Shown here: piece by piece, positions 1 to 39,269 of the stretch
Layout of the letters: every line of letters begins with the position of its first letter
Position numbering within the stretch: the stretch's first letter is position 1
DNA from: Pseudomonadota bacterium
Lineage (GTDB): Bacteria > Pseudomonadota > Gammaproteobacteria > Steroidobacterales > Steroidobacteraceae
Direction: 5' to 3'
DNA: 39,269 nt
Assembly (NCBI GenBank): GCA_021822385.1
Contig: JAKARC010000023.1
Location: 1 to 39,269, forward strand
Program-made: the position numbers and the translations under genes
The notes under the pieces: generated by a model
Told to the model about the DNA's origin: nothing
Seen by the model: only the letters and a program-made list of their open reading frames with translations
Databases searched by the model: none

Positions 1-540
1 CGCGATGGGCTCAAGCGCATCGGCGCGATCTACGCCGTCGAGGAGGAGATCCGGGACAAAAACCTCACCGGCGAGATCAAGCGCTTGCATCGCCTGACGC
101 ACAGCAAGCCGCACGTGGAGGCGTTCCTCGACTGGGTGGACCAGAGGCTCGGGCAGCACGGGCTCGCGCCGGCCACGCCCTTTACCAAGGCACTGAAATA
201 CATCCGCGATCGCAGGGTAGAGCTCCAGGTATTCCTGGGTGACCCGGACGTGCCCATCGATACGAATCACCTGGAGCGCGCGCTGCGGGTAATTCCCATG
301 GGCAGGAAAAACTGGAATTTCTGCTGGACCGAGCTCGGCGCCAAGCAGGTCGGCATTGTGCAGAGCCTGATCACCACCTGTCGCCTGCACGAGATCGACG
401 TCTACACCTACCTCGTCGATGTGCTGCAACGGGTCGGGCAGCACCCCGCCGCACGTGTCGCTGAGCTCACCCCGCGACTGTGGAAGCAGCACTTCGCGGC
501 CAAACCGCTGCGCTCAGCATTGCACACGCTCGCCGCGTAG
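1..540 (+). CDS. tnpC: IS66-family transposase TnpC, C-terminal part (cut by window edge)
   Basis: The frame is open from base 1 to the TAG at 538-540, so only the last 179 residues are in view. The fragment carries the IS66 C-terminal hallmark: D-T-N-H-L-E-R-A-L-R, then G-R-K-N-W-N-F, then a segment ending in a YLVDVLQRV helix and the 'ELTPRLWKQHF' tail. The DDE transposase of IS66 elements cuts and joins the element ends; the last catalytic acidic residue lies in the part seen here. Family assignment comes from these motifs and is firm. Whether the whole element is intact cannot be judged, because the 5' part and tnpA/tnpB lie outside the window. Confidence 0.93.
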   Translation, partial: RDGLKRIGAIYAVEEEIRDKNLTGEIKRLHRLTHSKPHVEAFLDWVDQRLGQHGLAPATPFTKALKYIRDRRVELQVFLGDPDVPIDTNHLERALRVIPMGRKNWNFCWTELGAKQVGIVQSLITTCRLHEIDVYTYLVDVLQRVGQHPAARVAELTPRLWKQHFAAKPLRSALHTLAA

Positions 541-554
541 GCGAGACGCCGCGG

Positions 555-567
555 AATTACCGCTTAC
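555..567. repeat. Possible right terminal inverted repeat end of the IS66 element
   Basis: CCGCTTAC at 560-567 lies 20 bases after the tnpC stop and is the reverse complement of GTAAGCGG. IS66-family ends usually begin with GTAAGCG, as known for the family. The left end is outside the window, so the repeat cannot be paired and the exact boundary and target duplication are unproven. Confidence 0.35.
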
Positions 568-756
568 GCTGAGGCGGAGGAATGCACGGCGTGTGGGGTC
601 GCCGTGACGGCGGCGGTGAGCGGGATTTCCGGGCAATTCAAACCCGCCGGCCGGAGGCTGCCGGAAGAAGGTCCTCGGGCATCGATCCGCAACGACGGGC
701 AAGCGCTATGATGTCCGCGCGAGGCACGAATCCTCAGCCAGTCAGAGGTCACGATC

Positions 757-1347
757 ATGCGAAATCTGGTGCTGCTGGGCGTGAGCGCCGTTGTGGCCGC
801 CCTCACCGCGGTATCGCTGGCCGCCACCCCAGCTCCCCGCCCGATGGCGCTCTGGCAGAAGGTGCAGGTCTTGCGGAAAGCCCAGGCGCTGATGCTCGAG
901 AGCACGGCGTATCAGCCGGGCTCGCGCACGGTGGATGCCTACACCGTCGATCTGGCCAACCCGCTCGCGAACGAGGCGATTCGCAAATCGCGCGGCATTA
1001 CCAAAGTGCGGCGCTATCCCAATGGCGCGCTCCTCGTCAAGGAGAACTTCAACGGACATCGGCGGGCGACCGGTGTCACGGCCATGCTCAAGCTCTCCGG
1101 TTATGACCAGGCCGATCGCAACTGGCTCATGGCCGCCTACACACCCGCCGGCCGGGTCCTTGCCTATGGCAAGGTCCCCGCCTGCATTGCCTGTCACACG
1201 GTGGTGTCGAAGCAGGACTTCGTATTCGCACCGCCGCCGAAGCAGCTGCTGTCCCTCGCCATCTGGAAGGCGTTCTTTCCAAAGCAGACGATCGCACCTG
1301 CCTATGCACAACTGCTGCGCTGGCATCCCGCGGCCGTCGTGAGATAA
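757..1347 (+). CDS. Cytochrome P460-like c-type haem protein
   Basis: A 196-residue protein with an N-terminal hydrophobic signal segment (residues 3-22, AAT cleavage region), so it is exported to the periplasm. It holds one c-haem motif, C143-I-A-C146-H147, and before it the pattern 'RRYPNGALLVKENF' (86-98) and a 'DRNWLMAAYTPAGRVLAYG' stretch. Both are typical of cytochrome P460-domain proteins. Family members oxidise hydroxylamine or detoxify NO, but many P460-fold proteins have no known substrate, and the cross-linking lysine cannot be assigned safely from sequence alone. Start at ATG 757 with AGAGG upstream (about 745). It stands alone between the IS66 end and merR; no link with mercury is known, so it may be a bystander carried by the island. 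Confidence 0.72.
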   Translation: MRNLVLLGVSAVVAALTAVSLAATPAPRPMALWQKVQVLRKAQALMLESTAYQPGSRTVDAYTVDLANPLANEAIRKSRGITKVRRYPNGALLVKENFNGHRRATGVTAMLKLSGYDQADRNWLMAAYTPAGRVLAYGKVPACIACHTVVSKQDFVFAPPPKQLLSLAIWKAFFPKQTIAPAYAQLLRWHPAAVVR

Positions 1348-1407
1348 GCGATCGCCGTACGGATTGCACCCGCCCCGATTCACAATGTCGCCTGATGCGA
1401 GGTAAAC

Positions 1408-1438
1408 TTGGCTCCGTACTTAAGTACAGGATACGCCA
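1408..1438 (+). promoter_or_regulatory. mer-type operator/promoter in front of merR
   Basis: TTGGCT at 1408-1413 resembles the mer -35 box. It is followed by CC and the perfect palindrome GTACTTAAGTAC at 1416-1427, matching the core of MerR operators (CCGTAC-N4-GTACGG). No good -10 lies at 19 bp (ACGCCA), so the promoter half is weak. The site ends just before the merR ATG at 1441, as expected for autorepression by steric block. Confidence 0.65.
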
Positions 1439-1440
1439 CT

Positions 1441-1857
1441 ATGCCGGATCGACCGGAATCGCTGACCATCGGCACCTTCGCCAAGGCGGCCGGTGTCAAC
1501 GTCGAGACCATCCGCTTTTATCAACGTCGGGGGCTTCTGCCGCAGCCGCGTCGGCCCTACGGCACCATCACTCGTTACGATAGTGCGGATGTGGCACGTG
1601 TGCGATTCGTCAAAGCCGCACAGCGCCTGGGCTTTAGCCTCGATGAAGTCGCCGAACTACTGAGGCTCGAGGACGGCACACACTGCGCCGAAGCGCGCGT
1701 GCTCGCGGAGCGCAAGCTCGAGGATGTACGCGGCAAGCTCGCCGACTTGCGGCGGATTGAAACGGTTCTGGTCAGCACGGTCGCTCGCTGCGGCCGCCGG
1801 CGCAATGCCGTCCGGTGCCCGCTCATCGCCACGCTTCAGGCTTCGAATTTACAATGA
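1441..1857 (+). CDS. merR: Mercury-responsive transcription regulator MerR
   Basis: Starting at ATG 1441 gives 138 residues and puts three cysteines at C82, C117 and C126, the exact numbering of the Hg(II)-binding cysteines of Tn501 MerR. Residues 8-75 form the MerR winged helix-turn-helix ([19 protein letters not shown]). Residues 80-115 form the dimer helix with the mercury-type signature [18 protein letters not shown], and the tail has CPLIATL. A longer TTG start at 1408 would break this numbering and run through the operator. MerR binds between the -35 and -10 boxes as a dimer and, with Hg(II), untwists the 19-bp spacer to activate transcription. Unlike Tn21/Tn501, merR here is not divergent from the structural genes but lies upstream of them on the same strand. 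Confidence 0.95.
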
Positions 1858-2221
1858 GACGTTCCTGACGTCGTGATATTCGTGAGCCGCGCCGCCCGCT
1901 CACAACTGGGGGTGAACAACCCGTGAGGAACAGGGGAACGCTCCTCACTGCAGGCGCGCATCAATCGCGTGCAGATGAGTAGACTTGGCACGCGGTTGGC
2001 CCCAGCGCGGCCATTTGCCCTCACCGTGCCATCTCCTCCAGTGGATCGGCAGGGCTGTCTCGCCGAGACGATTAAACCGATGCGTGCAATGCGTGCCCCC
2101 CGTTCGCCGTACCGCCCCACCCAGCTCGCCCCGTCGGACGCTCTTGCGCGGCGGTCGTTGAGGGCGCTCCAGCGGCTGGGGGGGCCCCACCTCTGTATGA
2201 TCGTGAAAGATGCACCGGGGA
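1858..2221. other. Non-coding stretch between merR and the merC promoter
   Basis: About 360 bases with no reading frame that looks like a protein. The open frames here are low-complexity, Arg/Pro-rich and lack ribosome sites. No tRNA, terminator with T-run, or repeat was seen. It may be decayed sequence from an earlier insertion between merR and merC. Confidence 0.5.
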
Positions 2222-2252
2222 TTGACTCCGTAGCCGAGTACGGAATTAAAGT
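2222..2252 (+). promoter_or_regulatory. MerR-activated promoter of merCA
   Basis: A textbook mer promoter: -35 TTGACT (2222-2227), a 19-bp spacer (2228-2246), -10 TAAAGT (2247-2252). The spacer and its edge hold the dyad TCCGTA (2227-2232) / TACGGA (2239-2244). The layout matches the Tn501 PmerT promoter base for base in most positions, including the over-long 19-bp spacer that makes it MerR-dependent. Confidence 0.93.
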
Positions 2253-2258
2253 TCTGAC

Positions 2259-2624
2259 CCGTGCCAGAATTGACAGAGGTTCTCCGTGTACCGTCCCGTC
2301 CCAGCCGAAGCAGTCACGTTCAACGCGCGTTTCGCTCCTGCCAGCCAACCGTCACGCCGCTCGACTCACGTGGCGATCTCCGGCCATGCGGGCCGGTCTT
2401 TCTCGGCGTACGAAATGTTCGGATCCACACGCGCAGCTTCCTCGAGCCCCACCCCGGGTTTCCGATCCGCTCGACCCGGATTGTCGCATGTTTCGAGCGG
2501 GAAACCCGATCAGGCTGCTCGAGGTCTATGCCGATGCGTCGATTCGGCCAACGCAGCAGATGCATTGCCGAACCGCTGCAAGCACCCGCCCCTCAATCGC
2601 CAACGTCTTTTCTAAGGAGCAAAG
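2259..2624 (+). other. Long untranslated leader or decayed gene between mer promoter and merC
   Basis: Transcription from the 2222-2252 promoter would start near 2259, leaving roughly 365 nt before the merC ATG. Classical mer operons have a short leader and then merT/merP. No MerT or MerP motif is readable in any frame, and the open frame 2286-2615 is Arg/Ser/Pro-rich without a recognisable domain. A strong AAGGAG at 2614-2619 serves merC. Confidence 0.5.
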
Positions 2625-4731
<2,107 letters not shown>

Positions 4732-5195
4732 CGCGGATTGACACGTGTGTGATCGCCGTGGCGATAAGGAGAGTTCGACAGCGTCCTGAAAAGAGGGGTC
4801 TCGGTCCGCCCGCGCAGAGCAATTCCCGCGTCCTCAGCGCGCAGCGGGACAGGCCTCCTGTTGCGACCTCGCCGTATCTCGGCTCTGCTCTGTCTTCGCG
4901 AACCGTCGAGAATCGCGGGCCGAGGACTATGCTGATCGAGACCCCGGGAGGATTCGATTAAGCCCGGACCGACTGCATGCTTTGGATGAAGCAAGCGTGA
5001 TTTTCCTCCGTGCGCGTGCAGCATCTCGCGGGGCTGGATTCCATGGTGATCGGCATCGAGTAACCGGTGGACAACATCTGACAACCAGCATGCAGCGGAT
5101 CCCTTCTCAGGTTCTCCTCAGCTACGCACACGAGCCTTTACCGGGTGCAGAACCAGCGATATTCTCCCGTCAGACAACCTCCGGAGCGCGCCACC
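4732..5195. other. Gene-free stretch after merA
   Basis: No convincing coding frame. A TTGACA at 4738-4743 has no good -10 at 17 bp, and ATCGCC-gt-GGCGAT (4752-4765) could form a short stem but has no T-run. A CGGAG at 5182-5186 belongs to the next gene. No merD, merE or other mer accessory remnant was recognised. Confidence 0.45.
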
Positions 5196-5825
5196 ATGGC
5201 TCATCAGGCCAAAGATACCCAAGCCCACTGGCAGAACGTCTATGAGACCAAGCGCGCTGACTCCGTAAGCTGGTATCAGCCCCACTTGCGGCTCTCGTTG
5301 CAGCTGCTCGTGGAGGCCGGATTGACCGCGAGCTCGCGGTTGATCGATGTGGGTGGAGGCGCCTCGACGCTCGTCGACGACTTGCTCAAGCGGGGACTTT
5401 GCCATGTGAGCGTACTCGATGTGTCGGATGAGGCGTTGACGCTTGCACGGCGCCGGCTCGGCGAACGCGAGAAGCTCGTCAGGTGGTACGTGGGAGATGT
5501 ACTGGAACTCGCCCTGCCGCCGGAGGGATTCGACTTCTGGCATGATCGAGCGGTGCTGCACTTCCTCTCCGATCCGGTAGACGCGGACCGCTACGTGCAA
5601 ATTGCGGCGAAGACGCTGACTGCCGGTGGACACGCAGTGATCGCCGGATTTGCACCAGATGGTCCTGAACGCTGTAGTGGATTGCCCGTCGCACGTCGGT
5701 CTGCGGCAGATATTGCCGCCTTGTTCGCGCCGACGTTCACGCTCGTGCAGGAGCGCATTGAACGGCACTGCACACCAAGCGGGCGCGAACAGTCTTTCGT
5801 GTATGCGCTCCTTGAGCGGCATTAA
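5196..5825 (+). CDS. Class I SAM-dependent methyltransferase
   Basis: ATG 5196 (GGAG at 5183-5186) gives 209 residues. Motif I is clear: LID51-VGGGAS57 after a helix. It is followed by the acidic end of strand 2 (VLDVS, about 73-77), motif II-like 'YVGDVLELALP', and 'FDFWHDRAVLHFL' as the post-motif region. The N-terminal 'HWQNVYETKRADSVSWYQPH' is shared by a group of small methyltransferases often annotated only as 'class I SAM methyltransferase'. The acceptor substrate cannot be told. It is not ArsM, as the ArsM cysteine motifs are absent. Position after merA, about 460 nt downstream, suggests a place in the same island but probably a separate transcript. Confidence 0.82.
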   Translation: MAHQAKDTQAHWQNVYETKRADSVSWYQPHLRLSLQLLVEAGLTASSRLIDVGGGASTLVDDLLKRGLCHVSVLDVSDEALTLARRRLGEREKLVRWYVGDVLELALPPEGFDFWHDRAVLHFLSDPVDADRYVQIAAKTLTAGGHAVIAGFAPDGPERCSGLPVARRSAADIAALFAPTFTLVQERIERHCTPSGREQSFVYALLERH

Positions 5826-6466
5826 CTGGCCTCAGCCCACGCGACCGGACGATCGCCGAGCGGCATGTTGCCGATTATCGGGGAACGATTTCGCCAAAAA
5901 CATGTTCTCCGAACAATGATAGCGATCGCGGCCAGGCTTGGGCGCACGGAGCACGATCCGCCGCCTCTGTCCGACGGGAACGAGCGCGCGCACCGCGCGA
6001 CCGTCGACTCCGAGTCCCCGGAAATACCGTCACGAGCCCGCAGCCGCCGATGTTGTCGGTGAGATCCAGAGCAATGTCCTTGCGCGCTGGGTTGTGCTGC
6101 CGAGCATACCACCCGCACCGCCGAGATGGCGGCGTGGGAACGACGATGCACACCGCCCAATTTGGCATCGAGTGGACATTCACGCGCAAAGACGCGGATC
6201 GGAAGCTGCATCGACTTTATGTTGCGTAATTAACGTGTCGAAATGCTAGATCGTAATCTATCCCCATCGATGTCTCGACCAACACGCCGAGCGTCCCGGC
6301 GTGTTGCAGTCTGCCCAACAGATTCACGTCGCGCGAGAGCCCCTCTTCCTCGCCAAATGCCTCTGCGACAGTCTTCGGATAGTTCCGAGCATGTTTGCAA
6401 AAGCACCCACCCCCGCATGGAGAACACCCCGATCCCGATCCTGATCGTCATCGCAATTCTTCAACG
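5826..6466. other. Gene-free stretch between convergent genes
   Basis: About 640 bases between the methyltransferase (+) and the MerR gene (-). All open frames are Arg/Ser-rich and lack family signatures. The minus frame 5875-6189 was read through and not recognised. No repeat, tRNA or terminator with T-run was seen. Confidence 0.45.
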
Positions 6467-6907
6467 CTATCGGCGGTCATTCTGCTGATTCGTCAAGCTG
6501 GACTCCAGCGCAGCCAGAATGGGGCAGTCGTCCAGCGGACGGTTTTCAGCCGTGCAGATCTCAATCAAATCGCTCAGCGCCCGAGACATGGCCGTCATGG
6601 TCTTGATTTTCTGTTCGAGTTGCAATTTCTTCCGGATCGCCAGACCGCGGACATCGCTGCAGCACGACCGGTCATCGGCCTTCAGATCGAGCAATTGCCG
6701 TATTTCCGCGAGAGTCATGCCACAGCTCTGGGCATGCTTGATGAAGTCCAGTCGTCGCAATGAACTGGCGCCATACAGACGATAGCCGGCTTCGGTCTTT
6801 TCCGCAGGTAGCAACACCCCCTGGTCTTCGTAGTGGCGAATGGCATCCATACTGACGCCAGCTCGCTTCGCCAGTTTCCCGATGGTCATACCAGCCTGTT
6901 CCTTCAT
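6467..6907 (-). CDS. MerR-family heavy-metal regulator (ZntR/CadR/PbrR-like)
   Basis: 146 residues from ATG 6907. A second start at ATG 6889 (MTIGKLAKRAGVS) has AAGGAA 9 nt upstream and fits the usual MerR start better. The helix-turn-helix is at 7-75. Metal-site cysteines are C82/C83 at the start of the dimer helix, then C118 and C128 in ICTAENRPLDDCPIL. A Cys at the MerR-C82/ZntR-C79 place suggests a divalent soft metal (Hg, Pb, Cd, Zn) rather than Cu(I). It is the last gene of the long operon that begins with the ATPase at 13595, so it probably controls the promoter at 13624-13655. It differs from the merR at 1441 by lacking the THC..EA mercury signature. Confidence 0.87.
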   Translation of the reverse strand: MKEQAGMTIGKLAKRAGVSMDAIRHYEDQGVLLPAEKTEAGYRLYGASSLRRLDFIKHAQSCGMTLAEIRQLLDLKADDRSCCSDVRGLAIRKKLQLEQKIKTMTAMSRALSDLIEICTAENRPLDDCPILAALESSLTNQQNDRR

Positions 6908-6989
6908 CGCGACGCCCCCGTGCCTGAATACATATCAGCGCCGCAATGCAATGCTAAAGGGTCGCGCCTGTCCAGATCGGAGTGAAGGT

Positions 6990-7658
6990 TCATACCGGCC
7001 CCGGCAAGTGTGCGAACAAGCCGAAGCCGATTGACCATAGGCCGAGTGCAACCAGCACGGCGCCGGTCCAACGGGGCAGGCGCACCGACAGACCTGCCAA
7101 CCAATCCAGACCATGCTGGGCCGGTGACCACAGCACCGCCAGCGCCAGCGGCGCCGACACCGCCAACCCGAACAGCAGCAGCGACATGAACCCTTGTAAG
7201 GAACTATTGCCGGCAGCAGCCTGGCTAGCGTTCAGGCCGAGCAGCACGACAATCAGCGGCACCGCGCACGCTGGCACGTTCAGCCCGAACAGCAGACCCA
7301 GCGCCGCCGAGCCACGGGTGCCCGACGCATGCGACAGCAGCGACCCCAGGCGCACGATCAGCCAACCCTGCCGACCGCAGAGGTACAACAGTCCAAAAGC
7401 CAGATACACGGTGCCGAGCCCAATCCACATTGCACGCTGCAGACTGAAAAAGTAGGCGCCTATCAGCGCCGCGGCGGCGCCCAAGGCGCCCATGAACAGC
7501 GCCCGCACGACGGTGTACACGCCGATTTGCAGCACCGCGTTGCGATGGGAGCGCTGTTCGAGATGCTTGACCAGCAACAGGTTCGACCCCATCGAGCAGG
7601 GTTCTACAAAACCCAACAGGCCGAGGCCAATCGACAGCAGGGTAAGCTCAATCGTCAT
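6990..7658 (-). CDS. CcdA/DsbD-type membrane thiol transporter
   Basis: 222 residues from ATG 7658, which overlaps the stop of the preceding HMA gene by ATGA; a longer upstream frame is not needed. Six or so hydrophobic segments. The redox cysteines sit in membrane helices: C21 in 'GFVEPCSMGSN' and C131 in 'LNVPACAVPLI', the two-cysteine pattern of CcdA/DsbD transmembrane domains that move electrons from cytosolic thioredoxin to the periplasm. In this operon it may keep the CPFC cysteines of the periplasmic HMA protein (9675-10022) reduced. Substrate is inferred from context only. C94 is an extra Cys. Confidence 0.78.
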   Translation of the reverse strand: MTIELTLLSIGLGLLGFVEPCSMGSNLLLVKHLEQRSHRNAVLQIGVYTVVRALFMGALGAAAALIGAYFFSLQRAMWIGLGTVYLAFGLLYLCGRQGWLIVRLGSLLSHASGTRGSAALGLLFGLNVPACAVPLIVVLLGLNASQAAAGNSSLQGFMSLLLFGLAVSAPLALAVLWSPAQHGLDWLAGLSVRLPRWTGAVLVALGLWSIGFGLFAHLPGPV

Positions 7659-7891
7659 GCGGCCGTACCCGGCACATTTGGGCGCGGCTCGACTTGGTAG
7701 CCCGCCTTCTCGATCGCGGTCTGCAGTTCGCATTCGTCGACCCGCGCCGGATCGAACAGTACCCGCGCGGTGCCATCGGCGAAGGACACTGCGCTGGTCT
7801 GCACGCCTTCACGCCGTTCCAGCACGCTCTGAATGATCTGTGCGCAGCCATCGCAGTGCATGCCATGGACGGTAAAATTTGCGGTTTTCAT
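7655..7891 (-). CDS. Cytosolic heavy-metal-associated (HMA) chaperone
   Basis: 78 residues consisting of one HMA fold: GMHC13-DGC16 metal loop, then 'VSFADGTARVLFDPARVDE' and 'AIEKAGYQVE'. No signal peptide, so it stays in the cytosol, CopZ-like. It would hand a soft metal to the P1B ATPase of the same operon. AGGAGAG upstream of the ATG; the stop overlaps the start of the CcdA-like gene. The CxxC loop has the H-C-D-G-C form rather than the MerP T-C-x-A-C form. Confidence 0.9.
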   Translation of the reverse strand: MKTANFTVHGMHCDGCAQIIQSVLERREGVQTSAVSFADGTARVLFDPARVDECELQTAIEKAGYQVEPRPNVPGTAA

Positions 7892-7951
7892 ACGCTCTCT
7901 CCTGTAATTCCTGAATACATTCGATGGTGCACACCAGCGGGAATGCGAACA

Positions 7952-8686
7952 TCAACTTCGGGTCTGCCGCCAGCGATGCATCAGTGTCGGCAACACCAGC
8001 AGGATCACCAGGGCGCTGATCCCATAGAGAACCATGTAAATGGCGTGGCGGTCACCAGCCGCGAGTTCTCGCCCTGCATAGCCGAGGTAGGCGTATGCGA
8101 GCGTGCCCGGAATCTGAAAAACCAGCGTCGCCAGCACGTAAGGCACCAAGTTGATGCGCGTCAGCCCCAGTGCGTAGTTCGACAGATTGAACGGGAACAA
8201 TGGCACCAACCGCACCAGCGCCATGAATCGCCAGCCGCCGGATTCTACCCCTGTGATCAGGCGCTCGAGTCCTCCGCGGCTGTGGCGAGCCACCCACCCG
8301 GAGGCAAGGTAACGGGCCGCGAGAAACGCCAGGGTGGCGCCGAGCGTGGCGCCCGAGAGGCTCCACAACGTGCCCCACCACGCGCCGAACAGCACGCCGG
8401 CAACAAGCCCGAAGACCCAGCCGGGCAGGAAAAAGATCGTGGTGAGCGCGTCCAGCAGCACAAATAGCGCGGGCGCCCACAGTCCCCAAGCCTCTACCAT
8501 CGACCGGATTGCCGCAGGTTCGAACCACGCGCGGTGCAACAGCAACCAGACGATGCCCGCCCCGAGCAGCAGAACCAGCACCATGCGCGGTAGCATGGCC
8601 CCCACGCCGCTGGCCCGGACAGTGCGGGCAGCAGGGACATTCCCGGTCCGGACCACGCTTTCGACTGGATGCTGCGAGTGGTTCAC
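7952..8686 (-). CDS. TVP38/TMEM64 (VTT/DedA-like) membrane protein
   Basis: 244 residues with about six membrane segments. The VTT core has 'FFLPGWVFGLVAGVLFGAWWG', a 'SGATLGATLAFLAARYL' glycine stretch, 'RLVPLFPFNLSNYALGLTRI' and 'IPGTLAYAYLGYAG'. These are the family's conserved helix-break motifs. VTT proteins act in membrane lipid or small-molecule transport, with no settled bacterial substrate; they are often found beside mercuric reductase-like and metal genes. The start overlaps the NHL gene's stop by 4 bases (ATGA). A second VTT protein lies at 20444-21142. Confidence 0.88.
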   Translation of the reverse strand: MNHSQHPVESVVRTGNVPAARTVRASGVGAMLPRMVLVLLLGAGIVWLLLHRAWFEPAAIRSMVEAWGLWAPALFVLLDALTTIFFLPGWVFGLVAGVLFGAWWGTLWSLSGATLGATLAFLAARYLASGWVARHSRGGLERLITGVESGGWRFMALVRLVPLFPFNLSNYALGLTRINLVPYVLATLVFQIPGTLAYAYLGYAGRELAAGDRHAIYMVLYGISALVILLVLPTLMHRWRQTRS

Positions 8687-9678
8687 CGGGATGCTCCTGG
8701 TTTCCAGACCTCTACGCGGTTACCCATGAGGTTGGTGGAATAAACTGTGCCGTCATTGGCCACCGCCACGCCGGTTTCGGTGAACCCGGGTCCCGTGGGC
8801 GGCGTGCCGAATGCGGTCAGGAAGCGCCCGTCGGCGGTGAATTTCTGGATGCGGTCGTTTTCCTCATCGGCCACGAACACGTCACCTTGGGGGCCGATCG
8901 CGATCGCGGTGGGTGTCCTGAACCAGCCGTTGAGCCCGCCCAGCACATTGACGGACGCGGGCAAATGCAGCCCCATCGGTCCGCCCCACATCCTGAGGAA
9001 ATGCCCGTCGGGGTCGAACACCTGGATGCGATCGTTGTAACCGTCAGTGACATAGATGCGCCCCTGATGATCGGTCGCCACATCGGTGGGATAGTTGAAC
9101 ATGCCGTGCGACACGTAGCCCTTCTTGCCGGTGACGCCCCACTGACGCACGAACGCACCATCGGGACGCAACTCCTGGACGCGCTGGTTGTAGAAATCCG
9201 ACACCACCAGATTGCCGTTGGGCAGTACGGCCACCCCTGAAGGCGCCTTGAATTCGCCGGGGCCGGAGCCGCGATGGCCGATTACCGCAAGCGGCGTGCC
9301 TCCCGTCGAGAACACCTGGATGTCGTCGTTCCAGTAGTCGGCGACATACAGCTTGCCGTGGGCCACCGCGAGGTTCATCGGACGCCCGAGTTTTCCGAGA
9401 CCGCTACCCGGATGGCCAATGGCGTAAAGGAACCGGCCATTCCGGTCGAAGACCTGAACGCGGTGATTGCGCGAATCGGCGACAAACACCTTGCCACCGG
9501 CCACCGCGATTCCGATCGGGTCGTGGAACTGGCCCGGCGCCGAACCAGCACCGCCCCAACTACTCACCAGTTGGTAAGGTGGTTCCCTGGGACTCGGCAC
9601 CCACAGCCCCCAGCCGATCCCGACAATCAGCAGGAGGACGACGACAACGCCGAGCAACCAATACGACGCGCGTTTCAT
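8683..9678 (-). CDS. NHL-repeat beta-propeller protein, membrane anchored
   Basis: 331 residues. One N-terminal membrane anchor (7-26), then six NHL-type blades. Each has the pattern 'F..P.GIAV..G.vfVAD..N.RIQVF...G.fl', visible at about residues 50, 98, 146, 197, 260 and 305. The propeller would face the periplasm. NHL propellers are mostly binding scaffolds, though some are lyases; no catalytic residues can be named here. It is translationally coupled on both sides: ATGA overlap with the periplasmic HMA gene before it and with the VTT gene after it. Its presence in a metal-efflux operon is unusual. Confidence 0.88.
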   Translation of the reverse strand: MKRASYWLLGVVVVLLLIVGIGWGLWVPSPREPPYQLVSSWGGAGSAPGQFHDPIGIAVAGGKVFVADSRNHRVQVFDRNGRFLYAIGHPGSGLGKLGRPMNLAVAHGKLYVADYWNDDIQVFSTGGTPLAVIGHRGSGPGEFKAPSGVAVLPNGNLVVSDFYNQRVQELRPDGAFVRQWGVTGKKGYVSHGMFNYPTDVATDHQGRIYVTDGYNDRIQVFDPDGHFLRMWGGPMGLHLPASVNVLGGLNGWFRTPTAIAIGPQGDVFVADEENDRIQKFTADGRFLTAFGTPPTGPGFTETGVAVANDGTVYSTNLMGNRVEVWKPGASR

Positions 9679-10022
9679 GGTTTGGTCGCAGCCGTGCTCT
9701 CAGTCGGACGACTGACCACCGCTTTCAACCTGAACCCGGCTTCCTTCACCAGTTGCGCGAGCTGGGCTTTCGTAAATGTGGCACCGGGTTTCACGGTGAC
9801 CACCAGCACGCCGTGCTCCAGATTCACATTGGTGTCTTCCACGCCCGGTTGCTTGGCGAACTCCTTCTCGATGCCGAAGGCGCAGAAGGGACAGGCCAAG
9901 CCGTCCACCCGCAGCACATAGGCGTTGGGCGTCGGGGTTTGAGGGGGGGCAGCAAAGGCCGGAGCGCTCGCCGCCATGGTCATCACCATGGCAAGCAGCA
10001 GGTTTTTCAGTAAGCGAAACAT
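9675..10022 (-). CDS. Periplasmic HMA-domain protein (MerP-like, CPFC motif)
   Basis: 115 residues from ATG 10022, which has AGAGG 8 nt upstream; a GTG at 10031 is possible but poorer. Signal peptide 1-25 ending in A-F-A. The mature part holds one HMA-like fold with 'VDGLACPFCAFGIEKEF', where the metal loop is C-P-F-C instead of C-x-A-C. 'NVNLEHGVLVVTVKPGATF' and 'KEAGFRL' complete the fold. It probably binds the operon's metal in the periplasm, or serves as a redox partner of the CcdA-like protein, since CPFC also looks like a thioredoxin-type motif. The choice between these is open. Confidence 0.83.
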   Translation of the reverse strand: MFRLLKNLLLAMVMTMAASAPAFAAPPQTPTPNAYVLRVDGLACPFCAFGIEKEFAKQPGVEDTNVNLEHGVLVVTVKPGATFTKAQLAQLVKEAGFRLKAVVSRPTESTAATKP

Positions 10023-10046
10023 GGGGAACACCTCTTGATGTGTGAA

Positions 10047-10984
10047 TCAGAAGTTGAAACGGATGGCGACGTTGTAGATGGGGTGATCGCGCAAGGCGCC
10101 AGCGGGTACGTTGCGTCGGACGGGATTCTCGATCGCGCCTTGCAGCACCCAGCGTGGGGTGACGTATTCCAGGCCGGGATCGACGAACCATTCGGTGCCG
10201 CCGGAAGGTGGAAACGGACTTCCGACACTGTGATCGGTATGGATCGGGTTGGTCTCCAGCACGCCGTACAGGAAGTGCGGCACACCGGCGCCGAGTGTGC
10301 GCGGCAACAGGCGGTACTGGAACGAAGCGTCAAACTCGGCGACATTGCCGGGCGAATACCCGCCATGTCGACTGAAACCCTCGTAGCTCAGCGAGCTGTC
10401 TAACTCGTAGTCGAGCGTCTGGTACGTCGTCACCACGCCGCCCAGTGCCCCCCACGTACCGGATCCCGGCTGGAACATTCGCGGCTGGACACCGAGGGTA
10501 TCGCGGTAGGTATCGCGGCCTGTTGGCGCCACCACGCCCAGAATCGGCGCGATCCGGAAGCTCGACCCCGCGTGGTTGTCCTGCCAGACCGTATAGCGGG
10601 CAAAGAAGGTACTGTCGCCGAGGCCATGGTTGGTCCTGTGTATACCTCCCATGGGCGTGGTCAGTCCAGCGTCTTGTCCATGTACGGGATCATTCCGAAC
10701 AGCGTCAGCTTGCCGGTGACGCCGTAGGCCAGAACGCTGACGCCGACACGCGCCTCGGCACGCATGTCCGGCATCACGGTGCCGTCGTACATCGACCGGT
10801 ACATCAGCGTTTCCTGGAACAGAAACTCACCTCGGCTGACCGGCAACGCCGTATTGAAGGTGATGGGTCCGGCCACGGCAGCAGCGGAGAAACAAGTGCC
10901 GACGATGGCGGTCAGCCGCACCAACCAATTCGCGAGGTGGCCCGGCCTCGCGATGTTCGGGCGTCTCAATTCGTACCGTTTCAT
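10047..10984 (-). pseudogene. Outer-membrane transporter (phenol MetA-pathway type) split by a one-base frameshift
   Basis: The 5' part starts at ATG 10984, with a signal peptide (NWLVRLTAIVGTCFSAAAVAG), and reads to ...MIPYMDKTLD before TGA at 10661-10663. The 3' part continues in another frame with TTPMGGIHRTNHGLGDSTFF and ends at 10047 with ...YNVAIRFNF, an aromatic C-terminus typical of outer-membrane beta-barrels. Adding one C between 10663 and 10664 restores TLD-L-TTPMGG and about 312 residues of continuous protein. The two halves together match the general 'transporter/Phenol_MetA_deg' barrel family seen in metal islands. It is either a real inactivating deletion or a sequencing error. 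Genes on both sides are intact and coupled. Confidence 0.78.
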
Positions 10985-11133
10985 CCCGGATTCCCCCGCA
11001 GAAATTGCACGTCCCGGTACAGAAACCCACCTTGGCTGGCCGGCAATGCCGTGTTGAAGGTGACGGGTTCGGCCACGGCAGTGGCGGAGAAGCAAGCGCC
11101 AGCCACGACGAGCGGATCTTGCTGAGACGTCAT
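10981..11133 (-). CDS. Small ORF: duplicated 5' end of the transporter gene
   Basis: 50 codons from ATG 11133 (overlapping the ATPase stop by ATGA) to a TGA that overlaps the next ATG at 10984. The product holds [20 protein letters not shown], then [11 protein letters not shown]. It closely matches the signal-peptide and first-strand region of the transporter that follows (GTCFSAAAVAGPITFNTAL, then PVSRGEFLF). So it is a partial tandem copy of that gene's start. Residues before the repeat ([10 protein letters not shown]) do not form a signal peptide. It is probably not functional as a protein, but it keeps translational coupling between the ATPase and transporter. Confidence 0.65.
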
Positions 11134-13595
11134 GACAATGCCTCAGTCGGCGCCGACGCAGACATCCCGACACTGCCAACCGCGCCGAAGAACAATCCCG
11201 AGTGCCCCGCCAGTGAGTTGATGAAGATCGCGGTAACGCTGGTTGCCATCGCAACCATGGCCCACACCGGATAGATCAGCCCGGTGGCGGCCAGCGGGAT
11301 GCCGATGCCGTTGAACAGGAACGCCAAGGTGATGTTTTGCAGCATCTTGCGATAGCCACGGCGGCTGATGTTGTAGGCGACCAGCACGCCGGTCAGACGC
11401 GTGTTCAGCAGAATCACGTCGGCGGCATCGATGGCGATGTCAGTGCCACTGCCCATGGCGATGCCGACGTCGGCCTGCATCAGGGCCGGCGCGTCATTGA
11501 TGCCGTCCCCGACCATGGCGACCCGTGCCTCCTGCTGGATCCGACGCACGGTTTCGGCCTTGCGCGCCGGCAACACCTCGGCGTAAACCTCCTGGATGCC
11601 GGCCTCAAAGGCCACGCGCTGGGCCGCGCGGGTATTGTCGCCAGTCAGCAGCGCCACGCGTACGCCAGCGGCCTTGAGTTGCCTCACCGTTTCACGCGCA
11701 TCCGCACGCAGCGCATCACCCAGCGCCAGGATACCGAGCAGCTGCGCGTCGCGGGCGATACCGATGACCGTGCGACCGGCTGTTTGCAGGCTTTCGATGC
11801 GTGCTGCCAGCGGTTGTATGTCAATGCCACGCTCTTGGAGGAAGGCCGGGCTTCCGGCCACCACGGTTTCTGCACGGCTCGCAGCAGGCAACCGGGCGAT
11901 CACGCCCTTGCCAGCAACGGCGTCAAAGTCTTCGACGTCCGGCAACTCCAGTCCTCGTTCAAAAGCCGCCTGTACCACGGCTTGGGCCAACGGGTGCTCG
12001 GAGGCAGCTTCCACTGCCGCGGCCAGCGCCAGCAGGGTGTCGCTGTCCACAGCGTGCGCCTCGATTTCATGCAATGCGGGCTTGCCCTCGGTCAGCGTGC
12101 CGGTCTTGTCGAAGATCACCGCGGTGACTTTGCGCAGCGCTTGGAACGCCTCACCGGTGCGCATCAACACACCCTGTTCGGCAGCCTCGCCAGCACCGCG
12201 CACGATCGACAGCGGTGCCGAGATGCCGACCGCGCAGGGATAGCCCATCACGAGCACCGACAAGGCCGCGAAGACGGCACGTTCCAGGTCGGGGTGGGCG
12301 CCCAACAGCAGCGGGATCAACAGCCAGCCCAGCAAGGCCAGCGCCGAAATAGTAAGCACGGTCGGTGTGTAGATGCGCAGCACACGGTCGACGATGTGCA
12401 GCAACCCGGGCTTGAGGGCACGCGCTTCCTCGACGCTCTTGATTACCCTCTGCAGGAAACTGTCCTCACCGACCGCAGTGACGCGCACCAGCAGGGTACC
12501 GGAGCCGTTGATGGCGCCCCCCGCGACGCTGCTTCCCGCGCGCTTCTCGACCGGTAGCGGTTCGCCGGTAACCAGCGACTCATCCACTGCGGAATGGCCG
12601 TCAATCACTTCACCGTCCACCGGAATACGCTCGCCGGGGCGGATGCGCACGCGATCTCCGCTGACTACCGCCTCGATCGGAACCTGTTCTTCGTTGCCGT
12701 TGCGCAGTACCCGTGCGGTATCTGGTTGCAGGTCGAGCAACTTCTTGACCGCCTGCGAGCTGCGCGTCTTCACAATCAACGACAGCCACTCCGAGAAGAT
12801 GTGATAGGTCAGCACCATCACGGCCACGGCGAAAAACGGTGCCGTTGGGTAATCGGGGCTATGCAGTACCAGACCAATGACGCCCCCAGCGGCACCGGCG
12901 AGCGCACCGATCTGGACCAGTACGTGCTGATTGAGGATGCCGCGCCGGAGCGCCTGCACCGCCATGCGCAGGATGTGCCCGCCGAGGCCGAAGATCATGG
13001 CGGCAGCAAGTAGCCCCGTCAGCCAGGGGGTGACGGCGTCCAGCCCACCGAACGCGCGCAGTGCGAACAGCGCAATGCCGGCCACGCCCAGACCCAGACT
13101 CCCGGCCATCGCACGCAGCGCGCCGCGGTTGCGCAGTACAGCGAAGCCAAAAGCCATCAGGCTGACCAGCACAAAGGCCGATACGCCAAGTGCCCAGCCT
13201 CCGGCGGGGTTGGCGATGAGCCCGATTGCGGTCAGGCTCATCGCCAGCGCTGCGAGAAAACGATTGCGCTCGTGTGCCAGCGCTCGTTCCTGTGCCTCAA
13301 ACGGTTCCAGCTTGCGGGGGTCGGACAGCGTGTAGCCAATGTCGGTGAGGGTGCGCATCAGTTCGCCGGCCTGGGTCTTTCCGGGATCGAACTCGACCAG
13401 CGCTTGCTCGTGGGTCAGGCTGACAGAAACCTTGTGCACGCCCGGCTTGCGCCCCAGTGCTTTTTCGATCGTGCCGGTGCACAGCGAGCAGTGCAGGCCA
13501 CCGATGTGTGCCCGCACGCGGCGCCGCTGCGGGTCATGGGTGGGTTCTTCGCTCCACGGTGTTAGCGCTGATTCAACAGCCGTTGCTGTATTCAT
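11130..13595 (-). CDS. P1B-type heavy-metal ATPase with HMA domain and YPC motif
   Basis: 821 residues. N-terminal HMA domain (about 28-92) with 'GLHC36-SLC39'. P-type core: actuator TGEP (343-346), phosphorylation DKTGT (496-500), SEHPLAQ (532-538), TGDN (651-654), hinge GDGIND (696-701). The metal-binding motif in the membrane, usually CPC, SPC or TPC, reads M-G-Y452-P-C454-A. The last helix pair has '[16 protein letters not shown]' instead of the MSSS type of Cu(I) pumps. So this is a soft-metal exporter of uncertain specificity. Start at ATG 13595 has GAGG 8 nt upstream, just after a MerR-type promoter; the stop overlaps the next ORF. Operon context (two HMA proteins, MerR with three or four Cys) supports Hg, Pb, Cd or similar; this is inference. 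Confidence 0.93.
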
Positions 13596-13623
13596 GACAG
13601 AACCTCATTTCGAGTGTGGTGCC

Positions 13624-13655
13624 ATTCTGAACCTTTGGGTTAACCCCAAGATCAA
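13624..13655 (-). promoter_or_regulatory. MerR-type promoter/operator of the ATPase operon
   Basis: On the - strand: -35 TTGATC (13650-13655), a 19-bp spacer (13631-13649) containing TTGGGGTTAACCCAAAGG, an almost perfect dyad around GTTAAC, then TCAGAA (13625-13630), or CAGAAT with a 20-bp spacer. An over-long spacer filled by a dyad is the signature of MerR-family activated promoters. The ATPase ATG lies 30 bases downstream. The likely regulator is the MerR gene at the operon's far end (6467-6907). Confidence 0.75.
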
Positions 13656-13734
13656 GCGCGAACCTGCCATGCCGGTGTTCGTCTATGAATTTCGTGGGCG
13701 CACCACAGCGCATTGCTTAACCCGGTTTTCCGTT

Positions 13735-13884
13735 TCACTGCCCCTCAAACCCCGGCCCTGGGCGCGCCCGCTCGATGCTCTGCCGGCAGAAGGAACACTG
13801 CATGTCGCCGATGGCGAGCTGCAGCTGCGCCGTTTCCCCTACCACCGCTTCGGAAGCCGCCATCGTGATCGGCTGAGCGCTCAT
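13735..13884 (-). pseudogene. Truncated 5' end of a second HMA-domain metal ATPase
   Basis: A 49-codon frame from ATG 13884 to TGA 13735-13737, too short to stand out among the longer open frames. It reads MSAQPITMAASEAVVG..., then LAIGDMQCSFCRQSIERA, which is the metal loop (C-S-F-C) and helix 1 of an HMA domain. It then runs into unrelated sequence (RPGPGFEGQ). It starts 15 bases after the stop of the HMA chaperone gene at 13900-14121, the usual place for a P1B ATPase. I infer that a CopA-like gene was cut here when the 6467-13660 operon arrived or by a deletion. Confidence 0.6.
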
Positions 13885-13899
13885 GCGAGTCAGACCCAC

Positions 13900-14121
13900 T
13901 CAGCCAGAGGCTTGCACGGTCGCCCGGTAGCCGGGCTGTTCGATGAGCTGCATCAGGCGCTGCGCATCGAGCGCGGCCGGATCGAACAGCACCCGCGCTT
14001 CTCCGCTTTCGAACGTCACCGCCGCCGATTTCACGCCTGGCTCGCGCTCGAGCAGCGCTTGAATTCTGCGCGCGCAGCCGCCGCAGTGCATGCCCTGGAT
14101 CTTGAGCGTCACCGATTTCAT
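13900..14121 (-). CDS. Cytosolic HMA metal chaperone (CopZ-like)
   Basis: 73 residues from ATG 14121, with AGGTG just upstream. The GTG two codons earlier is less likely. It is a single HMA domain: 'IQGMHC12-GGC15-ARRIQALLEREPGV', 'VTFESGEARVLFDPAALD', 'IEQPGYRATV'. It lacks a signal peptide. A MerR-type promoter lies about 100 bases upstream (14220-14250), nearly identical in its dyad to that of the tripartite pump, so it is probably controlled by the regulator at 19226. The gene behind it is the broken ATPase at 13735-13884. Confidence 0.88.
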   Translation of the reverse strand: MKSVTLKIQGMHCGGCARRIQALLEREPGVKSAAVTFESGEARVLFDPAALDAQRLMQLIEQPGYRATVQASG

Positions 14122-14219
14122 AGGCACCTCCGGTCTGACAACTCCCGGTTGCAGCTCTTGCTCAGAACCGGCCCGAACGGTCGAGTCCGAGCACGAGCTT
14201 CACTTCCCATCATGGCTTC

Positions 14220-14250
14220 ACGTTACGACTTGGAGTCGACTCCATGTCAA
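14220..14250 (-). promoter_or_regulatory. MerR/ZntR-type promoter of the HMA chaperone
   Basis: On the - strand: -35 TTGACA (14245-14250), 19-bp spacer (14226-14244), -10 TAACGT (14220-14225). The spacer starts with the perfect palindrome TGGAGTCGACTCCA (14231-14244). From memory, this core is the same as in the E. coli ZntR operator at zntA. The same architecture recurs at 19105-19135. Confidence 0.82.
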
Positions 14251-14344
14251 GGGGTGCCGGTGTCCGAACTTGCCGGCCTGCGCTGGCAGCGCTGGACGCG
14301 CGATGATGCAGGCTGCGGCGGAATAAGCCTCGCGCGCGACGCGG

Positions 14345-15088
14345 TCACGCTTCGGGGTCGACCTTCTTTCGAGATGCGATGCGCCCATCCTCCATCTCGA
14401 TCACCTCATCGACCTCTGTGAGCAGGCGATGATCGTGCGTCACGAGCAGCACCGCTGCGGCGTTCTCGCGCGAGATCCTTCGCAGCAGCCGCACCACCGC
14501 GAGCGCCCGGTCGGTATCGAGGCTCGCCGTCGGCTCATCCGCCAGGATGATGCGCGGATTGTTCGCCAGCGCTCGAGCGATCGCCACACGCTGCTGCTCA
14601 CCGCCGGAGAGCTGGTTGGGATACTGCGCGGCGCGCTCGGCGATCTCGAAGTACTCCAACAGCTGCGAGACCCGATTCTGGGCCTCCTCGCCGCGCACCC
14701 CTGCAAGACTCAACGGCAGAAGCACGTTTTCTCTTGCCGTGAGAAACGGAATGAGATTCGGCGCCTGAAAGATGAAGCCCATCTCCTCACGGCGCATGCG
14801 AGCCAGATCGGGTGGCACACCGCCGTAGATCTCCCGCCCGCCGAGCACGAGTCGGCCGGTGGTCGGCTCGTTGACCAGTCCGAGGAGCGTCAGCAGGGTC
14901 GTCTTACCCGAGCCGCTCGGTCCCATGATGATGAGGAAATCCCCGGGACGGACCGTGAGATCGATGCCCTTGAGCGCCTCGACGCGGCTGGCCCCTTGCC
15001 CATAAACCTTACCGAGACCCTCGGCCAGAATCGCGAAGCCTTCCGGGGTGTCGATTGGAGCCGCGGCCGTGGATTGATTTGCGCTCAT
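14345..15088 (-). CDS. ABC transporter ATPase, MacB/LolD type
   Basis: ATG 15088 gives 247 residues. Walker A GPSGSGKT (56-63), Q-loop FQAPN (108-112), signature LSGGEQQ (160-166), Walker B IILADEP (180-186), H-loop H218. The 'LLGLVNEPTTGRLVLGGREI' and 'FIFQAPNLIPFLTARENV' stretches place it in the MacB/LolD/DevA group that powers FtsX-fold permeases. It is the last gene of a four-gene pump operon (OMF, adaptor, permease, ATPase) and lies 7 bases after the permease stop. Role: energises export through the tripartite complex. Substrate is unknown; regulation suggests a metal or metal complex. Confidence 0.93.
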   Translation of the reverse strand: MSANQSTAAAPIDTPEGFAILAEGLGKVYGQGASRVEALKGIDLTVRPGDFLIIMGPSGSGKTTLLTLLGLVNEPTTGRLVLGGREIYGGVPPDLARMRREEMGFIFQAPNLIPFLTARENVLLPLSLAGVRGEEAQNRVSQLLEYFEIAERAAQYPNQLSGGEQQRVAIARALANNPRIILADEPTASLDTDRALAVVRLLRRISRENAAAVLLVTHDHRLLTEVDEVIEMEDGRIASRKKVDPEA

Positions 15089-15095
15089 CGGGATC

Positions 15096-16409
15096 TCAAC
15101 CGGTGCTGAGCACACTGCGCGGGTCGATGCGCATCGCGCGGCGCACGGCAAGGATGCTCGCCGCCGCGGCCACCACGCTCATGGCGATGAGCATCTGCGC
15201 GATGTCCCCACTTGTTGCCACCACTCGTCGCGGGAAATACGGCTCGCTCAGCAGTTCGAGGCCGCTCCCAACCAGAGTGCCGACGACACCCATGAAGAGC
15301 GCTTCCTGCAAGATCATGCGGTACACCACGCCGCCGCGGGCCCCGAGGAGCTTCAGGATCGCGATCTCGTGCACCTTGTCGAGCGTGAAGGTATAGATGA
15401 TGATGCCGATGACGAGGCCCGCGATCAGTACCAGAATGTCGCGGAACAACGCGAGCTGGAACAGGATCAGCCGGTTCGAGCCCATCAGCTGCATGTTCAC
15501 TTCCTGCGCGTCGGTATAGACCGCCAGATGCTCCCAGCGCCGGATGTGCGCCGCAATGGCTCGAGCGTTCGCTCCGGGACGCAATTTCACGGCGATCGCG
15601 TTGACATACAGGGTATTGGCCAAGCGTGCTTCTTCGTTCGCCGTCACCGTTGGGATGAGACGTGGGGAGGTCGCCGCAAGCTCCCGGGCGTGCTGGCGGG
15701 CGACGGCCTGCTCGCTGCGCAGCAGATTGGGGTCGGTCTGGAAGAGATAGTTCTGGGCGTCCCGCAGGCTCATGTAGATCACGGGGTCAGCGGTGAAGCC
15801 CACCATGTGGCGGGTCAGACCCACGACCCGATACTCGAAGTTGCCGAGTCGGACTCGCTGTCCGACGTGAAACCCCGTCTTATTGTCCGCGACGATCTCG
15901 TAATGACTCGCTTCGATGCCGCGACCGGCGATGATGTCGGGCGGCCCGCCGATCCGGCCCGGCTCGTAGCCCACCACGATGAATCGCTGGACATGCGGCA
16001 TGGCCATCCAGCCCGGTTTGACCATGGAACGGGTGTTGAGGAGCGCATTGACGTACATGAACTTCATCAACCGGGTCGGGGGTGGCATCTGCGGCACGTG
16101 CTCCCAGGCGGCCACGATCGGACTTGCCTCGGCGACGCCGGGGATGACCGAGATGGCGTGATAGATCGATTCCGGCAGGCGCGAGATCTCGACGAAGGGG
16201 CCGAAGGTGCCGACCCCAGGATGGGCGCCGGTCTTCTGTACCACCCAGAGCTGCGCGCCGGTCTTCTCGATCAGTGTCGAGGAATCCAGGATCACGCCTC
16301 GGATGATGCCGCCGATGGTCACCACCACCATGATCAGAAGCGACACCCCCAGCGTCGAGCTGAAGAACTTGAATCCATGGTAGCGGACGTCGCGGAAGGC
16401 GAGATTCAC
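15096..16409 (-). CDS. ABC permease, MacB/FtsX fold
   Basis: 437 residues. One membrane helix near the N-terminus (about 15-38), a large periplasmic MacB core (40-310), then three helices with the FtsX pattern ('LALFRDILVLIAGLVIGIIIYTFTLDKVHEIAILKLLGA', read in parts, and 'RRAMRIDPRSVL'). The ATPase is a separate gene, unlike MacB proper, as in DevBCA-type exporters. ATG overlaps the adaptor stop by ATGA. Type VII ABC exporters move peptides, lipids or siderophores from the periplasm through a TolC partner by mechanotransmission. Confidence 0.9.
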   Translation of the reverse strand: MNLAFRDVRYHGFKFFSSTLGVSLLIMVVVTIGGIIRGVILDSSTLIEKTGAQLWVVQKTGAHPGVGTFGPFVEISRLPESIYHAISVIPGVAEASPIVAAWEHVPQMPPPTRLMKFMYVNALLNTRSMVKPGWMAMPHVQRFIVVGYEPGRIGGPPDIIAGRGIEASHYEIVADNKTGFHVGQRVRLGNFEYRVVGLTRHMVGFTADPVIYMSLRDAQNYLFQTDPNLLRSEQAVARQHARELAATSPRLIPTVTANEEARLANTLYVNAIAVKLRPGANARAIAAHIRRWEHLAVYTDAQEVNMQLMGSNRLILFQLALFRDILVLIAGLVIGIIIYTFTLDKVHEIAILKLLGARGGVVYRMILQEALFMGVVGTLVGSGLELLSEPYFPRRVVATSGDIAQMLIAMSVVAAAASILAVRRAMRIDPRSVLSTG

Positions 16410-17557
16410 CGCCCGCCCCCGCCCTCGCCGCCGGGCCCGCCCATGCCGTCACCTTGGCCCGGCTTGCGGGGCGAGACCCGCTCACCGGATTTGAGCCCCA
16501 TCGGCATGAGCGCCACCCGCTCGCCAAGCCGCAGCGCTCCCGAGACTGCCACCAACGGCGAGCGGGGGCTCCGCGCCAGAATGCGCACCGCCACCCGATG
16601 CACGACGTCGTGACGATCCACGACATCCACGAACGAATGCCCCGCCCTCCACAAGATGGCTTGAGCCGGAACCAGGAGCGCGTCCTTCGCCGCGGCAACC
16701 CGGATGAACACGTTCGCCCATTGGCCGAGCTGAAACTCCTCCGGCGGAATCCGAAACGCCACCTCCGCCACCGACTCCTCCGTCGCGGCATCCGCCTCAG
16801 GGTCGATGCGCAACACGGTGCCGTGCAGGGGCAGGTTTTGCCGGCCACGCAGAATGACCGTCGCCGCCTCGCCGGCTTTCACCTGGCCGCTGAAATCCTG
16901 GTCGAAGTGCGCGCGAACATAGATCAGGCGAGTATCGGCGACCGTGAACATCGTCTCTCCAGGCACCACCGCTGCACCGGGGACGACCCATCGCCGCGTC
17001 ACAATGCCCCCGAGTAGCGCGGGAATCCGCGTCAATGACAGTTGGTACTGGAGCACACCAACCTGCGCGCGTGCCGCCCGGACCTGCCGATCGGCGACTT
17101 GCAGATGCTCGGTGTACTGCTGGGAGTTCTCGACGCTCGCCGCGCCGGTCTTCACCAGACCCATCTCGCGCACCCACTCCCGCCGGCGCTCGGCGGCCAC
17201 GGCTCGAGCGGCCGCAAGACGTGCCTCGGCGGCCGCGAGCTTGCGGCGCCAACCGGTCGGGTCCAGGGTTGCGAGGATCTCACCCTTGTGCACGAGATCC
17301 CCTTGATCGGCCGCAACACTCTGTACCGTGCCGGTAATCTGCGCAGCGATGTTGGCGATCGCGTCCGCGGTCACCGTACCGGTCGCTTCCACCTCATCTG
17401 ACAGGTTGCCGCGCTTGACTTGGGCCACGGCGACAGCGGCCGGCTTGAAGAGGAGGACACCCACCAGAAGGATGATCGCGACGGCAACACCGGCACCCAG
17501 CAGCCAGGGTCGCCCCGAACGCCGGGCGAGGATCCGCTTGGGGGATTCGATCGTCAT
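16406..17557 (-). CDS. HlyD/MacA-type periplasmic adaptor
   Basis: 383 residues. N-terminal membrane anchor (about 19-38), barrel-sandwich half-motif 'AAQITGTVQSVAADQGDLVHKGEILATL', a helical hairpin of Ala/Arg-rich heptads (about 107-160), second half 'RIPALLGGIVTRRWVVPGAAVVPGE', beta-barrel domain and a Gly-rich tail (GMGGPGGEGGGGR). It bridges the inner-membrane permease and the outer-membrane NodT-type channel. Coupled by ATGA overlaps to both neighbours. Confidence 0.92.
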   Translation of the reverse strand: MTIESPKRILARRSGRPWLLGAGVAVAIILLVGVLLFKPAAVAVAQVKRGNLSDEVEATGTVTADAIANIAAQITGTVQSVAADQGDLVHKGEILATLDPTGWRRKLAAAEARLAAARAVAAERRREWVREMGLVKTGAASVENSQQYTEHLQVADRQVRAARAQVGVLQYQLSLTRIPALLGGIVTRRWVVPGAAVVPGETMFTVADTRLIYVRAHFDQDFSGQVKAGEAATVILRGRQNLPLHGTVLRIDPEADAATEESVAEVAFRIPPEEFQLGQWANVFIRVAAAKDALLVPAQAILWRAGHSFVDVVDRHDVVHRVAVRILARSPRSPLVAVSGALRLGERVALMPMGLKSGERVSPRKPGQGDGMGGPGGEGGGGR

Positions 17558-19038
17558 CGCGCTTGCCTCACTTTTCCTTGAAAACCGCCCCCCAAGGCGA
17601 CCAGCAACTGCGCGCTGTCGAGAAAGCGTGCGGCCCGCGCCTTCGCATAGCCGACCCGGGATTGGTCAAAGAGCCGCTGCGTCTGGAGCAGCTGCAACAG
17701 GTTCACTTTGCCGGCTGCGTAGCGGATGCGCTCAAGAGCCCACGCCCGGCGGGTGGCATCGAGCTCGCGGCGCTCGTCGCGCACGTATTCGCTGTCGTGA
17801 GCCAGCGCCTGCAGTGTGTCGGCGACCTGCCGGAACGCCTCGAGCAGAGTCTCCCGGTAGACGGCCAGCGCGGCGTGGAATCGATCGACCGCCGCTCGCT
17901 GCTCGGCATGCAGCGTACCGCCGTGAAATAGCGGCGCGGTGATCCCGGAGAGCAGATTCCACTCGAGGTTCGGCCCGTCAAAGAGCGCCGCTGGAGTCAA
18001 CGCGGTGGGTGCAAGGGCGGCCGACAGCGTGAAGGTCGGATACAGCCTTGCCGTCGCCACGCCGACGGCCGCGCTGGCCGCATGGAATTCCGCCTGCGCA
18101 GCCTGGATATCCGGCCGCTGGCGCACCAGCGCCGAAGGCAGGCTCACAGGCAGCTCGGGCGGCAACGTGAGTGCATCGAGGGTGAAGCGCGGTGACCGCC
18201 ACTCGCCCGGGGATCTGCCCAGGAGCACGGCGAGCGCATCGCTCGAGGCGGCTATACGTTGCTTCAAAAGCGGCAGCGGTACCTCGTCGCGGGCGAGCTG
18301 CGCCCGCGCTAGAGCCACGACCGTCCGGTCCACCTGGCCCGCGTAGTACTGCTGGCGCACGAGAGCGAGATTCTTCTCATCGTCCGCCACCATGTCGTCG
18401 ACGGCATCGAGCTGTGCTCGGAGCGAGGCGAGAGTAAGCGCTTGTGCGACGACGTTGCCCGTCACGGCAAGCTGTGCCGCCTCGAGCTCATCGGCCTGTC
18501 GCTTCGCCAACGCCGACTGCTCCTGCACCTGCCGCGCGGTGAGCCCGAATACATCGGGCACGAACGACACCGTCGGACCCACGGAATACAGGTCATACGT
18601 GGGCACGGGGCGCGGGTGCAGCAGTCCGGCCGCGAACCCCGGACCTTTCTGACGCTCCGCGTAAGCAAATGCATCGAGCTGCGGGAAGTACGCGCCGCCC
18701 GCCGCGCGCACATCTTCCTGCGCGGCAGCGAGTCTTTCCCGCGCCGCCGTGATGGTGGGACTACCCGAGAGCGCAGTGCGCACGACCCGATCGAGAGGCT
18801 GGGAATGGAACAGGTGCCACCAGAGTCGCGGAATCGCCTTTCCGCGCACGAGCCGCTGGGCGGGCTCGCCCACCCCAGCACTTACGCGCCGCGCCGGGGC
18901 GAGCCGCAGATAGGCCAGATGCTTCGGCGCCGCCGGGGGGCGGTAGTTCGGGCCTACGGCACAGCCGGACAGCACGAGGGCGCTCGCCGCCAGCAGAATC
19001 GCCGCGCTACCCGGGTGGCGGTGGACACCCGAGGTCAT
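17554..19038 (-). CDS. NodT-family outer-membrane efflux lipoprotein
   Basis: ATG 19038 is supported by AAGGAGG 8 nt upstream and gives 494 residues; longer frames reach into the promoter. Lipoprotein signal with lipobox LSGC26, followed by AVGPNYRPP, the typical N-terminus of the NodT/OprM group. Two outer-membrane-efflux repeats follow, with 'RQRPDIQAAQAEFHAASAAVGVATARLYPTFTL' (read in parts) and 'QLLQTQRLFDQSRVGYAKARAARFLDSAQLLVALGGG'. It forms the TolC-like exit duct of the pump. It is the first gene of the operon; a MerR-type operator lies about 65 bases upstream, shared with the divergent regulator region. Confidence 0.93.
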   Translation of the reverse strand: MTSGVHRHPGSAAILLAASALVLSGCAVGPNYRPPAAPKHLAYLRLAPARRVSAGVGEPAQRLVRGKAIPRLWWHLFHSQPLDRVVRTALSGSPTITAARERLAAAQEDVRAAGGAYFPQLDAFAYAERQKGPGFAAGLLHPRPVPTYDLYSVGPTVSFVPDVFGLTARQVQEQSALAKRQADELEAAQLAVTGNVVAQALTLASLRAQLDAVDDMVADDEKNLALVRQQYYAGQVDRTVVALARAQLARDEVPLPLLKQRIAASSDALAVLLGRSPGEWRSPRFTLDALTLPPELPVSLPSALVRQRPDIQAAQAEFHAASAAVGVATARLYPTFTLSAALAPTALTPAALFDGPNLEWNLLSGITAPLFHGGTLHAEQRAAVDRFHAALAVYRETLLEAFRQVADTLQALAHDSEYVRDERRELDATRRAWALERIRYAAGKVNLLQLLQTQRLFDQSRVGYAKARAARFLDSAQLLVALGGGFQGKVRQAR

Positions 19039-19104
19039 CGTTTTGGCCTCCTTCGGCCTCATCGCGCGCAGCGGCAATTGCTTGGGGAACGCACCATGCC
19101 GGCC

Positions 19105-19135
19105 ATCCTCGAACCTGGAGTGCACTCCATGTCAA
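19105..19135 (-). promoter_or_regulatory. MerR/ZntR-type promoter of the tripartite pump
   Basis: On the - strand: -35 TTGACA (19130-19135), 19-bp spacer (19111-19129), -10 GAGGAT (19105-19110). The spacer begins with the perfect palindrome TGGAGTGCACTCCA (19116-19129), differing only in the central two bases from that at 14231-14244. The divergent regulator gene starts at 19226. TAGAAT at 19161-19166 may be that gene's own -10. Confidence 0.82.
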
Positions 19136-19225
19136 GGACTTTCGGCGATCGCGTATGGGGTAGAATCCCTTGTACCGGCTCGGGCGGCTTTGCCCGCTGT
19201 TCCTCCCCCTCGAGGCACTCTCGCC

Positions 19226-19618
19226 ATGACTCAAAGCATCGGCAGCGCCGCCAAGGCAATCGGCATCACGCCCGATACGCTGCGCTATTACGAGAAGCTT
19301 CAACTCTTGCCGCCGCCGGGCCGCAACGCGGCCGGACGTCGCGTCTATCGCGAGGAGGACTTGGCGCGAGTGCGTTTTCTCAAGCAGGCGCAGGCTCTCG
19401 GGTTTAGTCTCGCCGACATACGTCAATTGTTGCGACTGCGGGAGTCACCCACTCGCGCCAGCCGCACGGTGCGGGAACTTGCACAGCGAAAGCGCGATGC
19501 GCTCGAAGTGCAGATGCGGCAAGTGAAGAAAATGCACGCCGAGCTCACCCGCCTGCTCGCGCTCTGCACCGGATCCGGGTCGTGCTGCCCGATCCTCGAG
19601 CGGATCGAGGGCGGATAG
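19226..19618 (+). CDS. MerR-family regulator, CueR-like metal site
   Basis: ATG 19226 gives 130 residues. Helix-turn-helix region 5-75 (IGSAAKAIGITPDTLRYYEKLQLL). In the dimer helix the first metal-site position is Ser (R-A-S-R-T-V-R), as in CueR/GolS for monovalent Cu, Ag or Au. The C-terminal loop is LCTGSGSCCPILERI with three Cys. The operators it presumably binds, by contrast, have the ZntR-like TGGAGT-N2-ACTCCA dyad. It is divergent from the pump operon, whose promoter is 90-120 bases upstream, so it most likely activates the pump and the HMA chaperone at 14121. The metal is unsettled: site points to Cu/Ag, operator to the Zn/Cd/Pb type. Confidence 0.87.
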   Translation: MTQSIGSAAKAIGITPDTLRYYEKLQLLPPPGRNAAGRRVYREEDLARVRFLKQAQALGFSLADIRQLLRLRESPTRASRTVRELAQRKRDALEVQMRQVKKMHAELTRLLALCTGSGSCCPILERIEGG

Positions 19619-19737
19619 CGGCGTTTGCGATGACCTTACAAGGAGTCGAGAACGGCGGACGGCAGGCTCGGAGCACTCATCGCAATATCCGCGCGTCCCG
19701 CCCGGTCTCGTACCAGGCATGGGCGGAGGAGCACATG

Positions 19738-20349
19738 ATGCGTAGTGGGATGAAACTGGGTCTGGTGTATGTGGCTGCCGCGTTACTCACCCTGACGCTG
19801 CCGCTGGCGGCATCCGCGCGAGATGCAACGGCGCGCGCGCAAATGCGCGCCTTGCAGCAGACCGACTGGATACCCGAGGGCAGCGCGCATCCGCGCCATG
19901 TCATCTACGTGTTCATGGACGCCAATTGTCCATACTGCCACGTGCTGTGGATGGCCCTGAAGCCGTACTACCGCTCGGGTCTGCAGGTTCGCGACATTCT
20001 GGTCGGGGTCATCTCGGCAAGCAGTCCCGGCAAGGCAGCGGCGATCTTCAACGCCGCCGATCCCTCGGCGGCCCTGCGCATGAATGAAGCCCGCTGGGGT
20101 CGCGGAGTCGATGCCGGCGGTGGCATCACGCCCGTCGTGCACCCAAGCGCGCAAGATTTACGTGAGCTCGCCCACAACGAGGCGCTCATGCAGGCTTTCG
20201 GCTTCGACGGCACGCCCGGCCTGGTGCTCATGGATGCGCGAGGCAAGGTTTATACCATCGGAGGACTGCCGCCGAAGAGCGATCTCGGACAAATCGTCGC
20301 AACCGCCAGCGTCCCACCGGAGGGCGCACACGCGGCAAAAATGCATTAA
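19738..20349 (+). CDS. Periplasmic DsbG/DsbC-like thiol-disulfide protein
   Basis: ATG 19738 with GGAGGA 7 nt upstream gives 203 residues; ATG 19735 is an alternative. Signal peptide about 1-27 (ending ASA). Thioredoxin fold with the active pair 'VFMDANC64-PYC67-HVLW', preceded by the short 'WIPEG' region. The cis-Pro loop is 'GFDGTPGLVLMD'. It resembles the catalytic domain of DsbG/DsbC but is shorter and appears to lack most of the dimerisation domain. Likely an isomerase or reductase of periplasmic proteins. The gene follows the regulator after 119 bases and precedes the VTT gene. It may repair disulfides damaged by metal ions. Confidence 0.83.
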   Translation: MRSGMKLGLVYVAAALLTLTLPLAASARDATARAQMRALQQTDWIPEGSAHPRHVIYVFMDANCPYCHVLWMALKPYYRSGLQVRDILVGVISASSPGKAAAIFNAADPSAALRMNEARWGRGVDAGGGITPVVHPSAQDLRELAHNEALMQAFGFDGTPGLVLMDARGKVYTIGGLPPKSDLGQIVATASVPPEGAHAAKMH

Positions 20350-20443
20350 CGGTCGAGGTCACACGCGGATACCACACGGTGTTCGAAAAGCGTGCATCCC
20401 GAGCGACAGCGATTGCGCCGGAGGCACGAGGAGCGCACATAGA

Positions 20444-21142
20444 ATGCCTCAGGGGTCCGCGGTGAGACCCCGCGCAGTCCTCGCGAGCGGCCTCATCCTT
20501 GTCAGTGCCGCCGCCGTCGCAGTGGTGGCACGGTATGGGCTTCAGACGGCTCTCGATTGGATCGCGGCGTGGCGCGCGGCTGCAGCGGTTCCCTTTATCC
20601 TCTTCTACGCCTTCGCCGCAGTCGTTTTGTTGCCCGATTCCCTGCTCACCATCGCGGCGGGTGCGATCTTCGGGCTCGCCGCCGGAATGGCGCTGGTGTC
20701 AATCGGAAGCATGCTCGGCGCGACGGCGGCGTTCTTCCTCGGCAGGACCTTTGCCAGAGACTGGGTTCACCGCCGCACCGAGCGCTGGCCGAGATTTGGT
20801 GCCCTGGATCGCGCAATCGCACGGCATGGCTTCTGGATGGTGTTCCTGACCCGCCTGTCACCGATCATCCCCTATGGCCTGCTCAACTACGCGTATGGCA
20901 TCACGACAGTGCGCGTACGCGACTACCTACTCGCCTCCTGGGTCGGCATGCTGCCGGGGACACTCCTTTACGTGTACGCCGGCACGGCTGCCGCCAACCT
21001 CACCGCGGTGATCAGCGGTCGCACGCCCATCGGCCGGGAGGACAACTTTCTCTTGTGGATCGGACTCGGTGCAACGATCACGCTGATCGGCCTGCTCACG
21101 TACTTCGCTCGGCGCGAGCTTGCGCGGGAGCTGCGCTCCTGA
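20444..21142 (+). CDS. TVP38/TMEM64 (VTT) membrane protein
   Basis: 232 residues from ATG 20444; GTG 20462 is an alternative start. About six membrane segments, with VTT motifs 'FAAVVLLPDSLLTIAAGAIFG', 'GSMLGATAAFFLGRTFARDW', 'LTRLSPIIPYGLLNYAYGITTV' (read in parts) and 'LPGTLLYVYAGTAAA'. The protein is only distantly like the VTT protein at 7952-8686, so the two are not a recent duplication. Function in membrane transport is not settled for the family. It follows the DsbG-like gene at 94 bases and is the last + strand gene before a gene-free stretch. Confidence 0.87.
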   Translation: MPQGSAVRPRAVLASGLILVSAAAVAVVARYGLQTALDWIAAWRAAAAVPFILFYAFAAVVLLPDSLLTIAAGAIFGLAAGMALVSIGSMLGATAAFFLGRTFARDWVHRRTERWPRFGALDRAIARHGFWMVFLTRLSPIIPYGLLNYAYGITTVRVRDYLLASWVGMLPGTLLYVYAGTAAANLTAVISGRTPIGREDNFLLWIGLGATITLIGLLTYFARRELARELRS

Positions 21143-21579
21143 GGTCGCCGTATCGGACGCCGAAGGTCAGATGAGGCGATTGCTCGGCGCCCGACCCGCC
21201 TTGAATCGGGCCATCCAGTTCGCCCTCGGGTTACCGGCGACCGCAAGGCTGGCGGGCGGCCACGCGGGCCGGCTCGCGAACGCAGCGGGTTTGCAGTGGA
21301 TAGGGGCATACCCATCCCGACGATCCGTCGGCCCGCCCGCGGTGCCAGGACAGCTGAGCGACCATCGACGGGCGCCATTTCCGCGAAATGGACTCACGGG
21401 AACAGGCATAGCGTTCCCGGGCATATCGGTGCCGGTGATGTGCGCAGTATCAGCATGAGGCATCGGTCAATCTCCGGAGCGGCGCGGGAGGGTCCAGCCC
21501 CCTGCGCCAGAATCTTGCATCTTGTCCCTTTGACGCGCTGCAGTCCGGTCTGTTACAGGCCGCAGCCCGCACACTCGCC
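21143..21579. other. Gene-free stretch between convergent genes
   Basis: About 440 bases between the VTT gene (+) and the His-rich protein gene (-). Open frames here are Arg/Pro-rich with no family signature. No RNA gene, repeat or T-run terminator was seen. Confidence 0.45.
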
Positions 21580-22317
21580 TCAGTCCATCAGACCCAAGCG
21601 AGACCGAATGAGCGCGAGGCGCGGATCAAGATCGATCGCCATCGCGGAGGTCACCTCGAGGGCGCGATCCTCGAAGACGTCTCGGTCCGGAAACGCGGCC
21701 CTCCATTGTGCAATCCTCGCATCCCGCTCGAGAATCAGTCTCTCGATGTCGTCCCGATAGAGCGTGATCATCGCCGAGATCCACCGGTTGAGCGGCCAGG
21801 AGGGCTTTGCCAGATCGATCACGAACCGGTCAAGCATACCGATGGCATCCGGCGCCGCACACCAAGTCTCCGCGGTCACCCATCGGTTCGTGGTGAACAG
21901 TCTCACCGGGCGGCCCTGCCGGTTCATCGAAATCGCGATGAGGTGGAACGCGGGATCGGTGGCTGCGTCATCTGCCCGCGTTTCCGGCAGAGCCGCCGGA
22001 CGGAATGCCTTCGGTATTCCCTTGGGCCGCAGGAAGGTATGAAAATGCCCGTAATCGTTCCACTCGCCACGCGTCTGAGGATGCGCGTGAAAGTAATATT
22101 GCGCGTGTGTCTCCGGGTCGTAAACGTCGTTCTCCGGGTAGTGTTCGAACTCGATGAACTCGCGGCCATCGAGCGCTTCGCTGACGAGGTTGCTGTCGCT
22201 TTTCTCCAAGACGCGGATGCAGTTGACCACCTCCGCCGCGGCTTGCGCGATTCTCTCGAGCCCGGCGTCAGTTTCGGCGGGGCTTTCAGGCAGGCCGTGC
22301 TCTCGAGGTGGGATCAC
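21580..22317 (-). CDS. Conserved hypothetical protein, His-rich centre (possibly DUF6969)
   Basis: 245 residues, soluble, no signal peptide. Residues 58-95 hold a dense set of His and aromatic residues: EHY, H71, H77, H79, then DYGH91-FH93. Such a cluster could bind metal. The rest is helical with 'LFTTNRWVTAETWCAAPDAI' and 'RWISAMITLYRDDIERLI'. I do not know a function; from memory it may be the family catalogued as DUF6969, unverified. Its ATG overlaps the nrsF stop by 4 bases, so it is made with NrsF and probably belongs to the same SigF-type response. Confidence 0.7.
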   Translation of the reverse strand: MIPPREHGLPESPAETDAGLERIAQAAAEVVNCIRVLEKSDSNLVSEALDGREFIEFEHYPENDVYDPETHAQYYFHAHPQTRGEWNDYGHFHTFLRPKGIPKAFRPAALPETRADDAATDPAFHLIAISMNRQGRPVRLFTTNRWVTAETWCAAPDAIGMLDRFVIDLAKPSWPLNRWISAMITLYRDDIERLILERDARIAQWRAAFPDRDVFEDRALEVTSAMAIDLDPRLALIRSRLGLMD

Positions 22318-22994
22318 GGAATTTCATTCCGCCCGCGTGCGAGACGCGGGCCGACGCAAGCGCCGAGCAACGTCAAGCCAACCACGGTGCCCCCCTGCCA
22401 GATGAGCGCCATCAGGCTGGAATCGGCCCGGTGAAAAAATTGCAGTCCCACCTCGCCGAGCGCCGCGGTGGCGAGCGCGCCGAGCGCCGCAGTCGAGATG
22501 GGCGCAAGCGGTACCCCGCGGGAAATCATCCGGGCAATGACGATTGCGGGAATCAGACCCACCACGACCACCCCGGGCAGACAGCGCCAGTCGGACTGCA
22601 GTACGAGACTGTCCGGACCCAGCGTGTGCGAGGCCGTGAAGCACCCGTGGCCGAGCGTTCCCAGCCACACCGCGAGCAGCACCAGCGGCACGATGCGCTC
22701 CCACTTGCGCCCGCGTCCCGGGATGCCCGCCCCGAGTGCCGCGTGGGCCGCCGTGAGGGCCGTTGCCGCCGCTGCCGCCTGCTCCATCAGCCATCGCCCA
22801 TCCTCCAACCGCGCGGGCAGATCGGGCCGCAGCCCCATCGCGAGGACAACGAATGCCATCCACGGCAGAGAGATCGCCACCCAGGCCGCAACACGCCGTG
22901 CGGGTGAGCGCAGAGGTCGCACAGGATGTATCCGGGACGCCAGGATATCGATCAGCTCTTCTGTCGGGAGCGCGGTCACTCCTCGATTCTCCAT
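22314..22994 (-). CDS. nrsF: NrsF-type anti-sigma factor (DUF1109)
   Basis: 226 residues with six hydrophobic segments (about 36-54, 71-88, 101-115, 139-157, 166-182, 198-213) after a cytosolic 30-residue head (TEELIDILASRIHPVRPL). The layout and motifs 'WMAFVVLAMGLRPDL', 'GHGCFTASHTLG' and 'SDWRCLPGVVVVGLIPA' fit the NrsF family. Cysteines at 118 and 138 are in the family's conserved places. In Caulobacter, NrsF holds the ECF factor SigF and senses metal or oxidative stress via its cysteines. The usual sigF partner is not beside this copy; a His-rich protein gene is coupled to it instead. A SigF-like promoter (23056-23081) precedes it, which suggests autoregulation. Confidence 0.85.
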   Translation of the reverse strand: MENRGVTALPTEELIDILASRIHPVRPLRSPARRVAAWVAISLPWMAFVVLAMGLRPDLPARLEDGRWLMEQAAAAATALTAAHAALGAGIPGRGRKWERIVPLVLLAVWLGTLGHGCFTASHTLGPDSLVLQSDWRCLPGVVVVGLIPAIVIARMISRGVPLAPISTAALGALATAALGEVGLQFFHRADSSLMALIWQGGTVVGLTLLGACVGPRLARGRNEIP

Positions 22995-23055
22995 ACCGGT
23001 TCGGGACGCCGTGCCCTATTCACCGAATGGGAATCCCCGTCCCGCATACATCAGG

Positions 23056-23081
23056 TTCGTTCCAAGGTAACAAAAGGTTTC
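23056..23081 (-). promoter_or_regulatory. SigF-type ECF promoter of nrsF
   Basis: On the - strand: GAAACC (23076-23081), a 16-bp spacer, CGAA (23056-23059). The element begins GAAACCTTTT, close to the GTAACCTTTT of the two other sites in this window (23118 and 33882). The Caulobacter SigF consensus is GTAACC-N16-CGAA, from memory. It lies about 60 bases ahead of the nrsF ATG. Confidence 0.62.
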
Positions 23082-23117
23082 GCTGCTCCGAAACCGGTCC
23101 CGTGTCACGGCACACCC

Positions 23118-23142
23118 GTAACCTTTTCACCCCCCGACCGAA
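23118..23142 (+). promoter_or_regulatory. SigF-type ECF promoter of the NPC-repeat peptide gene
   Basis: GTAACC (23118-23123), a 15-bp spacer, CGAA (23139-23142). It shares GTAACCTTTT at the left and CGAATC at the right with the bufA promoter at 33882. It is 36 bases ahead of the peptide ATG and divergent from the nrsF promoter. The spacer is one base shorter than at bufA. Confidence 0.72.
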
Positions 23143-23177
23143 TCCTTAAGATAATCACCCCGCCCCCGGAGATCCGC

Positions 23178-23471
23178 ATGAAGTCCTTTAGCAAAGCCGC
23201 ACTCACGCTCGGCGCCGCCATTGCGATCGGTGGTGCCCTAGCCACCCCCGTTTTCGCCAAAGGCGCGGGGAACGTAAATCCGTGCAAGCCGGCCCCCACG
23301 CGCAGTACCTGCTCACCCAAGAGCCCCTGCGGCGCCAAGAAAGCCGCTGCGGCGAAGAATCCATGCGCAGCGGCCAAGAATCCTTGTGCCGCCAAACCGC
23401 AGAACCCGTGTGCGGCCAAGCCGCAAAACCCGTGCGCCGCCAAGAATCCGTGTTCTGCTAAACCCCATTGA
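23178..23471 (+). CDS. Secreted Cys-rich peptide with NPC repeats (candidate metallophore)
   Basis: 97 residues from ATG 23178 (GGAG 7 nt upstream). Signal peptide 1-27 (LATPVFA end). The mature ~70 residues contain eight Cys (36, 45, 51, 63, 70, 78, 86, 92). Six of them are in the motif N-P-C and one in S-P-C, spaced by A/K/P/Q-rich linkers of 3-5 residues (NPCAAK, NPCAAKPQ). No aromatic or acidic residues are seen in the repeat part. The architecture recalls bufferin and oxazolone RiPP precursors, which have other Cys motifs (EGKCG, or four spaced Cys in DUF2282). The gene sits behind a SigF-like promoter and ahead of a TonB receptor. Metal binding and modification by the MNIO BufB (34401) are inferences. 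No established name is known to me. Confidence 0.85.
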   Translation: MKSFSKAALTLGAAIAIGGALATPVFAKGAGNVNPCKPAPTRSTCSPKSPCGAKKAAAAKNPCAAAKNPCAAKPQNPCAAKPQNPCAAKNPCSAKPH

Positions 23472-23688
23472 CGGCCACCACCCCCTGAAGGGTCCTGCCG
23501 TCCGGAGGCGGGACCGCATCGCTTGGCGGCGACGCCGTTGCGACCCGTACGCGCGGCACCTGGATGCCCCGTCCCCTGCCGCATCGGACCGAAAACGGCG
23601 CCGCCGCCAACCCCGGCTAAAGAAGAGCCCCCGCCTCAAAGGAAAGCCGACCCTACCCGTGCGTCAGATCGAACCGAGTCGGGGGGCA

Positions 23689-26076
23689 ATGCCCCCTCTG
23701 TCACCGCCCAGTCGCGGTGACTTTCTCAAACGGATCACCCCATACCCGACACGCCCTCGTGTGTGCTCTTCGACTCTTGCCGCACTGACCCTCGTCGCGC
23801 TGATGTTGAGTCACTGGGTTGGGGCGGAAGCGGTCAGCGCACCGAAAGACCCCAGAGCGTTGCGCACCGTCATCGTCACCGCGCAGGAGCAGCGGGAACC
23901 CGTCGCCAAAGTCCCGGAGAGCATCACGGTTTTCTCATCCGAGACGCTGTCCGCACTCGACATCCACTCCTTTGACGGCTATGCGACCCAGACGCCCAAC
24001 CTCTCGTTCGTATACGGAGCGGGGTCGACTGGAATCTCAAACGCCCGGACCGTCGCAATCCGGGGCATTACGGGGCAGAATCTCTTCGGCACATCGGGTG
24101 CGACGGGATTTTATATCGATAACACACCCCTTCCCGAATCCATCAATCCGCGCATCGTCGATGTCAAGCGAATCGAAATCCTCAAAGGGCCGCAGGGGAC
24201 ACTCTTTGGCGAAAGCTCCCTCGGCGGCACCGTGCGCATCATCACCGAGGAGCCGGATCTCAGGCGCGACGAACTTAGTTACACCGCTGATCTCGGCGTC
24301 ACTTCAGGCGGGGGCAGTGCCGATGGCGGCGCGAGTCTTATTGAGAATATCGCGCTCGTTCCGGGGCGCCTCGCGACCCGAATCGTGCTCTATGGCAACC
24401 ATGATGCCGGGTACCTGACCCGCACCTATCCCGCGCCCTCGAGCCCTGCGGCCAGCAACCCCTTTCTTGCGGCACCGCGCACGAGCGTGGGCGATCAGGG
24501 CGCCAAGACTACCTACGGCGGATCGATTACCACCCGCTTGCACATCAATTCGGCACTTGGGGTGCGCCTACGTGTCATGGCGCAGGACACACACGACAAG
24601 GGATTTCCGGCAACCTTCGCACCGCTACCGGCCTTCAAGCCCGTCTACACGCTCAATCGAGCCTTCAACGTCCAGCCTGGCGCCACCGACGCGTGGGTGC
24701 TCCCGTCGCTCGAGATTCACTATCGGCACGGCAAGGTGCGGATCGTCTCCGCCACCAGCTATTTCTACCACCACAATCGCGATATCGAGGACTCGACCTA
24801 CGGCACTCAGCAGATTCTGCAGAGCTATTACGGCGTGACATCGCTTCCCCCCCAGCCGTTCCTCTGGGATCAAGAGAATTACCAAAATCAGTTTACGGAA
24901 GAGCTGCGCCTGTCATTCAAGGGATTTCTCGGCGTGAGCGGCACGATCGGCGCGTTCTTTGCGCGCAGCCGCTCGGCGCTGTCCGTTCCGCCCGAGTACG
25001 CGCGAGGGCTGGTCGCCGCGACGGTCAACAACACGGTTGTCGGCCCATGGCCGAACGACCTCCTTTGGACCGATTACAACCCGGCAATGCAGCGGGATAC
25101 GGCACTCTTCGGGCAGATCTATGTGCCGTTGGCGAGAAACCTCAAGCTGACCTTGGGCGCGCGACAGTACTGGCTTCACCAAACCTCTGACTTTACCGCC
25201 AACGGCTTCAACAACTTCGGCCTCACCCCGAGCGACCCGCAGTCGAGCCGCCAGTCCGGCATCAATCCGAAGGTCGCGCTCTCCTACCAGATCACCCGAG
25301 GCGCGATGGTCTACGCGTCCGCTTCCGAGGGCTTTCGGGCCGGCGCCGCCCAGACCTATCTGCCCTTCTGCGCGCTGCCGAACCTGCCCGTCAATGACAT
25401 CACGCACCTGAAATCCGATACGCTCTGGAGCTACGAAGTCGGCGGCAAAGCCGAGGTCCCTGACACCAGCCTTCTCCTCTCCGCGGCCGCCTTCCACATC
25501 GACTGGCGCAATCTCCAGCAGCAGGTCGCCCTGCCCTGCGAAGCCATCTTCGACATCAACGGCCGGCGGGCACAAATCAATGGCGGGGAACTCGAGCTCG
25601 ACGGGCACGTTGTCCGCTCCCTCGCGTTGCGGGCCGGCGTGGGCTACGAGAAAACCGACATCACCGAGCCGGGCGCTCTGGCGATTGTCGGGATCGCACC
25701 GGGTTCGCCCGTTCTCGGCACGCCCGCCTGGACGGCGAGCCTCGCGGGCGTGTATACCCGTGCCATCTCCGCCACCCTCGAGGGCTTCATCGAGGCGGAT
25801 GCGAGCTACACCGGGGATAGCCGGGCGCTGCTCAATGGCGCCAACGACACCTTCGCCACTCGAGGGTCATACGTGCTGGTCGATCTGCGGTTCGGGGTGC
25901 GCCGCGGGAGAACATCAGTTTCCCTCAACGTGCGCAATGCCACCAATGCCAAGCCCAATCTCGGCGACATCGGCTACATCGGCTATGGGCAGTACACCGC
26001 CACCGGAACGATCATCCCACAGGTCGCCACTCTGCGCCCCCTGACGGTTCTGCTTCAATACCGTCATGATTTTTGA
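23689..26076 (+). CDS. TonB-dependent outer-membrane receptor
   Basis: ATG 23689 (GGGGGG at 23681-23686) gives 795 residues. An N-terminal export signal is near 30-48 (TLAALTLVALMLSHWVGAEA). Plug domain about 60-190, with 'TVIVTAQEQREPVAKVPESITVFS' (read in parts), 'VAIRGI', 'GFYIDNTPL' and 'RIEILKGPQGTLFGESSLGGTVRII'. A 22-strand barrel follows, ending in 'LLQYRHDF' with the terminal Phe. The pattern is that of the Caulobacterales/sphingomonad-like receptors (e.g. 'GFRAGAAQ'). These import metal chelates, vitamins or other large ligands. It starts 217 bases after the NPC-repeat peptide on the same strand, with no clear promoter between, so uptake of the metal-loaded peptide or of some chelate is a reasonable guess. 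Confidence 0.92.
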   Translation: MPPLSPPSRGDFLKRITPYPTRPRVCSSTLAALTLVALMLSHWVGAEAVSAPKDPRALRTVIVTAQEQREPVAKVPESITVFSSETLSALDIHSFDGYATQTPNLSFVYGAGSTGISNARTVAIRGITGQNLFGTSGATGFYIDNTPLPESINPRIVDVKRIEILKGPQGTLFGESSLGGTVRIITEEPDLRRDELSYTADLGVTSGGGSADGGASLIENIALVPGRLATRIVLYGNHDAGYLTRTYPAPSSPAASNPFLAAPRTSVGDQGAKTTYGGSITTRLHINSALGVRLRVMAQDTHDKGFPATFAPLPAFKPVYTLNRAFNVQPGATDAWVLPSLEIHYRHGKVRIVSATSYFYHHNRDIEDSTYGTQQILQSYYGVTSLPPQPFLWDQENYQNQFTEELRLSFKGFLGVSGTIGAFFARSRSALSVPPEYARGLVAATVNNTVVGPWPNDLLWTDYNPAMQRDTALFGQIYVPLARNLKLTLGARQYWLHQTSDFTANGFNNFGLTPSDPQSSRQSGINPKVALSYQITRGAMVYASASEGFRAGAAQTYLPFCALPNLPVNDITHLKSDTLWSYEVGGKAEVPDTSLLLSAAAFHIDWRNLQQQVALPCEAIFDINGRRAQINGGELELDGHVVRSLALRAGVGYEKTDITEPGALAIVGIAPGSPVLGTPAWTASLAGVYTRAISATLEGFIEADASYTGDSRALLNGANDTFATRGSYVLVDLRFGVRRGRTSVSLNVRNATNAKPNLGDIGYIGYGQYTATGTIIPQVATLRPLTVLLQYRHDF

Positions 26077-26193
26077 GCATGCCATGCGCCGAATTGGGTG
26101 AGCATACCAATGGAATCAGCGCTTCACGCGCACGAGCCGCAAAGGAGCGAGTGATCGCCGAACGGTTCCACGGCGGCTCGACGGCGCGTCACC

Positions 26194-26787
26194 TCAAGTG
26201 AACACACCTCGTTGATAGCGGTGCCAGTCCACGCCGTCATCGATGTCCGCAAGTGTACGCAGCAGCGCCACGCGCTGGTCCCGCAAATTGGCCCGCGTAT
26301 CCGCGAGCGCGTGCGCGCTCGACCATCTTACGTTCCGGAATGGATCGACGAAGCGCAGGCCGCGCCGTAAGCCGATGAGCCAGTAGCCGCCATCGCGCGC
26401 GGGTCCGAGAACGGCGTCGTGGGAGCCCAACGCGCGGAATGCGGCTGCGACGTCCACAGAGCGGATCCCCGGGATATCGCTGCCAATGATGACCGCCGGG
26501 CCCGGCGGCAGGCGGCGCATCACGGAGGCCATCCGACGCCCGAGACCGCCGGTGCCTTGGGCCAACGTCGGCAATCCCTGCGCGCCGGGATGGAGGTGGT
26601 TGGGCGTAAAGGCCAACCACGTCTTCCAGCGCGAATCGCGTCCCAGGTCGCGCAACAGCCGCGCCCGCATGACGTATTGGAAGCGGAAGGCGGCGAACTC
26701 ACCGACGTCTCGCGCCAGCCGTCGCTTGCCCTGCCCCACACGGGGCGTGCGCGCGAAGATCACGAGATGGCGGGCGGCACCGGTCAT
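26194..26787 (-). CDS. TIGR04282/DUF2064-type glycosyltransferase
   Basis: ATG 26787 overlaps the stop of the GT2 gene by ATGA and gives 197 residues. Nucleotidyltransferase-like fold: 'LVIFARTPRVGQGKRRLA' at the N-terminus, 'GGLGRRMASVM', 'VIIGSDIPGI' and 'GPARDGGYWLIGL', the family hallmark. Such proteins are named rSAM/selenodomain-associated transferase 1 and, in some gene clusters, arsenosugar biosynthesis glycosyltransferase. No ArsM or ArsS is in this window, so an arsenosugar role is not supported here. It is the last gene of the seven-gene operon. Confidence 0.85.
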   Translation of the reverse strand: MTGAARHLVIFARTPRVGQGKRRLARDVGEFAAFRFQYVMRARLLRDLGRDSRWKTWLAFTPNHLHPGAQGLPTLAQGTGGLGRRMASVMRRLPPGPAVIIGSDIPGIRSVDVAAAFRALGSHDAVLGPARDGGYWLIGLRRGLRFVDPFRNVRWSSAHALADTRANLRDQRVALLRTLADIDDGVDWHRYQRGVFT

Positions 26788-27503
26788 CGGTCGTAGAGCC
26801 TTGCGATCCACCGCGGCGAAACGCCCAGGAAATACAGCGTAAGACAGCTGAGATTTCGCGCGCTGCGGCGTCGCCAGCCGTCGCGGCGCCACCGATCGGC
26901 CGACGTGCGTGCAACCGAGTCCAACACCGTCAGGTGCCGACGGCCGATGCGGCGCACGAGATCAACGTCTTCCATCAGCGGCCAGGCGCGAAAGCCCCCG
27001 AGCGCCCCATACAGCTCCCGATGAATGAGCAGTCCCTGATCGCCATAGGCCAGTCCGAGATGGCGCACACGCCAGGCCACCCGCCGCTCGAGGCGGCGGG
27101 CCGCGGGACTCGGGTCATCGAGGCCGAAGCGGAACGTCGCGGCACGTCTGCAATCTACGGAATGTGCGATGAAATCACCGGCCGCGCGGCGCCAATCGCC
27201 GCTGAGGACCGTGTCCGCGTGTAGAAACAACAGCCAACGGCTTACAGCGGCAGCGGCCCCCGCGCGGAGCTGGATGCCACGTCCACGCTCTGACGTCATG
27301 ATCCGGGCGCCGAGCTCACGTCCAATCACCACGGTCTCGTCGGCCGAGCCGCCATCGATCGTGATGGTTTCGCGCACACCACGGCATGCCGCCAGCGCAG
27401 CCGGCAAGTAGCGTGCCGCATTCAACGTCGGAATGATGACCGACACGTCGAGCACAGTGTCGATGGGACGTGGATCTCGCAGCACAGACTCAGGGCAGGG
27501 CAA
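26784..27503 (-). CDS. Family 2 glycosyltransferase (TIGR04283 type)
   Basis: 239 residues from ATG 27503, overlapping the flavoprotein gene by 14 bases; a later GTG start (VLDVSVIIP) is possible. GT-A fold: 'VSVIIPTLNAARYLPAAL', 'TITIDGGSADETV', 'ERGRGIQLRAGAAAA', 'LFLHADTVL' (metal-binding acidic motif) and 'YGDQGLLIHRELYGALGGF'. These match the rSAM/selenodomain-associated transferase 2 group. It pairs with the TIGR04282 gene that follows, as is usual. The sugar acceptor is unknown. Confidence 0.87.
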   Translation of the reverse strand: MPCPESVLRDPRPIDTVLDVSVIIPTLNAARYLPAALAACRGVRETITIDGGSADETVVIGRELGARIMTSERGRGIQLRAGAAAAVSRWLLFLHADTVLSGDWRRAAGDFIAHSVDCRRAATFRFGLDDPSPAARRLERRVAWRVRHLGLAYGDQGLLIHRELYGALGGFRAWPLMEDVDLVRRIGRRHLTVLDSVARTSADRWRRDGWRRRSARNLSCLTLYFLGVSPRWIARLYDR

Positions 27504-28908
27504 GAAGCAGGCGAACGAGGCGCTTGGGCCAGGGACTGAAGAGCTTCGGGGCGTAGAACGCGCTTGCGACGGTCTTTGAGATTTCTCCGAGCGTTGGATA
27601 CGGGAAAATGACGCCGGTGAGCGCGCTCAGCCTCAGCCTTCGCGTGATCGCAAGCCCCCAAAGTCCGATGAGCTCGCCGGCATGCGGACCGACGATCCCG
27701 GCCCCAAGAACGGTTCCTCGCTTGTCGATCACCACCTTGATGGAGCCTGCGCTCCGGCGTTCGGCCCGGGCGCGATCGTTCTCGCCCAGATCCGCTTTCA
27801 CCACCTGCACGGAGGCTCCGAATCGCTCGCGGGCCTGCTGTTCGGTGAGCCCCACCTGCGCCAGTTCCGGATCGGAATACGTCACCCACGGCAGCGCACG
27901 GTAATCGACCTTCGCCGGCAACCGGAAGAGCGCATTGCGGATCAGAATCCCGGCCTGATAGCCGGCCGTATGGGTGAACTGGGGCCGCCCGAGGATATCG
28001 CCGAGCGCGTAGACGCGTTTGTTCGTCGTTCGCAGCCGCGCATCGACCGTGATGCCGCGGGGTGTATGTGCGATCCCGGCGCGCTCGAGCCCGAGGCCCG
28101 CAAGCCGTGGCTGACGGCCCGCGGCAACCAGAAGATGCGTGCCGAGAGTCTCTCCATCGGCACCGTATCTGACCACGATGCCCCCTCGGGCGCGCGCAAC
28201 GCCCGTCAATTCCGTGTTCTCGTGGAGCGAGATTCCCGCCCCAACGAGCCGCTCGCGCAAGATCCCGACGAGTTCCGGCTCATCCTGCGGCAGCAGCCGT
28301 CCGCGCTGCAACACCGTCACTGCGCTGCCGAGGCGGCGGAACGCTTGCGCCATCTCCACGCCGATCGGTCCTCCACCGACAATGAGCAGGTGCTCGGGAC
28401 GCTCGTTCAACGAGAAGAGCGTTTCATTGGTCAAGACGGGAACGTCCTCGATCCCCTGGACCGGCGGAATGATGGCCGAGGAGCCGGCGGCGATGACGAA
28501 CCGTCGTGCTCGGACCCGGACTCCTTCGCCACTGACCTCATCGCGCCCGGTGAATGCGGCTGGCGCACGGATGACGCGCACACCTAATCTCTCTAGACGC
28601 TCGGCGGAATCGTGGGGCGCGATCTGCGCGATTACATCGTGCACATGCGCCATCACTGCGGGAAAATCGACCTGCGCCGAGCCCGCATGAATGCCGAATT
28701 GTCCTGCGTCCGCGATCGTCTGTGCGGCATGCGCCGCCGCGAGCAGCGCCTTCGAGGGGACACAGCCGTAATTGAGGCAGTCCCCGCCCATCTCGCCCTT
28801 CTCGAACAGGATGGTGCGCGCACCGAGCTGCGCGGCACCCACGGCCACGGAAAGTCCGGCAGAGCCGGCGCCGATGACACAGATGTCGCACTCGAGTGAA
28901 TTCGTCAT
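27490..28908 (-). CDS. MerA/lipoamide dehydrogenase-like flavoprotein without HMA domain
   Basis: 472 residues. FAD fold 'DICVIGAGSAGLSVAVGA' (8-25), redox pair GGDC44-LNYG-C49-VPSK, NAD(P) fold 'LLIVGGGPIGVEMAQAF', second FAD motif 'RVYALGDI'. It lacks the N-terminal HMA domain and the C-terminal Cys pair of true MerA. The usual His-x-His-Pro of lipoamide dehydrogenase reads 'FPYPTLGEISK', as in MerA-like proteins. So it reduces some disulfide or metal-thiol substrate, but not Hg(II) by the classical path. Coupled by ATGA to the ABC ATPase gene before it and overlapping the GT2 gene. The C-terminal tail is basic and hydrophobic (LVRLLLALP) and might touch the membrane. Confidence 0.87.
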   Translation of the reverse strand: MTNSLECDICVIGAGSAGLSVAVGAAQLGARTILFEKGEMGGDCLNYGCVPSKALLAAAHAAQTIADAGQFGIHAGSAQVDFPAVMAHVHDVIAQIAPHDSAERLERLGVRVIRAPAAFTGRDEVSGEGVRVRARRFVIAAGSSAIIPPVQGIEDVPVLTNETLFSLNERPEHLLIVGGGPIGVEMAQAFRRLGSAVTVLQRGRLLPQDEPELVGILRERLVGAGISLHENTELTGVARARGGIVVRYGADGETLGTHLLVAAGRQPRLAGLGLERAGIAHTPRGITVDARLRTTNKRVYALGDILGRPQFTHTAGYQAGILIRNALFRLPAKVDYRALPWVTYSDPELAQVGLTEQQARERFGASVQVVKADLGENDRARAERRSAGSIKVVIDKRGTVLGAGIVGPHAGELIGLWGLAITRRLRLSALTGVIFPYPTLGEISKTVASAFYAPKLFSPWPKRLVRLLLALP

Positions 28909-29660
28909 GCTTTGATCCTGTCGGTCGGGGGTGGCCAGACGGTCTGCGAAGCGACTTCGATCGCCTCGTGAATCGCGCGACGCGGATCCAATCCGTGAAT
29001 CACCGGCATGCCCTCAGGTGCGTGCAGGAGTTCGAGCACCGGGCCGTGCGCCGCTTCGGCGTCTGCCACATCGTGGGTCACCATCAACACCGGCAGGCCT
29101 GCAGTCTTGGCATGCTCGAACACGAAGCGGCGGAAGTCGGCACGCATCGCGGCATCGAGCTTATTGAAGGGCTCATCGAGCAGCAGCACCTCGGGCTCGG
29201 CAAGCAGTAGCCGCAGCAGTGCCACGCGGGCACGCTGTCCGCCGGAGAGCGTCGCGGGGTCGCGACGGGCGAATCCCGCAAGCCCCGCGTCGCGCAGCGC
29301 GGCATCGATCCGCGCCTCGCGCGCGCCACGGCTGCGTATTGAGGGCGCCAGCCCAAAAGCCAGGTTCTCCCCGACCGACAGGTGCGGAAACAGCAGATCA
29401 TCCTGAAACAAGATCCCAATGCGTCGGCGCTCGGGCGGCAGAACCGTCACCTCCCGCTCGCCGATCCAAACCCTGCCCGTCACGCGAAACACGGGCGCGA
29501 CGGTGCCACCGAGAACGCTGAGCAGGGTGGACTTGCCCGATCCACTCGGACCCATCAGCGTCAGAACCTCGCCGGGGCTGACCGCAACGCTGAAGGGCGG
29601 TATCAGCATGCGGCCCTCGAGGGCGATCGAGACCTGCTCGAGGCGCAGCGGGCCGCTCAT
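28905..29660 (-). CDS. ABC transporter ATPase, YnjD-like
   Basis: ATG 29660 overlaps the permease stop by ATGA and gives 251 residues. Walker A GPSGSGKS (37-44), 'GILFQDDLLFPHLSVGENLAFG' Q-loop region (read in parts), signature LSGGQRAR, Walker B VLLLDEPF, H-loop THD. The whole ABC set matches the YnjBCD group (COG4134/4135/4136), an importer class with unknown substrate, by order and by the fused permease. A C-terminal extension of about 30 residues (GLDPRRAIHEAIEVASQ) follows. Confidence 0.88.
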   Translation of the reverse strand: MSGPLRLEQVSIALEGRMLIPPFSVAVSPGEVLTLMGPSGSGKSTLLSVLGGTVAPVFRVTGRVWIGEREVTVLPPERRRIGILFQDDLLFPHLSVGENLAFGLAPSIRSRGAREARIDAALRDAGLAGFARRDPATLSGGQRARVALLRLLLAEPEVLLLDEPFNKLDAAMRADFRRFVFEHAKTAGLPVLMVTHDVADAEAAHGPVLELLHAPEGMPVIHGLDPRRAIHEAIEVASQTVWPPPTDRIKA

Positions 29661-31402
29661 GAGCGTCCCCCGAGCGCTTGCCTGCGGAATCGGTTCCGCC
29701 CCGACACCCCGAGCGCGATCCCATAGACCGCGAGCGGTATGAGTGCTTGCAGCAGCCCGAAGACGCCGGTGAACCGCCGGTCGCCGCCGCTCGCGAGCGT
29801 CACGGCCTCCGTGGTCAGGGTAACGACACGCCCGGCGCCCGCGAATACCGTGGGCAGGTACTGATCCACACTCACGGCCACACCCACCGCCGCGGCGATC
29901 AAGACGGGGCGCAGCAAGAGGGGCAGCTTGATCCTGAAGAACACCCGCCGCGGTTGGGCACCGAGGCTGAGCGCGGTGCGTGCGTAGCGCATATCGAGCG
30001 ATCGCCAGGGATCGGCAAGGGAGAGAAAGACGTAGGGCAGCACGAACAGAAGATGCGACCCGATCACGGCAAGGAGCGAACCGTCGAGATGGAACACCGT
30101 GAGCAGCACCTGCATTCCGAAGAGAAACGCAATCTGGGGCACGAGCAGCGGGACGTAGAGAAGCCACAGTGCTCGCGAGCTGGCCGCAACGCCCTGGCGT
30201 TGCTCGTTCTCCAGGCACGCCAGGACGAGCAGCAGCGCCAGGACACTCGCCACCAAGGCCACCACCAGCGTCGTCTCGAGGGGCCAAAGAATCGTCCCGA
30301 GCTCACCGGTCCACGCCCGAGCGCTCCAGTGGGCCGGCAGGACCTGGGGGAAGCGCCAACCGGCCGCGAACGACCAAAGTGCCAGATCGGCCAGGGATGC
30401 CACCCCCAAGCCGGCCAGCCCTACCACAACAGCCGCGGCGAGCCAGGCAACGGGTTCGAGCGAAGTACCGCGAGCGCCCCGGGCGATCCATCGCCGGCCG
30501 AGCTGAGCCACGACCCGCTCACCCCCACGCCACAGCGCGATGCTCGCCAGCACCATCAGGAGCTGCAACAGTGCAGCGGCCGCCGCCGGGAAATACATCC
30601 GGATGTCGGGAGAGGTGAACCAGCGCAGCGCGAGCACGCTGAGCGTCGGTGGATTGCTCGGGCCCAGAATGAGCGCCATGTCCACCACCGAGAGCGCGTA
30701 GGCGAGCACCGCGTAGATCGGCAACCGGACTTGCCGATAAACCTGCGGCAGGACCAGTTTCAGCCACGCAACCGTGCGGCCATAGCCGAGCGCCGCGGCG
30801 GCTTCTACGTGACGCGCCGCCGGCACTTGCCCGAGCGCGGTGATCGTCATCAAGAGGAGGTACGGCACCTCTTTGACCAGCAACCCGAGAGTGAGCGCGA
30901 TGCCGTACGGATCCTGCACCGTGGCAATGTCCGGCGGCTGATGCCAGCCGGTCAGCCAAGGCGAGAGCAGCCTCACGATCCAGCCACTCGGGGCGATCAG
31001 AAAGCCGACACCGATGGCCATTGCCGCGTGCGGCGCGGCGAGGATTGGCGCCATCACAGCGCGGCCGGCTCGGCCCGGCTCGCGTCCGTGCACCAGCGCG
31101 CAAAAGCCAAAGACGAGGATGACCGACAACGCGGTCGCACTGAACCCGGTCACGAGCGTAAGGGCAATGGCATCGCGGATCCCGGGCTGGGAGAAAAGCG
31201 TCACCCACGGCGCGAGGCTCACGGTCCGGCCGCCGATCGCCGGCAACCACCCGAAGGCGGGGAGCACCGTGCCGAGGAGCCCCGCCACGATGGGCACCAG
31301 AAACAGCGCCACGGTGAGTCGTGGCGCCTGCCGCAGCCAGTATGGCGAGTGCGCCACGTCTCGCGCGGACACCGCTCTCGACTCGAGTGCCGTGCGGGGC
31401 AT
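29657..31402 (-). CDS. Fused two-domain ABC permease, YnjC-like
   Basis: ATG 31402 shares one base with the preceding stop (TGATG) and gives 581 residues. Two binding-protein-dependent permease domains in one chain, about 12 membrane helices. Each half has an EAA-type loop: 'EAAAALGYGRTVAWLKLVLPQVYRQ' (read in parts) in the first and 'ARTALSLGAQPRRVFFRIKLPLLL' in the second. The fusion is typical of the YnjC/FbpB/ThiP group of importers. It works with the binding protein (31402-32610) and the ATPase (28905-29660). Confidence 0.88.
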   Translation of the reverse strand: MPRTALESRAVSARDVAHSPYWLRQAPRLTVALFLVPIVAGLLGTVLPAFGWLPAIGGRTVSLAPWVTLFSQPGIRDAIALTLVTGFSATALSVILVFGFCALVHGREPGRAGRAVMAPILAAPHAAMAIGVGFLIAPSGWIVRLLSPWLTGWHQPPDIATVQDPYGIALTLGLLVKEVPYLLLMTITALGQVPAARHVEAAAALGYGRTVAWLKLVLPQVYRQVRLPIYAVLAYALSVVDMALILGPSNPPTLSVLALRWFTSPDIRMYFPAAAAALLQLLMVLASIALWRGGERVVAQLGRRWIARGARGTSLEPVAWLAAAVVVGLAGLGVASLADLALWSFAAGWRFPQVLPAHWSARAWTGELGTILWPLETTLVVALVASVLALLLVLACLENEQRQGVAASSRALWLLYVPLLVPQIAFLFGMQVLLTVFHLDGSLLAVIGSHLLFVLPYVFLSLADPWRSLDMRYARTALSLGAQPRRVFFRIKLPLLLRPVLIAAAVGVAVSVDQYLPTVFAGAGRVVTLTTEAVTLASGGDRRFTGVFGLLQALIPLAVYGIALGVSGRNRFRRQALGGRS

Positions 31403-32610
31403 CACGGCGTATATCGGCGCGCCCAGGCTTGCGCCAGGCGTCGGGCCCACGAGGGGTGCGGCTCGGGGAGCACGTGTTGAAGCGCCGAGCTCGGCGGCAT
31501 CCACGGACTCTTGGGCAGAGCCGTAAATAGCGCATGCTGGGCGGCCGTCAGTTTAGCAAGATTGAGCACGGTCGGCCCACCCCAGTAGCGGACGTTCCCG
31601 GCGCGCGCCTGAGCCGCGGGTGAGAGCAGAAAGTTGGCGACCACCATGGCGCCTGCCTTGTGCGGCGAGTTGTAGGGAATCGCGACGAAGCTCGTATTGC
31701 CGATCGTGCCATGCGCCAGAACGAAGGTGCGGACGGTCTTGGGCAGGAGTCCCGCTTCGATGTCGGCGACAGCCTCGGCAGGATTGAAGGACGGCATCAG
31801 GTCGATCTCCCCGTCCTCCAGCAGCTCGCGCTCGGCCGGTCCGCTTGCTGGAAATTCGCGGCCATGGCGCCAGAGATACGGCCGCAGCTGATCGTACCAG
31901 GCCCAGAGCGGCGCCGTCGCCTTCGCGAAATTGACTTCCCTGACAGGACGCTGCAGCACCGCGGGATCCGGGGTCAGCGCGTAGAGCGCCTGCTCGAGAA
32001 ACGCGACGCCGAGAAAATTCTGCACTTGAGGAAAGGTGAATCGACCGGGATGGCGTCGCGCCCATGCGGGGAAGGCGCGGATGTCGTGGGGCACGTGTTT
32101 GACATAGGCGGAGTCGTAGAGGAAGACGAGTTGGGCCTTGCGCCAGGGCGACTCGAAGCCGTCGACCGGCACAGTAAAGTCATACAAGTTCGATCGGTCA
32201 CGGGTGTCGACGAGCGCGTCGTTCGGTAGCCGCTGGGTAAATGGCCCATAGAGAAGCCCGCGCCGCTTCAGCGCATGGAAATTCGGACCATTGATCCAGA
32301 TGAGATCGACGGTTCCGTCCGTATTTTGACCCGCCGCCTTCTCGGCGATCACCTGCGCCACCGCTTCGGAGGTGTCCTGAAGCGGCACCTGCCGCAGGGT
32401 GATGTCGCAGCAGGCGGCGACCTGTCGTCCGACCCAGGCGATGAAGGCATTGACCTTCTGGTCACCGGCCCACGCGTCAAAATATACCGTCTGACCGCGC
32501 GCCTGCGCCAAGACAGCTTTCCACGGCATTGCAGCGGCGGCCGCACGCGCCGGGGCGATCGTCTCCAACGCGACCGCAACGGCAGCCGCCCACACGGGCG
32601 TGAGGCGCAT
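31402..32610 (-). CDS. ABC substrate-binding protein, YnjB-like
   Basis: 402 residues from ATG 32610 (a GTG at 32613 would give a 4-base overlap). Signal peptide about 1-25 (ARA end). Periplasmic-binding fold with 'GQTVYFDAWAGDQKVNAFIAWV', 'DGTVDLIWINGPNFHALKRRGLLYGPF' (read in parts), and 'FPQVQNFLGVAFLEQAL'. These match the COG4134 (YnjB) group. Two adjacent Cys (about 68-69, AACCDI) are unusual. The ligand is unknown for the family; thiamin-like or metal-complex ligands are sometimes suggested but not shown. It lies directly behind the radical SAM gene. Confidence 0.85.
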   Translation of the reverse strand: MRLTPVWAAAVAVALETIAPARAAAAAMPWKAVLAQARGQTVYFDAWAGDQKVNAFIAWVGRQVAACCDITLRQVPLQDTSEAVAQVIAEKAAGQNTDGTVDLIWINGPNFHALKRRGLLYGPFTQRLPNDALVDTRDRSNLYDFTVPVDGFESPWRKAQLVFLYDSAYVKHVPHDIRAFPAWARRHPGRFTFPQVQNFLGVAFLEQALYALTPDPAVLQRPVREVNFAKATAPLWAWYDQLRPYLWRHGREFPASGPAERELLEDGEIDLMPSFNPAEAVADIEAGLLPKTVRTFVLAHGTIGNTSFVAIPYNSPHKAGAMVVANFLLSPAAQARAGNVRYWGGPTVLNLAKLTAAQHALFTALPKSPWMPPSSALQHVLPEPHPSWARRLAQAWARRYTP

Positions 32611-33755
32611 CACGCGACGCAGGCCCTCGCGGTCGCGCGCCGCAGGCGTGCCGCCTCAATCACCGGGCCGAGCACCGCCTCGTGGAACCGATCGCAACCG
32701 ATGCAGAGGTTGGCATACGGCTCCCCCTTCGGTGTGACGGTATGGGACTCAGCGATGAAGCGTTCCTCGTTCCATCCGTAGGCCAGGCCCATGCGCTCAG
32801 GATGCCCCGCGCAGATCGCCTGGTACGCGGGCTCCTCGGCGAGAGAATCCAGGATCGTGATCAAATCGTCCTCCAGCAGATTGCCGATCGGCAGACGCGT
32901 CTTGATGCAGCAGGGAAACACGTTGCCGCTCGGGTCGATGGACACCTCCGAGCCGCTGTAACGGTGCTCGAGGAAACCGAGCCCACCCGACCAGCGGTTG
33001 CAGAAGTTCTCCGCCAGAGTCGCCGTGGACAGGCCATTCTCCCAGGCCCGCCCCCTCGGCCAGAGCGCCCCAATCCACGCATCGGGGGTGGCCCCGAAGA
33101 AATGGTAATAGGGTCCCGGTGGGCGCTGCGCCCTTGTCTCGGGAACGACCGGCTCCTCGGCGGGCTTGAGCCCGTGCGCTTCAAAAAGCCGTGTCAACCG
33201 CTCCTTGAATGCAGCCTGCCGAGCAGCGCTTTTCATGCCGGAATGAAACTCGTCAATCCCCGAGACCGAGATCGTCGAGACTCCGCGCGCAAGGAGATCG
33301 TCGACGATGCTGTCCGTGAGCAGGTCACCTGTCGTCTGGACGATGAGATCGACGCCGCCCGCCCCGGCATAGCGCGTCCGAATGCGCTCCATCGCCGGAT
33401 ACAGCACCCGGGTGCGGACCGGATCGATGAGCACTTCGCCGCCCGAGAGGATGATGCGACCCCGCCGCTGCGGTAGCTTTCCATCCGGCGCCGGCCGTGC
33501 GCGGTCAAGGTAGGTCATGCGCTCGGGCAGGCGCTCGATGATCCGCGGGGAATTCGCGACCGCCTCGCCGATGACCGCGTCCAGCGCTGCGCGTACATAC
33601 GGGCGAAAGCGCGGCTCATAGCAATGGGGGCATTTGCGGTGGCATGCCCAGGACAGCACGTAGTAGATGGATTCCACGGGTTTATAACGACTCCCATGCG
33701 ATGAGTTCCCAGATGCCGTTCGGCTTCCGAGCACAAGGACCGGCGATCCCCGCAC
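32610..33755 (-). CDS. Radical SAM protein with SPASM-like Cys-rich C-terminus
   Basis: 381 residues from ATG 33755; a GTG at 33677 would remove 26 residues of uncharacteristic N-terminus and is equally likely. Radical SAM cluster motif C38-HRK-C42-PH-C45 after 'YYVLSWA'. The SAM-binding motif is 'LSGGEVL' (103-109). C-terminal Cys at 252, 282, 283, 315, 351 and 354, in '[16 protein letters not shown]' and '[13 protein letters not shown]', look like the auxiliary cluster region of SPASM/twitch enzymes that act on peptides. It is not ArsS, which has a different motif (CNQSC type) and a DUF3641 tail. Its substrate is unknown. First gene of the seven-gene operon and divergent from the bufferin operon. 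Confidence 0.86.
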
Positions 33756-33985
33756 TATGTTGCGCGCCCGCCGGCGTGTGCACGAGCCCGGCCGTCGCCC
33801 ACAGCCGCCTGCTTGACATTCCGCCGCGCAGAATGGCGCGCCGCCGGCCCTCCTTCCGGTCTGGCCCGAGCAAGCCGCGGCGTAACCTTTTGGCCTCTCA
33901 GCACGAATCTACCTACGGGACGGGGAATACTCTGGATCGCTCAGGTCCACCGGTCCCTGAGATCAACTTACGAGGAGAAATCGCG
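33678..33985. other. Divergent intergenic region between radical SAM and bufA
   Basis: About 230-310 bases, depending on the radical SAM start. Contains the SigF-like promoter at 33882-33907 and, nearer bufA, GAGGAG (33972-33977). A TTGACA at 33814-33819 is not followed by a fitting -10. No promoter for the radical SAM operon could be identified with confidence. Confidence 0.55.
33882..33907 (+). promoter_or_regulatory. SigF-type ECF promoter of the bufferin operon
   Basis: GTAACC (33882-33887), 16-bp spacer, CGAA (33904-33907) followed by TC. This fits the Caulobacter SigF consensus exactly and shares the GTAACCTTTT and CGAATC ends with the site at 23118. It lies about 80 bases ahead of bufA. 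Confidence 0.8.
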
Positions 33986-34354
33986 ATGTCCAAAAGAACC
34001 GCATCTTTGGCCGTGGCCGGTGCCCTGGCCACCGCCATCACCGCCCTCAGCGGGCCAGTAGCGACTGCCGGGGGCATGCATATGAGCATGAAGCAGATGA
34101 TGGCAAGACGAGCCGAGACCATGAAGGAGCTCGAGACCGGGAAATTCGTCAGGTGCTGGGGTGTGGCACGCGCCGGCCACAACGACTGTTATGCCGGACC
34201 CGGCACGACCTGCGCCGGCACGGCCGCCCGCAACTACCAGGGCAATGCCTTCATGCTCGTGCCCACGGGGACGTGCACCGCCATCCGCACGCCGTACGTC
34301 ACCATCCTTCACGGCCACGGAAGCCTGAGCAAGATCACGGAGAGCGGAAGCTGA
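33986..34354 (+). CDS. bufA: Bufferin precursor BufA (DUF2282)
   Basis: ATG 33986 with GAGGAG 8 nt upstream gives 122 residues. Signal peptide about 1-28 (GPVATA). The DUF2282 core 'KFVRC57[11 protein letters not shown]68...C76AGTA...VPTGTC97' has the four conserved Cys of BufA1-type bufferins, which bind copper after MNIO modification. The N-terminal mature part adds a Met/His run, MHMSMKQMM (31-39), another plausible Cu(I) ligand set. After C97 there is an uncommon ~25-residue tail with HGHG. The gene is followed by bufB after 46 bases. Confidence 0.88.
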
Positions 34355-34400
34355 TCCCGGGCGCCGCTGCACACTGACATCAGGCTTCGGTACTCGCTCC

Positions 34401-35303
34401 ATGTCAATTCTCCGAGCCACCTCTCCCCACCGAACGCACCACGAGATCCCCGCCCGGGCCGGTGTCGGGCTCAAAGCCCCGCACTACCGGACGGTTCTCG
34501 AGACGCGCACGGATGTCGGGTTCTTCGAGGTGCATGCGGAGAACTACATGGGTGCCGGCGGGCCGCCGCATCGGTATCTGACCGAAATCCGCGCACGGTA
34601 TCCCCTATCCCTGCACGGCGTGGGATTGTCGATCGGCGCGGATCGCCCCCTCGATCGGAATCACCTGCGGCGGCTCGCCGAGCTCATCGGGCGCTATGAG
34701 CCGGGGCTTTTCTCGGAACATCTGGCGTGGTCCTCGCATGGGGAGCACTTCTTCAACGACTTGCTCCCCGTGCCTTACACCCGGCAGACCCTGCATCGTG
34801 TGTGTGAGCATATCGACCAGGTTCAGGAGTCTCTCGGACGGCAGATGCTGCTCGAGAACCCCTCCACCTACGTCGCCTTTGCCGAGAGCACCTTTTGGGA
34901 AGTCGACTTCATCGCCGAGATCGCACGCCGGACCGGCTGCGGCCTGCTGCTCGATGTCAACAACGTGTATGTGGCGTGCACGAACCAGCATTGGGATGCG
35001 GCGCGATACATCGATGAGTTCCCGATGGCGCATGTGCGCCAGATCCACCTGGCCGGCCACGCCACGGATGAGGATGCGCAGGGACGAGCTTTACTCATCG
35101 ACTCGCACGATCGGCTCGTTGATGGGGCCGTCTGGGACCTCTACGTCCGGGCCATCGGGACGCTCGGACCCGTCCCAACGCTGATCGAGTGGGATCAGAA
35201 CCTGCCCCCATGGGGGGAATTGCATGCTGAGGCCCAGCGGGCCGAGTCGATCCTGTCGGGCGAGCGCCAGTGCGAGGAGACGCTTCGTGCGGCCGCTGGC
35301 TGA
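34401..35303 (+). CDS. bufB: MNIO enzyme BufB (DUF692)
   Basis: 300 residues. TIM-barrel-type DUF692: 'RAGVGLKAPHY', 'FFEVHAENYMG' (ligand E/N region), 'SLHGVGLSIG' (H72), 'SEHLAWS' (E106-H107), 'LLENPSTYV' (E152-N153), 'LLLDVNNVYV' (D185, N187-N188), 'IHLAGH' (H216, H220), 'LIEWDQNLP' (E263, D265). These are the iron-site residues of multinuclear non-haem iron-dependent oxidative enzymes, so it should be active. In described systems it oxidises Cys of the BufA precursor to a heterocycle with BufC's help. ATG 34401 is used; the bufC start lies within its 3' end. Confidence 0.93.
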   Translation: MSILRATSPHRTHHEIPARAGVGLKAPHYRTVLETRTDVGFFEVHAENYMGAGGPPHRYLTEIRARYPLSLHGVGLSIGADRPLDRNHLRRLAELIGRYEPGLFSEHLAWSSHGEHFFNDLLPVPYTRQTLHRVCEHIDQVQESLGRQMLLENPSTYVAFAESTFWEVDFIAEIARRTGCGLLLDVNNVYVACTNQHWDAARYIDEFPMAHVRQIHLAGHATDEDAQGRALLIDSHDRLVDGAVWDLYVRAIGTLGPVPTLIEWDQNLPPWGELHAEAQRAESILSGERQCEETLRAAAG

Positions 35304-36078
35304 GGTGCAACAGGAATTCGCCGCGGCGCTGCGCGATCCGAAGCTGCCGATTCCCCGCGGTTGCGTGGCTCCGGACGGCAGCACGGACGAGAAGCGCTTC
35401 GCGGTCTACCGCAACAACGTCGCCTCGAGCCTCATCGACTGTCTGGCGGAAAGCTACCCCGCCGTCCGGCGGTTGATCGGCGAGGAGTGCTTCCGTGAGA
35501 CCGCGAGGGTTTACGCGGCGCAGGACCTGCCGCGCTCTCCCGTGATGCTCGACTACGGCGGCGGATTCCCGGCGTTTCTGGAACACTTCGAGCCCCTGGC
35601 GGAGCTGGCGTATCTGGCGGATGTTGCGCGCCTCGAGCGGGCTTGGCTCGAGGCGTATCATGCTGCCGAGGCCGCACCGCTCGATCCCACAGCCCTGGCC
35701 AGGGTGCCCGCAGACCGCGCAGGCGATCTGTGCCTCACGCTCCACCCCTCGGTCCGCATCGTCTGCTCTCCCTTCCCGGCGCTTTCGATCTGGCACATGA
35801 ACATAGCGGATGCCGAAGTTAAGCCGATCGATCTCGAGGCTGGCGGTGAGGACGCGCTGGTGGCGCGGCCCGAGGCGGACGTGCACGTGCGAACGCTGCC
35901 CGCGGGTGGCGCTATCTTTCTCACTGCGCTTGCGGAGGGCAAGCCCCTTGCCACTGCGGCAGAGTGTGCCAGCCATTCGTCCCCCGAATTCAACCTGACC
36001 GACCATCTGACGAGCCTCCTCGAGGCCGGTCTGGTCATTGCCGGGCGTCTGAAGCGACGCCGTTCACGAGGTCACTGA
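35287..36078 (+). CDS. bufC: MNIO partner protein BufC (DUF2063)
   Basis: GTG 35287 overlaps the bufB end by 17 bases, with GAGGAG about 6-8 nt ahead, and gives 263 residues. An ATG at 35224 further upstream would add an Arg/Ser tail that does not look real. DUF2063 N-domain: 'LAEVQQEFAAALRD', 'RFAVYRNNVASSLIDCLAESYPAVRRLIGEECF' (read in parts), 'LDYGGGFPAFLEHF'. The C-domain begins about 'LALSIWHMNIAD' and ends with a winged helix. BufC guides the precursor to BufB. Confidence 0.9.
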   Translation: MRPLAEVQQEFAAALRDPKLPIPRGCVAPDGSTDEKRFAVYRNNVASSLIDCLAESYPAVRRLIGEECFRETARVYAAQDLPRSPVMLDYGGGFPAFLEHFEPLAELAYLADVARLERAWLEAYHAAEAAPLDPTALARVPADRAGDLCLTLHPSVRIVCSPFPALSIWHMNIADAEVKPIDLEAGGEDALVARPEADVHVRTLPAGGAIFLTALAEGKPLATAAECASHSSPEFNLTDHLTSLLEAGLVIAGRLKRRRSRGH

Positions 36079-36081
36079 CTT

Positions 36082-36609
36082 ATGTCCACGAGCTCCATCG
36101 AACGCCCCGCCCCAACCACGCGCGGTCTCGAACACCTCGTACACTCCGTACTGGGGTGGATTGCATGGACTGCGGGGCTGGTCGCAGCTCCGGTCGCGCG
36201 CCTCGCGCTCGCGATTCCGTTTCTGAAGTCAGGGCTCACCAAGTGGAGTGGCTGGTTCCACGTCTCGCCGGCGGCGGACTTCCTGTTCGAGTCCATGTTC
36301 CGCCTGCACATCTTCGGCCACCGCTATCCCATGCCGATGCCGGATGTGCTTGCGCATTTCGATGCGGTGGGTGAGGTGCTATTCCCCATTCTCTTGATCG
36401 CAGGTCTCGGCACGCGCTTCAGCGCACTCGCTCTGCTGGTGATGACCGGGGTGATCCAACTTACCGTGCCTTCTTCGTGGGCAAATTTCAATCTGCCCTG
36501 GGCGGGCCTGGCGCTGGCTATCATGGCCTTGGGACCGGGTAAGCTCTCACTCGACTTTGCCATCGAGCGCTGGTTCAAGAGAAGCAAAGAGCGGATCACT
36601 GTTCTGTAA
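36082..36609 (+). CDS. DoxX-family membrane protein (BufD-like)
   Basis: 175 residues with four membrane segments. 'ARLALAIPFLKSGLTKWSGW' and 'GEVLFPILLIAGLGTRFSALALLVMTGVIQ' (read in parts) are DoxX hallmarks. It starts 3 bases after bufC. DoxX proteins are often the fourth gene of DUF692-DUF2063 operons. Their role is not settled; some take part in thiol or quinone redox steps. Confidence 0.87.
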   Translation: MSTSSIERPAPTTRGLEHLVHSVLGWIAWTAGLVAAPVARLALAIPFLKSGLTKWSGWFHVSPAADFLFESMFRLHIFGHRYPMPMPDVLAHFDAVGEVLFPILLIAGLGTRFSALALLVMTGVIQLTVPSSWANFNLPWAGLALAIMALGPGKLSLDFAIERWFKRSKERITVL

Positions 36610-36634
36610 CAGCCGCATCGCGAGCCTGGTTCGT

Positions 36635-38623
36635 GTGCCGAACGCGCTGCCATGCGTGCGCGCGAGTCATCACCGCGCGCATCGAGGTCTGGCCGGAAAA
36701 CCGCTCGTAGTGGCCGTAAGTCGAGGATCACCATCGAGTTCAGGATCACGATCGCCTCGCTCGCGCCACAGGCACGGTTTGGCGGCGCTGTCGCTGCTGG
36801 TCTGCCTCGTCGGCATAGCCCGCGCGGCGAACGAACCATCCTCGTTTTCTCCGGCCGTCCTGCCCGGTTTCGGGTTTGCCCAGGCCGGCGGCGGCAAGTT
36901 CCCCCCGCCGAACGAGGTATTCCATTTCAAAGGCACCCCCGGGGCGCACCGGATCCGGCTCTCCTGGGCCATCCGCCGGGGCTTTTACCTGTATCGCAGC
37001 CGCATCCGTGTCGAGCCGCTCTCCGGGACGGTGCTCGGGACTCTCACGCTCCCGCGCGGAATCATCAAAGTGGACCCCTACTTCGGCCGCGAGCACATCT
37101 ATCGCGTTGCGGTCACGGGGGAACTCGTCGTCCTGCGCGGTTCGACTTCCGCGCCAGACGATGCGGCCCTGGCAGTCACGTACCAGGGCTGCGCGGAGGC
37201 AGGACTGTGCTACCCGCCGATCACCAAGACCGTCACCGTCGCGCTTCCCGGGGCAGCCGCAGGCGACGGGCCGGGCACCCCGGCTCACCCCATGAAGGCA
37301 AGGCCGGACCGGGCGTCACGCGCTGGCGCAGGCACATCGAGCCAGAGCCGCTTTGCGGGGCTGATCCGCTCCGGGAGCCTGCTCGCAATGCTCGGTGCGT
37401 TCTATCTCGCCGGCCTCGCCCTCGCCTTCACACCGTGCTGTCTGCCGATGATGCCCATTCTCTCGGGACTGATCGCCGGCGGTCGCAAGGTGAGCGGCGG
37501 CCGCTCGCTGCTCCTCTCGAGTGCCTATGTCCTCGGGATGGCGTTCACCTACACGATCGCCGGCATCGCGGCGGCCGCAGCGGGCGGGGAAGTCCAGGCC
37601 GCCTTCCAGCAGCCCTGGATCCTCGGGGCCTTCGCCGCGCTGCTTGCGGCGATGGGGCTGGGCATGCTGGGCCTGTTCTCGCTACAAATGCCCGCGGGGA
37701 TTCAGACGCGCCTTGCCGAGCTCAGCAACCGGCGCACGGCGGGCACCGTGGGAGGCGTGGCCGCCATGGGAGCCCTCTCGGCGCTGATCGTCACCACCTG
37801 CGTGGCACCGGCGCTGGTCGGGGCGCTCGCGGTCATTGGCCAGTCGGGGGAGATCGTGCGCGGCGGCGCGGCGCTGTTCGCGCTCAGCATCGGCATGGGC
37901 ACCCCATTGCTCGCCGTCGGAGCCTCGGCCGGGCGGCTGTTGCCCTCGGCCGGCCCGTGGATGGATCTGATCAAGAAGCTCTTCGGCGCCATGATGCTCG
38001 CGGTGGCCGTATGGATGCTCTTGAGGCTCGCACCGGCTCGAGCGACGCTGGCACTGTGGGCCATCCCCGCACTGGCAGCGGCGTGGGCACTCGTGTCAGA
38101 GGCACAGCACCTGCACGCAAGCCGCTGGCCGGCGCGCCTCGCCGGCGGCCTGATCGGCGCATACGCGTTGGCGCTAATCGTCGGCGCAGCCCTCGGCGCC
38201 ACCAATCCCCTGGCGCCGCTGTCACTCGCGAGCCGCCCGCCCGCGCTGCACTTCACACCCATCCGTTCCGTCGCGGATCTCCAGCGCGCGGTCCGCCGCG
38301 CCGCCGCCCAGCACGAGACGGTCATGGTGGATTTCTACGCGACCTGGTGCACCTCCTGTCAGGAGATGGAGGCGACGACGTTCACCAACCCGGTGGTGCG
38401 CCGGGCGCTCGCGCATACCCTGCTGCTGCGCGCCGATGTCACATCGAACAGCGCTGCCGACCAAACGCTGCTGAAGTACTTCGGTACCTATGGACCCCCG
38501 ACCGTCGCGTTCTACAATCGCACCGGGCGCCTGGAGCGCCGCGACCAGGTGGTCGGCTACCTGGATGCCGCGGCATTCCTGCGGCGCGTGCGGTCCGCCT
38601 TCTCTGCGCGCCCGCCCGCATGA
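36635..38623 (+). CDS. dsbD: Thiol:disulfide interchange protein DsbD
   Basis: No ATG fits; GTG 36635, 25 bases after doxX, is chosen, with GTG 36710 as an alternative. About 662 residues. Export signal (LAALSLLVCLVGIARA), N-terminal immunoglobulin-like domain with Cys in 'GCAEAGLCYPP' (about 37190-37215), membrane domain with 'AFTPCCLPMMPILSGLIAGG' and 'TTCVAPALVGAL', and a thioredoxin domain with 'DFYATWCTSCQEME' near the end. It passes electrons from the cytosol to periplasmic thiols. Odd: the first membrane redox motif is TPCCLP with two Cys, not the usual TPCVLP. It probably keeps bufferin or other periplasmic thiols reduced. Confidence 0.88.
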   Translation: MPNALPCVRASHHRAHRGLAGKPLVVAVSRGSPSSSGSRSPRSRHRHGLAALSLLVCLVGIARAANEPSSFSPAVLPGFGFAQAGGGKFPPPNEVFHFKGTPGAHRIRLSWAIRRGFYLYRSRIRVEPLSGTVLGTLTLPRGIIKVDPYFGREHIYRVAVTGELVVLRGSTSAPDDAALAVTYQGCAEAGLCYPPITKTVTVALPGAAAGDGPGTPAHPMKARPDRASRAGAGTSSQSRFAGLIRSGSLLAMLGAFYLAGLALAFTPCCLPMMPILSGLIAGGRKVSGGRSLLLSSAYVLGMAFTYTIAGIAAAAAGGEVQAAFQQPWILGAFAALLAAMGLGMLGLFSLQMPAGIQTRLAELSNRRTAGTVGGVAAMGALSALIVTTCVAPALVGALAVIGQSGEIVRGGAALFALSIGMGTPLLAVGASAGRLLPSAGPWMDLIKKLFGAMMLAVAVWMLLRLAPARATLALWAIPALAAAWALVSEAQHLHASRWPARLAGGLIGAYALALIVGAALGATNPLAPLSLASRPPALHFTPIRSVADLQRAVRRAAAQHETVMVDFYATWCTSCQEMEATTFTNPVVRRALAHTLLLRADVTSNSAADQTLLKYFGTYGPPTVAFYNRTGRLERRDQVVGYLDAAAFLRRVRSAFSARPPA

Positions 38624-38853
38624 AACGTCGCTGCAAGCTCGCTGGCAACGGTGCTCCCAGATACCTTGCTGCGGCGGCGCGTCCGCTGCACAAATGACCG
38701 CGCGGCGTTGGGACCCGCCCGGCATACGTCACGCACGGATGGAAAGCTGCACAAGATCTAACCCTTTGACACCAGCCGGATACATGGATGCGATTTCCCG
38801 AGGTAAAACAATGAGATCCGGCGAGGGCCGGAAAGGGCCGTGTATCTAGGGGC
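38624..38853. other. Short gene-free stretch before the transposase remnant
   Basis: About 230 bases with no coding frame of note. CCGGCGAGGGCCGG-like repeats near 38820 could fold but have no T-run. The end of the IS element probably lies here, but its boundary cannot be set without the other end. Confidence 0.4.
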
Positions 38854-39269
38854 TCAGGCGAGCTTCAGGACCGGTGGAGGCTTGGGGATTTTCAGCGATT
38901 TCAAGCGCTTGAGCGCCTCCGGGGAGGGCTCGGTGACCTGCCAGACCGTCCCGTTGGGGCTCGACAATTGAGCCAATTTGATCCGCTTGAGATCGTCGCG
39001 GATGTTGCGCCAGGTGTCAGCGCAGGCCTGCTCGGCGAGGCGCTCGAGGAGAAGCGACAGCACGGTGAGGGCGACGTGAGCGTGGATGCGGTGCGGCGCC
39101 CAATGGTAGACGGGACGCAGCTTCAGGCCACTCTTCAGCTGTCGCCAGGCGAGCTCCACGCGCTGCAGTTGCTTGTAGCCGAGGGCCAGGTCGGCGGCAC
39201 CCAAGGTATCGTCGTTGCTGTGCACGACGAACTTGCCGTCGAGCTTGGAGAGCGCCTCGATGTTGGCCT
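38854..39269 (-). CDS. IS1634/IS4-group transposase, C-terminal part (cut by window edge)
   Basis: The minus frame is open from the window end (ANIEALSKLDGKFVVHSNDD...) to TGA at 38854-38856. The sequence 'ALGYKQLQRVELAWRQLKSGLKLRPVYHW' (read in parts) holds the Glu-containing Y-x2-R-x3-E-x6-K pattern of IS4-group DDE transposases. 'HRIHAHVALTVLSLLLERLAE' follows. The N-terminal part lies outside the window. The first in-frame start inside the window is only a GTG at 39225, an internal codon. Confidence 0.87.
   Translation of the reverse strand, partial: ANIEALSKLDGKFVVHSNDDTLGAADLALGYKQLQRVELAWRQLKSGLKLRPVYHWAPHRIHAHVALTVLSLLLERLAEQACADTWRNIRDDLKRIKLAQLSSPNGTVWQVTEPSPEALKRLKSLKIPKPPPVLKLA

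Follow-up and report, generated by a model that had tools for sequence, protein, structure and literature searches.

The recurrent partner of a widespread group of cysteine-repeat peptides is DUF6969, a histidine-rich protein family for which Pfam names no function, rather than a TonB receptor, NrsF or an MNIO enzyme, all of which are rare neighbours elsewhere. We analysed a 39,269-nt stretch of Steroidobacteraceae DNA (the window), in which a gene for a small peptide with repeated Asn-Pro-Cys (NPC) motifs lies divergent to an nrsF–DUF6969 gene pair. We see an even chance that this peptide is a member of a large exported cysteine-repeat group, that DUF6969 is its metal-dependent partner before export and that the role here is periplasmic soft-metal buffering. 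The features concerned are as follows; G006 is the genome that holds the sole close relative of the peptide found.

21580–22317, minus strand: DUF6969 protein, which we propose matures or chaperones the peptide (PF22308, E = 7.2e-81; 271 bits, cut-off 27).
22314–22994, minus strand: nrsF, anti-sigma-F-type regulator, ahead of the DUF6969 gene (PF06532, E = 3.4e-22; single copy in the genome).
23056–23081, minus strand: possible sigma-F-like promoter of nrsF–DUF6969, GAAACC-N16-CGAA (one mismatch in the −35 box).
23118–23142, plus strand: sigma-F-type promoter of the peptide gene, GTAACC-N15-CGAA (exact match; in G006 the same two boxes with a diverged spacer).
23178–23261, plus strand: apparent Sec signal peptide, about residues 1–28 (basic start, hydrophobic core and AxA-like site by eye).
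23178–23471, plus strand: NPC-repeat cysteine peptide (97 residues plus stop; 91% identical copy in G006).
GTG 23659 or ATG 23689 to 26076, plus strand: TonB-dependent receptor (PF00593, E = 1e-35; PF07715, E = 3e-11).
33882–33907, plus strand: matching sigma-F-type promoter of bufA (strict promoter pattern match).
33986–34354, plus strand: bufA, a DUF2282 bufferin (PF10048, E = 7.2e-20 on 33965–34351; start by sequence reading).
34401–35303, plus strand: bufB, an MNIO (NF050167, E = 3.3e-118).

By codon comparison, the peptide ORF is evidently a real coding sequence under selection, because it and its G006 counterpart differ by 18 synonymous and 9 non-synonymous changes (dN/dS roughly 0.13). 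The eight cysteines of the product comprise six NPC, one SPC and one TC, in agreement with an earlier note on this DNA, and the [NS]PC motifs stand at residues 34, 49 (the SPC), 61, 68, 76, 84 and 90; every one from residue 49 onward is unchanged in G006, where the first NPC is APC. Shuffling the mature part 200,000 times never yielded seven [NS]PC motifs (maximum 4), and synonymous codons differ among the repeats. That the product is secreted, as the same note held, fits the apparent signal peptide, which is a sequence reading rather than a program prediction and also speaks against a cytosolic protein. The peptide matched no Pfam family at E 0.1 and no NCBIfam family, metallothioneins included; with neither a DUF2282 domain nor an EGKCG motif, its cysteine arrangement is indeed distinct from those of bufferins and EGKCG peptides. 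A search for further relatives matched 51 of 60 genomes at E ≤ 1, but after G006 (4.4e-48) the best match reached 0.004 at 36% identity, and we treat the matches beyond G006 as low-complexity noise. A hairpin 3′ of the gene, at about 23491–23515, lacks a T-run and is poorly kept in G006.

The DUF6969 protein of the window is a full-length member of PF22308. Its gene overlaps the end of nrsF by 4 bp, forming an apparent operon that was missing from the earlier note. All 51 members compared share H77, H79, G90, H91, H93, H125, N144 and V147; the five histidines in this set, arranged HxH…GHxH…H and all present in the window protein, most likely bind metal. The window protein and that of G006 share D88-Y89, positions at which 50 of 51 members have E and 49 of 51 have H, respectively, and so its activity could differ from that of other members. 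We found no PF05114 match in DUF6969 and no homologue in the PDB (best E 0.19), and a literature search, thin on subscription journals, returned no match for DUF6969, PF22308 or NPCAAK.

NPC repeats are widespread, occurring in at least 119 stretches, and DUF6969 is present in 53 of the 119 NPC loci listed. An NPC ORF of at least 60 residues was found in 51 of these 53; the nearest such ORF lay on the same strand as DUF6969 in 47 and within 300 bases of it in 40. In the other 66 of the 119 listed loci the stretch covered contains no DUF6969, so a nearby DUF6969 may be dispensable for some NPC proteins. Starting from DUF6969 instead, a strict automatic criterion (a dense xPC ORF within 1.5 kb) was satisfied at 31 of 50 loci, compared with 1 of 30 controls (Fisher 6e-8), the latter being loci with weak peptide matches (L002–L032 without L004) rather than random places; 12 far windows gave one match (L225), too few to lean on. 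By eye, counting other cysteine repeats and larger flanks as well, a cysteine-repeat gene lies near 43 of the 50 sampled DUF6969 loci (in 34 of them co-directional and immediately upstream) and accompanies DUF6969 in 34 of 40 sampled genera; 7 of the 50 loci show none. A looser automatic criterion was discarded: it found near matches in 64 of 82 regions (some places counted twice), but gave false matches in 6 of 26 distant windows, and those at L155, L157 and L183 were spurious. The strict and by-eye counts are therefore kept apart. The repeats beside DUF6969 are highly variable (NPCAAK, SPCGL, KPCAAK, GCCAAE and CGAK), with only the cysteine kept across them. Among 369 genomes, a DNA pattern for NPCAAKNPC occurs in 5 of 30 with DUF6969 and in 0 of 339 others (p = 2.6e-6; p = 3e-5 without the window's own genome), and the 2 of 37 genomes of the genus that carry DUF6969 are the same two that carry the NPC peptide. 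The arrangement in the window, with peptide and DUF6969 divergent and nrsF between them, is unusual.

The case for a metal role of this particular copy draws on its promoter. The published sigma-F consensus is GTAACC-N16-CGAA (PMC3511200), and the peptide promoter follows the pattern with a spacer of N15 in the window and N16 in G006. A loose scan of the window (up to one mismatch) gave 2 matches against 1.35 expected, which alone is not significant. The strict pattern GTAACCTTTT-N10..13-CGAA, by comparison, has exactly two sites in the 2.6-Mb genome (85% complete), one before the NPC peptide and one before bufA, and its reversed control has none. The boxes shared with the bufA promoter, noticed earlier from the window alone, are confirmed; the promoter type is common to peptide and bufA in two species, and the strict form is kept in G006. 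The divergent orientation of nrsF, likewise noted before, is backed by its PF06532 match. The nrsF–DUF6969 operon is probably also under a sigma-F-type promoter, judging by a site whose boxes are both kept in G006, with a partly diverged spacer. A tandem plus-strand GTAACA site at 23067–23092 was dropped, as it is not kept in G006. A search for the sigma factor that pairs with NrsF saw none in the window and two ECF candidates on other contigs; C75:31226 has sigma-70 domains and is at most a candidate for sigma-F. Sigma-F control was rejected as a general property of NPC peptides: it was found for 2 of 123 NPC ORFs elsewhere (one being that of G006), taken from the NPC matches listed, against 1 of 123 in the reversed control.

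The peptide, its promoter match with bufA, the pairing with DUF6969 and the conserved residues are direct observations; from them we infer export of the peptide, an enzymatic activity of DUF6969, a metal ligand and a direction of action. DUF6969 would work in the cytosol, depend on metal and serve exported cysteine-repeat peptides as maturase or chaperone, a role comparable to that of the MNIO of bufferins, to which it is unrelated. Its action on the peptide would precede export and would be either a modification of the repeated cysteines, as in RiPPs and as MNIO does on bufferins, or their loading or protection; once mature, the peptide would be a many-thiol ligand in the periplasm. Soft-metal buffering is the likeliest role here because the promoters of the peptide and probably of nrsF–DUF6969 are common with that of the bufferin operon, and the metal is probably copper. 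In favour of the whole reading, two further lineages (L224 and L068) have bufferin genes next to DUF6969 or NPC genes. More broadly, and with a little less confidence, we propose DUF6969 as the founding family of a new kind of peptide maturase that depends on metal and has no relation to MNIO. By recognising diverse exported cysteine-repeat precursors (NPC, SPC, KPC, GCCAAE and CGAK types) across Pseudomonadota and modifying their cysteines, it would make periplasmic carriers of copper or sulfane sulfur.

The alternatives answer separate questions, and their likelihoods overlap. The peptide could be an unmodified metallothionein-like or sacrificial thiol in the periplasm, with DUF6969 a metal chaperone or sensor that makes no covalent change. 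Variable repeats in which only cysteine is kept fit a bulk ligand, and the invariant histidines fit metal transfer; however, the tight order of peptide and DUF6969 genes resembles precursor–maturase pairs, and a free ligand would need no such regular partner. We hold this unlikely, if a serious contender.

The second alternative concerns the cargo. Cysteine-repeat peptides may be periplasmic carriers of sulfane sulfur (persulfide or thiosulfonate) among SoxA/TsdA-type cytochromes, rhodaneses and YeeE/SoxT importers, with DUF6969 preparing or reading them. NPC repeats flank a SoxA–TsdA-type cytochrome domain (PF21342, 5e-9; one example scanned). Homologues occur in 30 of 53 listed NPC loci with DUF6969 and 15 of 66 without, and YeeE/YedE-like genes in 16 of 53 against 4 of 66, a comparison confounded by locus length and phylogeny. 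Of 20 DUF6969 regions, YeeE-like genes are present in 8 and rhodanese-like genes in 7, and two (L173 and L175) show the order YeeE, SPC peptide, DUF6969, rhodanese (PF00581 for L173); sulfur import by SoxT/TsuA is described (PMC11582611). Such neighbours favour sulfane sulfur; the sigma-F and bufferin links favour copper. No sulfur genes of these kinds were seen beside the window peptide, which lacks a Pfam match and whose promoter partner is a bufferin. We give the sulfur reading nearly the same weight as the unmodified ligand.

The model of the earlier note, a secreted metallophore, perhaps matured in trans by BufB and taken back through the TonB receptor, is improbable. In its favour are the promoter common to peptide and bufA, the gene order and synteny kept in G006, where the receptor is 88% identical, and the precedent of the copper TonB transporter CrtA (PMC12914433). 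The receptor behind the peptide gene has its expected domains; its solved relatives, to which the match lies mainly in the plug, are receptors for siderophores, heme and bacteriocins. A homologue of the window receptor stands in 1 of 53 listed NPC loci with DUF6969 (G006 itself), in none of the 66 lacking DUF6969 and in 1 of 20 DUF6969 regions. A Pfam scan found TonB domains in 1 of 57 long ORFs of NPC loci (G006 again; 57 of the 118 there were covered) and, for 30 larger DUF6969 regions, in 2 of 25 (out of 42), so that receptors cut off in these stretches could be missed. A TonB receptor is therefore rejected as a general partner; here it is co-located with the peptide and only a candidate member of the system. 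That note had made conservation of both repeats and receptor its test: the repeats recur widely, the TonB, MNIO and nrsF neighbours do not, and what is supported of the proposed system is a conserved cysteine peptide with an apparent signal peptide, distinct from bufferins and sharing its promoter type with bufA. Modification in trans by MNIO fares no better as a general route. bufB lies roughly 11 kb from the peptide gene with its own bufA, and BufB-like genes occur in 1 of 119 listed NPC loci and 1 of 20 DUF6969 regions. In the class sample, MNIO is missing from 7 of 30 DUF6969 genomes and shows no significant enrichment (present in 23 of 30 versus 199 of 339, p = 0.08). A wider set (50 of 51 such genomes covered) has 16 of 50 without MNIO, so MNIO is not generally required, though the genome of the window has one on which its peptide may depend; G184, a single contig and 100% complete, has DUF6969 and NPC proteins and no MNIO. 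Least probable is a role as a disulfide-linked structural component of the envelope, such as has been considered for the spore protein CdeC, which has a 6-NPC repeat and self-assembles (PMC7677010); this leaves the cytochrome fusion and bufA co-regulation unexplained and finds no spore context here.

Peptide and DUF6969 together suggest a new two-part metal- or sulfur-handling system. What is new is the link between an uncharacterised family and defined likely substrates, seen by eye in those 34 of 40 genera. Should DUF6969 modify the cysteine repeats, MNIO would be joined by a further enzyme family that serves exported cysteine peptides; if DUF6969 serves sulfur transfer, the peptides become candidate periplasmic sulfur carriers beside SoxA/TsdA cytochromes and YeeE importers.

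Among known systems, CdeC also has six NPC repeats, but is an exosporium protein from the spores of a Gram-positive bacterium. The NPC repeats flanking SoxA–TsdA-type cytochromes and the YeeE and rhodanese neighbours in other genomes recall SoxYZ and SoxA–TsdA, from which the window peptide differs in its lack of a Pfam match and of adjacent sulfur genes. EGKCG oxazolin and HvfA-type thiooxazole peptides are likewise low-complexity exported peptides with repeated cysteine motifs; the NPC peptide has NPC and SPC in place of EGKCG, and no MNIO gene beside it. With BufABC (MNIO–DUF2063) it shares a small exported cysteine peptide, a cytosolic partner and, in this genome, NrsF/sigma-F-type control, but in place of a DUF2282 peptide with an adjacent MNIO and DUF2063 stands an NPC peptide whose partner is DUF6969.

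The cysteine-repeat peptide that the earlier note picked out is real and more interesting than was claimed, but its recurrent partner is the DUF6969 protein (PF22308; 21580-22317, minus strand), not the TonB receptor proposed there. Two stretches of the window are referred to below:

23178-23471, plus strand, open reading frame (ORF) of the NPC-repeat peptide, 97 aa
26194-33755, minus strand, block between the peptide locus and bufABC, described from family searches

The peptide contains eight Cys residues, six within NPC and one within SPC. This motif count lies far above the expectation from its own composition (0 of 200,000 shuffles match it), several synonymous codon forms are used for the [NS]PC triplets, and comparison with its one close relative, in genome G006 (91% identity), gives a dN/dS of about 0.13. 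The TonB receptor, NrsF, DUF6969, BufA, BufB, BufC and DoxX were recognised by family search.

The DNA pattern for NPCAAKNPC occurs in at least 119 stretches of the species genome collection; by record titles, those listed come mostly from Pseudomonadota, and also from Rokubacteria, Nitrospinota, Tectomicrobia, Acidobacteria and Cyanobacteria. Rough, regular-expression sorting of ORFs with at least three NPC in the 119 listed loci gave 78 small ORFs lacking a heme motif, 40 cytochrome-c-like, 21 P460-like and 9 others, with no such ORF in five loci. A single member from each cytochrome group was assigned by Pfam, to the SoxA-TsdA type (L042) and to cytochrome P460 (L041). The latter, an alphaproteobacterial relative of the peptide, has a P460 domain fused to NPC repeats; the window also has a cytochrome P460 gene (757-1347, plus strand; PF16694, 1.8e-9). 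FGE/SUMF1-like genes are found in 17 of the 119 listed loci (PF03781 for L127:179-976). NPC does not occur in the main text of PMC12452194.

When the window proteins were compared with the 119 listed loci, DUF6969 matched in 53, and the TonB receptor, nrsF, bufA, bufB, bufC and doxX in one each. The single matches of the receptor and of nrsF, both of which lie in the window as the earlier note had it, are in the close relative. An NPC ORF of at least 60 aa lies in the available stretch of 51 of the 53 DUF6969 loci; in 47 the closest such ORF shares the strand of DUF6969, in 40 it is no more than 300 bases away and in 5 it is 4 bases away (open-frame distances).

A reverse search started from PF22308, independently of NPC. 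The family is carried by 3 of 60 relatives, by 30 of 369 genomes of the class and by 20 of 398 of the phylum (own genome included each time), and by none of 14 control genomes. Outside the window's genome and G006 this gave 50 loci (1 from relatives, 29 class, 20 phylum), 31 of which pass a strict dense-xPC test (within 1.5 kb) vs 1 of 30 control loci. By eye, a count that is our own judgement, a Cys-repeat gene is present in 43 of the 50 (34 of 40 genera) and absent from L155, L163, L164, L183, L241, L248 and L251. In 34 of the 43, including L173 and L175 with two SPC only, it immediately precedes DUF6969 on the same strand; the other nine comprise three NPC-cytochromes (L157, L245, L247), one gene that immediately follows DUF6969 (L242) and genes at 0.7-1.4 kb (L243, L244, L246, L249, L250). 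Repeat types differ by lineage (NPCAAK, NPCAPSARGG, SPCGL, KPCAAK, TCAA, GCCG, GCCAAE, CAACAAG, CGAK), and the strict NPC pattern occurs in 5 of 30 genomes with DUF6969 vs 0 of 339 without. DUF6969 and a cysteine-repeat peptide form a well supported gene pair, of which we are highly confident. A second peptide type (L172-L182, L184, L259) has an N-terminal anchor like GSALGLAALAVAIDHTRHRLPEP followed by SPCGL/SPCSL repeats, in several cases with a YeeE-like gene before it and rhodanese-like genes after it.

Homologues of the window receptor were found in 1 of the 53 DUF6969-NPC loci, 0 of the 66 other NPC loci and 1 of 20 DUF6969 regions. Because this query could miss distant receptors, long ORFs from some 600 aa upwards, together with L084 (the relative's locus), were scanned with Pfam, covering 57 of 118 from NPC loci and 25 of 42 from 30 larger DUF6969 regions. 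A TonB plug domain appeared in one of the former, L084 itself, and in two of the latter, one being L236.

DUF6969 has no apparent signal peptide, as read from its sequence. H77, H79, G90, H91, H93, H125, N144 and V147 are invariant in 51 members (the window and 50 loci), and the five histidines among them may form a metal site. E88 is found in 50 of 51 and H89 in 49 of 51; the window protein and the G006 copy have D88-Y89 instead, a reason for caution. No solved-structure relative of DUF6969 was found. Modification of the peptide is a plausible candidate activity. Genes for MNIO enzymes, the family of BufB, are present in 34 of 50 DUF6969 genomes (a count that leaves out G037) and, in the class sample, in 23 of 30 vs 199 of 339 others (p 0.08). 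The complete, single-contig genome G184 encodes NPC proteins and DUF6969 without an MNIO. Together with the 34 of 50, this rules out a general need for MNIO; in the window's genome, BufB may still act on the NPC peptide.

The genomic context gives two signals, copper and sulfur, which disagree. On the copper side, the peptide and bufA have matching promoters, and bufferin genes adjoin DUF6969 (L224, genome G195) or an NPC-cytochrome (L068, Gallionella); at L224:5791-8291 an NPC peptide, DUF6969, bufA-like and bufB-like genes are consecutive. On the sulfur side, common neighbours are a SoxA-type cytochrome, YeeE/YedE, rhodanese and an unnamed, putatively cupredoxin-like protein without a Pfam match; comparisons of the 53 with the 66 loci mix locus length and phylogeny, and are therefore used as hints only. 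The contig is possibly a mobile metal-resistance island. It encodes an HMA-domain flavin reductase and, from our reading of the frames, a putative CopA-like ATPase, MerR-type regulators and transposase-like frames at both ends (1-540 and 38854-39267). The minus-strand block encodes a TIGR04283 glycosyltransferase, DUF2064, a pyridine nucleotide oxidoreductase, an ABC transporter with binding protein and a radical SAM/SPASM protein, and its synteny is retained in G006.

The likeness claimed between the peptide and bufA promoters holds in a strict form. A loose motif had no significance in the window alone, but GTAACCTTTT-N10..13-CGAA has just two sites in the own genome (85% complete), 5′ of the peptide and of bufA. 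G006 has four: one precedes its NPC peptide, two precede bufA genes and the fourth has a DoxX-like ORF downstream (by eye); reversed motifs gave 0 in both genomes. Elsewhere there is no sign of sigma-F-type control: the motif matched at 2 of 123 NPC ORFs, one being the relative, vs 1 of 123 with the reversed motif. Alignment of the divergent region with G006 shows the boxes of the peptide promoter retained and the spacer diverged, and likewise for a minus-strand GAAACC-N16-CGAA site ahead of nrsF-DUF6969. In Caulobacter, according to PMC3511200, the sigma-F consensus is GTAACC-N16-CGAA and the negative regulator is NrsF.
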